This document shows positions 1-64,000 of a stretch of DNA of 64,000 nt, one piece after another. A program made the translations under genes and the position numbers. Under the pieces are notes generated by a model. It had not been told where the DNA came from and ran no database searches. It saw only the letters and a program-made list of their open reading frames with translations. The stretch is from Elioraea tepidiphila DSM 17972. GTDB lineage: Bacteria > Pseudomonadota > Alphaproteobacteria > Acetobacterales > Acetobacteraceae. The first letter of the stretch is position 1; each line of letters begins with the position of its first letter. The stretch lies in assembly GCF_000378465.1 (NCBI RefSeq), contig NZ_KB899923.1:1-64000 (forward strand). Direction: 5' to 3'.

Positions 1-278
1 CGGGCGACGTCGTCGTGCTCGACAATCTCGGCAGTCACAAGGGCGTCGCCGTCCGCCGCGCCATCCGCGCCACCGGCGCCCACCTGCTGTCCCTGCCGCC
101 CTACAGCCCGGACCTGAACCCGATCGAGATGATGTTCGCCAAGCTCAAGACCCTGCTGCGAAAGGCCGACGAGCGATCCATCGCCACCGTATGGCACCGC
201 ATCGGCGCCCTGCTCGGCGAGTTCTCACCCACCGAATGCGCCAACTACTTCCGGCACGCAGGCTATGCTTCACCGTAA
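1..278 (+). CDS. IS630-family transposase, C-terminal part (cut by window edge)
   Basis: The reading frame is open from base 3 to a TAA at 276-278, so only the last ~92 residues are visible. It contains the DDE_3 signature of IS630/Tc1-type transposases: LDNLGSHK carries the second catalytic Asp, and [18 protein letters not shown] carries the third catalytic acid (Glu). The C-terminus ends normally (RHAGYASP), so this end looks intact. Whether the full element is intact cannot be told. I did not find a convincing terminal inverted repeat; the right end should lie in the ~60 bases after the stop. It marks the left edge of an accessory region. Confidence 0.85.
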
Positions 279-341
279 ATGGATCAGGCTCTAAGCATCC
301 GGCTCGGGCGCCAAGGCGCCTCAGCCGCAGAGGATGGAGCG

Positions 342-482
342 ATGAGCGATCGTGACGTGGTGGTGCGGGCGGGGTTCACGCGGCGGCTGCTGGACCGGCT
401 GCCGGAGCGGGCGGTGCCGGTGCTGAACGGCATCGCCTTCGTGGCGCTCGCGGCCGCGCTGCTCGTGGTGCTGCTCGCCTGA
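342..482 (+). CDS. Small single-pass membrane protein, unknown function
   Basis: A 46-residue ORF starting MSDRDVVVRAG at ATG 342, chosen because GAGGATGGAG lies just upstream. The frame is open back to 279, but that extension overlaps the end of the IS element and has no ribosome site. Residues about 1-27 are charged (Arg-rich), and residues about 28-46 form one hydrophobic helix (NGIAFVALAAALLVVLLA) ending at the stop, suggesting an inner-membrane anchor with a cytoplasmic head. It is convergent with the Tae4-like gene 15 bp away. I recognise no family, and there is no sign that it is an immunity protein, which for Tae4 is usually periplasmic. Confidence 0.5.
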   Translation: MSDRDVVVRAGFTRRLLDRLPERAVPVLNGIAFVALAAALLVVLLA

Positions 483-497
483 CCGGGGGACGGTCGT

Positions 498-1076
498 TCA
501 GGTTGCCGCCCAGAAGAACAGCTTGCCCGGATGGCGGTTGTTGCGGATCGGCGAGCCGTCCGCGACCATGCGGCTGCCGTCGAACAGATCCCAATGGTCG
601 CCGCTCGCGAACACCGAGATCTCCGGCGTATCGGCGCGGAAATCGAGCACGCCGGCGACGAAGGAGGTGAGAACCGCGTTCGCCTTCTTGTCGCCCTCGG
701 TCTGGTAGCAATCCTCGAGATAGAGCACGCCGCGCTTGCCCTCGACGCGCGGCCAGACGACGCTCGATCGTCCCTCGACATCGGCTGCGCCGAACTTCGC
801 CTGCACGCGTGGCAGCAGTTCGGCGGCACGGATGAAGAACAGGTCCAGGAACGTGTCGTTCAGCCCCGGCCCGCCGTTGCCCGCCTTGCGTGCGCCGACC
901 TGTGCCCCCGGCAGGTCGGCGAGGGTGGCATCACCCTCCTGCTTCGATGGCTCTATGCCGAGCGCATAGCTCATGCAGACGGCACAGCGGTTGATCTGCG
1001 GAAAGGCCTTCGCGGCCCAGGGCCGCACGGTCGCGAAACGGGTCTGGAGCTTGTCCCAGGCAATCGGGATCGACAT
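498..1076 (-). CDS. Tae4-like peptidoglycan amidase (type VI secretion effector family)
   Basis: 192 residues. The layout follows Tae4 (T6SS amidase effector 4), which cleaves the D-Glu-mDAP bond of peptidoglycan stem peptides. An AWDKL N-terminus is followed by NRCAVCMSYALG (Cys31 as probable nucleophile, with a second Cys34), then GVLYLEDCYQ at 116-125. GDHWDLFDGSR carries His161 as probable base, Asp173 lies 12 residues later near the spacing seen in Tae4, and FFWAA ends the protein. There is no signal peptide, as expected for a T6SS cargo. It could be cotranscribed with the upstream TSUP permease (gap 85 bp). No T6SS structural gene, VgrG, Hcp, PAAR or Tai4-like immunity gene is visible here. 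Assignment is by motif recognition only. Confidence 0.6.
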   Translation of the reverse strand: MSIPIAWDKLQTRFATVRPWAAKAFPQINRCAVCMSYALGIEPSKQEGDATLADLPGAQVGARKAGNGGPGLNDTFLDLFFIRAAELLPRVQAKFGAADVEGRSSVVWPRVEGKRGVLYLEDCYQTEGDKKANAVLTSFVAGVLDFRADTPEISVFASGDHWDLFDGSRMVADGSPIRNNRHPGKLFFWAAT

Positions 1077-1161
1077 GGCCGGTCGGGGTCCTCGTCAGGT
1101 GGTCGTGGTCATGCGGGTGGTGGTGGTCGAGGCGATGGTGGCGCTGGTCGGTCGGACAGGA

Positions 1162-1926
1162 TTACCCGGCAAGCCCATCATGCAGCAGCTTGATCCCGGC
1201 GAGGAGGAGCAGCGTGAACACCGCGCGATAGAAGATGCGGTCCGAGATCCGCCGCGCGAGCCAGATGCCGAGCAGCACGCCGGCCGGCGCGGTCGGCAGC
1301 AGCACGGCCGAGGTCGCGAGATTGCCGCCATGCAGCTGGCCGAGCAGGGCATAGGGGACGAGCTTCACGTAGTTCACCAGGGTGAAGAACACGACCGTCG
1401 TTGCATTCAATCGCAGGCGCGACAGGCGGCGCGGCAGCAGATAGACCGCGAGCGGCGGCCCGCCGGCATGCGCGAGCGTCGAGGTGAAGCCGGATACCGC
1501 GCTCCAGAACAGCCCCTTCATCGGCGCCTCGCCCGCAGGCGCGTCCGTCGCGCGCACGAGCCGGCTGCGCAGCGCAGCATGCAGGACGAACGCGACCGCG
1601 ATCGCGCCGATCATCGCCTTCACCGCGCGGTCGGAGAGTTCGCCGAACGCGATCGCGCCGAGCATGATGCCGATCAGCGCACCCGGCGTCAGGATCGCCA
1701 TGGTGCGGCGGTCCCAGTCGCGCCGGTAGGCCCAGACGCCGAAAAGATCCATCGCACACAGGATCGGCAGCACGATGCCGGCGGCCTGCGGCGGGGCGAT
1801 CACCAGGCTCATCGCGGGCACCGCGAGATTGCCCCCGCCCGAGGCGAAGCCGCCCTTGCTGATGCCGGTCAGCAGCAGCGCGGGCACGGCGAGCAGGTAG
1901 AACAGCGGGTCGGTGATCGGGGTCAT
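1162..1926 (-). CDS. TSUP (TauE/SafE) family membrane permease
   Basis: 254 residues, about eight hydrophobic segments, typical TSUP length. The N-terminal repeat has the glycine-rich loop GISKGGFASGGGNLAVP (residues 20-36). The C-terminal repeat has a matching SGFTSTLAHAGGPPLAVYLLP loop, the internal duplication typical of sulfite/organosulfonate exporters. It probably moves a small anion (sulfite, sulfoacetate or similar); the substrate cannot be read from sequence. The start at 1926 gives MTPITDPLFYLLAVPALL with no extension. It lies upstream of the Tae4-like gene on the same strand and is unrelated at close range to the second TSUP gene at 3544. Confidence 0.85.
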   Translation of the reverse strand: MTPITDPLFYLLAVPALLLTGISKGGFASGGGNLAVPAMSLVIAPPQAAGIVLPILCAMDLFGVWAYRRDWDRRTMAILTPGALIGIMLGAIAFGELSDRAVKAMIGAIAVAFVLHAALRSRLVRATDAPAGEAPMKGLFWSAVSGFTSTLAHAGGPPLAVYLLPRRLSRLRLNATTVVFFTLVNYVKLVPYALLGQLHGGNLATSAVLLPTAPAGVLLGIWLARRISDRIFYRAVFTLLLLAGIKLLHDGLAG

Positions 1927-2005
1927 GACGGGCGGGACGGTGCGGTGTATCGCACGGAACGCCCGAGGCGTCGCCGTGGGCTGGACCGGTCCCGGGACGT
2001 CGTGG

Positions 2006-3397
2006 CTAAGGGGTCGTCATTCCGGACGCCGTGTGCGTTCCGGCGAGGGTCGGCGTGCGGCGTGCGTCGGCACGGCGTGGCCAGCAACTGGCAGCGGCGA
2101 CGATCACCCCGCCGAGCAGCATCAGCCCCGCCGGAACCAGCCACTTCATCCGGTAAAGGTGCGGCTCCAGCGCGCTGTGCCAGAGCCCGAAGGCCCGCAG
2201 ACCGGAGTGGTAGCTCTCGCGCCCGAGCGGATCGATATGGTTCGTCGCGCTGTCGAGATACGCGTTGACGAGCATGTCCTCGAAGGCGGCCAGGATGTCC
2301 GGTTCGAGGGGGAAAGACCGGATCACGGGGCCGTAGGCCTCACGGAGGAGGTCCTCGCGCTTCTGCAGGGTCGGCAGATCGTAGGGGATCACGATCCCCA
2401 GATCAGGGTCGAAGATATGCCAGACGCCCGAGCCGATTTCCGCCGTAACCACGACGTGGCCGAACAGCGTCACCATCCGCGCATCGATCCTGCGCTCCCG
2501 CAGGATCCCGACCAGCGCCGACGAGACGTGTCCGCACGTTCCGACTCCGCGTTCGATCGTTTTCCACGGATCCCAGAAGATGTACTCGGCGAAGGCCGGA
2601 TCAACTTGGCCGAGCAGGCGGATCAGCCAATTCTCCCAGGCCGGCACGACGATGCGGAACTCGCGAAAACGCGACTCGGTCCAGAAATGCAGCACCGATC
2701 CGGCGATGGCGTCGTTCGCGCGGTTCGCGAAGCTGAGCGGCGTGTCGTCAGCGCGCCATTCGAGCAGTTGGGCCGCCTCCTCGTAGCTGTATCTCAGATC
2801 GCCGGGCCCGTAGTTGCTCTGCATCTCTGTCAATGTGGGTGAGCGCAACGGCATGAAGAGGCCGACGAGATTGGCACCCATGAGGAGGGCCCCGGGGACG
2901 AGCGGGATGACGCCGACGACGGCCACGGCACGGCGCGCCGTGGTCGCAAAAGCGGCCCCAAGCCCGAATATGACCGGCAGGGCGAGCACGGCGATCAGCA
3001 GTTCGGGGGTTGCGCGTACCGGATAGCGCACGAAGGTCGGCTCCTGAGCAACTCTCGGGTCGGCGTTGTCGGGCCTGCTCCATGTCAGATAGGTGTTCCC
3101 GGACGCGCACCGACCGGAGCCGTGACGTGCAACCTGAGGCGCGTCGGCAGTGCAGCGATGCCACGATCCCGAAATGAGTACCTGAAGCGCCGCTGCTTCG
3201 GGGGGCGCGACCGTGAAGAAGGGGGCGTAGAGCGTCGGGATGGGATTTCGGTATGCCAGCCCGCCGCCCGCGCTGGTCTCGGTCGGGTCCAAAGGCTCCG
3301 TGACGCGGATCAGGTCGAACCGCGTCGCCATCAGCACCAGTGTCGCCACGACGCCCGCAACGGCGAGCGTCGCGAGGGTCCGCCGGAGGAGATTCAT
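2006..3397 (-). CDS. Membrane protein with transglutaminase-like cysteine-protease fold domain
   Basis: 463 residues from ATG 3397 (MNLLRRTLATLAVAG). The open frame reaches 3451, but this start places a membrane helix at residues ~6-24. A periplasmic-looking stretch follows, then two helices at ~132-152 and ~156-182, a soluble domain at ~200-400 and a last helix near 418-438. The soluble domain has a papain-like triad: GVGTCGHVSSALVGILRERR (Cys288), TLFGHVVV (His314) and WHIFDPDLG (Asp330 or 332), the pattern of transglutaminase-core proteins, where a predicted protease or acyl-transferase active site is usual. Substrate unknown. It sits between two oppositely oriented TSUP permeases, with no overlap. 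The domain is confident; the biological role is not. Confidence 0.75.
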   Translation of the reverse strand: MNLLRRTLATLAVAGVVATLVLMATRFDLIRVTEPLDPTETSAGGGLAYRNPIPTLYAPFFTVAPPEAAALQVLISGSWHRCTADAPQVARHGSGRCASGNTYLTWSRPDNADPRVAQEPTFVRYPVRATPELLIAVLALPVIFGLGAAFATTARRAVAVVGVIPLVPGALLMGANLVGLFMPLRSPTLTEMQSNYGPGDLRYSYEEAAQLLEWRADDTPLSFANRANDAIAGSVLHFWTESRFREFRIVVPAWENWLIRLLGQVDPAFAEYIFWDPWKTIERGVGTCGHVSSALVGILRERRIDARMVTLFGHVVVTAEIGSGVWHIFDPDLGIVIPYDLPTLQKREDLLREAYGPVIRSFPLEPDILAAFEDMLVNAYLDSATNHIDPLGRESYHSGLRAFGLWHSALEPHLYRMKWLVPAGLMLLGGVIVAAASCWPRRADARRTPTLAGTHTASGMTTP

Positions 3398-3543
3398 CGT
3401 CTGCCCGGACGGTTGCACACGTCCAGGAGGTATCGGCTCGCGGCAACGCAACGGTCAAGCGGCGTCCGCGGGACGTCGGGATGTCGGTTCACCGATGGCT
3501 CTGCGGGCGGAGATCGCGGACACTGATCGTGGTTCACCCACCC

Positions 3544-4371
3544 ATGACCCTGCACGACCCGCTCTGGCTCGCCGTACTCGCCGCCGCGATGGCGGTGACG
3601 GGGCTGGTCGCCGGGTTGCTCGCCGGGCTGTTCGGCGTCGGCGGCGGGATCGTGATCGTGCCGGTGCTGTCCTATGTGCTGCCGCCCTTGGGCATCGACC
3701 CAGCGATCCAGCAGAAGCTCGCGGTCTCGACCTCGCTCGCCACCATCATCCCGACCTCGATCGTCTCGGCGCGCAAGCACCACGCCAAGGGGGCGATCGA
3801 CATGCCGCTGCTGCGCGGCCTGATCCCCTCGCTGTTCGCCGGCACGCTGGTCGGCGCGGCGCTGATCGTCGTGCTGCACGGTGAGGCCCTGACGCTCGTC
3901 TTCGCCTTCGTCGCGCTACTGGTGGCGGTCAATCTCGGCATGACCGGGCTCGATTGGCGACTGCGTGACCGCTTCCCGGACGGCGCGGCCCGGCACGCGA
4001 TCGGCGCGGCGATGGGTGCGGTTTCGGCGGTGATGGGGATCGGTGGCGGCACCGTCGGGGTGCCGACCATGAGCATGTTCGGCACGCCGATCCGCAACGC
4101 CGTCGCGACCGCCGCGGCGTTCGGCATCGTCATCTCGGTCCCGGCGACCGTGATCGCGATCGCCGGCGGCTGGGGCGAGCCGCGCATGCCGCCCTACAGC
4201 CTGGGCTACGTGAACCTGATCGGCTTCGCGCTGATCGCCTCGGGCTCGATCCTGGCAGCACCCTGGGGCGCGCAGCTCGCCCACACCCTTCCGCCCCTGC
4301 TGCTGAAGCGCCTGTTCGCCCTGTTCCTGATGCTCACCAGCGTGCGGATGTTCTGGCGCAGTCTGGCGTGA
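3544..4371 (+). CDS. TSUP (TauE/SafE) family membrane permease, second copy
   Basis: 275 residues from ATG 3544 (MTLHDPLWLAVLAAAMAVTG). About eight hydrophobic segments in two homologous halves. The first half carries LFGVGGGIVIVPVLSYVLP and the second VMGIGGGTVGVPTMS, the hallmark glycine-rich loops of TSUP anion exporters. The upstream open frame (to 3340) has no membrane character and was left out. It is not closely similar to the permease at 1162-1926, so this is not a recent duplication. It is divergent from the transglutaminase-like gene across a 146-bp gap, which probably holds both promoters, although I see no clean -35/-10. Confidence 0.85.
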   Translation: MTLHDPLWLAVLAAAMAVTGLVAGLLAGLFGVGGGIVIVPVLSYVLPPLGIDPAIQQKLAVSTSLATIIPTSIVSARKHHAKGAIDMPLLRGLIPSLFAGTLVGAALIVVLHGEALTLVFAFVALLVAVNLGMTGLDWRLRDRFPDGAARHAIGAAMGAVSAVMGIGGGTVGVPTMSMFGTPIRNAVATAAAFGIVISVPATVIAIAGGWGEPRMPPYSLGYVNLIGFALIASGSILAAPWGAQLAHTLPPLLLKRLFALFLMLTSVRMFWRSLA

Positions 4372-4412
4372 GGCCCGGTGGCCAACGGCTCGACCTCTGG
4401 CAGGCGGGCGTC

Positions 4413-4495
4413 GGCGCGCAGGGCTCGTGTGGCGAGCGCGCGCCGAGGAAAGACAACGCCCTGTGCACGAGGGTGAAGCATTCCGGCGCGGGGTA
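4413..4495. repeat. Structured intergenic repeat, copy 1 (core hairpin plus degenerate 3' part)
   Basis: The core hairpin has GGCGCGC at 4413-4419 pairing with GCGCGCC at 4438-4444. An inner GCTCG/CGAGC pair surrounds a TGTGG loop. The downstream stretch to ~4495 (CACGAGGGTGAAGC, then GGCGCGGGGTATG) resembles the third hairpin of the copy at 17155-17197 but no longer pairs perfectly. It lies in the 212-bp gap between the TSUP gene and the glycerophosphodiesterase, so it does not follow the stop codon directly as the other two copies do. Copies 2 and 3 are at 17070 and 48553. Confidence 0.6.
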
Positions 4496-4583
4496 TGGGC
4501 CGATCAGGCGGGGCGTGGCCAAGTCGTCGGCGATGCGCTATCGGATGCGCCAGGCGGCGACGGCAGAGGACAAGGGGAGAGCC

Positions 4584-5579
4584 ATGTCGGTGGTGCGCGC
4601 CGTGGCCGTGGCGTTCGCTGCGGCCCTGGTGTCGGTCGGAGGGGACGGCATGGCGTTCGACGTTCAGGGGCATCGCGGCGCGCGCGGGCTGGCGCCGGAG
4701 AATACGCTCGCGGGATTCGCCCGCGCGCTCGAGATCGGCGTGACCACGCTGGAGATGGATGTCGCGGTGACGGCCGACGGCGTGGTGGTGGTGAGCCACG
4801 ATCCGGCGCTGAACCCGGACATCACGCGCGGACCGGACGGGCAGTTCATCGCGCCGCCCGGCGCGCCGATCCGCTCGCTCACCCTCGATCAGCTCCGGCG
4901 TTACGACGTCGGCCGGATCCGGCCCGGCAGCCGCTACGCTGCGCTCTATCCCGAGCAGGTGCCGGTCGACGGCGAGCGGATCCCCACCCTGGCGGAAGTG
5001 CTCGCGCTCACCCGCCGGCTCGGCGCCGAGGCGGTCCGGTTCAACATCGAGACGAAGGTGTTTCCCGACCGGCCCGGCCTGACGGTCGCGCCGGAGGAGA
5101 TGGCCGCGCGTCTGGTCGCGGTGCTGGACGAGGCGGGCGTCGTGTCGCGCGCGATCGTGCAGTCCTTCGACTGGCGTGTGCTCGCGTGGTTCCAGGCGAA
5201 CCGGCCTGATGTCACGCTCGCCTGGCTGACCTCGGCCCATGGCGGCGCGGACACCGTCTCGCCGCGTGGCGGGCGGCCCTCGCCGTGGCTGGCCGGGCAC
5301 GATCCGGCGGCGCATGGCGGCTCGGTGCCGCGCATGGTCCACGCGGCGGGCGGGCGGCTCTGGTCGCCGGACCACCGCAGTCTGAGAGAGGATGAGGTGG
5401 CCGAGGCGCGGGCGCTCGGCCTGACGGTGATCCCCTGGACCGTGAACGATCCGACGGCGATGGACCGGCTGATCGCCTGGGGTGTGGACGGGATCATCAC
5501 GGACTATCCCGACCGGCTGCGCGCGGTGCTGGCGCGTCGGGGCATGGCGCTGCCGGCGCCGGTCCCGTCAGCCCGCTGA
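4584..5579 (+). CDS. Glycerophosphodiester phosphodiesterase, probably exported
   Basis: 331 residues from ATG 4584, preceded by AAGGGGAGAG. It hydrolyses glycerophosphodiesters to glycerol-3-phosphate and an alcohol. Residues 1-23 (MSVVRAVAVAFAAALVSVGG) look like a signal peptide, so the enzyme is likely periplasmic (GlpQ-like). The GDPD barrel signature is clear: QGHRGARGLAPENT (His30, Glu39-Asn40), LEMDV (Glu57 and Asp59, metal ligands) and SHDP (His72, general acid). FNIETKVFP and the C-terminal WTVNDP and GVDGIITDYPDRL strands complete the barrel. The 3' end overlaps the convergent gene at 5568 by 12 bp. I do not assign glpQ because no glycerol-phosphate transport genes are adjacent. Confidence 0.9.
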   Translation: MSVVRAVAVAFAAALVSVGGDGMAFDVQGHRGARGLAPENTLAGFARALEIGVTTLEMDVAVTADGVVVVSHDPALNPDITRGPDGQFIAPPGAPIRSLTLDQLRRYDVGRIRPGSRYAALYPEQVPVDGERIPTLAEVLALTRRLGAEAVRFNIETKVFPDRPGLTVAPEEMAARLVAVLDEAGVVSRAIVQSFDWRVLAWFQANRPDVTLAWLTSAHGGADTVSPRGGRPSPWLAGHDPAAHGGSVPRMVHAAGGRLWSPDHRSLREDEVAEARALGLTVIPWTVNDPTAMDRLIAWGVDGIITDYPDRLRAVLARRGMALPAPVPSAR

Positions 5580-6215
5580 GGGGTCCGCGGGGCCGAAGAA
5601 ATTGGCCGCCGAGGTCAGCCGCGTCATCAGCGCGCGCATGGCCGGCGCCTCGTAGCCGCGCTCGGCCGTCAGCGCGCCCATCGGACAGAAGAACTCGTGC
5701 GCGTGCGGCACCTGGCTGCGCGCGAACGGCTCGTAATGCTTGTCCTTCAGCCCGTAGAGCACGCGGATGTCGCGCACCGGCAGGCTGAGCGGGCCGGTCG
5801 GTTCGGCCTTGAGCACGCCGGTGAGCCGCCAGCGCGGCGTGGGATCGTCCGCCATGGCCGGGGCGAGCAGCCAGGGCAGGGGGCAGACGGCGAGCAGCGA
5901 ATGGGTCGAGGGGGCGAAGCGGCTGCGCTTGTCGAGCAGGTTCTGGAACGACGAGCAGGCCTCGACCGCGACCACGTCGCACCAGGGCTCGTCCGGGGTG
6001 CCGCCGAACTGCAGCCACATCCCGTCCGGCAGGGTCTTCAGTCGGTCGGTGCCGGGCAGCTTCAGGAAGGGCGAGACGGCGGCGGCGGCGTCGGACGGGC
6101 GGCCGCGCAGGACCCTCGGCGGACTGCTCATCCTCGCCCATAGGCCGGGCGGGTGCTGAGGCCATTTGCGCAGCTGATGCCGCACCAGCGCATCCAGGCT
6201 TGCGTACCGCTCCAT
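5568..6215 (-). CDS. Uncharacterised 215-residue soluble protein
   Basis: Start at ATG 6215 (MERYASLDALVRHQLRKW) is favoured by GAGGAGG eight bases upstream. The frame is also open to 6350, but that extension is Cys- and Ser-rich and runs through the A+T-rich island. No signal peptide or membrane helix. Visible features are a central WLQFGGTPDEPWCDVVAVEA stretch and a Cys-Ser-Ser/Arg-Ser-Arg loop. A hydrophobic LLAVCPLPWLLAP segment and a C-terminal HEFFCPMG motif follow. The Asp-x3-Glu spacing in DVVAVEA faintly recalls PD-(D/E)XK nucleases, but the lysine is missing, so I do not make that call. Codon use matches the neighbours. Function unknown. Confidence 0.6.
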   Translation of the reverse strand: MERYASLDALVRHQLRKWPQHPPGLWARMSSPPRVLRGRPSDAAAAVSPFLKLPGTDRLKTLPDGMWLQFGGTPDEPWCDVVAVEACSSFQNLLDKRSRFAPSTHSLLAVCPLPWLLAPAMADDPTPRWRLTGVLKAEPTGPLSLPVRDIRVLYGLKDKHYEPFARSQVPHAHEFFCPMGALTAERGYEAPAMRALMTRLTSAANFFGPADPSAG

Positions 6216-6582
6216 GAGTCCAGCCTCCTCGGACGGGCACTGACTACAACTGTCCTCAGTTTGTGGACAACCGTGAGGAAAGTGCAAGTGGGAAGAATCA
6301 ACCTCTGATAGAAATTTCACGGTACGTCCAACATAGGCCTGGTCGCTCAAATCCCTTCAGCCGTGGGTTATCCACACCGCGAGATGCCTTCGCGGCAGCC
6401 GTCAGCAAGGAAAAGCTGGAACATCCTGGGGATAGCGTGAATGGGTCGCTATCCGAACGTCATGTTCGCCAAAAACGCGAGTCCGCGTCAAGCAGAACAC
6501 GCCAATGGTGCATGTCGTGAGTCAGGCTCATCGGATGGGACGTGATTCCTTGTGACGGTCTGTGCCGCGACCCCCGAACGCA
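6216..6582. other. A+T-rich intergenic island with two DnaA-box-like sites
   Basis: About 370 bases without a convincing gene, between the unknown protein and citrate synthase. The stretch ~6270-6480 is visibly poorer in G+C than its surroundings. It contains a perfect DnaA box, TTATCCACA, at 6368-6376 on the plus strand. A one-mismatch box, TTGTCCACA, lies on the minus strand at 6262-6270, 98 bp away and facing it. No iteron array or CtrA full site (TTAA-N7-TTAA) was seen. An 85-codon GTG-started frame at 6263-6520 has no ribosome site and no protein-like features. It could be a DnaA-responsive promoter region, a relic of a replicon, or chance. Confidence 0.4.
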
Positions 6583-6608
6583 GCGCGCCGCCCGAATGGG
6601 CGGCGCGC
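6583..6608 (-). terminator. Hairpin terminator downstream of citrate synthase
   Basis: A perfect 11-bp stem, GCGCGCCGCCC (6583-6593) with GGGCGGCGCGC (6598-6608), around a GAAT tetraloop, 21 bp beyond the citrate synthase stop. There is no U-tract on the minus strand after it, so it may work with Rho or as a 3'-end stabiliser. Confidence 0.55.
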
Positions 6609-6629
6609 CGGCAGTCCAGGAGCGCGCGA

Positions 6630-7946
<1,317 letters not shown>

Positions 7947-8210
7947 GGCGGCCTTCCGCGTCGGCGCCGGCGCTCGAGCGCCCGCGCTCCTGGCATGGAT
8001 TGATGGCCGCACCATACGCCGAGCCCTCGGGGCGGGCAATCTTCTGCACCGCAGCATTCGCGCGGAGCGTGGCTCGACAGGCGCCTCCGCTGGGCTAAGC
8101 TCACGTCATGATGGATCGCGTGGTCCATGGCGGGCGGCGAATTCGCTGCCCGGTCCCCGACCGGGGGGCCGGGCCGCGTCTCCTTGTCACTCGCCTGCCA
8201 GGATCATGCC

Positions 8211-8483
8211 ATGACCGCCCTCGATCACGACCGCCCTGCCGATGACGTCCTGCGCGTCCGGCGCTTCACCGTCCTTGCCGATGCCGAGCCCGGGCTTCTG
8301 CCCCGGCTGATCGAGCCGTTGGCCAAGCGGGGGCTCGTCCCGCGCCGCCTCGAGGTGGTCGCCGAGGACGCGACCATGCGCCTGAGCCTCAGTGTCGAAC
8401 TCGATGGCGGGGCCGCCTCGCTCCTCGGGGCCTCGCTGCGTGCGATCGTCGGGGTCAGAACCGTGCTGGCCGAGCCGGCCTGA
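8211..8483 (+). CDS. Small ACT-domain protein
   Basis: 90 residues from ATG 8211 (MTALDHDRPADD). Nearly the whole chain is one ACT fold: strand RRFTVLADAEPGLLPRL, helix IEPLAKRG, strand RLEVVAEDATMRLSLSVEL, helix and last strand VRTVL. This is the layout of small regulatory subunits such as acetolactate synthase IlvM/IlvN, where ACT binds an amino acid at a dimer interface. The glycine usually found after the first strand (DxxG) is kept as DAEPG. No acetolactate synthase large subunit lies nearby, so its partner is unknown. It ends 6 bp from the convergent BASS-type gene. Confidence 0.7.
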   Translation: MTALDHDRPADDVLRVRRFTVLADAEPGLLPRLIEPLAKRGLVPRRLEVVAEDATMRLSLSVELDGGAASLLGASLRAIVGVRTVLAEPA

Positions 8484-8489
8484 GCCTGC

Positions 8490-9422
8490 TCACACCCGCG
8501 GCACCAGCCGGAGATAGACGGGCTTGAGCAGGAACGGGCTCAGGAACAGCGGGAACTGGCAGAGCGCGAAGAAGATCAGCACGTCGAAGCCGGTCTCGGG
8601 CGGCATCACGGCGAGATAGAGCGCCATGTTGCGGTTGCCCGAGAGCAGTCCCGTGGTGAGCGCGATGCGCCGTCCGAACGGCAGGAACGCCCCTGCCGTG
8701 GCCGCGTTCAGCCCGAAATTGCCGACGAAGGCGAGCGCGATCCCGCCCAGCACGAAGGCCGGCCGGTCGAGCAGCGTGGCCAGGATCCCGTCCATCACGC
8801 CGAGCCCGTAGAGGCAGACGAGCAGCACCGCCGCGCCGTCGATCGCGCGGCCGTAGGGGGTGAGCCGATCCTCGCCGGCGATCCGACGGACGGTGAGGCT
8901 GATCAGTAGCGGCAGCCCCACCACCAGGGCGAGCCGCGCCGAGAGCCCGCCGATCGTGAGCGGGAGGGCGACGCCGAGCAGGCCGAGCGCCAGCGGCGGC
9001 GCGGTGAACGGAACCGCGAGGGTCGAGAGCACCGACGCCACGAGCGAAAGCTGCGGATCGAGCCCCACCAGTCGCGCGAAGGCCGGCGCCGAGGTCGCGG
9101 CACAGCCCGTCGCCATGATCACCACCGCGGTCGCGAGCGGTCCCTCGAACCCGGTGAGGCGCACGATCGCCCACACCAGCACGGGGCAGGCGAGCATCAG
9201 CCAGGCGAGCAGCCCGACCACCAGCCAGGGCCGCCGCAGATAGCCGAACACCGCGGCGAAATCGACGCGCAGCAGCACCAGGGTCATCAGCCCCACCACC
9301 GTGGGTGTGATGATGAAGCGGAAGGCGCGCGCGAGCGGGGGCACGAACAGCCCGACGAAGATCGACGCCGCGAGCAGCGCGGCGCCGCGATAGGCGCAGA
9401 ACTCCAGGACGCGGCGCAGCAT
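8490..9422 (-). CDS. BASS/SBF-type (bile acid:sodium symporter-like) transporter
   Basis: 310 residues from ATG 9422 (MLRRVLEFCAYRGAALLA). A second in-frame ATG at 9479 would overlap the divergent start at 9478 and adds a charged, non-membrane segment. About ten hydrophobic helices. The pattern IMATGCAATSAPAFARLVGL and the later LLSGNRNMALYLAVMP match the two crossover regions of the SBF/BASS fold, in which sodium and a small anionic substrate bind. Substrate cannot be assigned. It shares a 55-bp divergent promoter gap with the pentapeptide-repeat gene. Confidence 0.7.
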   Translation of the reverse strand: MLRRVLEFCAYRGAALLAASIFVGLFVPPLARAFRFIITPTVVGLMTLVLLRVDFAAVFGYLRRPWLVVGLLAWLMLACPVLVWAIVRLTGFEGPLATAVVIMATGCAATSAPAFARLVGLDPQLSLVASVLSTLAVPFTAPPLALGLLGVALPLTIGGLSARLALVVGLPLLISLTVRRIAGEDRLTPYGRAIDGAAVLLVCLYGLGVMDGILATLLDRPAFVLGGIALAFVGNFGLNAATAGAFLPFGRRIALTTGLLSGNRNMALYLAVMPPETGFDVLIFFALCQFPLFLSPFLLKPVYLRLVPRV

Positions 9423-9477
9423 CAACCCGGTCGATCGGCCCTTTGCGGGGGAGCGATCGTGTTCTATAGGGGCCGCC

Positions 9478-9972
9478 ATGCCCGCGCTACCTGTCCTCGT
9501 CGCGGCGCTGCTCCTCGCCGGCGCTGCGCCCGCCCATGCCTCCTGTTCCGATCCCGCCGGGCCGGGTGTGGACTGGCGACGCTGCCTGCTCGACCGGCGC
9601 GACTTCCAGCAGGCCGACCTCACGGGCGCGGTGCTGCGCGACGCCTCGCTTCAGCGGGCCGACCTGAGCGGCGCCAGGCTCGTGGATGTCGAGGGCTCGG
9701 ATGCGCGGTTCGTCTCGGCGGTGCTGGCGGAGGCGGACCTGTCGCGCTCGAACTTCCGCAACGCCGATTTCTCGCGCGCGGACCTGACCGGGGCGAAGCT
9801 GGTCGAGACCGATCTGCGCCGTGCGCGGTTCTTCAACGCCAATCTCCAGGGCGCGGATCTGACGGGGGCCAATCTCGCCGGCGTCGATCTCACCGGGGCG
9901 CAGCTCTCCGGGGCGAAGTGGATCGACGGGGCGCGCGTCTGCGGCGAAAGTTCGATCGGCGTCTGCCGCTGA
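9478..9972 (+). CDS. Exported pentapeptide-repeat protein
   Basis: 164 residues. Residues 1-22 (MPALPVLVAALLLAGAAPAHA) form a signal peptide with an AHA-S cleavage site, so the protein is probably periplasmic. From about residue 42 to 150 it is built of A(D/N)LxG pentapeptides (ADLTGA, ADLSGA, ADLSRS, ADFSRA, ADLTGA, ADLTGA, VDLTGA), predicting a right-handed quadrilateral beta-helix of roughly five coils. Two Cys pairs flank the repeats (SC near 23, RRC at 36, VC and VC at the end) and may form disulfides. Pentapeptide proteins range from gyrase protectors to scaffolds; secretion argues against gyrase protection. Exact role unknown. Confidence 0.85.
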   Translation: MPALPVLVAALLLAGAAPAHASCSDPAGPGVDWRRCLLDRRDFQQADLTGAVLRDASLQRADLSGARLVDVEGSDARFVSAVLAEADLSRSNFRNADFSRADLTGAKLVETDLRRARFFNANLQGADLTGANLAGVDLTGAQLSGAKWIDGARVCGESSIGVCR

Positions 9973-10094
9973 TCCTGGCGCCGCCGCGGCGCGGCTCGTC
10001 TCGCGTGTCAGTGTTGACCGTCCCTAGACCGGCGTGCCGTAGTGTCGACGAGGACCCGAATCGCGCCTGCGGCGCTACGGGGAGGGATCAAGCG

Positions 10095-10748
10095 ATGGCG
10101 ACAGCCGTCGACGATATGCGCGCGGCGACCGCGGGGCGAACCTTCGGCACGATCCTCGCCGATCCGCCGTGGCAGTTCCAGAACCGTACCGGCAAAGTGG
10201 CGCCCGAACACCGGCGGCTTTCGCGCTACGGGACGATGACGGTCGCCGAGATCGCCGGGCTGCCGGTGGCGGACCTCGCGGCTTCGGTCGCGCATCTGTA
10301 TCTATGGGTGCCGAACGCTCTGCTTCCCCAGGGCTTGGCTGTCATGGAGGCCTGGGGATTCACCTACAAGGCCAACATCGTCCGGCACAAGATCCGCAAG
10401 GACGGTGGTTCCGACGGCCGCGGGGTGGGCTTCTATTTCCGCAACGTCACGGAATTGCTGCTGTTCGGCACACGCGGCCGCAACGCACGCACACTCGCGC
10501 CTGGCCGGCGTCAGGTGAACCTGATCGCCACCCGCAAGCGCGAGCACTCGCGCAAACCGGACGAGATCTATCCCGTCATCGAGGCGTGCAGTCCGGCCCC
10601 CCGGCTTGAGCTTTTCGCGCGCGGTGTGCGGCAGGGCTGGACCGCCTGGGGCAACGAAGCGTCCCCCGACTATGCGCCGCGTTGGCCGACCTACGGCTAC
10701 AACTCCGCCACACAGGACAGTCAGCGGGAACTGTTCGGCCGCGGCTGA
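10095..10748 (+). CDS. MT-A70 family adenine-N6 DNA methyltransferase (modification subunit)
   Basis: 217 residues from ATG 10095, with GGGGAGGG ten bases upstream. The MT-A70 catalytic motif IV is ADPPWQF (DPPW at 23-26). It is followed by the family pattern SRYGTMTVAEIAGLP, HLYLWVPNALL, EAWGFTYKANIVRHK, TELLLFGTRG and HSRKPDEIYPVIEACS. It transfers methyl from S-adenosylmethionine to adenine N6. The restriction nuclease gene starts 2 bp after its stop, so this is a two-gene type II restriction-modification operon and the methylase protects the host. A possible promoter starts with TTGACC at 10014, but the -10 is poor. Codon use is like the neighbours, with no clear sign of recent import. 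Confidence 0.88.
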   Translation: MATAVDDMRAATAGRTFGTILADPPWQFQNRTGKVAPEHRRLSRYGTMTVAEIAGLPVADLAASVAHLYLWVPNALLPQGLAVMEAWGFTYKANIVRHKIRKDGGSDGRGVGFYFRNVTELLLFGTRGRNARTLAPGRRQVNLIATRKREHSRKPDEIYPVIEACSPAPRLELFARGVRQGWTAWGNEASPDYAPRWPTYGYNSATQDSQRELFGRG

Positions 10749-10750
10749 GC

Positions 10751-11518
10751 ATGCCGATGGCCGGTGCCGTTCCTCCGGACCCTCCGTTGTTCCAGTCGCT
10801 GCGCGCGCGAGGCTTCGACTTGGCCTTCCGATCCCACGCGGAAGCGATCCTGCGAGTCGATTTCCCCGACGCGGCCGACGAGATCGAGACCGCGCTGCCT
10901 GGCGTCTCCATCCCCGCAGCTGAGCTGATCGCCAGCGGCGGCGGCGAGGCCAAGGGGACGCAGCGCCTGCGCCACGCCTTGGCCGTGATCGGCTGGCGCA
11001 AGCGCAAGTTCATCGTCGAGAAGCGCATAGACGGCGTGCCGAGCGAGAGCCAGACCCACGAGGTCGATCACGTCCGGACGACCCCGAGCGGCCATTACCT
11101 CGCGCTCGAGATCGAGTGGAACAACAAGGATCCGTTCTTCGATCGCGATCTTGAGAACTTCAAGCGCCTGCACGCGGATGGTGCGATCTCGTGCGGCATC
11201 ATCATCACCCGGGGACGCACGCTGCAGGACGGACTGCGCGACATCGTGCGCCGCTTCATCGCCAGGCACAGCATCGGCGAGTTGGCCCAGTTGGCCCCCT
11301 GGGGCTACAGGCCAACACCCCGTCAGACCGAGGCGATCAGGCGGCGTGCGGACCGGCACGGCTTCGCCGACGCGGTCGCCGACGTTTTCGTGTCCGACAC
11401 GTTCGGCGAAGCCACGACACACTGGCGCAAGCTTGAGGAGCGCTTGGCGCGTGGGGTGGGAAATCCCTGTCCGCTGGTGCTGATCGGACTGCCGGCAGGC
11501 GTCGTTGCTGTCGATTGA
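10751..11518 (+). CDS. BglII/BstYI-like type II restriction endonuclease
   Basis: 255 residues from ATG 10751, two bases after the methylase stop. The central block THEVDHVRTTPSGHY followed by LALEIEWNNKDPFFDRDLEN is the core of the BglII-family fold: Asp106, Glu120 and Glu122 form a D-x13-E-x-E metal site (BamHI also uses ExE; BglII has ExQ). NFKRLHADGAISCGIIITRG continues the core sheet. BglII cuts AGATCT and BstYI cuts RGATCY, so a related GATC-centred target is the first guess. AGATCT itself occurs in this window (for example near 617-622), so host DNA must be protected by methylation if that is the site. Start choice follows the operon spacing. Confidence 0.78.
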   Translation: MPMAGAVPPDPPLFQSLRARGFDLAFRSHAEAILRVDFPDAADEIETALPGVSIPAAELIASGGGEAKGTQRLRHALAVIGWRKRKFIVEKRIDGVPSESQTHEVDHVRTTPSGHYLALEIEWNNKDPFFDRDLENFKRLHADGAISCGIIITRGRTLQDGLRDIVRRFIARHSIGELAQLAPWGYRPTPRQTEAIRRRADRHGFADAVADVFVSDTFGEATTHWRKLEERLARGVGNPCPLVLIGLPAGVVAVD

Positions 11519-11542
11519 GTCCGACCTTTGCCGCTCCCGAGG

Positions 11543-13786
11543 ATGACCGACTTGACGCAGAATGAGCGCATGATCGGCCACCCGGCCATCCCCGAGCCCT
11601 ACCCGTATCTCGCCCGGCTGAACCCCGAGCAGCGCGAGGCGGTGGAGACGCTCGACGGCCCCCTGCTGGTGCTCGCCGGCGCCGGCACAGGCAAGACGCG
11701 CGTGCTCACCACGCGCTTCGCCCATCTGCTGCTGACAGGCCGCGCGGCTCCGGGCCAGGTGCTGGCCGTCACTTTCACCAACAAGGCCGCCCGCGAGATG
11801 CGCGAGCGCATCGCGGCGATGATCGGCCGCCCGGTCGAAGGGCTCTGGCTCGGCACCTTCCATTCGCTCTGCGCGCGCATGCTGCGCCGCCACGCCGAAC
11901 GCGTCGGGCTGCGGTCGAACTTCACCATCCTCGACACCGATGATCAGCTCCGCCTTCTCAAGCAGGTGATGGAGGCCGAGCGGATCGACCCAAAGCGCTG
12001 GCCGGCGCAGGGGATGATGGCCGAGATCCAGCGCTGGAAGGACCGCGCGCTCACCCCCGCCGCCGTCACCCCGGCCGAGGACAGCGGCTTCGCGGGCGGG
12101 CGTGGGCGCGACCTCTACGCGGCCTATCAGCGCCGGCTGATCGAGCTGAACGCCGCCGATTTCGGCGACCTGCTGCTGCATGTGACGGAGCTGCTGAAGC
12201 GCGAACCGGACGTGCTGGAGGAGGTGCACCGCCGCTTCCGCTACATCCTGGTGGACGAATACCAGGACACCAACCTGATCCAGTATCTCTGGCTGCGCCT
12301 GCTCGCGCAGAAGCACCGCAACATCTGCTGCGTCGGCGATGACGACCAGTCGATCTATTCCTGGCGCGGGGCGGAGATCGAGAACATCCTCCGCTTCGAG
12401 CGCGACTTCCCAGGCGCGAAGATCGTGCGGCTGGAGCGCAACTACCGCTCGACCGCGCCGATCCTCGCCGCGGCCTCCTTCCTGATCGCGCACAACGAGG
12501 GCCGGCTCGGCAAGACCCTGCGTCCGGCTGGCGCGAGCGGTGAGGGCGAGAAGGTCGAGGTACACGCGCTGTGGGACAGCGAGGAGGAGGCGCGCGCCGT
12601 CGGCGCGCGCATCGAGGCGCTGCGGCGTGACGGCCATGCGCTTGCCGAGATCGCGATCCTGGTGCGCGCCGGCTTCCAGACCCGCGCCTTCGAGGAGCGC
12701 ATGATCACGCTCGGCATCCCGTATCGCGTGATCGGCGGCTTGCGCTTCTACGAGCGCGCCGAGATCCGCGACGCGATGGCGTATATGCGCGTGCTGCACC
12801 AGCCCTCCGACGATCTTGCCTTCGAGCGGATCGTCAACGTGCCGAAACGGGGGCTCGGCGATGCGGCGCTGCGCGCGCTGCACGAGACCGCGCGGCGCGA
12901 CTCCGTGCCGCTGGCGATCGCGGCCGATCGCGTCGCGCAGTCGGACGCGCTGAAGGGACGGCCGCGCGCGGCGCTTGCGCAGCTCCTGCGCGACTTCGAA
13001 CGCTGGCGCGCGATGCTCGACCGCGAGGGTCATGTGGCGACCGTCGCGGCGATGCTCGACGAGTCCGGCTACACCGAGATGTGGCGCCAAGACAGATCGC
13101 CCGAAGCGCCCGGGCGGCTCGACAACCTGCGCGAGCTGCTGCGCGCGATCGCCGATTTCGAGACACTCGCGGGCTTCCTCGAACACGTCGCCCTGGTGAT
13201 GGAGAACGACGAGGCCGCCGAGGGCGACCGCGTCTCGCTGATGACGCTGCACGCGGCGAAAGGGCTGGAGTTCGACACCGTGTTCCTCCCCGGCTGGGAG
13301 GAGGGGCTGTTCCCGAACCAGCGCGCGCTCGACGAGGGGGGCGCGAAGGCGCTCGAGGAGGAGCGGCGGCTCGCCTATGTGGGTCTGACGCGCGCGCGAA
13401 GCCGCGCGGTCGTCTCCTGGGCCGCGAACCGGCGCATCTACGCGAACTGGCAGTCCTGCATCCCGTCGCGCTTCCTCGCCGAACTGCCGGAGGAGCACGT
13501 CGCGCGCGCGACCGCGCCGTCCGTCGCGATGCGCGTGACCCCCGGTGCCGCGTCGGTCTTTCCCGCCATCGGCTTCGGCGGTGCGGGTCGCGGCCGGGTG
13601 ATCGAGGCCGGGGCCTGGGAGGTCGAGCCGCGTCCGGAACGGAGCGAGCGCTTCACCCGCGGCGATCGCGTGTTCCACCAGAAATTCGGTTACGGGACGG
13701 TCGAGCGCGTGGACGACGACAAGCTCGACGTCGCCTTCCCGACCGGCGTGAAGCGCATCCTCGACCGTTTCGTGGAGAAGGCGTGA
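11543..13786 (+). CDS. UvrD/PcrA-type superfamily 1A DNA helicase
   Basis: 747 residues from ATG 11543; an ATG at 11570 and a TTG at 11528 are alternatives. A 3'-5' ATP-driven helicase for nucleotide excision and mismatch repair and for removing RecA from DNA. Motifs in order: LNPEQREAV (Q motif), LAGAGTGKTRVL (Walker A, ~44-54), VTFTNKAAREMRERI (Ia), LVDEYQDTN (motif II, ~237), GDDDQSIYSWRGAE (III), RLERNYRST (IV), VSLMTLHAAKGLEFDTVF (V) and RRLAYVGLTRAR (VI). The C-terminal FTRGDRVFHQKFGYGTVERVDDDKLDVAFP is the Tudor-like RNA-polymerase-binding tail found in PcrA/UvrD. The prmA start overlaps its stop by 4 bp (GTGA). Confidence 0.93.
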   Translation: MTDLTQNERMIGHPAIPEPYPYLARLNPEQREAVETLDGPLLVLAGAGTGKTRVLTTRFAHLLLTGRAAPGQVLAVTFTNKAAREMRERIAAMIGRPVEGLWLGTFHSLCARMLRRHAERVGLRSNFTILDTDDQLRLLKQVMEAERIDPKRWPAQGMMAEIQRWKDRALTPAAVTPAEDSGFAGGRGRDLYAAYQRRLIELNAADFGDLLLHVTELLKREPDVLEEVHRRFRYILVDEYQDTNLIQYLWLRLLAQKHRNICCVGDDDQSIYSWRGAEIENILRFERDFPGAKIVRLERNYRSTAPILAAASFLIAHNEGRLGKTLRPAGASGEGEKVEVHALWDSEEEARAVGARIEALRRDGHALAEIAILVRAGFQTRAFEERMITLGIPYRVIGGLRFYERAEIRDAMAYMRVLHQPSDDLAFERIVNVPKRGLGDAALRALHETARRDSVPLAIAADRVAQSDALKGRPRAALAQLLRDFERWRAMLDREGHVATVAAMLDESGYTEMWRQDRSPEAPGRLDNLRELLRAIADFETLAGFLEHVALVMENDEAAEGDRVSLMTLHAAKGLEFDTVFLPGWEEGLFPNQRALDEGGAKALEEERRLAYVGLTRARSRAVVSWAANRRIYANWQSCIPSRFLAELPEEHVARATAPSVAMRVTPGAASVFPAIGFGGAGRGRVIEAGAWEVEPRPERSERFTRGDRVFHQKFGYGTVERVDDDKLDVAFPTGVKRILDRFVEKA

Positions 13787-14652
13787 GCGTGCTGCCGCGA
13801 CTGTCCGTGACGGTGCCGGAGCGCGCCGTGCCGGCGGTGGTCGCCGCCTTCGAGACCGCCTGCGAGGCCGTATCGTTCCTTCGCCTCGACGAGAGCTGCG
13901 GCACGTGGTCGGTGGAGGGCATCCTGCGCGATCCCGGTCGCCGGGCAGACCTCGACACCGCGCTGGTGCTCGCCGCATCCGCCTCCGGCATCGCGGTTCC
14001 CGAGGTCGCGACCGGCGAGGTCGAGGCCGAGGGCTGGCTCGCGCGCACGCGCGAGGCGTTCCCGCCCCAGCCGATCGGCCGGCGCTTCCTGATCCGCGGC
14101 ACGCACGACGCCGACGCGACCATGCCGGGCCGCATCGCGCTGACCATCGATGCGGGCCTCGCGTTCGGCTCGGGCGAGCACGCGACCACGCGCGGCTGCC
14201 TGATCGCGCTGGAGGGGCTCAGGCGCTGCGGGCCGGTCGCCGACATCGGCACGGGATCGGGCGTGCTGGCGCTGGCGGCCGCCGCGCTGTGGCGCGTCCG
14301 CGCGGTCGGCGTCGAGCTCGATCCCTGGGCGGCGCGGGTCGCGGCCGAGAACGCGCGCATGAACCGCCTGCACCGCCTGGTGGAGCTCGTACCGGGCGAT
14401 GCCTGGCGCGCCCGCGCGATCCGCCGTCGCGCGCCCTACGCGCTTGCCTTCGCCAACATCTTCGCCCGCCCGCTCTGCGCGATGGCGCAAACGACCGCGC
14501 GCAACCTCGGCCGCGGCGGGCGCGCGGTGCTCTCGGGCTTCCACCCGGCGCAGGCGCGCATGGTCGAGGTCGCGCACCGCCGCGCCGGGATGGTGCTGCA
14601 ACGGCGGATCGTGGTGAACGGCTGGGCGACGCTCGTTCTCCACAAACGCTGA
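13783..14652 (+). CDS. prmA: Ribosomal protein L11 methyltransferase
   Basis: 289 residues; the GTG start at 13783 overlaps the helicase stop as GTGA, implying translational coupling. PrmA trimethylates L11 using S-adenosylmethionine. The N-terminal ~100 residues form the L11-recognition domain. The catalytic domain has IDAGLAFGSGEHATT (127-136 is the hallmark AFGSGEHATT), then VADIGTGSGVLALAA (SAM-binding glycine loop, 154-160) and GVELDPWAARVAAENA. ALAFANIFARPL stands in for the usual ANI(L)xxPL loop. LSGFHPAQ and the C-terminal WATLVLHKR agree. A perfect hairpin begins at its stop codon. Confidence 0.92.
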   Translation: MSVLPRLSVTVPERAVPAVVAAFETACEAVSFLRLDESCGTWSVEGILRDPGRRADLDTALVLAASASGIAVPEVATGEVEAEGWLARTREAFPPQPIGRRFLIRGTHDADATMPGRIALTIDAGLAFGSGEHATTRGCLIALEGLRRCGPVADIGTGSGVLALAAAALWRVRAVGVELDPWAARVAAENARMNRLHRLVELVPGDAWRARAIRRRAPYALAFANIFARPLCAMAQTTARNLGRGGRAVLSGFHPAQARMVEVAHRRAGMVLQRRIVVNGWATLVLHKR

Positions 14653-14680
14653 GGGCGGAGCCGTCGCCGGCTCCGCCCTC
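14651..14680. terminator. Strong hairpin between convergent prmA and the DUF1127 gene
   Basis: A perfect 13-bp G+C-rich stem, left arm 14651-14663 and right arm 14668-14680, around the tetraloop TCGC. It begins within the prmA stop codon and lies 24 bp from the convergent DUF1127 stop. Neither side has a T-run, so termination would be Rho-assisted, or the structure may protect both 3' ends. Confidence 0.6.
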
Positions 14681-14704
14681 GATGGTCGTCCGTCACCGCG
14701 CCGG

Positions 14705-15103
14705 TCAGGCGGCCTTGGCCACCGCGACATTGCTGTTCGCGGCCGTCAGCGGCATCGCCGGCCGGCTCGCCGGCCTCGCCGCCAGCTCGCGGGTCTTGGC
14801 GAAGTCGGCGTCGAACACCCGGGCGAGATCACCGCGGGTCAGGCCGATATCGGCCAGCTCGCGGTCCGACAGCGCGTTGAGGTGCTCATACACCGCCCGG
14901 CGCTCCGGGTAGGTGATGATGAAGTTCGCGATGCTGCGCAGCGCCCGGAAGAGCCCGGTCACGGCGTCGCGGATGGCGCGGCCGATCGCCTCGTCACGCG
15001 CGCGGATCGCCGCAAGCCGGATCTCCTCCACCTGCTGGGCATGGCGGCTGGGGGTGAGGCTCATCAGGAGGGCGGTCTCCTCCTTCGTGATGCGGGCATC
15101 CAT
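14705..15103 (-). CDS. DUF1127-domain protein
   Basis: 132 residues from ATG 15103 (MDARITKEETALLMSL); the frame runs on to 15241 without a better site. The DUF1127 motif YPERRAVYEHLNALSDRELADIGLTRGDLARVF occupies about residues 67-99. It is an arginine-rich helix pair seen in small alphaproteobacterial proteins, some of which bind RNA and tune phosphate, carbon or motility responses. Most DUF1127 proteins are 45-75 residues; this is a longer version with an N-terminal helical region (~66 residues) and an Ala-rich tail. The 177-bp upstream gap contains two TGCAACAT words 27 bp apart that could be a promoter or operator, without known cognate. Confidence 0.8.
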   Translation of the reverse strand: MDARITKEETALLMSLTPSRHAQQVEEIRLAAIRARDEAIGRAIRDAVTGLFRALRSIANFIITYPERRAVYEHLNALSDRELADIGLTRGDLARVFDADFAKTRELAARPASRPAMPLTAANSNVAVAKAA

Positions 15104-15280
15104 CGTCTTGCGTCCTGTGTGCGTCGGAGGTCCACTCCCGGCCTCGGGGCTGATCCCCTGGGCTGTGTCCCTCGCTCTTCGCAGGTGCAACATAGGCTGT
15201 CTCATCATGTGCAACATGCGGGAACATCCGTGGTCCGTCATGCGCTAAACGCATGAATTCTTAGGAGCTATGAAACACAC

Positions 15281-17071
15281 GTGAAACCCGAGCGTCGTCT
15301 GGCCGAGCTGCGCGCCGCCCTGAAGCGCCGGAACCTCACCGGCCTGCTGGTCCCCCGTGCGGACGAGCACCTGAACGAGTACATCCCGGCCTCGGCCGAC
15401 CGGCTGCGCTGGCTGACCGGCTTCACCGGCTCGGCCGGGCTCGCGATCGTGCTCGCGGACAGGGCGGCCATGTTCACCGACGGGCGCTACCAGCTTCAGG
15501 TGCGGGCCGAGGTGGACGCCGCGCACTTCGAGATCCGCCATTCGATCGAGCAGCCCGCCGAGGCATGGCTCGCCGAGGCGCTGAAGCCCGGCGACCGGCT
15601 CGGCTATGACCCCTGGTTGCACGCCGAGGAGGCGTTGGCGAAGCTCCGCCGCGCCGTCGAGGGGGCGGGGGCGGCGCTGGTGCCGGCCGAGCCCAATCCG
15701 CTGGACGAGGTCTGGACCGACCGGCCCGCCCCGCCTGCGAGCCCGGTCGCGCCGCACCCGGCCGTGTTCTCGGGCGAGGACGCGGCCGCCAAGCGCGTGC
15801 GCATCGGCGAGGCGGTGGCGAAGGCGGGCGCGTCGGCCGCCGTGCTGACCGCGCCCGACAGCATCGCCTGGCTGCTCAACATCCGCGGCGACGATGTGCC
15901 CTACAACCCGGTGGCGCTGGCCTTCGCGATCCTGCGCGCCGACGGGCAGGTGAGCCTGTTCCTCGACCCTGCGCGGATCGACCCGGCGACGCGCGCCCAT
16001 CTCGGCAACGGCGTCGCGGTGGAGCCGCGTGCCGCGCTGGCCCCCGCGCTCGACCGGCTGGGGGCCGCGCGCGAGGCGGTACTCGTCGATCCCCGCACGG
16101 CGCCTGCCTGGTTCGCCGAACGGCTGCGGGCGGCCGGCGCGCGTCTCGTCGCGGAGTCCGATCCGGTGGCGCTGCCCAAGGCGACCAAGAACACGGTCGA
16201 GCAGGCGGGCGCCCGCGCGGCGCATCGGCGCGACGCGGTCGCGGTGTGCCGGTTCCTCGCCTGGCTCGACCGCGAGGCGCCGACCGGCGCGCTGACGGAG
16301 GTCGAGGCGGCCGAGCGCCTGCTTGCGTTCCGCGCCGAGGGCGAGCGGTTCCGCGGCGAGTCCTTCCCCGCGATCAGCGGCGCGGGGCCGAACGGCGCGA
16401 TCATCCACTACCGCGCGACCGGGGCGAGCAACCGGCGCATCGTCGCGGGCGACGTCTATCTGAGCGACAGCGGCGCGCAGTATCTCGACGGCACCACCGA
16501 CGTCACGCGCGCCGTGCTGGTCGGCGACCCCCCCGCGGACATCGGCGAGATCCGCGACCGCTTCACCCGCGTGCTGAAGGGACATATCGCGATCGCGACG
16601 TTGCGCTGGCCCAAGGGTGTCGCAGGCCCGCATGTGGAGGCGATGGCGCGCCGTGCGCTGTGGGACGTGGGCCTCGATTACGACCACGGCACGGGCCACG
16701 GCATCGGCTCCTATCTCTCGGTGCACGAGGGGCCGACGGGGCTGTCGCGCGCGGCCCGGCCGATCCCGCTCGCACCGGGAATGATCCTGTCGAACGAGCC
16801 CGGCTTCTACGCGCCGGGACGCTGGGGCATCCGGCTGGAGAACTTGGTGCTGGTGGTCGAGGCACCGTTCGAGGGCGCGGCCAAGTCGTTCCTCGGCTTC
16901 GAGACGCTGACGCTCGCGCCGTTCGACCGGCGGCTCATCGAGCCGGCGCTGCTGATTCCGTCGGAACGGTCCTGGATCGATGCCTACCACGCGCGCGTGG
17001 CGCACGAGGTGGGCCCCCTGCTCGATCCCGCCGACCGGATGTGGCTCGCCGCCGCCTGCCGGCCGCTGTGA
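15281..17071 (+). CDS. pepP: Xaa-Pro aminopeptidase (aminopeptidase P, M24B)
   Basis: 596 residues from GTG 15281. It releases N-terminal residues that precede proline; cytoplasmic, two-metal enzyme. Three domains are visible as in the long (eukaryote-like, ~600-residue) aminopeptidase P. Two creatinase N-domains cover ~1-130 and ~140-300, and the pita-bread catalytic domain follows. Metal ligands fit VYLSDSGAQYLDGTTDVTR (Asp ~396 and ~407), GTGHGIGSYLSVHEGP (His), LSNEPGFY (Glu) and IRLENLVLV (Glu). The ribosome site AGGAG (15263-15267) is 13 bases from the GTG. A five-codon ATG frame (Met-Lys-His-Thr-stop, 15270-15284) lies between and ends on the GTG. A structured repeat starts at the stop codon. 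Confidence 0.93.
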   Translation: MKPERRLAELRAALKRRNLTGLLVPRADEHLNEYIPASADRLRWLTGFTGSAGLAIVLADRAAMFTDGRYQLQVRAEVDAAHFEIRHSIEQPAEAWLAEALKPGDRLGYDPWLHAEEALAKLRRAVEGAGAALVPAEPNPLDEVWTDRPAPPASPVAPHPAVFSGEDAAAKRVRIGEAVAKAGASAAVLTAPDSIAWLLNIRGDDVPYNPVALAFAILRADGQVSLFLDPARIDPATRAHLGNGVAVEPRAALAPALDRLGAAREAVLVDPRTAPAWFAERLRAAGARLVAESDPVALPKATKNTVEQAGARAAHRRDAVAVCRFLAWLDREAPTGALTEVEAAERLLAFRAEGERFRGESFPAISGAGPNGAIIHYRATGASNRRIVAGDVYLSDSGAQYLDGTTDVTRAVLVGDPPADIGEIRDRFTRVLKGHIAIATLRWPKGVAGPHVEAMARRALWDVGLDYDHGTGHGIGSYLSVHEGPTGLSRAARPIPLAPGMILSNEPGFYAPGRWGIRLENLVLVVEAPFEGAAKSFLGFETLTLAPFDRRLIEPALLIPSERSWIDAYHARVAHEVGPLLDPADRMWLAAACRPL

Positions 17072-17197
17072 TGCCTTCCGCACAATGGCCAAGCCTTTGT
17101 GCGGAAGGCATCGCGCGCAGGGCTGGTGTGGCGGCTGCGCGCCAAAGGAAACCTCATACCCGCCGCACGAAGGTGAAACCTTCGTGCGGCGGGTATG
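17070..17197. repeat. Structured intergenic repeat, copy 2 (three consecutive hairpins)
   Basis: The best-formed copy, filling the gap between convergent pepP and lysE-like genes. Hairpin A has arms 17070-17084 and 17098-17112 (15 bp perfect, beginning GATGCC inside the pepP stop). The core hairpin has GCGCGCAG 17113-17120 with CTGCGCGC 17135-17142 around GGCTGGTGTGGCGG. Hairpin B has arms 17155-17173 and 17179-17197 (19 bp perfect, TGAAA loop). There are no T-tracts. Hairpin A plus core recurs at 48553-48611 and core plus a B-like part at 4413-4495. It may act as a bidirectional terminator or as a REP-type element. Confidence 0.75.
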
Positions 17198-17198
17198 A

Positions 17199-17822
17199 TC
17201 AGCGCGCCAGGGCAAGCCGCGCGGCGAGCCCGACGAAGATCGCGCCGGTCGCGCCGTGCAGCCAGCGCACGCCGGGCCCCGCGGAGACACGCGCCGCAAC
17301 ACGGTCCGCGCCGACGATCACCGCGGCGAAGAACGGCACGGAGAGCAGCGGCAGCAGCGGCCCGAGCAGCATCATCTGCAGCCAGACGGGTCCGCGCGCG
17401 GGGTCGACGAACTGCGGCAGGAAGGCCAGGAAGAACATCGTGACCTTGGGGTTGAGCAGGTTGGTGAGCATCCCCTGGACGAAGGCGCGTCGCGCCGGCG
17501 GCGCAGCCGTCAGCGCGCTGCGATCACGTCGGAACGCCGCGCACAGCGCGAGGACACCGAGCCAGAGCAGGTAGGTGGCGCCGACCAGCCGTACCGCCTC
17601 GAACAGCACCGGCGATGCGGCGACCGCCGTCGAGACGCCGAGCGCCGCGAGCGTGATGTGCACCGATGCGCCGGCATAGATTCCGCAGGTCGCGGCCCAG
17701 CCGGCACGCCGGCCACGCGCAAGCGTCTGACCGAGCACGAACGCGGTGTCGGGTCCGGGGACCACGACCATGACCGCGCAGGCGACGAGATAGGTGGCCA
17801 GCACCGCAGGCTCGATCGGCAT
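17199..17822 (-). CDS. LysE/RhtB-family amino-acid exporter
   Basis: 207 residues from ATG 17822 (MPIEPAVLATYLVACAVMVV); a TTG at 17840 is less likely. Six hydrophobic helices, the family's usual length and topology. The signature VVVPGPDTAFVLGQTLARGRRAGWAATCGIYAG at ~20-55 is the conserved LysE/RhtB N-terminal block, and NLLNPKVTMFFLAFLPQFV is the second conserved block. Such proteins export amino acids or homoserine lactones by proton antiport; the substrate is not readable. The stop is 1 bp past the end of repeat hairpin B. Confidence 0.88.
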   Translation of the reverse strand: MPIEPAVLATYLVACAVMVVVPGPDTAFVLGQTLARGRRAGWAATCGIYAGASVHITLAALGVSTAVAASPVLFEAVRLVGATYLLWLGVLALCAAFRRDRSALTAAPPARRAFVQGMLTNLLNPKVTMFFLAFLPQFVDPARGPVWLQMMLLGPLLPLLSVPFFAAVIVGADRVAARVSAGPGVRWLHGATGAIFVGLAARLALAR

Positions 17823-17879
17823 CGGTCCATGGTGCCGCAAACGCCGCGGGATCGTTGATGATTCTTGTGATGAGTCCGA

Positions 17880-23165
<5,286 letters not shown>

Positions 23166-23190
23166 CCGTGCCGTGCCGCCGCGCGCGCGT

Positions 23191-24012
23191 TCAGAAGATC
23201 GCCGCCCACCAGCGCGCGAGCAGGCCCGGACGGTCAGCGTCGGCCGGCGCGGCGCCCGGGACGAGGAGCGCGTAGCTGTCCTGGTACCAGGGCGAGCCCG
23301 GGAAGTTGTGGCCCAGCACGGCAGCGGTGCGTCGCGCCTCCTCGGTCAGCCCGAGCGCGAGATAGGACTCGGTCAGCCGGTGCAGCGCCTCGGCGACGTG
23401 ATTGGTGGTCTGGTACTCCTCGACCACGCGGCGGAAGCGGTTGATCGCGGCGAGATAAAGCCGGCGGTTCTGGTACCAGCGGCCGATCACCATCTCCTTG
23501 CCGGCGAGATGGTCGCGCGCGAGGTCGATCTTCAGCCGTGCGTCGCGTCCGTAAGGCGTGTCGGGGAAGCGGTTCACCACCTCGGTCAGCGCCGCCAGCG
23601 CCTGCTGCGTCAGCCGCTGGTCGCGCTCCACATCGGCGATCTGCTCGTAGTAGGAGAGGGCGCGCAGGTAGTAGGCATAGGCGATGTTCGGGTTCGCCGG
23701 GTGCAGGCGGATGAAGCGGTCGATCGCGCCGATCGCCTCGGTGTAGTTGTTGCGCATGTACTGCGCATAGGCGGCCATCAGCTTGGCGTTGACGGCCCAG
23801 GACGAGTAGGGGTGCTGGCGCTCGACCTCGTCGAACAGCGCCACCGCGCGGGCGAACTGCCGCGCCTCGAGCGCATCCGCCGCCTCGTTGTAGATCGACT
23901 CCACCGGGCGGTCGCGCGTGATCAGCGGGTCGTCGGCGGCATCGCGGCTGCCGCATGCGACCGCGAGCAGCAGCACGAGCAGCAGGGCGACAAGGGGATG
24001 GCGGCGCGGCAT
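23191..24012 (-). CDS. bamD: Outer-membrane assembly lipoprotein BamD
   Basis: 273 residues from ATG 24012. The N-terminus MPRRHPLVALLLVLLLAVACGS is a lipoprotein signal with lipobox LAVAC, so the mature protein begins at Cys20 and is anchored in the outer membrane facing the periplasm. Five TPR-like helix pairs follow: YNEAADALEARQFARAVALF, YSSWAVNAKLMAAYAQYMRN, NPNIAYAYYLRALSYYEQIA and others. The motif DVERDQRLTQQALAALTEVVNRFPDTPY is the conserved BamD centre. It is the essential partner of BamA in folding outer-membrane barrels. It lies 100 bp after lpxC on the same strand, the usual alphaproteobacterial order ftsZ-lpxC-bamD-recN. Confidence 0.95.
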   Translation of the reverse strand: MPRRHPLVALLLVLLLAVACGSRDAADDPLITRDRPVESIYNEAADALEARQFARAVALFDEVERQHPYSSWAVNAKLMAAYAQYMRNNYTEAIGAIDRFIRLHPANPNIAYAYYLRALSYYEQIADVERDQRLTQQALAALTEVVNRFPDTPYGRDARLKIDLARDHLAGKEMVIGRWYQNRRLYLAAINRFRRVVEEYQTTNHVAEALHRLTESYLALGLTEEARRTAAVLGHNFPGSPWYQDSYALLVPGAAPADADRPGLLARWWAAIF

Positions 24013-24112
24013 CGGCGCGGGGCGCGTTCCGGTGATCACGGCAGGCCGCTTATACCACGCGGGCGCGGGCGTCGAGAGCGCCGCGACCAGCCGCGAGGTC
24101 GCGGCGGGCGGC

Positions 24113-25066
24113 TCAGACGGGCGCGGCTGCGGCCGCGGCGATCGGCGCCGAGGCGCCGTCGCGCACCGACGCGCCGGGCAGCGCATCGACCAGGCGGTAG
24201 TTCGCGGGATCGGCGAACAGCGCGCGCAGCGCAAGGTTGTTCACCCGATGGCCGGCGCGCCGCGCCACCACCTTGGCGCGCAGCCGATGGCCGGCCAGGG
24301 CGAGGTCGCCGACCGCGTCGAGCAGCTTGTGGCGCACGAACTCGTCGGCGTAACGCAGCCCGCCCGCGTTCAGCACGGTGGCACCCCGCAGGACCACCGC
24401 ATTCGCGAGACTGCCGCCCAGCGCCAGGCCAGCCTCGCGCAGCGCCTCGATCTCCTCGGCGAAGCCGAAGGTGCGCGCACGGGCGAGCTCGGCCTTGAAC
24501 GCGCCGGGGGTCAGGCGGATCGCGCGCGACTGGCGGCGGATCGCGGCCGAGGCGAACTCGATCTCCATCTCGATGCTGAGCCAGGGCGAGGCATCGGGCA
24601 GGAGTGTCACGAAAGCGTCACCCTCCTCGACCCGCACGGGGCGCAGGATCTCGATCACCTGCCGCGGCGCGTCCTGCACCGCGATGCCGGCGCACTCGAT
24701 CAGGAACACGAAGGGCGCGGCAGAGCCGTCCATCACCGGGATCTCGGGTCCGTCCACCTCGGCGACGACGTTGTCGATACCCGAGCCGGCCAGCGCGGCG
24801 AGCAGATGCTCGACCGTGCCCACCTGCGCGTCCGGGCGCCCCGGGACGCCGAGCACGGTCGAGCGGCGGGTGTCCACCACGTGGTCCCAGCGGGCGGGGA
24901 TCGTGACCGGCCCACCCGGCAGCCCGGTGCGGCGCACCACGATGCCGCTGCCCTCGGGGGCCGGGCGCAGGGTGAGCGCGACCTTCCGGCCGGAATGCAG
25001 GCCGATCCCGGTGCAGCCGATCGGTGCCTTCAGCGTGCGCTGCGCGGGCAGCGAAGCCTCGGCCAT
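24113..25066 (-). CDS. lpxC: UDP-3-O-acyl-N-acetylglucosamine deacetylase
   Basis: 317 residues from ATG 25066 (MAEASLPAQRTLKAPIGC), with AGGA close upstream; GTG 25090 (VQITPQDW) is an alternative. It catalyses the committed step of lipid A synthesis, a zinc-dependent deacetylation in the cytoplasm. Zinc ligands are His87 in TVEHLLAAL and His246 and Asp250 in VRHKLLDAVGD. His273 in AGHRVNN is the general acid/base residue. The 27-residue spacing of His246 to His273 equals that in E. coli (238 to 265). Domain I has GLHSGRKVALTLRPA. A Pro/Ala-rich tail of ~15 residues is extra. It has its own promoter candidate after the ftsZ terminator. Confidence 0.97.
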   Translation of the reverse strand: MAEASLPAQRTLKAPIGCTGIGLHSGRKVALTLRPAPEGSGIVVRRTGLPGGPVTIPARWDHVVDTRRSTVLGVPGRPDAQVGTVEHLLAALAGSGIDNVVAEVDGPEIPVMDGSAAPFVFLIECAGIAVQDAPRQVIEILRPVRVEEGDAFVTLLPDASPWLSIEMEIEFASAAIRRQSRAIRLTPGAFKAELARARTFGFAEEIEALREAGLALGGSLANAVVLRGATVLNAGGLRYADEFVRHKLLDAVGDLALAGHRLRAKVVARRAGHRVNNLALRALFADPANYRLVDALPGASVRDGASAPIAAAAAAPV

Positions 25067-25151
25067 CCAATCCTGTGGGGTGATCTGCACGGCAGGTGGG
25101 TCTCCAGGGAGGTGCGATTCGGGTCTATCCGCACCGCAACACGGGCGCACC

Positions 25152-25182
25152 CTATGCGCCCGACTCCCCGGCCTCAAGTCAA
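25152..25182 (-). promoter_or_regulatory. Candidate sigma-70-type promoter for lpxC
   Basis: On the minus strand TTGACT (25182-25177) is followed after 19 bases by GCATAG (25157-25152). The -35 is good, the spacer 2 bases long and the -10 moderate. It lies 86-116 bases upstream of the lpxC start, in a visibly A+T-richer gap, downstream of the ftsZ terminator. Confidence 0.35.
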
Positions 25183-25269
25183 CCTTCGTTTCTCCGTGTA
25201 TCACCGAATGCCCTGATTTTTCCACATTTTCGACCACCCGACGCCCCGGTTGGCCCTAGCACGTCCGAC

Positions 25270-25311
25270 CAAAAGAAACCGGCCCGCACGCCGTGCGGGC
25301 GCGCGGGCCGG
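25270..25311 (-). terminator. Rho-independent terminator of ftsZ (end of dcw operon)
   Basis: On the minus strand a G+C-rich stem (outer arms 25303-25311 and 25279-25287; inner perfect arms 25293-25300 and 25282-25289) is followed directly by a U-rich tract (GGTTTCTTTTGG, 25270-25281 complement). It begins 19 bp past the ftsZ stop. It is the only classical hairpin-plus-U terminator I found in the window. Confidence 0.8.
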
Positions 25312-25330
25312 ACCGGGAGCGCACGCGGGG

Positions 25331-26839
25331 TCAGTTCGCCTGGCGACGCAGGAAGGCCGGGATGTCGAGGCCAGCCTCGTCCGTCGAGGCATGCCGGGGC
25401 GTGGCGCGCGGCACCGGCTCGCTGACGGGCGAGAGGATCGGCTCGGCCCGCTGGGCGGGAGGCGCCGTGCGCGGTGCCGGCTCCGTCTCGCCGCCGCCCA
25501 TCAGCCGGGTCATCCGCTGGAACAGGCCGCGCCCGACCGTGCCCGCGGGCGCCGGTGCCGGCGCGGGCGCCGTCTGGGGCTGCGGCCGGGGGTCCGCCTC
25601 CAGGGGCGTGAACAGGGTGCGCGCCGGTTCGGCCGGCGGCGGGGCCGGGGTGGGCTGTGGTGCCGGCTCGGCCGCCGCCACCGGCTCGACCAGGGGCGCC
25701 GCGGCAGCCGCGATCGGCGCGGGCTGGGGCTGCATCACCGTGTTGCCGACCACCACCTGGGCGGGCGGCGCGACCACGGCGGCGGAAGCGGGAGACGGCG
25801 CGATCGGCCGTGCGACCGGCGCGCCGGCGACCGCCACCAGGGAGGGCCGCGGCCGCGCGGCGGCCGCCGCCTCCATGCCGGTCGCCACCACCGAGACGCG
25901 GATCCGGCCGGCCATGTCGTCGTCGATCGAGGAGCCGAAGATGATGTTCGCCTCCTCGTCGCCGACCTCCTTGCGGATCCGGTTCGCCGCCTCGTCCACC
26001 TCGAACAGCGTCATGTCGGGCCCGCCGGTGATGTTGATCAGCACGCCCTTCGCGCCCTTCATCGAGGCCTCCTCGAGCAGCGGGTTGCTGATCGCGCTTT
26101 CGGCGGCGCGCGTCGCGCGGTCGTCCCCCTCGGCCTCGCCCGTGCCCATCATCGCCTTGCCCATCTCGGCCATCACCGAGCGGATATCGGCGAAGTCGAG
26201 ATTCACGAGGCCCGGATGGACGATCAGGTCGGTCACGCCGCGCACGCCCATGTAGAGCACGTTGTCGGCCATCTTGAAGGCCTCGGCGAAGGTGGTCTTG
26301 TCGTTCGCCAGCCGGAAGAGGTTCTGGTTCGGGATCACGATCAGCGTATCGACATACTGCTGGAGTTCCTCGATCCCGGCATCGGCCGAGCGGCGCCGCT
26401 TCAGCCCCTCGAACTCGAAAGGCTTGGTCACCACGCCGACGGTGAGGATGCCCCGCTCGCGCGCCACGCGCGCCACCACCGGTGCCGCCCCCGTGCCGGT
26501 GCCGCCCCCCATGCCGGCGGTGATGAACACCATGTGGGCGCCCGAGAGATGCCCCGCGATCTCCTCCACCGCCTCCTCGGCGGCCCCCCGTCCGACCTCG
26601 GGTCGGCCCCCGGCGCCGAGTCCCTGGGTCAGGTGCGGGCCGAGCTGGATCTTCCGGTCCGCGCGGCTGTTCAGCAGGCTCTGCGCGTCGGTGTTGGCGA
26701 CGATGAACTCCACCCCGTCGAGCGACGAGGCGATCATGTTGTTCACCGCGTTGCAGCCGCCACCGCCGACACCGATCACGGTGATGCGCGGCTGGAAGTC
26801 GTTCATCGCCTGTTGCGGAACCGTCAGGGTGATCGCCAT
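25331..26839 (-). CDS. ftsZ: Cell-division GTPase FtsZ
   Basis: 502 residues from ATG 26839, with GAGGAGA upstream. A tubulin homologue that polymerises into the Z ring at midcell. The GTPase core (~15-320) has [25 protein letters not shown], the tubulin signature [13 protein letters not shown] (GGGTGTG at 111-117) and the T7 loop [11 protein letters not shown] long Pro/Ala-rich intrinsically disordered linker (~325-488) follows. The conserved C-terminal peptide [12 protein letters not shown] (491-502) binds FtsA and other partners. The linker is about 165 residues, similar to other alphaproteobacteria. It lies 56 bp after ftsA and is followed by a strong terminator. Confidence 0.98.
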
Positions 26840-26895
26840 GGGGAAGTCTCCTCGCTGGGGCGTCGGGGTTCGGGGTTGGAGGCGCTGCGCATGGC

Positions 26896-28209
26896 TCAGA
26901 GCCGCTCGCGCAGCCAGGTGAACAGGCGCCGGACGGGACCGGGCGGGCCGGCATGGCCGACGGGGGCGAGATCGCGCGCGATCTGCCCTTCGGTCGCGGC
27001 CCAGATCAGCAGGCCGATCGCGCCGGCGAAGGCGGGGCCGGCGGCGCTGTCGGGCAGGCCGCGCAGCACCGGCGGACGGCCGAGGCGGACCTGCTTGTCG
27101 AGCACATGGGCAGCGAGCTCGCGCACGCCGATCAGCTGCGACGCGCCGCCCGTCAGCACGACGCGCCGCCCGGCGAGCCGGCCGAGCCCCGCATCCTCGA
27201 GCCGCGCGCGCACCAGCTCGAAGGTCTCCTCCAGCCGCGGGCGGATGATGCCGACCAGCATCGAGCGGGGCACCTTGGCGATCGCGTGATCGTCCTCGCC
27301 GACCAGCGGCACGGGCAGCAGCTCGCGGTCATCCTCGGGCGCGGCACCGGTCGAGCCGTGCAGCGTCTTCATCCGCTCCGCGTGCGCGATGGTGGTGGAG
27401 AGCCCGCGCGCGACGTCGTTGGTGACGTGATGGCCGCCCACTGGGATGACGTCGGTGTGCTGCAGGTGCCCGTCGGCGAACACGGCGAGGCTGGTCGTGC
27501 CCGCCCCCATGTCCACCACCGTCACGCCGAGCTCGCGCTCGTCCTCGACCAGCGTCGCCAGCCCGCTCGCGAACGGCGCGGCGACGAGGGATTCGATCTC
27601 GAGATCGCAGCGCGCGAAGCAGGCGGCGAGGTTGCGCAGCGTTGCCACCGCGGCATCGACCACATGCAGCCGCGCGGCAAGCGTCTCGCACACCATGCCG
27701 CGCGGGTCGCGCACGCCGCTCGTGCCGTCCACCGTGTAGCCGAGCGGGATCGCATGCACGACCTCGCGGCTCTCGGCATAGGCGCGGGCGCGGCCTTCGG
27801 CGACGATGCGGCGGAGCTCGTTGTCGCCCACCGCCTGTCCGTGCAGCGGCATCTGCACGTTGAAGTGCCGGCTCTCGGGCTGGCCGCAGGAGAGGTTGAC
27901 GACCAGCTCGCGCGCCTGGAGGTCGGCCTGTTCCTCGGCCTGCGCCACCGCCGCGCGGATCGCTCCCTCCGCCTGGTCGAGATCGACCACCGAGCCCGCG
28001 CGCACGCCGCGCGAGCGCTGATGCCCGACCGAGAGCACGCGCAGCATGCCATCGCTCTCGACGCGGCCGATCAGGCAGGTGATCTTGCTCGACCCGACAT
28101 CGAGCACGGAGATCGGGCCCGAGCGGCCGCGATAGCGCCCGCGCGGTGTCGCCGGCTGCACCGGCGCGGCCTCGAACCCGCCCAGGGGGCGGCGCGGGAT
28201 CTCGTTCAT
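26896..28209 (-). CDS. ftsA: Cell-division actin-like protein FtsA
   Basis: 437 residues. Tethers FtsZ to the membrane and recruits later division proteins. Actin-fold blocks: [17 protein letters not shown] (phosphate 1, ~34-50), the SHS2/1C domain region with [38 protein letters not shown] (phosphate 2) and [18 protein letters not shown] (adenosine motif). The C-terminal [10 protein letters not shown] is the amphipathic membrane-targeting helix. About 30 extra N-terminal residues precede the first strand. The ATG at 28209 overlaps the ftsQ stop by 4 bp. Confidence 0.97.
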
Positions 28210-29063
28210 CCGCGGGTCCTCCGCTCCGGCGCGGTCTGGCGCGGCTCGGGCTGCTCGCCCGGCACAGGGCGCAGCACCATCCGGTCGGGCAGGCGCAGAT
28301 CGACCGCGATGAGCTGGCGATCGAGCACCTGGTTCTCCTGATGCAGCGCGATCAGGCGTTCCAGCGCGGCCGCCTCGTGCCCTTCCGGCAGCAGCACATC
28401 CGCGCCCGAGGCGAGGCGCAGGTTCCAGCGCCGCTGGTTCACGCGCACCGCCGCGGTGACGCGCCGCTGCACCTCGGGATACATCGCCAGCACGCCGAGC
28501 AGCGTCGCCGCCTCGTTCGCCGCGCCCTCGCCCACGACGAGCGGCAGGGCGGCGAAGCGCTCCACCGCATCGCGCACGATCACGCGGCCCTGACGATCGA
28601 TCAGGGCGAAGCGGCCGCGGTTCTGCCAGATCGCGAAGGGCGTGCGCTCCGCGATCACGAGATGCACGTGGCCGGGGAAGCGGCGCTGCACGGCGGCCTG
28701 TTCGACCCAGGGCAGCGCCTCCAGGCGCGCGCGGATCGCCTCGGGCGAGACGTCCAGCATCGGCTGGCCCTGGGCGAGGCCGCTCGCGGCCAGAATCTCG
28801 GCGGCGTCCGCGTGTGTGCGTCCCTCTACGGTGACACGCGCGACGACCAGCCCGCCGGAGGCCGTGGCGGCGATGATGCGCTCGCGCACCATCTCCGCGA
28901 GCTGGCCGGGCAGGCCGGAGCGCCAGGCGATCGCGCCGGCCGCGAAGGCGACGAGCGCGATCGCGCCGAGGGCCGCCGGCTTGGCGAAGCGGCGCGACCG
29001 GCGCAGCCAGAGCCTGAGCCGCCCCGGCCGGCGCGCCTCGCTGCGCGCGTTCAGGCGCCGCAT
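28206..29063 (-). CDS. ftsQ: Cell-division protein FtsQ
   Basis: 285 residues, type II membrane protein. A very basic cytoplasmic N-terminus ([21 protein letters not shown]) is followed by one helix at ~31-51. The periplasmic POTRA domain covers ~70-140 ([23 protein letters not shown], then [30 protein letters not shown]). The FtsQ/DivIB beta domain follows ([20 protein letters not shown]). It bridges early and late division proteins through FtsB/FtsL. Its 5' end overlaps the ddl 3' end by 13 bp. Confidence 0.95.
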
Positions 29064-29974
29064 CGTGCCTGCTCCACCATCCAGGCGCAGAGCGCGGGGA
29101 AGGCGATGCCGAGATGTGCCGCCTGTTCGGGCAGGAGCGAGGTCGGCGTCAGCCCCGGCTGGGTGTTCACCTCCAGCAGCACGAGCCGGCCGGGCTCGCC
29201 CTCGGTGTCGTCGTAGCGCAGGTCGGCGCGCGTGGCGCCGCGGCAGCCGAGCGCCTGGTGCGCGCGGAGCGCGATGTCGAGCGCGGCCTCGTAGGCGTCC
29301 GGGTGGATCTCCGCCGGCAGCACATGGCGCGAGCCGCCGGCCGCGTACTTGCTCTCGTAGTCGTAGAACGCGCCGGCGGCGGCGATGATGTCGGTGACCG
29401 CGAGCGCGCGGTCGCCCATCACGCCGACCGTCAGTTCGCGGCCGGGGATGTAGGTCTCGGCCATCGCGTGCGCGCCGTAGCGCCAGTTGCGCACGATCTC
29501 GGCGCGGCGGTTGTCGCCGTTGCGCACGATCTCGACGCCGACCGACGAGCCCTCGTTCACGGGCTTGACGACATAGGGCGTGGGCAGCGGGTGCGCTTCG
29601 GTGAACGCCTCGCGCGTGACCAGACGGTGCCGAGCGATCGGCAGCCCAGCCGCGGCGAAGACGGATTTCGCCGCCGCCTTGTCCATCGCCAGTGCCGAGG
29701 CGCGCACGCCGGAATGCGTGTAGGGGATCTCCAGCCAGTCGAGGATGCCCTGGATGCAGCCATCCTCGCCGAAGCGGCCGTGCAGCGCGTTGAACGCCAC
29801 ATCGGGGCGCGCGGCGGTCAGCGCGGCGATCAGCGCGCCGAGATCCCGCGTCACCTCGATCGGCATCACCTCGAACCCGGCCTCGCGCAGCGCCGGGATC
29901 ACCTGCCGGCCGGAAACAAGGCTCACCTCGCGCTCGGCCGAGATGCCGCCGTAGAGCACCGCGACACGGGTCAT
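29051..29974 (-). CDS. ddl: D-alanine--D-alanine ligase
   Basis: 307 residues from ATG 29974 ([19 protein letters not shown]). It makes the D-Ala-D-Ala dipeptide used by MurF, in the cytoplasm. An ATP-grasp enzyme: [13 protein letters not shown] and [13 protein letters not shown] are N-domain motifs. [17 protein letters not shown] holds the ATP lysine and flexible loop, [14 protein letters not shown] the second block, and [16 protein letters not shown] the metal-binding NxN loop (Glu and Asn). Length matches DdlB. The start overlaps the murB stop by 4 bp. Confidence 0.96.
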
Positions 29975-30912
29975 GGCACGACCTCCGCGAGCCCGCGGCC
30001 GGGGATGCCGATGCGGCGGATCTCCCACTCCAGCGTCACGCCGGTCGCGGCATGGACGCGTCGGCGGACCTCCTCGCCCAGCCCCTCGATGTCGGCGGCC
30101 GTCGCACCGCCCAGGTTGAGCAGAAAGTTGCAGTGCTTCTCGCTCACCTGCGCCCGGCCGCGGGTGAGCCCGCGGCAGCCGGCCGCGTCGATCAGCTCCC
30201 AGGCCTTCGCGCCTTCGGGGTTCTTGAAGGTCGAGCCGCCGGTGCGCGCGCGCGTCGGCTGCGTCGCCTCGCGCGCGGCGCGGATGCGCGCCATCTCGGC
30301 GCCGATGGTCGCGGGATCGCCCGCGCGGGCGCGGAAGCGCGCGCGCGTCACGATCGCGCCGGGCGGCAGGCGCGCGCTGCGATAGGCGAAGGCGAGGGAG
30401 GCCGCGTCGAGCCGGACGCGCTGGCCGTCGCGCGTGACGATCTCGGCCCAGTCGAGCACGTCCTTCACCTCCGCGCCGTAGGCGCCGGCGTTCATCGCCA
30501 CCGCGCCGCCGACGCTGCCGGGAATGCCGGAGAGGAAGGCCAGTTCGTCGAGCCCGGCCTCGGCGGCGGTCTCGGCCACCGTGACGTCGAGCGCGGCCGC
30601 GCCCGCCACCACCCCGTCCGCCTCCACCGCGATCGCACCGAAGCCGCGCGCGAGCCGCACCACCACGCCGGGCACGCCGCCGTCGCGCACGATGAGGTTC
30701 GAGCCCGCCCCGATCACCGTGACCGGCACGGCCGGGTCGAGCGCGGCCAGGAACGATGCGAGGTCGTCCTCGTCGGCGGGGCGGAACAGCACCTCGGCCG
30801 GGCCGCCGACGCGGAACCAGGTGAACCCCCCGATCGGCGCATCGGCGGCGAGCCGGCCGCGCACGCGCGGCAGACGCTCGATCAGATGGGGCGTGCGCGC
30901 GGCGGGCATCAT
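29971..30912 (-). CDS. murB: UDP-N-acetylenolpyruvoylglucosamine reductase
   Basis: 313 residues from ATG 30912, coupled to murC by ATGA; a second Met follows immediately. A FAD- and NADPH-dependent enzyme that completes UDP-MurNAc. FAD-domain motifs are [16 protein letters not shown] and [40 protein letters not shown] is the characteristic MurB block. [10 protein letters not shown] holds the catalytic serine region, and [18 protein letters not shown] ends the substrate domain. It is a type II MurB, lacking the Tyr-loop insertion of E. coli, judged from length. Confidence 0.96.
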
Positions 30913-32351
30913 GCGCTGCCACCATTGGCGCGGCGCGGGATGGCGGCCTGCAGTGCCGCAAGCTCGCCCGGCAGCGCGTTCGCCCAGCTGGTGATGGAGC
31001 CGGCGCCGAGGCAGACGACATAGTCGCCGGGCCTGGCGATCGCGTGCACCATCTCGGCGAGCTGCGACGGATTGGGCAGCGCAACGACGCTGCGATGCCC
31101 GCGCGCCAGCAGCCCGTCGACCAGCGCGTCGCGATCGACGCCCGGAATCGGCTGCTCGCCCGCCGGATAGACATCGGCGACGATCACCGTCGCCGCGTCG
31201 TTCATGCAGGTGCAGAACTCCTCGAACAGCGAGGCGAGCCGCGTGTAGCGGTGCGGCTGCACGACCGCGATCACCTCGCGCGCGCCGGCCTGGCGCGCGG
31301 CCTTCAGCACCGCCGCGATCTCCACCGGATGGTGGCCGTAATCGTCGATCACGGTGATGCCGCCGACCTCGCCGGTGCGGGTGAAGCGGCGCTTCACGCC
31401 CTTGAAGCCGAGCAGCGCGGTGCGGATCGTGTCCTCGGAGAGCTCCATCTCGACGCCGACCGCGATCGCGGCGAGCGCGTTCTGCACGTTGTGCGCGCCC
31501 AGCATCGGCAGGCGGAACGGCTTCAGCCGGCGCGTCCGCCCGGCATGGCGGTCGGAGACCACCACCTCGAAGGTGGCGCCGAGCCGGTCCATCACCACCT
31601 TCTCGGCGCGCACATCGGCCTGCGGCGAGAACCCGTAGGTGACGATGCGCCGATCGGAGAGGCGGGGGATCATCGCCTGCACCTCGTGATGGTCGAGGCA
31701 CAGCACCGCGAAGCCGTAGAAGGGGATGTTGGCGACGAACTGGGCGTAGCCGTCCTTCATCGCCTCGGCCGTGCCCCAGTGGTCGAGATGCTCGGGGTCC
31801 ATGTTGGTGACGACGGCGATCAGCGCGGGCAGGCGCAGGAACGACCCGTCCGACTCGTCGGCCTCGACCACCATCCAGTCGCCCGCGCCGAGCCGCGTGT
31901 TCGCGCCATAGGCGTTGACGATCCCGCCGTTGATCACGGTCGGGTCGAGATGCGCCGCCTCCAGCACCGCGGCGATCAGGCTGGTGGTCGTGGTCTTGCC
32001 ATGCGTGCCGCCGATCGCGATCGACCACTTCAGCCGCATCAGCTCGGCGAGCATCTCGGCGCGGCGCACCACCGGGATGAGGTGCTGGCGCGCGGCGACG
32101 ACCTCGGGGTTGTCGCGCTTCACCGCGGTCGAGACGACCACCACCTGGGCATCGCCCAGGTTCTCGGCGCGGTGGCCGATCATCACGCGCACGCCCTTCT
32201 CGCGCAGGCGCTTGACCGTATAGCCCTCGGCGATGTCGCTGCCCTGCACCGTGTAGCCGAGATTGTGCAGCACCTCGGCGATGCCGGACATGCCGATGCC
32301 GCCGATGCCGACGAAGTGGATCGTGCCGATGGAGAGGGGGAGCGCGCGCAT
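30909..32351 (-). CDS. murC: UDP-N-acetylmuramate--L-alanine ligase
   Basis: 480 residues from ATG 32351, whose first base is shared with the murG stop. Adds L-Ala to UDP-MurNAc with ATP. The N-terminal Rossmann loop [18 protein letters not shown] is MurC-specific. The P-loop is [11 protein letters not shown] (113-123), followed by [24 protein letters not shown] and [12 protein letters not shown]. The C-terminal domain has [14 protein letters not shown] and [10 protein letters not shown]. Cytoplasmic. Confidence 0.97.
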
Positions 32352-33475
32352 CAGGGAACCTCCGTCGGCGCCAGCACCAGCACCGCATCGGCGAGCCGCG
32401 CGGCGGCGTGCGGCGCGGCGAGCGCGGCCGCCGCTTCGGCCATGCGGGCGAGCAGCAGGGGGTCGCCGAGCAGCGCCGCCAGACGTGCCGCGAGCGCGGC
32501 CGGTGTCAGTTTCGCCTGCGGATGCAGTTCGGCCGCGCCCGCGTCGGCGAGCGCGCGCGCATTCGCGGTCTGGTGATCGTCGATCGCATGCGGCAGCGGG
32601 ATCAGCAGCGATGGCCGGCCGGCACAGGCGAGCTCGGCGACCGTCGAGGCGCCGGCGCGCGCGATCACGAGATGCGCGCGCGCGTAGAGGGTGGCGACAT
32701 CGTCGAAGAACGGCGCGAGCCGCGCCGAAACGCCCGAGCCTTCGAGCGTGGCGCGCGCGCGGTCGAGATCCTCCGCGCGGCACTGCATGGTCAGGCGAAG
32801 CCGGGTGCGCAGCCCGTCCGGCAGGGACGCCACCGCCGCCGGGACGAGATCGGCGAGCGCGCGCGCGCCGAGGCTGCCGCCGAGCACCAGCAGATGGAGC
32901 GCCGCGTCGGGTGCGGGCATCGGGTAGCGGTTGCCGGCCAGGGCCGCGATCTCGGCCCGCACGGGGTTGCCGATCACGCGGGCCCGCGCGCCGGCGGGAA
33001 TGCGCATGGTGGCCTTGGTCGAGAGCGCAAGCAGGTCGGCGAAGCGGGCGAGCGACCGGTTGGCGCGGCCGAGCACCGCGTTCTGCTCGTGCAGCACGAC
33101 GCGGGGGCGGCGCGCGCGGGGCAGCAGCCGCGCGGCGAGCACGGGCGGGATCGAGGGGTAGCCGCCGAACGCCACCACGGTCGCGGGCGCGAGGCGCGCG
33201 AGCAGGCCGCGCGTCTCGATGACACCGAGCGCGAGTGCCGCCAGCGCACCGGGGAGGCGTGCGAGACCGCGCCCCGCCACACCCTCGGCGCGGATCACAT
33301 GCGTCTCGACGCCCGCGAAGCCGGGGCCAAGCCGGGCGGCGGTCCGCGCGTCGGTGAACAGCACCGGCCGCTCGCCGCGGCGCGCGAGTTCGCCCGCCAA
33401 TGCCTCGGCGGGGAAGAGGTGGCCGCCCGTGCCGCCGGCGGCGATCGCGATCGGTCGCAGCATCGCCCCCCTCAT
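32351..33475 (-). CDS. murG: UDP-GlcNAc:lipid I N-acetylglucosaminyltransferase
   Basis: 374 residues from ATG 33475 ([20 protein letters not shown]), chosen for its ATGA overlap with the ftsW stop; ATG 33463 is possible. Converts lipid I to lipid II at the inner face of the membrane. GT-B fold: [16 protein letters not shown] (first G-loop), [16 protein letters not shown] and [20 protein letters not shown] in the acceptor domain. [48 protein letters not shown] form the UDP-GlcNAc site. Confidence 0.96.
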
Positions 33476-34593
33476 GCGACCTCGCCCCGCGTGCGCCGAC
33501 GCGTCAGCGCGAGCAGCATCCCCATGCCGAGCGCGACCGCGAACACCGACGATCCGCCATAGGAGATCAGCGGCAGCGTCATGCCCTTGGTCGGGATCAG
33601 GTGCACGGTCGAGGCCATGTTGACGAAGGCCTGCAGCCCGAACTGCGCGACCAGACCGGTGCCGGCGATCACCACGAAGGGATCGGTCTCGCCCATCAGG
33701 CGGAACAGTCCCCGCAGCACCACCACCGCGAACAGCGCGACGATCAGCAGGCAGGCGAACAGGCCGAACTCCTCGCCCGCCACCGCGAACACGAAATCGG
33801 CATGCGCGTCCGGCAGCACCGACTTCACACGTCCCTCGCCGGGACCGCGCCCGGTCAGCCCGCCATTGGCGAAGGCCTCGAGCGCGCGTTCGACCTGGTA
33901 GTTGTCGCCGGCCGCGGGGTCGAGGAAGCGCAGCACGCGGCTCTGCACGTGCGGGAACAGCATGTAGGCGAAGACAGCGACAGCGGCGACCACCCCGCCC
34001 AAGAGCGCCACCCAGATCGTGCGCAGCCCGGCGACGAACCACTGCGCGAGGAACACCGCCAGCACCACCGCCGCCATGCCGATATCCGGCTGCATCTTCA
34101 GCGCGGCGAGCACGAGCCCGAGCAGCAGGCAGGCGATCGCCGCGCCGGGAAAGCGGGTGCCGCGCATCCCTTCCGCGAACAGCCAGCCCGCCACCACGGC
34201 GAAGCAGGGCTTGAGGAACTCCGAGGGTTGCAGCGACAGGCCGGGCAGGGCGATCCAGCGCCGCGCGCCCTTGATCTCGGGCCCGACCACCGAGGCCGCC
34301 GCGGTCAGCGCGAGCGCGATGATGAAACCGACGAAGGCGACCCGGCGCACGCCGCGGGGCCCGAGCAGGCTGACCGCCAGCAGCAGCGCGAGGGCGAGCG
34401 GCAGGAACACGAGCTGGCGGCGGACGAAGGCGTACATGTCGAGCCCGATCCGTTCCGCCACCGCCGGACTCGCCGCGAGCGTCAGCAGCATGCCGATGCC
34501 GGCGAGCGCGAACAGCGCCGCCAGCATCCAGCGATCGACCGTGAACCACCACCGGCCGAGCCGCGTACCGTCGTCCCGCGCGAGCGCGATCAT
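33472..34593 (-). CDS. ftsW: Septal peptidoglycan glycosyltransferase FtsW (SEDS family)
   Basis: 373 residues with about ten membrane helices. Polymerises lipid II at the septum together with FtsI. SEDS motifs: [22 protein letters not shown], the large periplasmic loop with [51 protein letters not shown] (Asp of the catalytic region) and [12 protein letters not shown] near the C-terminus. A short cytoplasmic N-terminus ([16 protein letters not shown]) precedes helix 1. ATG 34593 overlaps the murD stop by 4 bp. Confidence 0.96.
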
Positions 34594-35984
34594 GCCGCGC
34601 GCTCCGGCTTGAGCCGCGTGACGGCCGCGCGGAACGCCGCGCCACGCGCCTCGAAATTGGCGAACTGGTCGAAGCTCGCCGCCGCCGGCGAGAGCAGCAC
34701 CACGGACGGCGCCTCGGCGCGCGCGGCGGCGAAGGCGGCCGGCACGGCCTCGTCGAGCGTGAGAGCGATCTCGTGCGCGACCCCGTGCGCGGCGAGCGTG
34801 GCGGCGAAGGCGGGCGCCGACTCGCCGATCAGGAAGGCGCGGGCAATGCGCGGGAACAGCGGCGCAAGCGCGGCGATGCCCCCTTCCTTCGCGCGACCGC
34901 CGGCGATCCAGAACACGCGCGGGTAGCAGGCGAGCGCGCGCGCGGCCGCATCGGCGTTCGTGGCCTTGCTGTCGTTGACGAACACGACGCCCTCGCGCTC
35001 GCCCACGCGCTCCTGCCGGTGCGGCAGGCCGGGGAAGGAGGCGATGCCGGCGGCGACATCCTCGGCCGGGATGCCGAGTGCCAGGGCAAGGGCGGCGGCG
35101 GCGGCCGCGTTCTGGGCGTTGTGCGACCCCGGCAGGGTGGGGTGGCGCACCAGGCTGGCGATGCGCTGCGGGAAGGCGCCGCGCGCGTCGATCAGCCGCG
35201 CGTTCTCGACATAGACCCCGCCCGGAACGGCCGTGCTCCCGCTGATCCGGATCAGCGCGGCCGGGCCGGCGGCGAGCTCGTCCGCCATCGCCCGTCCGAC
35301 CGCGTCGTCGATGCCGATCACCGCCGTGCAGGCGCGGTCCTGACGGTCGAAGATGCGCCGCTTGGCCGCGGCATAGCCCGCCATGTCGCCGTGGCGGTCG
35401 AGATGATCGGGCGAGAGGTTGAGCATCGCGGCCGCATCGAAGCGGATACGGGCGATTCGCTCCAACATGTAGGACGACATTTCGAGGGCGTAGACGCCCT
35501 CCGACCCCAAGATCTTGAGGGCGAGCGCCGGGGTGCCGAGGTTTCCGCCCGTCTCGTGCGGCCGCCCGGCGCACGCGAGGATGTGGCCGAGGAGCGCCGT
35601 GGTCGTGCTCTTGCCGTTGGTTCCCGTCACGCCGGCGAAACGCGCGGCCGAGCCCGTCGCACGCACGGCGCGGAACAGCAGGTCGGCGTCGCAGACGATG
35701 GGCGTGCCGGCAGCCTGCGCGCGCGCCGCGACCGGGTGCGGCGCGGGCAGGCGGTGCGGGATGCCGGGCGAGAGCAGCAGCGCATCGATCGCCGCGAAAT
35801 CGGCCGTGGCGAGATCGGCGAGCGGCACGCCCGCCTCCGCCGCCTGGCGCCGGGCCGGCTCGGAGTCGTCCCAGGCGAGCACGCGCGCGCCGAGCCGCAT
35901 CAGCGCCTGCGCGCCGGGCAGCCCGGCCCTTCCGAGGCCCATCACGGCCACGGTCTCGCCGGCGAAGGGAGCGTCGCCCGCCAT
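34590..35984 (-). CDS. murD: UDP-N-acetylmuramoyl-L-alanine--D-glutamate ligase
   Basis: 464 residues. Adds D-Glu with ATP. N-terminal VAVMGLGRAGLPGAQALMRLGARV is the UDP-binding loop. The P-loop is GVTGTNGKSTTTALLG (118-133), with ALEMSSYMLERI and LNLSPDHLDRHGDM in the central domain. GSHNAQNAAAAAALALALGI and FVNDSKATNADAAARAL belong to the C-terminal domain. WIAGGRAKEGG and VLLSPAAASFDQFANFEARG are the D-Glu-binding end. It starts 4 bp after the mraY stop. Confidence 0.97.
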   Translation of the reverse strand: MAGDAPFAGETVAVMGLGRAGLPGAQALMRLGARVLAWDDSEPARRQAAEAGVPLADLATADFAAIDALLLSPGIPHRLPAPHPVAARAQAAGTPIVCDADLLFRAVRATGSAARFAGVTGTNGKSTTTALLGHILACAGRPHETGGNLGTPALALKILGSEGVYALEMSSYMLERIARIRFDAAAMLNLSPDHLDRHGDMAGYAAAKRRIFDRQDRACTAVIGIDDAVGRAMADELAAGPAALIRISGSTAVPGGVYVENARLIDARGAFPQRIASLVRHPTLPGSHNAQNAAAAAALALALGIPAEDVAAGIASFPGLPHRQERVGEREGVVFVNDSKATNADAAARALACYPRVFWIAGGRAKEGGIAALAPLFPRIARAFLIGESAPAFAATLAAHGVAHEIALTLDEAVPAAFAAARAEAPSVVLLSPAAASFDQFANFEARGAAFRAAVTRLKPERAA

Positions 35985-35988
35985 CCCC

Positions 35989-37080
35989 TCACCTGAGCTT
36001 CAGGGTGGAGAGGCCGACCAGCGCCAGGATCATCGCGATGATCCAGAACCGGATGACGATGGTCGATTCCGCCCAGCCCTTCTTCTCGAAGTGGTGGTGC
36101 AGCGGCGCCATCCGGAACACGCGCTTGCCGGTCAGCTTGTACGAGACGACCTGCACGATCACCGACGCCGTTTCGAGCACGAACAGCCCGCCGACGATCA
36201 TCAGGACGATCTCGTGCTTGGTCGCGACCGCGATCGAGCCGAGCGCGCCGCCGAGCGCGAGGCTGCCGGTGTCGCCCATGAACACCATCGCCGGCGGCGC
36301 GTTGAACCAGAGGAACCCCATGCCCGCGCCGATCAGCGCGGCGCAGACCACGGCGAGCTCGCCCGCGCCGGGCACGAAATGCAGCTGGAGATAGTTCGCG
36401 AACACCGCGTTGCCGGTGAGATAGGCGATCAGCGCGAACACGGCCGCCGCGATCATCACCGGCACGATCGCCAGCCCGTCGAGCCCATCGGTCAGGTTCA
36501 CCGCGTTCGAGGTGCCGATCATCACCACCGCGCCGAAGGGGACGAAGAACCAGCCGAGCTGGATCAGCACGTCCTTGAAGAACGGCACGGCGAGCGCGGC
36601 CTCGAGCGGCGGGCGCGCGATCCACATGATCCAGACGGCCGCCAGCGCGCCGAGCCCGCCCTGCACGGCGAGCTTCGCCCAGGCCGGCACACCCTTGGTG
36701 TTGCGCTTGGTCACCTTCAGGAAGTCGTCGGCGAAACCGAGCAGCCCGTAGCCCACGGTGACGACCAGGACGGCCCAGACATAGCCGTTGCGCACATCGA
36801 CCCAGAGCAGTGTCGAGACCAGGAGCGCGATCAGGATCAGCACGCCCCCCATCGTCGGCGTGCCGCGTTTGCCGAGCAGATGCGCCTCGGTCATGTACTG
36901 CTCGCGCATCGGCTGGCCCTCGGCCTGGATCTGGCGCAGGCGGCGGATCACCGGCCCGCCGAGCGCGAAGGAGAGGAACAGCGCGGTCATGCACGCCGCC
37001 CCCGACCGGAAGGTCAGGTAGCGGAACAGGTTGAAGAGGATGAACTCCTCGGCGAGCGGGGCGAGCGCGACGAACAGCAT
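35989..37080 (-). CDS. mraY: Phospho-N-acetylmuramoyl-pentapeptide transferase
   Basis: 363 residues, about ten membrane helices. Moves phospho-MurNAc-pentapeptide to undecaprenyl phosphate, making lipid I. Conserved blocks: [21 protein letters not shown] (N-terminal loop), [16 protein letters not shown] (catalytic Asp pair), [13 protein letters not shown] (second Asp) and [30 protein letters not shown] is the HHH motif. Starts 6 bp after the murF stop. Confidence 0.98.
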
Positions 37081-37086
37081 GACCGG

Positions 37087-38472
37087 TCACCGTGTCGCGC
37101 CGGCAAGGCCGCGGACGATCAAGCCCATGCGGCTGCCGAGCGAGCCCTTCACCAGCACGAGATCGCCCGGCCGGAGCGAGGGCTTGAGGAACGCCAGCAG
37201 CGCCTCGCTGTCCGGGGCGTGCGCGCCGCGCAGGCTCATCGGCAGCGCCTCGTAGAGGTGGCGCATCAGCGGCCCGCAGCAGAACACGACATCGATGCGC
37301 GCGGCGACGATCGGCTCGGCGAGCGCACGATGCTCCGCCTGCGCGCGCGCACCGAGTTCGAGCATGTCGCCGAGCACGGCGACGCGCCGCGCCGCGAGCG
37401 CATCGCGCAGCACGGCGAAGGCGGCGCGCATCGACGGCGGCGAGGCGTTGTAGGAATCGTCGAGCAGGATCGCCTCGCCGCCCGTAACGCGGATCGGCAA
37501 ACGCTGGCCGCGCCCCGCGCCCGGGGTCAGCTCCGCGAGCGCCGAGGCCGCCGCGAACGGGTCGGCGCCGGCGGCGAACACGGCGGCCAGCACACCCATC
37601 GCGTTCAGCGCGGCGTGGCGGCCGGGGAGTGCCAGGCGGAACTCGATCTCCTGGCCGAGCAGGCCGGCGCGGACGAGACCGCCGAACCCCTCGGCGCGCC
37701 AGGAGAGAAGCCGGACATCGGCGAGCGGGTCCGTGCCGAAGGTGATGACGCGCGCGATGTCGCGCGCCTCGGCGGCGGCCTTGAGGCGTGCGAAGTGTCG
37801 GTTGTCGCGGTTCAGCACCGCCGCGCCGCCGGCGACGAGCCCGTCCATGATGCTCGCCTTCTCGTCGGCGATCGCCTCTTCCGACTCGAAGAACTCGATG
37901 TGCACCGGCTCGACAGTGGTGATGACGGCCACATGCGGCGCGGCGAGGCGCGCGAGCGGGGCGATCTCGCCCGGGTGATTCATGCCGATCTCGGCCACGC
38001 ACCAGGCGGCATCGCGCGGCAGGCGCGCGAAGGTCAGCGGCACGCCGATCTGGTTGTTGTGGCTGGCGGCCGCGGCGTGGGTCGGACCCTGCGCGGACAG
38101 CACGTGGCGCAGCGCCTCCTTGGTGCCGGTCTTGCCGACGCTGCCCGTCACAGCGATGACCTGCGCGGCCGCGCGGACCCGTCCGGCGCGGCCGAGACTG
38201 TTCAGCGCCTCGGCGGTATCGGCGACCATCACCAGGGTCGGGTTGTCCGGGCGCTCGTCCGGCATGCGCGAGACGACTGCGCCGGCCGCGCCCTTGCGCA
38301 GCGCCTCGGCGACGAAGGCGTGGCCATCGCGCCGCTCGCCCTTCAGGGCGATGAACAGGTCGCCCGGTTCCAGGCTGCGCGTGTCGATCGCGACACCGCT
38401 CGCGCTGAACGGCGCAAGTGCCTTGCCGCCGGTGGCCGCGGCGATCTCGGCCGATGTCCAGAGCGCGCTCAT
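37087..38472 (-). CDS. murF: UDP-MurNAc-tripeptide--D-alanyl-D-alanine ligase
   Basis: 461 residues from ATG 38472, overlapping the murE stop as ATGA. Adds the D-Ala-D-Ala made by Ddl. Motifs: SGVAIDTRSLEPGDLFIALKGERRDGHAF (UDP-binding N-domain), IAVTGSVGKTGTKEAL (P-loop), NNQIGVPLTF, IGMNHPGEIAPL and VEPVHIEFF. LPGRHAALNAM and LLDDSYNASPPSMRAAFAVL complete the central and C-terminal domains. Cytoplasmic. Confidence 0.97.
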   Translation of the reverse strand: MSALWTSAEIAAATGGKALAPFSASGVAIDTRSLEPGDLFIALKGERRDGHAFVAEALRKGAAGAVVSRMPDERPDNPTLVMVADTAEALNSLGRAGRVRAAAQVIAVTGSVGKTGTKEALRHVLSAQGPTHAAAASHNNQIGVPLTFARLPRDAAWCVAEIGMNHPGEIAPLARLAAPHVAVITTVEPVHIEFFESEEAIADEKASIMDGLVAGGAAVLNRDNRHFARLKAAAEARDIARVITFGTDPLADVRLLSWRAEGFGGLVRAGLLGQEIEFRLALPGRHAALNAMGVLAAVFAAGADPFAAASALAELTPGAGRGQRLPIRVTGGEAILLDDSYNASPPSMRAAFAVLRDALAARRVAVLGDMLELGARAQAEHRALAEPIVAARIDVVFCCGPLMRHLYEALPMSLRGAHAPDSEALLAFLKPSLRPGDLVLVKGSLGSRMGLIVRGLAGATR

Positions 38473-39959
38473 CGCGCGATCCGCGCGACTTCCTCGCGCG
38501 CGACGGTGGCGTCGTCGAAGGGAATCACGCGATCGCCGACGATCTGGCCCTGCTCGTGGCCCTTGCCGGCGATCACGGCGAGATCGCCGGCGCCAAGCCC
38601 TGCGATTGCCGCGGCGATCGCGGCGCGGCGGTCGCCGATCTCCTCGGCGCCCGGGCAGCCGGCGCGCACGGCGGCGCGGATCGCCGCCGGATCCTCGCTG
38701 CGCGGGTTGTCGTCGGTGACGATCGCGCGATCGGCCGCCGCCGCCGCCGCGCCCATCGGCGCGCGCTTGCCCGGATCGCGATCGCCGCCCGCGCCGAACA
38801 CGATGGTGATGCGCCCCGTCGCATGCGGGCGCAGCGCGCGCAGCACGGTCGCGATCGCGTCCGGCGTGTGCGCGTAGTCGACATAGACGGCCGCGCCGTT
38901 CGGCAGCACCGCGACGCGCTCGACGCGGCCGCGCACGCCGACGAGGCGCGGCAGCCATGCGAGAACATCCTCGGCAGGCGCGCCGGTGGCGATCGCGAGC
39001 GCGGCCGCGGTCAGTGCGTTGTCGGCCTGGAATCCGACCAGCGGCAGAGCGAGCGCGTGCGCGCGCCCGGCGTGACGCAGCGTGATCGCGGTGCCGTCGG
39101 TGCGCGGTTCGGCGCCGATCACCTCGATGAACCCGCCGCCGGGGCCGACCGTCAGCAGGGGCAGACGGCGCCGCTCCGCCACGACGCGCAGGGCCGCCAG
39201 CGCCTCCTCCGGCAGGGCGGTGTGCGCGACCGCGGGCGCGCCCTCCGGCAGCAGCGCCTCGAACAGCCTGAGCTTGGCCGCGAGATAGGCCGCCATGGTG
39301 CCGTGGTAGTCGAGATGGTCGCGCGTGAAGGTGGTGAAGGCCGCGGCCGCGAGACGGACGCCGTCGAGCCGCCGCTGCTCCAGACCGTGCGACGAGGCCT
39401 CCATGGCGGCGTGCGCGATGCCGGCCCGCGCGAGTTCGGCCAGCGTCGCGTGCAGCGCCACCGGATCGGGCGTGGTCAGCCCGCCGCCGGGCCTTATCCC
39501 GGGCGCGATGACGCCGAGCGTGCCGAGCGAGGCGGCACGGCCCTGGTGCAGCCCGGCCCAGATCTGGCGCAGGAAATCGACCGTCGAGGTCTTGCCGTTG
39601 GTGCCGGTGACGGCGGCGATCGTCGCGGGCTGCACGGCGTGGAACACGGCCGCCATCAGCGCGAGGCGCCGGCGCGGATCGGCATCCGTGATCAGCGGCC
39701 GCGGCGGCACGCCGGGCGGCCAGACCGTGCCGTCGGGGGCGAGCACGGCGGCGGCGCCGCGCGCCACCGCCTCGGCGATGAACTGCCTGCCGTCGGCGCG
39801 CCTGCCGGGCAGGGCGGCGAACAGATCCCCGGGGCGCACCGCGCGGCTGTCGGCGGTGAGGCCGGTCACCGCGAAGGCGGCGAGGCGCGCGAGATCGAGC
39901 GTCTCCTCGCCGAGCCGCGCCGGGGCGATCACGCCGTGCATGAGCTCACTGAGCCGCAA
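38469..39959 (-). CDS. murE: UDP-MurNAc-L-Ala-D-Glu--meso-diaminopimelate ligase
   Basis: 496 residues. Adds the third stem residue. LTADSRAVRPGDLFAALPGRRADGRQF is the N-domain, AAVTGTNGKTSTVDFL the P-loop (116-130) and FTRDHLDYHGTM the carbamoyl-lysine domain region. Specificity is readable: VTDDNPRSEDP carries DNPR, the meso-DAP-binding signature, so the peptidoglycan is DAP-type. ALVLGAGDLAVIAGKGHEQ-like block near the end agrees. The 5' end overlaps the ftsI 3' end by 14 bp. Confidence 0.97.
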   Translation of the reverse strand: MRLSELMHGVIAPARLGEETLDLARLAAFAVTGLTADSRAVRPGDLFAALPGRRADGRQFIAEAVARGAAAVLAPDGTVWPPGVPPRPLITDADPRRRLALMAAVFHAVQPATIAAVTGTNGKTSTVDFLRQIWAGLHQGRAASLGTLGVIAPGIRPGGGLTTPDPVALHATLAELARAGIAHAAMEASSHGLEQRRLDGVRLAAAAFTTFTRDHLDYHGTMAAYLAAKLRLFEALLPEGAPAVAHTALPEEALAALRVVAERRRLPLLTVGPGGGFIEVIGAEPRTDGTAITLRHAGRAHALALPLVGFQADNALTAAALAIATGAPAEDVLAWLPRLVGVRGRVERVAVLPNGAAVYVDYAHTPDAIATVLRALRPHATGRITIVFGAGGDRDPGKRAPMGAAAAAADRAIVTDDNPRSEDPAAIRAAVRAGCPGAEEIGDRRAAIAAAIAGLGAGDLAVIAGKGHEQGQIVGDRVIPFDDATVAREEVARIAR

Positions 39960-41772
39960 CGCGGCGCTCCGAGCCGGGCAGCGCCGCCTGGCGCTGGCCG
40001 GTCGGCGCGGCGGCGGGACGGGGCGGGGCCTGGCCCGGCAGGGTGATCGCCAGCGCCGAGCGGATCGCGTCGGTCTCGGGCTCCGGCACCAGGCCGAGCA
40101 GCGGGCCGATCCGCTCGATCACCTCCTTGGCCGCCGGGGCCGCCACCCAGCCGCCGGTGGCGAAGCCGTGCGTGTCGCGCTGCGGCTTCGGCTCGTCGAT
40201 CATCAGATAGACGACGTAGCGCGGCGCGTGCGCGGGGAAGATGCCGGTGAAGGAGGAGATGCGCGCATCGCGCAGATAGCGGCCATGGCTGCCGACCTTC
40301 TGCGCCGTGCCGGTCTTGCCGCCGACGAAATAACCGGGCACGTCCGCGCCCTTGCCGCTGCCATGCGTGACGGTCAGGCGCATCAGCCGGCGCAGCGTCG
40401 CCGAGGTGTCGGCACGGATCACGCGTTCGCCGAGCGGCGGCGGATCGTCCGGATCGCGCGCGAGCAGCGTCGGCGGATGGAGCACCCCGCCATTGACCAT
40501 CGCCGCGGTGGCGGTCGCGACGTGCAGCGGCGTCACCGAGATGCCGTGGCCATAGGCGATGGTCAGCGTGTTGATCTCGCGCCAGTTGCGCGCGCTGGGC
40601 GCGAGCGGCAGCGCGGTCTCGGGCAGTTCGATCGGCAGGCGCCGCGTCATGCCGAGCTTCTCGAGGAAGGCGCGGTGCCGCGGCACGCCGACCTCCAGCA
40701 CCATGCGCGCGGTGCCGATGTTCGAGGAGTAGGCGAAGATCTCCGGCACCGTCAGCCAGCGGTTCTTGCCGCGGAAGTCGCTGATCGTGAAGCGGCCATA
40801 GGTGATCGGCCGCGAGGCGTCGTAGCCGCCGGTGATCCGCGTGGTGCCGAGATCGAGCGCCATGCCGGTGGAGAGCAGCTTGAAGGTCGAGCCCGGCTCG
40901 TAGACGCCGACGGTGATGCGGTTGAAGCGCGCCTCGGCCGGTGCGGTCGCGATCTCGGCCGGGTCATGGTCGGGCAGGCTGACCATGGCCAGCACCTCGC
41001 CCGTGTTGACGTCCATCACCACCGCGGCGCCACCGATCGCCTCGAACCGCGTGATCGCGCGGCCGAGCGCCTCGCGCAGCACGTGCTGCACGCGGATGTC
41101 GAGCGAGAGCCGAAGCGGCTCGCCGACGCCCTGGCGCAGCCGCGCGTCGAACTGCCGCTCGACGCCGGCGATGCCATGGCCGTCCACATCCGTGCCGCCG
41201 AGCACATGCACGGCCGCATGACCCTGCGGATAGACGCGGCGCTCGGCGCGCTGGAAGTGCACGCCCGGAATGCCGAGCCGGTTCACCGCATCCTGCTCGC
41301 GCGGGGTGAGGTGCCGGCGGATATAGACGAACTGGCGGTCACCCTCGAGGCGCGGGGCGAGCAGGGCCGGGTCGATGTCGGGCAGCGCGGTGGCGAGCTT
41401 GCGCGCCGCCTCCCAGGGATCGGCGATCTCGCGCGGATTGGCGTAGAGCGCGGCGGTGGGCAGGCTCGCGGCCAAGAGCACGCCGTTGCGATCGACGATC
41501 GAGGCGCGCTCCACGCGCGGCTCGGCGGCGATCACGGCCTGCGGGGTGGTGGGGACGCGCGGCTGACCCTCGGCGAGCAGGCTGACATCGACCACGCGCG
41601 CGGCGAGAGCGAGGAACATCAGCCCGAACGCGCCGGCGCCGACCGCGAGGCGGGCGCGCGCAGTGTCGAGCTGGCTGCGCCGCCGCCCGTCCGAGGTGCT
41701 GACGACCGGCACGTGCCGCGGCGGAACAAGCACCGGCGGGGGCGGGACCGGCGGGGGGGCGCCGGCGGTCAT
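39946..41772 (-). CDS. ftsI: Division-specific peptidoglycan transpeptidase FtsI (class B PBP)
   Basis: 608 residues from ATG 41772, overlapping the ftsL stop as ATGA. Cross-links septal peptidoglycan. An unusually Pro-rich cytoplasmic N-terminus (~40 residues) precedes the single membrane helix (~42-60). The pedestal domain starts with RASIVDRNGVLLAAS. The transpeptidase domain has EPGSTFK (Ser295 nucleophile, Lys298), YSSN (Ser349, Asn351) and GGKTGTAQ (Lys486-Gly488). VVMDVNTGEVLAMVSLP is also typical. The C-terminus ends in a Pro/Ala/Gln-rich tail of ~35 residues in the periplasm. Confidence 0.97.
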   Translation of the reverse strand: MTAGAPPPVPPPPVLVPPRHVPVVSTSDGRRRSQLDTARARLAVGAGAFGLMFLALAARVVDVSLLAEGQPRVPTTPQAVIAAEPRVERASIVDRNGVLLAASLPTAALYANPREIADPWEAARKLATALPDIDPALLAPRLEGDRQFVYIRRHLTPREQDAVNRLGIPGVHFQRAERRVYPQGHAAVHVLGGTDVDGHGIAGVERQFDARLRQGVGEPLRLSLDIRVQHVLREALGRAITRFEAIGGAAVVMDVNTGEVLAMVSLPDHDPAEIATAPAEARFNRITVGVYEPGSTFKLLSTGMALDLGTTRITGGYDASRPITYGRFTISDFRGKNRWLTVPEIFAYSSNIGTARMVLEVGVPRHRAFLEKLGMTRRLPIELPETALPLAPSARNWREINTLTIAYGHGISVTPLHVATATAAMVNGGVLHPPTLLARDPDDPPPLGERVIRADTSATLRRLMRLTVTHGSGKGADVPGYFVGGKTGTAQKVGSHGRYLRDARISSFTGIFPAHAPRYVVYLMIDEPKPQRDTHGFATGGWVAAPAAKEVIERIGPLLGLVPEPETDAIRSALAITLPGQAPPRPAAAPTGQRQAALPGSERRVAAQ

Positions 41773-42494
41773 CGCGGACCTCCGGCCGCGCGCGGCACCG
41801 GCGGCGGCAGGGCGGCGGAGGGCGCGCCGAGCGCGGAGACCGCGGCCGGCGGCGCGGCAGGCTCCGGACGCGGCGGCAGCGCGGCCGTGCGCACTGGCGC
41901 GGGCGCTTCGGCGAGTGCGGGCCGGGGTACGGCCGGCACGGCCGGGGGCGGGCGGTCGCGCGCGGGCGCCGGGCGATCGGCCTCCGGCTGGGCGACCGGG
42001 CGGGCCGCGATCTCGCGGCGCGCGGGTGCCGGCGGCGGCGTCTCGCGGGCCGGGGCGGCGGGTGCGGCCGGGACCGGGCGCGCGATCTCGCGTGGCGGCT
42101 CGGCCGGGAAGGGCGGCGGCAGCGGCAGCGTCGGCGTGCCGGCGGCGGCGATCGCAACGGCACCCGGTTCGCGCGGTTCCGTTGCCGGCGGCTCCACTGG
42201 CGCTGGCCGATGCAGCGCGACGCGCGCGGCGATGTCGGCGGGGCGGGCGAACTGGTCGGGCCGCATCGGCGCGAGCGCGAGGTGCCGCTGCGCGAGATCG
42301 CCGATCCGCGCCGGTTCGTTCAGCAGCGACCATTCCGCGCGCAGCACGTGGATGCGGTCCTGGGTGGCGAGGATGCGCCGGTTCACCCCGGCGAGCTCCT
42401 CCTCCAGCGCCTGCACGTCGTGCTTCACCTGGTAGAGGAACAGCCCCGCCAGCACGACGAGCCCGGCCCAGACGAGGGTGGAGGCGCGGATCAT
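41769..42494 (-). CDS. ftsL: FtsL-like division protein with long Pro/Ala-rich tail
   Basis: 241 residues. Position between rsmH and ftsI and the architecture identify it as FtsL. It has a five-residue cytoplasmic tip, one helix (~6-22, [17 protein letters not shown]) and a periplasmic coiled coil (~26-60, [19 protein letters not shown]). The motif [26 protein letters not shown] (~51-76) is the alphaproteobacterial FtsL signature. FtsL is normally about 90-130 residues; here ~145 further residues of Pro, Ala, Glu and Arg follow, presumably disordered in the periplasm. Both junctions are ATGA overlaps. Confidence 0.85.
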
Positions 42495-43435
42495 GCGGCC
42501 ACCGCGGCGAGCCGCTCGGCGGCGCGCAGCCGCGCGCTGCGCGCGCGCGGGTTGGCCGCGGCCTCGTCCGCGCCGGGCATCAGCGGCTTCGGTGTCAGCA
42601 GGCGCAGGCGCGGGACAGGCCGGGCGGCGAGAGCGGCGGGGTGATGGCGCGAGGCGCCGGGCGCGCGGCCGGCGGCCTCGGCGAAAGCGTGCTTGACGAT
42701 CCGGTCCTCGAGCGAGTGGAACGAGACTGCGACGATCCGCCCGCCCGGGGAGAGGAGCCCGATCGCCGCCGCGAGCCCCCGTGCCAGCTCATCAAGCTCC
42801 TCGTTCACGCAGATTCGCAAGGCCTGGAAGCTGCGCGTCGCCGGATCGATGCCGTCCGCGGCGCGCGGGACGGCCGCGCGCACGATCGCGGCGAGGCGCG
42901 AGGTGGTGGCGATCGGCGCCTCGGCGCGGGCGCGCACGATGGCGCGGGCGACGCGGCGCGCGTGGCGCTCCTCGCCGAAGCGATGGATCAGGTCGGCGAG
43001 GGCGCGTTCGTCGAGGGTGTTGACCAGATCGGCCGCGCTCGCGCCGCTGCGGCCCATGCGCATGTCGAGCGGACCCTCGGCGCGGAACGAGAAGCCGCGC
43101 GCGGCCTCGTCGAGCTGGAAGGAGGAGACGCCGAGATCGAAGGCGACCCCGTCGAGGGCGCTCACGCCGCGCGCGGCGAGCAGGTCGACCATGTCGCCGA
43201 ACCGCCCCTCGATCAGGTGCAGCCGGCCGGGATGGCGGGCGGCGAGCGCGGCGCCGCGGGCGATCGCGTCCGGATCGCGGTCGATCGCGAACACGGTGCA
43301 GTCGGCCGCGTCGAGGATCGCGGCGGTGTAGCCCCCGCCGCCGAAGGTGGCGTCGAGATAGAGGCCGCCCGCGCGCGGGGCGAGCAGGTCGAGCACCTCG
43401 CGCAGCATGACGGGCACATGGCCGGAGGCGGTCAT
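42491..43435 (-). CDS. rsmH: 16S rRNA (cytosine1402-N4)-methyltransferase
   Basis: 314 residues from ATG 43435 ([18 protein letters not shown]), overlapping the mraZ stop as ATGA. Methylates N4 of C1402 in the ribosomal P site (also called MraW). Motifs: [29 protein letters not shown] (SAM loop), [43 protein letters not shown] and [14 protein letters not shown]. Second gene of the dcw operon. Confidence 0.97.
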
Positions 43436-43893
43436 GGGCGCGCACCCCGCGGCACGGTCAGGCCGCGCTCGCGCGCCCGCGCCACCGACTGGGGCAGGTG
43501 CTGCTGGGCGAGCCCCGGCTCCCAGATCAGGAAGATCCTGCCGAAGCCGACGAAGGCGACCGGCTTGCCTGCTTGCAGCCCGGCGTATTCGGCGAGCCGC
43601 TCGTTCAGCACGATCCGCCCCTCGGCATCCGGAGTGGCGGCCTGGGCGTCGGCGAAGAGAGCGATGGCCAGATCGTCGTGCTCGTCGGAGAAGGCGTCGA
43701 ACTGGTCGAGCCGGCCCGCGAACTCGCGGAACGCGGGCTCGGGCCAGGCCTCGATGCAGGGCCATTTGTGGCTCGGGCGGAGCACCAGTTCGGTCGTGTC
43801 GAGGCGGGCGAGAGTCGTGCGGAACGCCGCTGGAACCGAGACCCGGCCCTTGCTGTCCAGCCTGTTCGCATGGGTGCCCAGGAACTGGCCCAT
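43432..43893 (-). CDS. mraZ: Transcriptional regulator MraZ
   Basis: 153 residues, first protein gene of the dcw cluster. Two SpoVT/AbrB-like DNA-binding halves: [20 protein letters not shown] (~6-25) and [20 protein letters not shown] (~85-104). The family assembles into rings and represses its own operon through spaced TGGGN boxes; a matching array is present ~110 bp upstream. ATG 43893 gives [17 protein letters not shown], the standard N-terminus. The coupled rsmH gene modulates MraZ effects in E. coli, which may also hold here. Confidence 0.95.
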
Positions 43894-44002
43894 CCGGTCC
43901 GTGCAGCCCTTTCCTCCATGCCCGGCGGGACGGGACCGCCCCGCATGCGCGTTCCGGGGCCGTGGGGCGGCGGGAACGGCGGGCCACGACGCCGCCGCGC
44001 CA

Positions 44003-44037
44003 TGGTCAGAAATGGGATATCATGGTCAATCATGGGC
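44003..44037. promoter_or_regulatory. Probable MraZ operator: four TGGKN boxes at exact 10-bp spacing
   Basis: On the plus strand TGGTC (44003-44007), TGGGA (44013-44017), TGGTC (44023-44027) and TGGGC (44033-44037) follow each other with 5-base spacers. The E. coli MraZ site is three TGGGN boxes with 5-base spacers in front of mraZ. The array overlaps the predicted promoter, so bound MraZ would block polymerase. Two boxes have T at the fourth position. Confidence 0.65.
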
Positions 44038-44042
44038 GTCAA
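44014..44042 (-). promoter_or_regulatory. Candidate promoter of the dcw operon (Pmra)
   Basis: On the minus strand TTGACG (44042-44037) is separated by 17 bases from TATCCC (44019-44014). Transcription would start near 44007 and give a ~115-base leader before mraZ. It interdigitates with the TGGKN box array. The rest of the 311-bp gap between mraZ and rnpB (43894-44204) holds nothing else I can name. Confidence 0.5.
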
Positions 44043-44204
44043 CGGAAACAAGCCGGATTGTCTTGGGATTTCCGGGGTTTGTCTTGGCCGCGGGCAATGA
44101 TGAACAGGGGGTTTACGGTCCTCGCGCGTCGGGCATGGGACGAAGCGGGCGATCCGCCAAGTATTCACGATTTGTTCTCGATCTCCAGCGGCGGAGGAAC
44201 GGGG

Positions 44205-44608
44205 TCAGGCGGCCTGTAAGCCGGGTTCTGTCCGGGGTGTCGCCACCCCTGGACGGCCATTCGTCTGGGACGCCCGTTGCCGGACGCCTCGCGCGACCCA
44301 CCCGGGCGGGATGCGCGGGAACGCGCCTGCGGCCGGCCTTTGGGGTCGCCGCCGCCCGCCCCTATTCGGTCTTGCTCCCGGTGGGGTTTGCCGTGCCGTC
44401 CCCGTTGCCGGGGCCGCGGTGCGCTCTTGCCGCACCGTTTCACCCTTGCCGACGGGCCTCGCGGCGCGCCGGCGGTCTGTTCTCTGTGGCACTGTCCCTG
44501 GGGTCGCCCCCGCCGGGCGTTACCCGGCACCGTGTTCCCGTGGAGCCCGGACTTTCCTCACCCCCCGGCCTTTCGGCGGTGGAGGGCGCGGCCGTCCGGC
44601 CGCCTGAC
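44205..44608 (-). ncRNA. rnpB: RNase P RNA, bacterial type A
   Basis: About 404 nt. On the minus strand the ends pair to form helix P1 (44598-44608 with 44205-44215, 11 bp). Near the 5' end GAGGAAAGTCCGGGC (complement of 44545-44559) is the conserved RNase P core. In the middle GGTGAAACGGTGCGG followed by TAAGAGCGCACCGC (complement of 44417-44446) matches the P9-P12 conserved segment. Near the 3' end ACAGAACCCGGCTTAC (complement of ~44216-44231) is the universal 3' motif. Processes tRNA 5' ends with RnpA. Location directly upstream of mraZ is common in alphaproteobacteria. Exact ends are set by P1 and may be off by a few bases. Confidence 0.93.
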
Positions 44609-44643
44609 CCGGTTGCGGATGTGTGACGGGGAGGGGTGCGGGG

Positions 44644-45408
44644 TCAAGGCCCGCGGATGCGCCCTTCCGCCATGGCAGCCACGCGACCCGCCGCCCATCG
44701 CGTTCGCCCGTCCGCCACCCCGTCGGCGCGGTGCGGCGCCCAGTGGCGCTGGAAGGCCGTGACCACCGTCGCGAACGCGGCGTCGGCGGGGCCGACGGGA
44801 GCGAGCTGGTAGCCGATCCGCCGCAGCGTGGCCCGGAGCGCGCGCACGCCGTCACCCTCCTCGCCCGGCGCGATCGGCGGCACCTCGTCGACCGCCGCCG
44901 GCGCCTCGCCCGGCCAGAGCCCGATCCCCGCAGCGGCGAGCCGCGCCCAGGGGAACAGCTCGCCCGGGTCCTGCTTGCGGCTGGGGGCGATGTCGCTGTG
45001 CGCGACCACGTTGCGCGGCGGGATCGGATGCCGCGCAAGGATGGTGCGGCAGAGCGCGATCACCGCGGCGACCTGCGCCTCGGAGAAGCCGCGATAGCCC
45101 CACTCGTGCCCCGGATTGACGATCTCGATGCCGATCGAGCGGTCGTTCAGCCCGACATGGCCGCGCCACCAGGACACGCCGGCGTGCCAGGCGCGTCGCG
45201 TCTCGGGAACGAGCGCGAAGATCCGCCCATCCTCCTCGACGACGTAGTGCGACGAGACCTTGGCCGCCGGATCGCACAGCCGTTCGATGGCTTCCGTGCC
45301 GCTCTTCATCCCCGTGTAGTGCAGCACCAGCATGTCGATCGGCACGCCGTCGGGACGTGCATCGTGGTTCGGCGACGGTCGGTCGATCGGTTCCGGGAGC
45401 GGGCTCAT
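44644..45408 (-). CDS. N-acetylmuramoyl-L-alanine amidase (AmpD/AmiD-type, amidase_2)
   Basis: 254 residues from ATG 45408 (MSPLPEPIDRPSPNHDAR). Zinc amidase that cuts the MurNAc-L-Ala bond. Ligands and active site: MLVLHYTGM (first His), SSHYVVEEDGRIFALVPETRRAWHAG, NDRSIGIEIVNPG (catalytic Glu), HEWGYRGF and VVAHSDIAPSRKQDPGELFPW (second His and Asp). A C-terminal peptidoglycan-binding-type helical domain (~185-250, VRALRATLRRIGYQ) is present. No signal peptide or lipobox, so likely cytoplasmic recycling of anhydro-muropeptides. Divergent from the E1 operon; the 129-bp gap has TTGACA at 45455 facing the operon. Confidence 0.9.
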   Translation of the reverse strand: MSPLPEPIDRPSPNHDARPDGVPIDMLVLHYTGMKSGTEAIERLCDPAAKVSSHYVVEEDGRIFALVPETRRAWHAGVSWWRGHVGLNDRSIGIEIVNPGHEWGYRGFSEAQVAAVIALCRTILARHPIPPRNVVAHSDIAPSRKQDPGELFPWARLAAAGIGLWPGEAPAAVDEVPPIAPGEEGDGVRALRATLRRIGYQLAPVGPADAAFATVVTAFQRHWAPHRADGVADGRTRWAAGRVAAMAEGRIRGP

Positions 45409-45537
45409 GGCGCGTCGGTGATCGCAGTGTTGGCGGAACGCCCTGCGCTCCGCCTTGACACCCGCAATCGCCCGCGCGTGCATGGGCGTCAAGGACGGCG
45501 CCAGTCCGTCGGACATCGAGGAGGAACCGCAGCCCCC

Positions 45538-46524
45538 ATGCGCACGCCGTCCGAGGTCAATCTCTCCGCCGACGACCTGCTCGGCCTCTATCGCCGCATG
45601 CTGCTGATCCGGCGTGTCGAGGAGCGGCTCGGCGAGGACTTCAAGCGGGGCGACCTGCCGGGGCCGGTGCATCTCTATATCGGCGAGGAGGCGGTGGCGA
45701 CCGGCGTGTGTGCGCATCTGGCCGATGCCGACTGGATCGCCTCCACGCATCGCGGGCATGGGCATTTCCTCGCCAAGGGTGGCGATCCGAAGCTGCTGGT
45801 CGCCGAGGTCTACGGCCGCGCGGGCGGGGTGTGCCGCGGCATGGGCGGATCGATGCATGTGGCCGATTTCTCGAAGGGGATCCTCGGTGCGAACGGCATC
45901 GTCGGCGGCGGCATCGGGCTTGCGGTCGGCGCCGCACTCGCCGCGCAGCTCGACCGCAAGGGCGCGGTTTCCGTCGTGTTCTTCGGCGATGGCGCGGCCA
46001 ACCAGGGCGTGCTGATGGAGGCGCTCAACGTCTCGGCCCTGTGGAAGCTGCCGCTGCTGCTGATCTGCGAGAACAACGGCTTCTCCGAGTTCTCGCCGAC
46101 CGAGACCGTGACGGTCGGTGCGATCGCCGATCGCGCCAAACCGTTCGGCGTGCCGTCCGCGGCGGTGGACGGCAACGACGTGATCGCCGTCTGGCAGGCG
46201 GCGAACGCCGCGGTGCGCCGTGCGCGCGCGGGCGAGGGACCGAGCCTGATCGAATGCCGCACCTACCGGCTGCGCGGCCATGTCGAGAGCGAGGGTTCGT
46301 TCATTCAGGAGCGTTACCGCGCCGACGAGGAGGTGGCTGCGTGGGCTGCGCGCGATCCGATCGCGCGACTCGCCGCCTACATGGACGAGCACGCGCTCGC
46401 GCCGGCGTCCGCGCGCGAGGCGATCGAGGCGGAGATCGCCGCCGCCGTCGCCGAGGCGGTCGCCTACGCGACCGACAGTCCCTATCCCGCGCCCGACCAG
46501 GCGCGCCAGTTCATGTTCGCCTGA
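45538..46524 (+). CDS. Thiamine-diphosphate 2-oxoacid dehydrogenase E1, alpha subunit
   Basis: 328 residues from ATG 45538, with GAGGAGGAA upstream. Pairs with the beta subunit to decarboxylate a 2-oxoacid (or acetoin-like substrate) on thiamine diphosphate. The ThDP motif begins FFGDGAANQGVLMEALN (GDG at 150-152) and ends LICENN (Asn179-Asn180). GPVHLYIGEEAVATGV, STHRGHGHFLAKGGD and CRGMGGSMH are E1-alpha blocks. RLRGHVESEG lies near the phosphorylation-loop position. Shorter and simpler than the PDH alpha of the alphaproteobacterial pyruvate complex, and closest in style to acetoin-dehydrogenase-type E1. First gene of a five-gene plus-strand run; substrate unknown. Confidence 0.9.
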   Translation: MRTPSEVNLSADDLLGLYRRMLLIRRVEERLGEDFKRGDLPGPVHLYIGEEAVATGVCAHLADADWIASTHRGHGHFLAKGGDPKLLVAEVYGRAGGVCRGMGGSMHVADFSKGILGANGIVGGGIGLAVGAALAAQLDRKGAVSVVFFGDGAANQGVLMEALNVSALWKLPLLLICENNGFSEFSPTETVTVGAIADRAKPFGVPSAAVDGNDVIAVWQAANAAVRRARAGEGPSLIECRTYRLRGHVESEGSFIQERYRADEEVAAWAARDPIARLAAYMDEHALAPASAREAIEAEIAAAVAEAVAYATDSPYPAPDQARQFMFA

Positions 46525-46535
46525 AGGAGCGCGCG

Positions 46536-47507
46536 ATGGCACGGCGGCGGATGATCCAGGCGATCAACGAGGCGCTCGCCGAGGAGATGGCGCGCGATCC
46601 GCGCGTCATCCTGTTCGGCGAGGATGTCGAGATCAGTGTCATGGGCGATACGCGCGGCCTGCGGGCAACGTTCGGGCCGGACCGGGTACGCAACACGCCG
46701 ATCTGCGAGACCGTGATGACAGGCATGGCCGTCGGCGCCGCGGCGGCCGGCTACCGCCCGATCTGCCACATGATGTACGGCAACTTCCTCTACACCGGCA
46801 TGGACGCGATCGCGAACCAGGCTGCGAAGCTGCGCTACATGACCGGCGGGCAGATCAAGGTTCCCGTCGTCTACATGGGCGTATTCGGCGCCGGCCGCTC
46901 CTCGGCCGCGCAGCATTCGGACGCGATGCATCCGATGTTCATGAACCTGGGCGGCATCAAGGTGGTGCTGCCGGCCTCGCCCGCCGATGCCAAGGGGCTG
47001 CTCAAGAGCGCGATCCGTGACGACAATCCGGTGATCTTCCTCCAGGCGGCGGGCCGCGGCGGCGAGGCGGGGGACGTTCCGGACGAGGAGTACACGATCC
47101 CGCTCGGCGTGGCCGAGGTGAAGCGGGCCGGCAAGGACGTCACGCTGGTCGCGATCGGTGCGATGGTGCGCCCGGCCATGCGCGCGGCCGAGACCCTCGC
47201 TGGCGAAGGGATCGAGGCCGAGGTGATCGACCCGCGCACGCTGATGCCGCTCGATGAGGCGACGATCGTGGCGAGCGTGCGGCGCACCGGGCGGCTCGTC
47301 GTCGTGGACGAGGCGCGCGACGTGTGCAGCGCTGCGAGTCACATCGCCGCCGTGGTGACGGAAGCGGCCTGGGACGCGCTCAAGGCCGCGCCGAAGCGCG
47401 TGACCGTGCCGGATGTCGCGATCCCGTATTCGCCGCCGCTCGAGAAGGCGCTGCTGCCCGACCCCGAGCGCATCGCCGCCGCCGTGCGTGCCACACTCGG
47501 GCGCTGA
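46536..47507 (+). CDS. Thiamine-diphosphate 2-oxoacid dehydrogenase E1, beta subunit
   Basis: 323 residues from ATG 46536, 11 bp after the alpha stop with AAGGAG. N-terminal RRMIQAINEALAEEMARDPRVILFGEDVE holds the Glu that activates thiamine diphosphate. RVRNTPICETVMTGMAVGAAAAGYRPI and QIKVPVVYMGVFGAGRSSAAQHSDAMHPMF form the pyrimidine domain. The C-terminal transketolase-type domain has DVTLVAIGAMVRPAM, EVIDPRTLMPLD and LVVVDEAR. Unlike pyruvate-complex beta subunits of alphaproteobacteria it carries no lipoyl domain at its N-terminus; that domain is encoded by the next gene. Confidence 0.92.
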   Translation: MARRRMIQAINEALAEEMARDPRVILFGEDVEISVMGDTRGLRATFGPDRVRNTPICETVMTGMAVGAAAAGYRPICHMMYGNFLYTGMDAIANQAAKLRYMTGGQIKVPVVYMGVFGAGRSSAAQHSDAMHPMFMNLGGIKVVLPASPADAKGLLKSAIRDDNPVIFLQAAGRGGEAGDVPDEEYTIPLGVAEVKRAGKDVTLVAIGAMVRPAMRAAETLAGEGIEAEVIDPRTLMPLDEATIVASVRRTGRLVVVDEARDVCSAASHIAAVVTEAAWDALKAAPKRVTVPDVAIPYSPPLEKALLPDPERIAAAVRATLGR

Positions 47508-47510
47508 GCC

Positions 47511-47747
47511 ATGAAGGCCGCGCTGAAACTGCCGCGCATCTCGATGAACATGGAGGAGGGCACGATCACGGCCTGGCGCAAGCAGCCGGGCGATGCCTTC
47601 ACCCAGGGCGAGATCCTCTACGACATCGAGACCGAGAAGGCGACGCTGGAGGTCGAGGCGCCGTGCGACGGCCGACTCGTCGAGATCCTGGTCCCCGCGG
47701 GGGAGACCGTGGAGGTCGGTGCGGAGGTCTGCCGCATCGAGACGTGA
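47511..47747 (+). CDS. Stand-alone lipoyl domain protein
   Basis: 78 residues, 3 bp after the beta subunit stop. The whole protein is one biotinyl/lipoyl barrel: KLPRISMNMEEGTITAWRKQ at the start, then IETEKATLEVEAP with Lys43 as the lipoylation site, and GETVEVGAEVCRIET at the end. In a normal complex this domain is the N-terminus of E2, followed by a subunit-binding domain and a ~230-residue acyltransferase. Here the frame stops after the barrel, with no frameshifted E2 downstream. It would accept the acyl or aldehyde unit from E1 and pass it to an unlinked partner. Confidence 0.9.
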   Translation: MKAALKLPRISMNMEEGTITAWRKQPGDAFTQGEILYDIETEKATLEVEAPCDGRLVEILVPAGETVEVGAEVCRIET

Positions 47748-47786
47748 GGGCAACGCCCGACACAGTGCAGCCGCGACGAGTCCATC

Positions 47787-48554
47787 ATGAGCCGACGCTT
47801 CGCTGATCGACGCGCCCTGGTGACGGGCGGGGCCGCCGGGATCGGCCTGGCCACCGCGCGGGCGCTTGCGGCGGAGGGTGCACGCATCGCGCTGCTCGAC
47901 ATCGACGCCCCACGGCTCGATGAGACGGCAGCGGAGCTCCGCGGCACGGGCGCGGAGGTGCATGCGCTCGCCGCCTCGGTCGCCGATCCCGACGCGGTGC
48001 GCGCGGCCTTCGCCGAGCTCGATTCACGCTGGGGTGGGCTCGACATCCTGGTCAACAACGCCGGCGTGATCGGCAAGCGCGCCGCCCTCGATCTCACCGA
48101 CGAGGCATGGTCGCGCGTGATGCGCATCAACCTCGACGGCGTGTTCTACTGCGCGCGCGAGGCTGGCCGGCGCATGGTCGCGCAAGGCTCGGGCGCGATC
48201 GTGAATCTGGGCTCGATCTACTCCCTCGTCGCGGCCCCGGAACGGCTTGCCTATTGCGCGTCCAAGGCCGCGGTCGCGGCGATGACCAAGGTGCTGGCGA
48301 TCGAGTGGGCCGCCCATGGCGTGCGCGTCAATGCCGTCGCGCCGGGCTATGTCGAGACCGACCTGATCGCCGCTGCCGTGCGCGCCGGCGAGATCGACAC
48401 CGTGCCGCTCGCGCGCCGCACGCCGGTCGGACGGCTCGCCCGACCGGATGAGATCGCACGCGCCATCCTGTTCCTGCTCGACCCCGCGAACGCGTACGTC
48501 ACCGGCCACATGCTCGCGGTGGATGGCGGCTGGACCGCCTATGGCTACGTGTGA
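47787..48554 (+). CDS. Short-chain dehydrogenase/reductase, first of a pair
   Basis: 255 residues, 39 bp after the lipoyl gene. Classical SDR: cofactor loop TGGAAGIG (13-20), DID in strand 2 (suggesting NAD over NADP), NNAGV, catalytic serine in NLGSIYS and YCASK (Tyr-x3-Lys). The C-terminal DGGWTAYGYV ends the fold. Probably oxidises or reduces a hydroxyacid, sugar acid or alcohol connected with the E1 substrate. A structured repeat begins at its stop codon, splitting it from the second SDR. Confidence 0.88.
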   Translation: MSRRFADRRALVTGGAAGIGLATARALAAEGARIALLDIDAPRLDETAAELRGTGAEVHALAASVADPDAVRAAFAELDSRWGGLDILVNNAGVIGKRAALDLTDEAWSRVMRINLDGVFYCAREAGRRMVAQGSGAIVNLGSIYSLVAAPERLAYCASKAAVAAMTKVLAIEWAAHGVRVNAVAPGYVETDLIAAAVRAGEIDTVPLARRTPVGRLARPDEIARAILFLLDPANAYVTGHMLAVDGGWTAYGYV

Positions 48555-48611
48555 TGCCGGGGTCACGTCGACGCCGGCATCGCGCGCGGGGCTGGTGGGG
48601 CGGCCGCGCGC
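48553..48611. repeat. Structured intergenic repeat, copy 3 (hairpin A plus core)
   Basis: Hairpin A has GATGCCGG (48553-48560) with CCGGCATC (48574-48581), starting inside the SDR stop codon exactly as copy 2 does in pepP. The core has GCGCGCGG (48582-48589) with CCGCGCGC (48604-48611). Relative to copy 2 the core stem changed A-T to G-C on both arms, a compensatory pair. There is no third hairpin. Confidence 0.7.
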
Positions 48612-48630
48612 GACCAGACGGGTGGATCGA

Positions 48631-49341
48631 ATGATCGACTTCACAGGCAAGGCCATCGTGATCACCGGTGCGGCGAACGGCATCGGTCGCGCGACCGCGC
48701 TGCTGCTGCATCGACTCGGTGCACGGCTGGTGGCGGCGGATCTCGATGCGCGGGGTGCGGCGATCGCCCCCGATGTGCTCGCGGTCGAGGCGGATGTCGC
48801 GACCGATGGCGGCGAGCGCATCGCGGCTGCCTGCCGCGACGCGGGCCTCGTGCCCGACGGCCTCGTCAACGCCGCCGGCATCCACTTCCCCGGCGCGCTC
48901 ACCGAACTGACCGACGAGGCCTGGCGGCGCATGATGGCCGTGAACCTCGATGGCACCTTCAAGGTCTGCCGCGCGATCGTGCCGCTGATGGCGGACGGCG
49001 GGTCGATCGTGAACATCGCCTCGCTGGCTGCGCATCGCGGTAGCCGGAACTACGCGCACTACGCCGCGACCAAGGGCGCCGTGATCAGCTTCAGCCGCAG
49101 CCTCGCCGCCGAGCTCGGACCGCGGCTGCGCGTGAACACGGTCTCGCCCGGCGTGATCCTGACGACGATGGTGGAGAAGTTCCTGCCCGAACGCGGGCCC
49201 GACTTCCTGAAGATGACGCCGCTCGGCAGGTTCGGTCAGCCCGAGGAGGTCGCATCCGTGATCGCGTTCCTGCTCTCGCCGGCGGCGAGCTTCGTCAACG
49301 GCGAGGTGGTGCACGTCAATGGCGGGCTCTACGTGGATTGA
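48631..49341 (+). CDS. Short-chain dehydrogenase/reductase, second of a pair
   Basis: 236 residues from ATG 48631 (MIDFTGKAIVITGAANGIG). Classical SDR with TGAANGIG (12-19) and DLD in strand 2, pointing to NAD. NAAGI, NIASLAAHRG with the catalytic serine and YAATKGA (Tyr-x3-Lys) follow, and the C-terminus is VHVNGGLYVD. It is only moderately like the upstream SDR, so the pair is not a fresh duplication. Same strand as the E1 operon and 76 bp from the first SDR, with the repeat in between. Its stop is 3 bp from the convergent djlA-like stop. Confidence 0.88.
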   Translation: MIDFTGKAIVITGAANGIGRATALLLHRLGARLVAADLDARGAAIAPDVLAVEADVATDGGERIAAACRDAGLVPDGLVNAAGIHFPGALTELTDEAWRRMMAVNLDGTFKVCRAIVPLMADGGSIVNIASLAAHRGSRNYAHYAATKGAVISFSRSLAAELGPRLRVNTVSPGVILTTMVEKFLPERGPDFLKMTPLGRFGQPEEVASVIAFLLSPAASFVNGEVVHVNGGLYVD

Positions 49342-49344
49342 GCG

Positions 49345-50130
49345 TCACAGCCCGCGCTCGCGCTTGATGCGCGTCCAGGCATTGTTGATCTGCGCCACCC
49401 GTCTGGTCGCGTGCTCGATGAAGCGCGGCGGCACGTTCCGCGAGGCGAGCGTATCCGGGTGATTCTCGCGCATGAGCTGCCGCCAGGCCGCGCGTACCTC
49501 CTCGTCCGACGCGGTGCGCGCCACGCCGAGGACCTCGTAGGGGTCGGGCTCGTCCGGCTGCGGCCGCGCCGATCCGCCGGAGCGCGCGCGCTCCCGCTCG
49601 CGCTCGCTCATGCCCAGCCGCCGCGCGACTTCGTCGATGAAGCGGCGCTCGGCCGCGTTGATCGGCCCGTCCGCGAGCGCGATCTGATGCAGGCTCGCGA
49701 GCACATCCTCGAGCACGGTGCGGTTGTCGGCGAAGGCTTCCGCCAGCTTGTCGGCGAAGGGCTCGAACCCGTCCGCACTCTGCCGCGCGCCATCCCACAG
49801 CTTGCCGATGTCCTTCGCCGCCTCGGACGGGAAGCGGAACATGCGCTTGAAGGCGTCGATCTCGGACCGCTTCACCGGCCCGTCCGCCTTGGCGAGCTTG
49901 GCGGCAAGCGCCACCACCGAGATCGAGAACACCGTCTCGCGGCTGCCCATCATCTGCGCGAGTTCGGCCATGCGCAGCGGGTCGGGCTTGCCCAGCAGAT
50001 CGGCGGCGGCGCCGGCCGGGCCGCCCTTGGTGTCGGCGGCATGGCCGAGGGCGGCGCCGAGCACGGCGCCGAGCGGTCCGCCCATGGCGAACCCCGCCAC
50101 CCCGCCGAGGATCTTGCCCCAGATGCTCAA
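49345..50130 (-). CDS. DjlA-like co-chaperone (TerB plus C-terminal J domain)
   Basis: 261 residues. A glycine-rich N-terminus ([28 protein letters not shown]) resembles the membrane-inserting segment of DjlA. A TerB-like helical domain covers ~62-175 ([32 protein letters not shown], with the acidic metal-type loop [19 protein letters not shown]). A J domain lies at ~196-258 ([24 protein letters not shown] at 224-226). It stimulates DnaK. The J domain at the C-terminus and the TerB domain distinguish it from DnaJ and CbpA. Confidence 0.85.
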
Positions 50131-50288
50131 GAACCGCCTGCCGTTCGCGTTCTGTCCCTGGCCGACGCTACCACGCGGCCCCCTGGCCGGAAACGCACGG
50201 CGCCGGTATCGGGCCGAGACGTCACCACTTGATGAAGACGGCGGCGCGGGCTGCGCTATGCTGGCCGCGGATCAGAGGAGGGATCGGG

Positions 50289-51101
50289 ATGACAGTGATG
50301 ACGCCGATCGCCACCGCGCGGCGCCGGGCCGAGACCGGGCTCGCCGCCCGGCAACTCGCGCGCGAGGGCTTCGCCGGCACTACCGCCGGCCTTGCGCCGG
50401 GCCATGTGCAGGGCAACCTCGCGATCCTGCCGCGCGACCAGGCCGCCGATTTCCTGCGCTTCTGCACCCTGAATCCGAAGCCCTGCCCCGTGATCGGCCT
50501 CTCCGAGCCGGGCGATCCGCGCATCCCCGCGCTCGGCGCGGATCTCGACATCCGCACCGACCTGCCGCGCTACCGGGTGTGGCGCGACGGCGCGCTGGTC
50601 GAGGAGCCGACCGACATCACCGCCCATTGGCGCGATGACCTCGTCGCCTTCGTGATCGGCTGCTCGTTCAGCTTCGAGGAGGCGCTGCTCGCCGCCGGCG
50701 TGCCGCTCCGCCACATCGCCTGCGGGTGCAACGTCGCGATGTGGCGCACCTCGATCGCCTGCGCACCGGCCGGCCCCTTCGCCGGGCCGATGGTGGTGTC
50801 GATGCGCCCGCTGCGCGCGGCGGATGCGATCCGGGCGATCCAGATCACCTCGCGTTTCCCGGCCGTCCACGGCGCGCCGGTGCATCTCGGCGACCCGAGC
50901 CTGATCGGCATCGACGACATCACGCGGCCCCACTACGGCGACGCCGTTCCGGTGGAGGCGGACGAGCTGCCGGTGTTCTGGGCCTGCGGGGTCACGCCCC
51001 AGGCGGCGATCGTCGCCTCGCGCGTGCCCTTCGCGATCACCCACGCGCCCGGCTCGATGCTGGTGACCGACCTCCTGAACGCCCAGCTCGCGGCGCTCTG
51101 A
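50289..51101 (+). CDS. DUF1445 putative hydro-lyase / D-glutamate cyclase-like protein
   Basis: 270 residues from ATG 50289 ([20 protein letters not shown]), with GAGGAGGGAT upstream. DUF1445 (UPF0317) features: [47 protein letters not shown] and [36 protein letters not shown] and [11 protein letters not shown] complete the pattern. The mammalian relative (DGLUCY) carries this domain and cyclises D-glutamate to 5-oxo-D-proline. The adjacent downstream gene is a 5-oxoprolinase, which supports a 5-oxoproline pathway, but the reaction of the bacterial protein is inferred. Confidence 0.85.
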
Positions 51102-51172
51102 GGCGCCGTGTTGTCGATTCAGCGGGGCTGGCCGATCCTCGCCGGATCAATCCCCGTGGCGGTGCCATCAGC

Positions 51173-54100
51173 ATGACCTGGCAGTTCTGGATCGATCGCG
51201 GCGGCACCTTCACCGACATCGTCGCCCGCGCGCCCGACGGCACGCTCTCGGCGCACAAGCTGCTGTCGGAGAATCCCGGCCGCTATCGCGACGCCGCGGT
51301 CGCCGGCATCCGCCAGGTGCTGGGCCTCGCGCCCGACGCGCCGATCCCGCCGGGGCTGGTCGAGGCGGTGAAGATGGGCACCACGGTCGCGACCAACGCG
51401 CTCCTGGAACGCAAGGGCGAGCGCACGCTGCTGCTGGTCAATCGCGGCTTCGCCGACGGCTTGCGCATCGGCTATCAGACGCGGCCGCGCCTGTTCGATC
51501 TCGCGATCACCCTGCCGGAACTCCTCTACGAGCGCGTGGTCGAGATCCCCGGCCGTGTCTTGGTGGACGGGACGGAGATCGAGTCGCTCGATGAGGCGGC
51601 CGCGCGCGCGGCCCTGCAGGCGGCCCATGACGACGGCATCCGCGCGGTCGCGATCGTGCTGATGCACGCCTGGAAGTTCCCCGATCACGAGGCGCGGCTC
51701 GCCGCGCTCGCGCGCGCGATCGGGTTCCCGCAGGTCTCCGCGAGCCACCAGGTGAGCCCGCTGATCAAGTGGGTCGGCCGCGGCGACACCACGGTGGTGG
51801 ACGCCTATCTCTCGCCGATCCTGCGTCGCTATGTCCGCCAGGTGGAGGAGGAGCTCGGCGACACGCCGCTCTACTTCATGCAGTCGAACGGCGGGCTCGC
51901 GCGCGCCGATGCCTTCCAGGGCAAGGACGCGATCCTGTCGGGCCCCGCCGGCGGCATCGTCGGAGCCGCGCGCACCGCCGGCATGGCCGGGTTCGACCGC
52001 ATCATCGGCTTCGACATGGGCGGCACCTCGACGGATGTGGCGCTCTACGACGACGGCTTCGAGCGCGCCTACGAGACCCTGGTCGCGGGCGTGCGCATCC
52101 GCGCGCCGATGATGGCGATCAACACGGTCGCGGCGGGCGGCGGCTCGATCCTGCATTTCGACGGCGCGCGCTTCCGCGTGGGCCCCGACAGCGCGGGCGC
52201 CAATCCGGGCCCGGCCTCCTACCGCCGCGGCGGGCCGCTGACGGTCACCGATGCCAATGTCTGCGTCGGCAAGATCCAGCCGCGGCACTTCCCCGCGATC
52301 TTCGGCCCCTCGGGCGACAAGCCGCTGGACGAGGCGATCGTGCGCGAGGGGTTCCTCGCGCTCGCCGCCCGGATCGCGCGCGACACCGACACGCCGCTCA
52401 AGGACCCGCGCGAGGTCGCCGAGGGCTTCCTGAAGATCGCCGTCGCCAACATGGCGAACGCGATCAAGCAGGTGAGCATCCAGAAGGGCCGCGACCCGAA
52501 GCACTTTGCCTTGCAGTGCTTCGGCGGCGCGGGCGGCCAGCACGCCTGTCTGGTCGCCGACGAGCTCGGCATGGAGACCGTGTTCATCCATCCCTTCGCG
52601 GGTGTGCTCTCGGCCTATGGCATGGGGCTTGCTGCGCAGTCGGCGATGCGCGAGGCCGCGGTCGAGGTCACGCTCGGCGCGGACGCCTTGCCGGGGCTGA
52701 AGGCGCGGCTCGACGCGCTCGCCGACGAGGCGAAGGATGCGCTGGAGGCGCAGGGCGCGGCGCGCGAGACGATCGCGGTCGCGCGCACGCTGCACATCCG
52801 CTACGCCGGCACCGACACGCCGCTGGAAGTGCCGTTCGGCGAGCTTCGCGGCATCGTCGCGGCGTTCACGGAGGCGCACCGCGCGCGGTTCGGCTTCGCG
52901 ACCCCCGAGCGCGACCTGATCGTCGAGGCGGTGGCGGTCGAGGCGACCGCCCCGGGCGAGGCGGTGCACGAGGCGCGGCTTGCCGCGCGTACCGACAGCG
53001 CGCCCGAGGCGATCGACCACGTCTCGCTCTTCTCGGGCGGAAGCGCGCATGAGGCGCCCGTGTTCGACCGCGACGCGCTGCTCGCCGGCGACCGCATCCT
53101 CGGCCCGGCGTTGATCCGCGAGGCGAACGCGACGACCGTGGTCGAGCCCGGCTGGGCGGCCGAAGTCACGGCGTCCAACCACCTGATCCTGCGCCGCGCC
53201 ACCCCGCGGCCCGCGCGCGTCGCGATCGGCACCGAGGCGCGCGAGGGGGGCGCCGATCCGGTGATGCTCGAACTGTTCAACAACCTGTTCATGTCGATCG
53301 CCGAGCAGACCGGTGCGGTGCTGCAGAACACGGCCCAGTCCGTGAACATCAAGGAGCGGCTCGACTTCTCCTGCGCCCTGTTCGACGCCGCGGGCGGGCT
53401 GATCGCCAATGCGCCGCACATCCCGGTGCATCTCGGCGCGATGGGCGAGTCCGTGCGCACGGTGATCCGCTCGCGCGGGGCCACACTCCGGCCGGGCGAC
53501 GTTGTGGCGCTGAACAATCCCTACAACGGCGGCACGCACCTGCCCGACATCACCGTGATCACGCCGGTGTTCGACGAGCAGGGGCGCGAGATCCTGTTCT
53601 TCGTCGGCAGCCGCGGCCACCACGCCGATGTCGGCGGCATCACGCCGGGCTCGATGCCGCCGCTCTCGCGCACGCTCGAGGAGGAGGGCGTGCTGGTCGA
53701 CGACTTCCTGCTGGTCGAGGGCGGGCGATTCCGCGAGACCGAGTTCCGCGCGCTGCTGACGGGCGCCCGCTATCCAGCGCGCAGCCCCGACGTGAACGTC
53801 GCCGACATCCGCGCGCAGGTGGCGGCGAACGAGAAGGGCGTGCAGGAGCTGCGCCGCATCGTGCGCCAGTTCGGCCTCGCCACCGTGCAGCGCTACATGC
53901 GCCACGTCATGGACAATGCCGAGGAGTCGGTCCGGCGCGTGATCGGCCGGCTGAAGGACGGCAGCTTCGACTACCGCATGGACAACGGCGATCTGCTGCG
54001 CGTGGCGGTGCGTGTCGACCACGCCGCACGCAGCGCCACGATCGACTTCACCGGCACGGCTGCGCAACGGAACGACAACTTCAACGCCCCGCCCGCGGTC

Positions 54101-54784
54101 ACCCGTGCGGCCGTTCTCTATTGCTTCCGCTGCCTGGTCGGCGAGGACATCCCGCTGAACGACGGCTGCCTCAAGCCGATCACCATCGTGATGCCGGAGG
54201 GGTCGTTCCTCTCGCCCAGACCGCCGGCGGCGGTGGTGGCCGGCAATGTCGAGGTCAGCCAGGCGGTGACCAACGCGCTGTTCGGCGCGCTCGGTGCGAT
54301 CGCCTGTTCCCAGGCGACCATGAACAACTTCACCTTCGGCGACGGGCGGTTCCAGTACTACGAGACGATCTGCGGCGGCACCGGCGCCGGGCCCGGCTTC
54401 CACGGCACCTCGGCAGTGCAGACGCACATGACCAATACGCGCATGACCGATCCGGAGGTGTTCGAACTCCGCTACCCGGTGGTGCTGGAGCGGTTCGCGA
54501 TCCGTCGCGGCTCCGGCGGGGCCGGAAGGTGGCGCGGCGGCGACGGCGCGGTGCGGCGGGTGCGCTTCCTCGCGCCGATGACGGGCGTCATCCTCGCGAG
54601 CCGACGGAACGTTCCGCCCTTCGGGCTCGCCGGCGGTGCGGATGGCGCGGCGGGCCGGCAGTGGGTCGAGCGGGCCGGCGGCGGGATCACGCCGCTCACC
54701 GGCACCGACAGCGCGGAGCTGGCGCCCGGCGACGTGTTCGTGATCGAGACGCCGGGTGGCGGGGGGTATGGCGCGCCACCCTGA
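51173..54784 (+). CDS. 5-oxoprolinase (ATP-hydrolysing), fused HyuA-HyuB type
   Basis: 1203 residues. The HyuA-like half (~1-685) has [65 protein letters not shown] and [14 protein letters not shown] (acetate/sugar-kinase ATP fold). The HyuB-like half (~695-1203) has [63 protein letters not shown] and [19 protein letters not shown]-like [19 protein letters not shown] and TPGGGGYG close the chain. Single-chain fusion and length match 5-oxoprolinase, which opens 5-oxoproline to glutamate with ATP. N-methylhydantoinase is a less likely alternative. Start [11 protein letters not shown] at 51173; 71 bp after the DUF1445 gene. Confidence 0.9.
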
Positions 54785-54796
54785 CGCAACGCGCTT

Positions 54797-57745
54797 GTGG
54801 ATAAGCCGCGCGTCTGGCAATCCCCGCGTGTGCGCCTGATTCTTCGCTCCACCCTCTGGCTGCTCGCATTCCTGGCCGCGGCCGCGGTGCTGGCAGCGTG
54901 GCTGGTGCCGCGCCACCTCGACTGGACCGAGTACCGCGCGGAGCTTCAGCGCCTCGGCGAGGCGCGACTGGGGCGCGAAGTGCGCATCGACGGCGCTTTC
55001 GCGCTCGAGATGCTGCCGCAGCCGCGGCTGACGGCGCGCGGCGTCTCGATCGGCGACGCGGGCGACGGGTTCAGCGGCTCGGCGCAGGAGATCCGGCTCG
55101 GGCTCGCCCTCGCGCCGCTCTTGAGCGGGCGGGTGGTCGTGACCGACCTGACGCTCGTCTCGCCGCGGCTGACGCTGGCCGGGCTGCCCGCGCCGCTCTG
55201 GGAGGTGGCGGGACGGCCGACGCCGCTCTTCGCCCGTGCCGAGGTCCGGCTCGAGAACGGCGAGGTGACGGTCGGGGCCATGCGCCTCGCCGGGGTGAAC
55301 GCGCGTCTGACATCCGTCGCCGCGGGCGGTCCCTATGTCGCCGAGGGCCGGTTCGACTTCGCCTCCCGCCCGGTCGATTTCTCGGTCGGGCTCGGCCAGC
55401 CGGGCTTCGACGGTGCGGCGACGCTGGAGGCGACGCTCGCGACCCGCGGCGCGCGTCTCGCCGCCACGGGCATTGCCTGGCACGGCGGATTTGCGTTCTC
55501 CGGAACGATCCGCGCCGAGGGCACCGATCTCTCCGCGCTGCTGCCGGGACCGGCGCTGCCGTTCCAGGCCGAGGCGCGCGTCTCCGCCGAGGGCGGGGCG
55601 GCGACCGCGGATCAGCTCGACCTGCGCATCGGCGAGTCGCGCCTGACCGGAGCGGCCTCGCTCCGGCTCGATACCGCGCCGCGCCTGGACGTGGCGCTCG
55701 CCGCCGTGCGGCTCGACCTCAATCCCTGGGTGCGGCCGGCGCGCGGTCTCATCGCCGCGCCGCCGCTGCCGATCGGGCTCGATCTGTCGGTCGAGGCGGC
55801 GAGCCTGTTCGGCGGCACCCTGCGCACGCTGCGCGTGGCCGCCGTGGTCGCGGACGGGCAGATCGCGGTGAACGAGGCGACGGCGCTGCTGCCGGGCGGC
55901 GCCGAACTCAAGGTCGGCGGCAGCGTGTCGAGCAACGAGAAGGGCCCCCGCTTCGACGGCCTCGCGGATCTCGATGCCCCCGACCTGCGCGAGCTGCTTG
56001 CCTGGCTCGATGCGACGCCGGGCTGGGCCGGCCCCGCGGTCCTGCGCGCGCTTCGCCTCTCCGGCAGCATGGTCGCCGAGCCCGGGCACCTCAGGGTGGA
56101 GGCGGCCGACGGAACGACGCTCGACGGGACGAGCCTCGCCGGCACGCTGACGCTGCGGACCGACGCCGCGCGCCCTTCGCTCACGGCCGATCTCCGGATC
56201 GATCGTCTGGACCCCCAGCTCTGGCTCGCCGGCCGCCTGCCCACCCCCGACAGCCAGGCGCTCACCGCGCTGGATCTCGCGCTGCGGCTCGAGATCGGCG
56301 TGCTGCCGATCGGCAACCTGACTGCGCGCGACGTCGCACTGGACGGCACGCTCGAAGCGGGGCGGGCGACGATCCGGCGGCTCGCGATCGGCGATATCGC
56401 CGGCGGCCGGCTTGCCGCCTCGGGTGCGGGCAGCCTGGGTGCGCAGCCCCGGCTGACCGCGCTCGATCTGTCCTTCGCGGGCACGGATGTCGCGGGGCTC
56501 GTGCCCATCGTGCCCTGGCATGTGGTGGCCGCCGCACGGCCGATGTGGCTCGGCGGCTATACCCTGCGCGCCAATGCCAGGGCCGAGGGCGAGGCGCTGG
56601 CGATCACCGCGCTGGTCGAGGCGATGGACGCGCGGCTTGAGGCCACGGGCACGGCGGATGCCGATCTCGGCCGGGTGAACGGACGCGTCGCGCTGCGCCA
56701 TCCGGGGGCGCCGCGGCTGTTGCAGGCGCTCGGCCTTGCCGACCCGGCCGGCTGGCTCGGCGAGGGATCCTTGACGCTGGTCGCCGAGGCGAGCACGCAG
56801 CGCACCGGGGGCGGCCGGCGGGTTGCCGTGCGGGCGAGCGAACTCGGCATGGGTGCGCTGCGCGCCCAGTTCTCCGGCGAGGTCGCGATCGACGGCGATG
56901 CGCGCCGCGCGGCGTTGACGATCGAGGCCGAGACCCTGCCCTTGCCCGGGATCGATCTCAGCGACCCGTCGCTGCTGCCGCAGGCGATCCTGCCCGGCTG
57001 GACCGCGGCGGTGGTGCTCCGCGCGGGCGCGCTCCAGCTCGGCGGCGCGCCGGCGCTGTCGCGCGTCGATGCGGCGGTCGAGCTCGCCGACGGTGTCGTC
57101 TCGATGAGCCGGTTCTCCGGCGCGCTCGGCGGCGGCACGATCCAGGGGACGCTGAGGCTCGATCCGGTCGACGGCGTGCTCGTGGCCGAGACCACGGTCG
57201 TCGATGCCGTGCTCGCCGGACCGCTGTTCGGGCTGGCCTATGATCTCGGCGGCGGGCAGGTGAGCGGCGAGGCGCGGCTTCAGGCGATCGGGCGCAGCCC
57301 CTTGACGATGCTCGCCTCGCTCTCGGGCGAGGGGCGGCTGACGGCGAGCGAAGGCGTGTTCGTCGGGTTCGATCTCGGTCAAGTGGCCCACGCGTTGCAG
57401 GCTCCGGTGCCGGTGGCCGAGGGCCTCGCCGCGCTGCGCACGGCCCTGATGGAGGGGGCGACCGAATTCGATCGGCTGGAGGCCCGGTTCACGGTCAATG
57501 ACGGCGTGGTCTCGCTCGGTCAGTCGCAGCTCGCCTCCCCGGCGGGTACGGCGCAGATCCTGGGCGAGATCGACCTGCGCGGCGGCACGCTCGATCTCGG
57601 CATCACCTTCGCCCCGCTCGGCGCCGAGCCGCTGCCGCGCATCGCCCTGCGCGCGGCCGGCACGTGGCAGGCGCCGCTGCGCGTCGCCGAGACGGCGGGC
57701 GCGGCCCGGTTCCTTGCCGAGCGGGCGGCTCAGCCGCGGCGCTGA
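54797..57745 (+). CDS. AsmA-family protein
   Basis: 982 residues from GTG 54797 (a perfect DnaA-box sequence, 54796-54804, overlaps this start). One N-terminal helix (~18-37, LWLLAFLAAAAVLAAWLV) anchors it in the inner membrane. The rest is periplasmic, beta-rich and repetitive. The AsmA N-domain has WTEYRAELQRLGEARLGREVRIDGAFALEMLPQPRLTARGVSIG. The C-terminal AsmA_2 region (~800-970) has LSGEGRLTASEGVFVGFDL, LEARFTVNDGVVSLGQSQLASPAG and GEIDLRGGTLDLGITFAP. AsmA proteins are bridge-like and linked to lipid transport and outer-membrane homeostasis. The 3' end overlaps the convergent RHH gene by 16 bp. Confidence 0.9.
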   Translation: MDKPRVWQSPRVRLILRSTLWLLAFLAAAAVLAAWLVPRHLDWTEYRAELQRLGEARLGREVRIDGAFALEMLPQPRLTARGVSIGDAGDGFSGSAQEIRLGLALAPLLSGRVVVTDLTLVSPRLTLAGLPAPLWEVAGRPTPLFARAEVRLENGEVTVGAMRLAGVNARLTSVAAGGPYVAEGRFDFASRPVDFSVGLGQPGFDGAATLEATLATRGARLAATGIAWHGGFAFSGTIRAEGTDLSALLPGPALPFQAEARVSAEGGAATADQLDLRIGESRLTGAASLRLDTAPRLDVALAAVRLDLNPWVRPARGLIAAPPLPIGLDLSVEAASLFGGTLRTLRVAAVVADGQIAVNEATALLPGGAELKVGGSVSSNEKGPRFDGLADLDAPDLRELLAWLDATPGWAGPAVLRALRLSGSMVAEPGHLRVEAADGTTLDGTSLAGTLTLRTDAARPSLTADLRIDRLDPQLWLAGRLPTPDSQALTALDLALRLEIGVLPIGNLTARDVALDGTLEAGRATIRRLAIGDIAGGRLAASGAGSLGAQPRLTALDLSFAGTDVAGLVPIVPWHVVAAARPMWLGGYTLRANARAEGEALAITALVEAMDARLEATGTADADLGRVNGRVALRHPGAPRLLQALGLADPAGWLGEGSLTLVAEASTQRTGGGRRVAVRASELGMGALRAQFSGEVAIDGDARRAALTIEAETLPLPGIDLSDPSLLPQAILPGWTAAVVLRAGALQLGGAPALSRVDAAVELADGVVSMSRFSGALGGGTIQGTLRLDPVDGVLVAETTVVDAVLAGPLFGLAYDLGGGQVSGEARLQAIGRSPLTMLASLSGEGRLTASEGVFVGFDLGQVAHALQAPVPVAEGLAALRTALMEGATEFDRLEARFTVNDGVVSLGQSQLASPAGTAQILGEIDLRGGTLDLGITFAPLGAEPLPRIALRAAGTWQAPLRVAETAGAARFLAERAAQPRR

Positions 57746-57953
57746 GCCTCGGCGAGCGCGAACACCCGCAGCGCCGAAGACAGTGGGATCGCGGGATCGG
57801 CGCGGCCTGCGTCGATCTCGGCGATCAGCGCGGCGAGGGCGAGCCCGCGACGTCTCGCGGCCGCTTCGAGCGCCGCCCAGAACGACGGCTCCAGGGCCAC
57901 GGAGGTGCGGTGCCCCGCCAGGCTGACCGAGCGCTTCTCGAGATGCCGCGCGG

Positions 57954-57957
<4 letters not shown>
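57730..57957 (-). CDS. Small ribbon-helix-helix DNA-binding protein (RHH_4)
   Basis: 75 residues; ATG 57957 overlaps the fumC stop by 4 bp. The alphaproteobacterial RHH_4 form: KRSVSLAGHRTSVALEPSFWAALEAAARRRGLALAALIAEIDAG, where the first strand reads RTSVALE and the helices follow. Likely a dimeric repressor or nucleoid-type protein; the target is unknown. Its 3' end lies inside the last codons of the AsmA-family gene on the other strand. Being last in the queA-to-fumC run suggests coexpression with queuosine and fumarase genes. Confidence 0.85.
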
Positions 57958-59365
<1,408 letters not shown>

Positions 59366-59369
<4 letters not shown>

Positions 59370-60415
59370 GCAACGGTCTCCGGTGCGAGGCGGGTCGCGG
59401 CCCAGCGCGCGGCCTCGGCGACGACGGGGTCGGGATCCTGCGCAAGCTCCTGCGCGATCGCGCGCAGCGACGGATCGCCGCTGTTGCCGATCGCGATCAG
59501 CACGTTGCGCACGAAGCGGCTGCGCCCGCTGCGCTTGATCGGGCTGCCCGAGAAGAACGCCCGGAAGCCCGCATCGTCGAGGCGGGCGAGGGCGGCGAGC
59601 GGGGGTGCCTTGAGGTCGTCGCGCGCGTGCAGCTTCCCCTCGCGCGCGACCTGCGCGAACCGGTTCCACGGGCAGACCGCGAGGCAGTCGTCGCAGCCAT
59701 AGATGCGATTGCCGAGCGCGGGCCGCAGCGCCTCCGGGATCGGCCCCGCGTGCTCGATGGTGAGATAGGAGATGCAGCGTGTGGCATCGAGCTGGTAGGG
59801 CGCGGGGAAGGCGTCGGTCGGGCAGATCTCGAGGCAGCGGCGGCAGGAGCCGCAGCGGTCGGCGTGCGGCGGATCGGGTGCCAGATCGAGCGTGGTGTAG
59901 ATCTCGCCGAGGAACAGCCACGAGCCGTGGCGGCGCGAGACGAGATTGGTGTGCTTGCCCTGCCAGCCGATGCCGGCCTGCGCGGCGAGCGGCTTCTCCA
60001 TCACCGGCGCGGTGTCGACGAACACCTTCAGCCCGGCGCCGAACCGCGCGTGCAGGAAGTGGCCGAGCAGCTTGAGCCGCCCCTTCACCACGTCGTGGTA
60101 GTCGCGGCCCCGCGCATAGACGCTGATCGTGCCGAGGTCGCGGCGCGCGAGCGTCGCCATCGGATCGCCGTCCGGCGCGTAGGACATCCCCAGCGCGATC
60201 ACGCTGACGGCCTCGGGCCAGAGCGCCCGCGGGTGCGCCCGCTCAGCGACGCGATCCGCCATCCAGCCCATCGTGCCGTGCCGCCCGGCGGCGAGGAATG
60301 CGTCGAGCCGGGCGCGCGCCTCGGGTGGCAGGCTGGCGCGGGTGAAGCCGACCGCGTCGAAGCCGAGACGGGCCGCCTCGGCGCGGATGAGCGCCTTCGC
60401 GTCAGCCGCGGCCAC
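59366..60415 (-). CDS. queG: Epoxyqueuosine reductase
   Basis: 349 residues from GTG 60415 ([21 protein letters not shown]). Last step of queuosine synthesis in tRNA: reduces epoxyqueuosine, using cobalamin and two 4Fe-4S clusters. Cluster ligands: [16 protein letters not shown] and [12 protein letters not shown]. GISYxP-like [34 protein letters not shown] and [26 protein letters not shown] are QueG blocks. A C-terminal HEAT-like segment ([24 protein letters not shown]) is present. The 5' end overlaps queF by 14 bp. Confidence 0.96.
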
Positions 60416-60860
60416 GGTAGGGTGCGACCTCCTGGGGCGGAATCCACACGCCCTCGGGCGGCGCGCCCGTCTGCCAGAACACGTCGATCGGCATGCCGCC
60501 GCGCGGATACCAGTAGCCGCCGATGCGCAGCCATCGGGGTGTCAGCAGATCGACCACGCGGCGCGCCACCATCAGCGTGCAGGCCTCGTGGAAGGCGCCG
60601 TGGTTGCGGAAGCTGGCGAGGAACAGCTTCAGCGACTTGCTCTCCACGATCCAAGCGTCGGGGATGTAGTCGAGCACGAGATGCGCGAAATCGGGCTGGC
60701 CCGTGAGGGGGCAGAGCGAGGTGAACTCGGGGCAGACGAAGCGCACAACGTAGGAAAGGCCGGGTTCGGGATTCGGCACGCGCTCGATCACCGCCTCCGC
60801 GGGCGAGGCGGGGATGGTGCTCTTCCGGCCGAGCTGGGTCAGGCCCTCATAGCCCGTCAT
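60402..60860 (-). CDS. queF: NADPH-dependent 7-cyano-7-deazaguanine reductase
   Basis: 152 residues from ATG 60860 ([17 protein letters not shown]), overlapping the tgt stop as ATGA. Reduces the nitrile preQ0 to preQ1. Short (type I, YkvM-like) unimodular form. [20 protein letters not shown] holds the thioimide cysteine, and [20 protein letters not shown] the QueF signature and active-site His and Glu. Upstream preQ0 genes (queC, queD, queE) are not in this window. Confidence 0.96.
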
Positions 60861-61975
60861 GCGTCGTCTCCCTGCGCCCACAGGGCCGCGAGCGCGGCCG
60901 CGTGGGCGTCCAAGCGACCGTCCAGGATGGCGGTGCGCAGGCCGCGCATCAGCGCCTGATAATAGTGCAGGTTATGCCATGTCAGCAGCATCGGCCCGAG
61001 CATCTCCCCGGACTTGATCAGGTGATGCACATAGGCGCGCGAGTGCCGCGCGCAGGCGGGGCAGGCGCAATCCGGGTCGAGCGGGCGCGGATCGTCGGCG
61101 AAGCGGGCGTTGCGCATGTTCAGCACCCCGCGCGAGGTGTAGGCGCGGCCGGTGCGGCCCGAGCGGGTCGGGATCACGCAGTCGAACATGTCGATGCCGC
61201 GCGCCACCGCGCCGACGATGTCGGCCGGCGTGCCGACCCCCATCAGGTAGCGCGGGCGGTCGGCGGGCAGCAGCGGCACCGTGACGTCCAGCATCGCGAA
61301 CATCGTCTCCTGCCCCTCGCCGACCGCGAGGCCGCCGACGGCAAAGCCCTCGAAGCCGATCGCGGTCAGCGCCGCGACACTCTCGGCGCGCAGCCCGGGA
61401 TAGACGCTGCCCTGGACGATGCCGAACAGGCCGTAACCGTCGCGCGGCACGAAGGCCGCGCGGCACCGTGCCGCCCAGCGCATGGAGAGGCGCATCGAGA
61501 CGGCGGCCTCGGCCTCGGTCGCGGGGAAGGGCGTGCACTCGTCGAGCACCATGGTCACGTCCGCGCCGAGCGCGTGCTGGATCGCGACCGCGCGCTCGGG
61601 CGTCAGCCGATGCTCGGAGCCGTCGAGATGGCTGCGGAAGGTCACGCCGATCTCGTCGAGCGTGCGCAGTTGCGACAGCGACATCACCTGGAAGCCGCCG
61701 CTGTCGGTCAGGATCGGCCCATGCCAGTCCATGAAGCGATGGAGCCCGCCGAGGGACGCGATGCGCTCCGCGCCCGGGCGCAGCATCAGGTGGTAGGTGT
61801 TGCCGAGCACCATGCGCGCGCCGGTCGAGCGCACGGCCTCCGCCGTCATGGCCTTCACGGTGCCGGCGGTGCCGACCGGCATGAACACCGGCGTGGCCAC
61901 GTCGCCATGCGCGGTGTGCAGCACGCCGGCGCGCGCGGCCCCGTCGGTCGCGGTCACGGTGTGGCGCAGCGTCAT
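60857..61975 (-). CDS. tgt: Queuine tRNA-ribosyltransferase (TGT)
   Basis: 372 residues. Exchanges guanine 34 of His, Asp, Asn and Tyr tRNAs for preQ1. [38 protein letters not shown] (general-base Asp) and [13 protein letters not shown] are TGT blocks. [19 protein letters not shown] holds the nucleophilic Asp region. The zinc site is [20 protein letters not shown] 61975 overlaps the queA stop as ATGA. Confidence 0.97.
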
Positions 61976-62979
61976 ATCCGCTCCAGGAGCGTGGCGTCGC
62001 CGTAGGAGGCGAAGCGGTAGCCCGCGGCCAGCGCGTGCGCGTAGGCCGCCAGGATGCGCTCGCGGCCGGCGAAGGCGGCGACGAGCACCATCAGCGAGGT
62101 GCGCGGCAGGTGGAAATTGGTCAGCAGGAGGTCGGCGGCGCGGAAGTCGAACCCGGGCGTGATGTAGAGATCGGTCTCGCCCGACCAGGGCTGCACGCTG
62201 CCGGTCGCGCGCGCGGCCGTCTCCAGGGTGCGCAGGCTGGTCGTGCCGACCGCGACGATCCGACCGCCGGCCTCGCGGGTCGCGGCGATCGCCTGGGCCG
62301 TCTCGGCCGACAGGGTCGCACGCTCGGCGTGCAGCCGGTGCGCGCGCACGTCCTCGACACGGATCGGCAGGAAGGTGCCGGCGCCGACATGCAGCGTGAC
62401 ATGCGCGAGGCGGATGCCGCGTGCGGCGAGCGCCTCGATCAGACGCGGCGTCAGATGCAGCCCCGCGGTGGGGGCGGCGACCGCGCCGGGATGGCGCGCG
62501 AAGGTGGTCTGGTAGTCCTCCGCGTCCGCCTCGGTCGGGCCCTGCGCGCGGTCGATATAGGGCGGAAGGGCGAGCGTGGCGGCCGAGGTCGGATCGCCGG
62601 CGAAGCGCAGCCGCACGGTGCCGCCCTCGCGTGCGAGCACCTCGGCGGTGGTGGCGCCGAACTCGATCACGGTGCCGGGCTTCAGCCGCCGCGCGTTGCG
62701 CGCGAGTGCCGCCCAGGTGCCGTCGGGCAGCGGATGGTCGAGGGTCACGCCGACGCGCGCGCTGCCGGCCGTGCCTTCCAGCTGCGCCGGGATCACGCGC
62801 GTGTCGTTCACCACCATGAGGTCGCCGGGGCGCAGCACCGCGGGCAGATCGGCGACGATGCGATCCTCCAGCCCGTCGCGGCGCACCACCAGCAGGCGCG
62901 CGGCGTCGCGCGGCCGCGCCGGCTCCTGCGCGATCCGCTCCGGCGGCAGCGCGTAGTCGTAGTCGGCGAGCGCGAACAC
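61972..62979 (-). CDS. queA: S-adenosylmethionine:tRNA ribosyltransferase-isomerase
   Basis: 335 residues from GTG 62979 ([20 protein letters not shown]). Transfers and isomerises the ribosyl of S-adenosylmethionine onto preQ1-tRNA, giving epoxyqueuosine. Motifs: [39 protein letters not shown]-type stretch ([17 protein letters not shown]), [28 protein letters not shown] and [33 protein letters not shown] completes the signature. First of the overlapping queuosine run; 16 bp after the VOC gene. Confidence 0.97.
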
Positions 62980-62995
62980 GTCGGGTGCCGGACCC

Positions 62996-63391
62996 TCAGG
63001 CGTAGGTGGCGATCTCGATCAGGTTGCCGTCGGGGTCGCGGCAATAGACCGAGGTGATCGGGCCGAGCGCGCCGTCCTTGGCGACCGGCCCCTGCTCGAC
63101 CTTCACGCCGAGTCCGTGCAGGTGGCCGATCACCTCGTCGGGCGTGACCGTGACGATGAAGCAGAGATCCTGCGTGCCCGGCGCGGCGGCGATGCCGCTC
63201 CACCATTCCTGCTGGGTGGCCTCGACCGGGCGGAGGTTGATCTTCTGCCCGCCGAAGGCGAGGCCGGTGCGCAGGGACGGTCCGAAGGTGATCCGTTCCA
63301 TGCCCAGCACCTTCTGGTACCAGGCGGCGGCGATCTCCACGTCCTTCACCGTGATCACCAGGTGGTCGAGGCGGTCGACGGCGAAGCGCAT
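62996..63391 (-). CDS. VOC (glyoxalase/dioxygenase fold) family protein
   Basis: 131 residues from ATG 63391; the start shares one base with the RidA stop (TGATG). Two beta-alpha-beta-beta-beta modules: RLDHLVITVKDVEIAAAWYQKVLGMERI and QDLCFIVTVTPDEVIGHLHGLGVKVEQGPV. The metal ligands are plausibly His (DHLVI), Glu or His at strand 4 and Glu (LIEIATY), as in SMU1112c/YP_-type VOC proteins. SVYCRDPDGNLIEI is the common C-terminal block. Could be a glyoxalase-like, dioxygenase or resistance enzyme; no substrate readable. Confidence 0.85.
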   Translation of the reverse strand: MRFAVDRLDHLVITVKDVEIAAAWYQKVLGMERITFGPSLRTGLAFGGQKINLRPVEATQQEWWSGIAAAPGTQDLCFIVTVTPDEVIGHLHGLGVKVEQGPVAKDGALGPITSVYCRDPDGNLIEIATYA

Positions 63392-63777
63392 CACCCGGCC
63401 TTCGGCAGCTTCGCCGTGACCTCGATCTCGATCCGCATGGCGTCGGTCGCGAGGCCGGCGTGGATCAGGGTCGAGGTCGGGCGCGCCTTGCCGAGATACT
63501 TCCTGATCACGGGCCAGCACGGCTCCCAGTCCTCGCGCCTGGGCACGATGAAGAAGGCGCGCACCACGTCGTCGAGCGAGGCGCCGGCCTCGGCCAGGGC
63601 GGCGGCGATGTTGCGGAAGCACTGCTCGGCCTGGGCGACCACGTCGTCCTCGATCGTCATCCGGGTGTAGTCGTAGCCGGTGGTGCCCGACATCCAGACA
63701 TACTCGCCGTCCACGACCGCGCGGGAGTAGCCGATCTGCTCCTCGAACAGGGAGCCGGAGGAGATGTGCTTGCGCAT
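63391..63777 (-). CDS. RidA/YjgF family protein
   Basis: 128 residues from ATG 63777 (MRKHISSGSLFEEQIGYSRA); the open frame to 63828 has no better start. RidA proteins deaminate reactive enamine/imine intermediates or act as related hydrolases. Conserved elements: GYSRAVVDGEYVWMSGTTGYD, VAQAEQCFRNIAAALAEAGASLDDVVRAFFIV and the C-terminal VEVTAKLP-type IEIEVTAKL. The canonical arginine (RxxV near 105) appears as ARPTSTLIHAGLA, so it may belong to a Rid subfamily other than archetypal RidA. Coupled to the VOC gene. Confidence 0.88.
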   Translation of the reverse strand: MRKHISSGSLFEEQIGYSRAVVDGEYVWMSGTTGYDYTRMTIEDDVVAQAEQCFRNIAAALAEAGASLDDVVRAFFIVPRREDWEPCWPVIRKYLGKARPTSTLIHAGLATDAMRIEIEVTAKLPKAG

Positions 63778-63873
63778 GACGAGGTTCCTGAGGTGGGCGC
63801 GGGAGGGGCACGGCCGTCGGCGCGACAAGCCGCGCCGGGATCCCGTTCGGGACCTTCCTGAAGGCCTCTTTCC

Positions 63874-64000
63874 TTACTCCAGCCCGTCGTAGAAGTCGTT
63901 GCCCTTGTCGTCGATGACGATGAAGGCGGGGAAGTTCTCGACCTCGATGCGCCAGACCGCCTCCATGCCGAGTTCGGGATACTCCAGCACCTCGACCTTG
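63874..64000 (-). CDS. Class I fumarate hydratase, C-terminal end (cut by window edge)
   Basis: Only the last 42 residues are visible, to TAA at 63874-63876. They read [20 protein letters not shown] then [20 protein letters not shown], which is the C-terminus of iron-sulfur class I fumarases (FumA/FumB type, beta domain). The catalytic cysteines lie outside the window. Not homologous to the class II fumC at 57954. Confidence 0.8.

What the first reader, a model, noticed from the sequence alone, without database searches (positions are those of the whole stretch)
17070..17197. Three-copy structured intergenic repeat with compensatory stem changes
Seen directly: at 17070-17197, 48553-48611 and 4413-4495 the same composite element appears. 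Copies 2 and 3 both begin GTGATGCC inside the stop codon of the preceding gene, form hairpin A (GATGCC.../...GGCATC), then a core starting GCGCGC and ending GCGCGC around a GGCTGGTG-type loop. Between copies 2 and 3 the core stem changes A-T to G-C on both arms. Copy 1 keeps a core of GGCGCGC/GCGCGCC with its own inner pairing. Copies 1 and 2 share a third part ending GGTATG. Conservation of pairing rather than sequence suggests selection on RNA or cruciform structure. Known comparators are REP/BIME elements mobilised by RAYT transposases. That this is such a family, and whether it is lineage-specific, is inference.
Basis: partly seen in the sequence, partly recalled or inferred. Interest (0 to 1): 0.7.

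Follow-up and report, generated by a model that had tools for sequence, protein, structure and literature searches.

The report
Hairpin mobile elements in stop codons
The three repeats belong to a family of about 130-base, gene-free mobile DNA elements of acetic-acid-bacteria relatives that often insert into stop codons, copy the stop as they land so the gene is unharmed, and leave a row of hairpins at the gene's end.

Summary
The 17070 element is one of at least 43 dispersed copies in this Elioraea-genus genome; the family recurs in Acetobacteraceae (31 of 200 order-level genomes, 16 of 51 genera). Anatomy: hairpin A (TACC...GGTA), a GC-stem core with a largely conserved loop, an A-rich linker, hairpin C (TACC...GGTA). 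Pairing is conserved: 96.2% of cells paired, 22 of 46 pairs changed on both sides.

The element is mobile. The three bases at its two ends match as a TNA target-site duplication: 16 of 21 scored copies in one Acidocella and 33 of 43 scored copies in 14 other genomes; no permutation of 20,000 did as well in either. Nine alignments of empty sites in two sister genomes show the same genes ending in a single TGA. Insertion into a stop codon duplicates the stop, so the gene stays intact.

A RAYT/REP origin is not supported: no Y1 transposase here, no GTAG tag, and a target duplication is made. Best filing: MITE-like, presumably moved by an unidentified DDE transposase; its two-arm plan recalls Caulobacter CIR repeats without their GANTC. 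Host function is unproven, and a 23-to-1 orientation bias is unexplained.

The parts
15281..17071 (+). Upstream gene, M24 peptidase (aminopeptidase P-like); its TGA stop is the insertion target
   Evidence: gene; Pfam
17069..17071 (+). Left copy of the 3-bp target duplication (TGA), also the stop codon
   Evidence: sequence; empty sites in G004 and G001 with a single TGA
17072..17112 (+). Hairpin A, outer end TGCC (a TACC variant)
17113..17142 (+). Core: 8-bp GC stem and 14-nt loop GGCTGGTGTGGCGG
17143..17153 (+). A-rich linker; on the minus strand a U-rich tail after hairpin C
17154..17195 (+). Hairpin C, outer end GGTA (the fold extends the stem into the duplication, to 17198)
17196..17198 (+). 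Right copy of the target duplication (TGA)
17199..17822 (-). Convergent downstream gene, LysE-type exporter, stop at 17199-17201
4369..4498 (+). Decayed full-length copy starting in the stop codon of a TauE/SafE-family gene (3544-4371)
48552..48611 (+). Truncated copy (hairpin A and core only) starting in the stop codon of a short-chain dehydrogenase gene (47820-48554)

Best explanation
The repeat is a non-autonomous mobile element (MITE-like, about 125 bp) with imperfect terminal inverted repeats TACC...GGTA; each end is itself a long hairpin and a short GC-stem core sits between them. It inserts at TNA and duplicates those three bases (shown). A stop codon TGA or TAA is a TNA site that survives insertion because the duplication rebuilds the stop, and gaps between convergent genes are where extra hairpins do least harm, so copies accumulate exactly in stop codons (location shown; the selective reason inferred). 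A transposase acting in trans, most likely of the DDE type because a short duplication of fixed length is made, moved the copies (inferred; the enzyme was not found). Once in place the hairpins lie at the 3' ends of the flanking genes and may slow exonucleases or stop antisense transcription (inferred, untested).
For: Matching 3-bp flanks: 16 of 21 scored copies in Acidocella STC_51 (29 copies were held, 8 had ends the script could not place), permutation mean 6.5, 0 of 20,000 as high. In 14 other genomes 33 of 43 copies with intact ends match (17 of 60 dropped by a fixed rule), within-genome permutation mean 19.6, 0 of 20,000 as high; over all 60 rows I count 46 matches. Nine junction-spanning alignments at eight G000 sites, six in G004 and three in G001, show the same gene ending in a single TGA without the element; two of them (L022, L023) have a 2-3 nt gap beside the junction. 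Stop-codon placement: 25 of 38 G000 copies start in the upstream stop; 34 of 60 copies elsewhere lie exactly in an upstream or a convergent downstream stop (my count). 28 of 38 G000 copies lie between convergent genes, against 7 of 58 gene pairs in the window.
Against: No transposase with matching ends was found. The two ends share few bases beyond TACC in some genomes. In G000 the stop lies at the hairpin A end 23 times and at the other end once (L016), p 3e-6, which a symmetric transposase does not explain. 10 of 43 scored copies and 5 of 21 have unequal flanks. The other two comparisons printed (one in G001, one in G006) are not clean empty sites.
Confidence: 0.87

Rival explanations
1. REP/BIME elements mobilised by a RAYT (IS200/IS605-like Y1 transposase).
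For: Palindromic, intergenic, downstream of genes, composite units, tandem core arrays in one Acidocella (L055).
Against: No Y1_Tnp in this genome and in 10 of 12 carriers; the exact core-loop motif was not found in the two loci that hold a Y1 gene; no GTAG in 20 rows; target duplication and empty sites against the no-larger-duplication rule of that family (PMC2817692 passage).
Confidence: 0.05
2. The element is now kept for a host function as a 3'-end module: the hairpins protect mRNA 3' ends and hairpin C plus linker terminates transcription from the convergent gene.
For: Strong pairing; 28 of 38 G000 copies between convergent genes and none between divergent ones; terminator-like hits on the minus strand of the 17070 copy, 3 nested hits against 0.4 in shuffles; linker A content 0.31-0.65 against 0.13-0.19 in all 17 genome groups tabulated.
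Against: Only one copy was scanned for terminators and its plus strand gave none. The element is absent by the model from three sister genomes (G003, G005, G006) and eight sites are empty in relatives, so no site tested is essential. Insertion rules plus loss of harmful insertions explain the location.
Confidence: 0.25
3. The paired changes come from template switching in quasi-palindromes (mutational correction of one arm from the other), not from selection on structure.
For: Hairpin C loops TGAAA and TTTCA, each other's reverse complement, occur in otherwise alike copies (L026, L028 against the rest), as expected if a loop is flipped or copied from the other strand. Whole arms change in step between subfamilies.
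Against: The short core stem also covaries. Subfamily replacement or recombination between copies gives the same pattern.
Confidence: 0.35

Closest known systems
Bacterial MITEs under 200 bp (Correia/NEMIS, RUP, ERIC; review PMC2229807, passages and section 7 seen)
   Same: Short, no protein gene, inverted ends, target duplication, high copy, empty sites
   Different: TNA 3-bp duplication; each end a separate long hairpin with a third stem between; GC-rich; stop-codon placement; parent IS unknown
CIR repeats of Caulobacter and Brucella (PMC2229807 section 7)
   Same: About 110 bp, alphaproteobacteria, intergenic, two long inverted-repeat arms joined by a linker
   Different: CIR carry GANTC; 0 of 20 copies here do; a stem-loop core takes the place of the plain linker; mobility is shown here
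IS1031 group of the IS5 family (PMC12016507, one passage)
   Same: TNA target preference with a 3-bp direct repeat, there TGA in the reported case
   Different: Terminal repeats of the reported member begin GAACCTG, here TACC; no such parent element found
REP/BIME with RAYT (PMC2817692 and PMC3733652, passages; abstract of the latter)
   Same: Palindromic units in 3' intergenic space, composite units
   Different: No GTAG, no RAYT in most carriers searched, a target duplication; PMC3733652 states that CGTC repeats are missing in Acetobacteraceae

Membership tests
MITE (non-autonomous element moved in trans) | Short, without a transposase gene, with inverted terminal repeats | tested here: met
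   About 125 bp; ends TACC...GGTA, imperfect beyond
MITE (non-autonomous element moved in trans) | Target-site duplication and empty sites in relatives | tested here: met
MITE (non-autonomous element moved in trans) | Shares its ends with an autonomous IS | tested here: inconclusive
   None found: 22 of the 30 DDE_Tnp_1 loci held were inspected, plus a scan of 1.1 Mb of held loci; several carriers are drafts
REP/BIME moved by RAYT | GTAG (or CGTC) tag outside the palindrome | tested here: not met
   GTAG in 0 of 20 rows. CGTC or GACG in 9 of 20 rows, in paired arms in six of them and at the linker in three, with no common place
REP/BIME moved by RAYT | A RAYT (Y1_Tnp) gene in the genome | tested here: not met
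   G000 none; 2 of 12 carriers have one match each
REP/BIME moved by RAYT | No target duplication (IS200/IS605 chemistry) | tested here: not met
   3-bp TNA duplication; rule from PMC2817692 passage
CIR | Two inverted-repeat arms with a linker, about 110 bp, intergenic, alphaproteobacteria | tested here: met
   description from PMC2229807 section 7
CIR | GANTC (CcrM site) motif in a loop | tested here: not met
   0 of 20 rows
IS1031-group derivative | TNA target and 3-bp duplication | tested here: met
   rule from PMC12016507
IS1031-group derivative | Terminal repeats like those of the group (GAACCTG... in the reported member) | tested here: not met
   Ends are TACC...GGTA; compared with one published member only
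Intrinsic terminator | Hairpin followed by a U tract in the transcript | tested here: inconclusive
   One copy scanned: minus strand 3 nested hits against 0.4 expected, plus strand none; linker composition

The most novel reading that the evidence does not exclude
A family-wide class of mobile 3'-end modules: a transposase recognises the folded ends (hairpins of nearly free sequence with a fixed TACC base) rather than a fixed inverted repeat, inserts into stop codons, in some lineages in a set orientation, and so hands genes ready-made two-way 3' ends, with the conserved core loop as the binding site of a protein (transposase or host factor).
Probability: 0.12. Interest if true: 0.88.

Novelty: new variant of a known kind. 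Interest (0 to 1): 0.62.

Why it matters
It is a clean case of a selfish element whose target rule makes it nearly harmless: a TNA target whose duplication rebuilds the stop codon gives it a protected niche at most gene ends and explains why such repeats sit between convergent genes. Filled and empty sites in sister species allow a direct measurement of what an added 3' hairpin does to an mRNA. It also supplies mobility evidence for a two-arm palindromic repeat; for CIR repeats of similar plan the review read here says the mechanism of mobility is not established. If the ends are recognised by fold, it would join a short target duplication with structure-based recognition.

Tried and rejected
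RAYT/Y1 as mobiliser. An IS with TACC ends: 22 of the 30 loci brought by the DDE_Tnp_1 search were inspected for inverted ends, none has TACC; a paired-end scan of 1.1 Mb of held loci found only neighbouring copies of the element (by my reading of its top 40 rows); DDE_Tnp_1_2 genes were found in carriers but those loci were not inspected separately. A G001 contig that ends inside an element end was followed as a possible autonomous copy: no second occurrence. An IS beside an element in G001 (L226) has other ends. No match in the plasmid and phage collections at E up to 1e-3 (the Acidocella form was tried on plasmids only). Rfam at gathering scores gives only RNase P in the window. Selection for one core direction was considered and weakened by subfamily 2 of G001, whose core is inverted. 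The apparent invariance of the core loop was partly made by my own exact-pattern search: in G000, found by BLAST, 25 of 38 copies share the commonest loop and eight other loops occur, and other genera have GGGTTGG forms. Papers: searches list nothing that by title or abstract start describes this repeat; five papers were opened (PMC3733652 passages and abstract; PMC12016507 one passage; PMC2817692 passages; PMC2229807 passages and section 7; PMC2680597 passages, nothing relevant). That covers only the held open-access library.

Full report
What is there. In the strand given, the complete form is: hairpin A, a 30-nt core with an 8-bp GC stem and a 14-nt loop, an A-rich linker of about 11 nt, and hairpin C. 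The copy at 17070 folds at -97.5 kcal/mol, z -13.3. A covariance model of the full element, built from 20 copies (18 of this genome, one each of G004 and G001), finds the same three places in the window and no further good one. The copy at 4413 is a decayed full copy from 4369; the copy at 48553 has no recognisable hairpin C.

Copy number and reach. BLAST with window 17040-17230 gave 58 matches in the genome, both strands counted; 41 core-bearing places were printed and oriented. The model gave 110 matches in G000, again with both strands counted; the capped listing holds 41 distinct G000 places, which with the two other window copies makes at least 43. In the genus, 4 of 7 genomes including this one match by BLAST; by the model G003, G005 and G006 have none and G002 has one. 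A typed 60-nt probe matched 85 of 200 family genomes at E up to 0.01, many of them weakly. The model found 31 of 200 order-level genomes and 16 of 51 genera at E up to 1e-6, with stricter filters; all 31 are of the window's own family. Nothing outside the order was searched.

Structure. On 20 distinct rows, 96.2% of 919 pair cells form standard pairs against 85.1% in shuffles; 22 of 46 pairs have changes on both sides (shuffles 12.1); no shuffle of 500 reached any of the five measures; the slid controls fall to 32-44% paired. Relatedness inflates such counts, but the gap is large. In 97 core copies found by a pattern that left stem positions 6, 7, 24 and 25 partly free, 95 and 96 pair, with three common haplotypes. 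The loop was fixed by that pattern, so its constancy there is no evidence. Among 38 G000 copies found by BLAST the commonest loop occurs 25 times and eight others 13 times; other genera show forms such as GGGTTGG.

Mobility. Aligned by the ends TACC and GGTA, the copies show three bases on either side that mostly agree and have the form TNA. In Acidocella STC_51 the two sides match in 16 of 21 scored copies (29 held), with TCA, TTA, TGA and TAA pairs; permutations average 6.5 and none of 20,000 reaches 16. A second set came from model hits in 14 other genomes: 60 loci, 43 with intact ends by a fixed rule. 33 of the 43 match against a within-genome permutation mean of 19.6, and none of 20,000 permutations is as high; over all 60 rows I count 46 matches. 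Empty sites complete the case. With the element left out in a script, flanks of 15 of 18 G000 copies were searched in six sister genomes. Nine alignments, six in G004 and three in G001, covering eight G000 sites, run across the junction with a single TGA, the last codon of the same gene; two of them (L022, L023) have a 2-3 nt gap beside it, and two further comparisons are not clean. One site is filled in G004 too (L013 and L054), with a very different hairpin A; whether that is one old insertion later altered or two insertions in the same stop is open.

Why stop codons. In G000, 25 of 38 copies start exactly in the stop of the upstream sense gene; 28 of 38 lie between convergent genes, 8 between tandem genes in sense, 2 in antisense, none between divergent genes. 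In the window 7 of 58 gene pairs are convergent, and at those junctions 14 of 18 usable TNA sites are stop codons. The placement therefore needs no stop-codon recognition: a TNA target rule, a duplication that rebuilds the stop, and loss of harmful insertions suffice. In the second set 34 of 60 copies sit exactly in a stop codon by my count of the rows, 21 in that of the upstream gene and 13 in that of a convergent downstream gene (12 with TCA at that end, one with TTA). Gene calls are from a home-made codon-usage caller, checked on five window proteins with Pfam.

What does not fit. In G000 the targeted stop lies at the hairpin A end in 23 convergent copies and at the other end in one (L016), p = 3e-6. 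In G001 none of 49 pattern matches carries the other end of subfamily 1, although the pattern admits it. In Acidocella STC_51 (11 TGA/TAA against 8 TCA/TTA left flanks) and in G164 both orientations occur. A symmetric transposase would not give the G000 pattern. G001 also has a second subfamily with the core inverted and its loop changed, so the bias does not follow core direction. A weak preference for C before the TGA (18 of 21 against 76 of 129, p 0.03) does not explain it.

The missing enzyme. A short duplication of fixed length points to a DDE transposase, by established knowledge of such enzymes. The TNA rule is that of the IS1031 group of IS5 (PMC12016507, one passage), whose name-giving member I recall as coming from an acetic acid bacterium; but the terminal repeats differ, and none of the 22 DDE_Tnp_1 loci inspected has TACC ends. 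Y1 transposases are absent from this genome and from 10 of 12 carriers; the other two have one over-cut-off match each, without the exact core-loop motif in the fetched locus.

Possible effects on the host. Hairpin C followed by the linker reads as hairpin plus U-rich tail on the opposite strand of the one copy scanned, and the linker is A-rich in all 17 genome groups tabulated. This could end transcription coming from the convergent gene; it is a prediction. Pairing in the arms may be kept by transposition, by RNA function, or by template switching in quasi-palindromes; the last is hinted at by hairpin C loops that are each other's reverse complement in otherwise alike copies.

Place among known things. 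It behaves as a MITE and is best filed so, with the caveat that its parent IS is unknown. Its plan of two independent arms joined by a linker is that given for CIR repeats of Caulobacter and Brucella (PMC2229807, section 7), whose defining GANTC is absent here. It is not a RAYT-type REP. Paper searches listed nothing that describes it, and PMC3733652 says that CGTC repeats are missing in Acetobacteraceae.

Verdict. A real, recurrent and mobile element family with an elegant target niche; a new variant of a known kind. Mobility with a TNA duplication is close to certain, the class of enzyme is likely, and any host function is open.

Noticed in passing
L153-L156, L158-L165, L167-L170 (G001): A second subfamily of near-identical copies in the Elioraea sp. 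Yellowstone genome has the core inverted relative to the targeted stop codon and a changed core loop.
   Followed up: partly
L055:7435-7553, L092:5693-5810, L107:4151-4224: In Acidocella sp. RAIPG19 the core occurs in tandem arrays of two or three at 44-45 bp steps, joined by an A-rich linker.
   Followed up: no
L013 (about 1033-1163) and L054: The same stop codon holds an element in G000 and G004, but hairpin A differs almost completely while still pairing.
   Followed up: partly
L026 and L028 (G000): Hairpin C loop TTTCA in place of TGAAA, its reverse complement, in otherwise alike copies.
   Followed up: no
L226:1195-2480 (G001 C24): An IS with a DDE_Tnp_1 transposase and ends GAGACCTGTGCGCGGGAG sits directly against the end of an element copy.
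   Followed up: partly
L044:920-1068 (G000 C3): A core without recognisable hairpin A or C lies just upstream of a tRNA-Met gene (anticodon CAT).
   Followed up: no
L033 (G000 C2, about 211370-211530): Two cores follow each other with a shared hairpin between them, a chimera of two subfamilies.
   Followed up: no
window 44201-44607 (minus): RNase P RNA, bacterial class A (247 bits).
   Followed up: no
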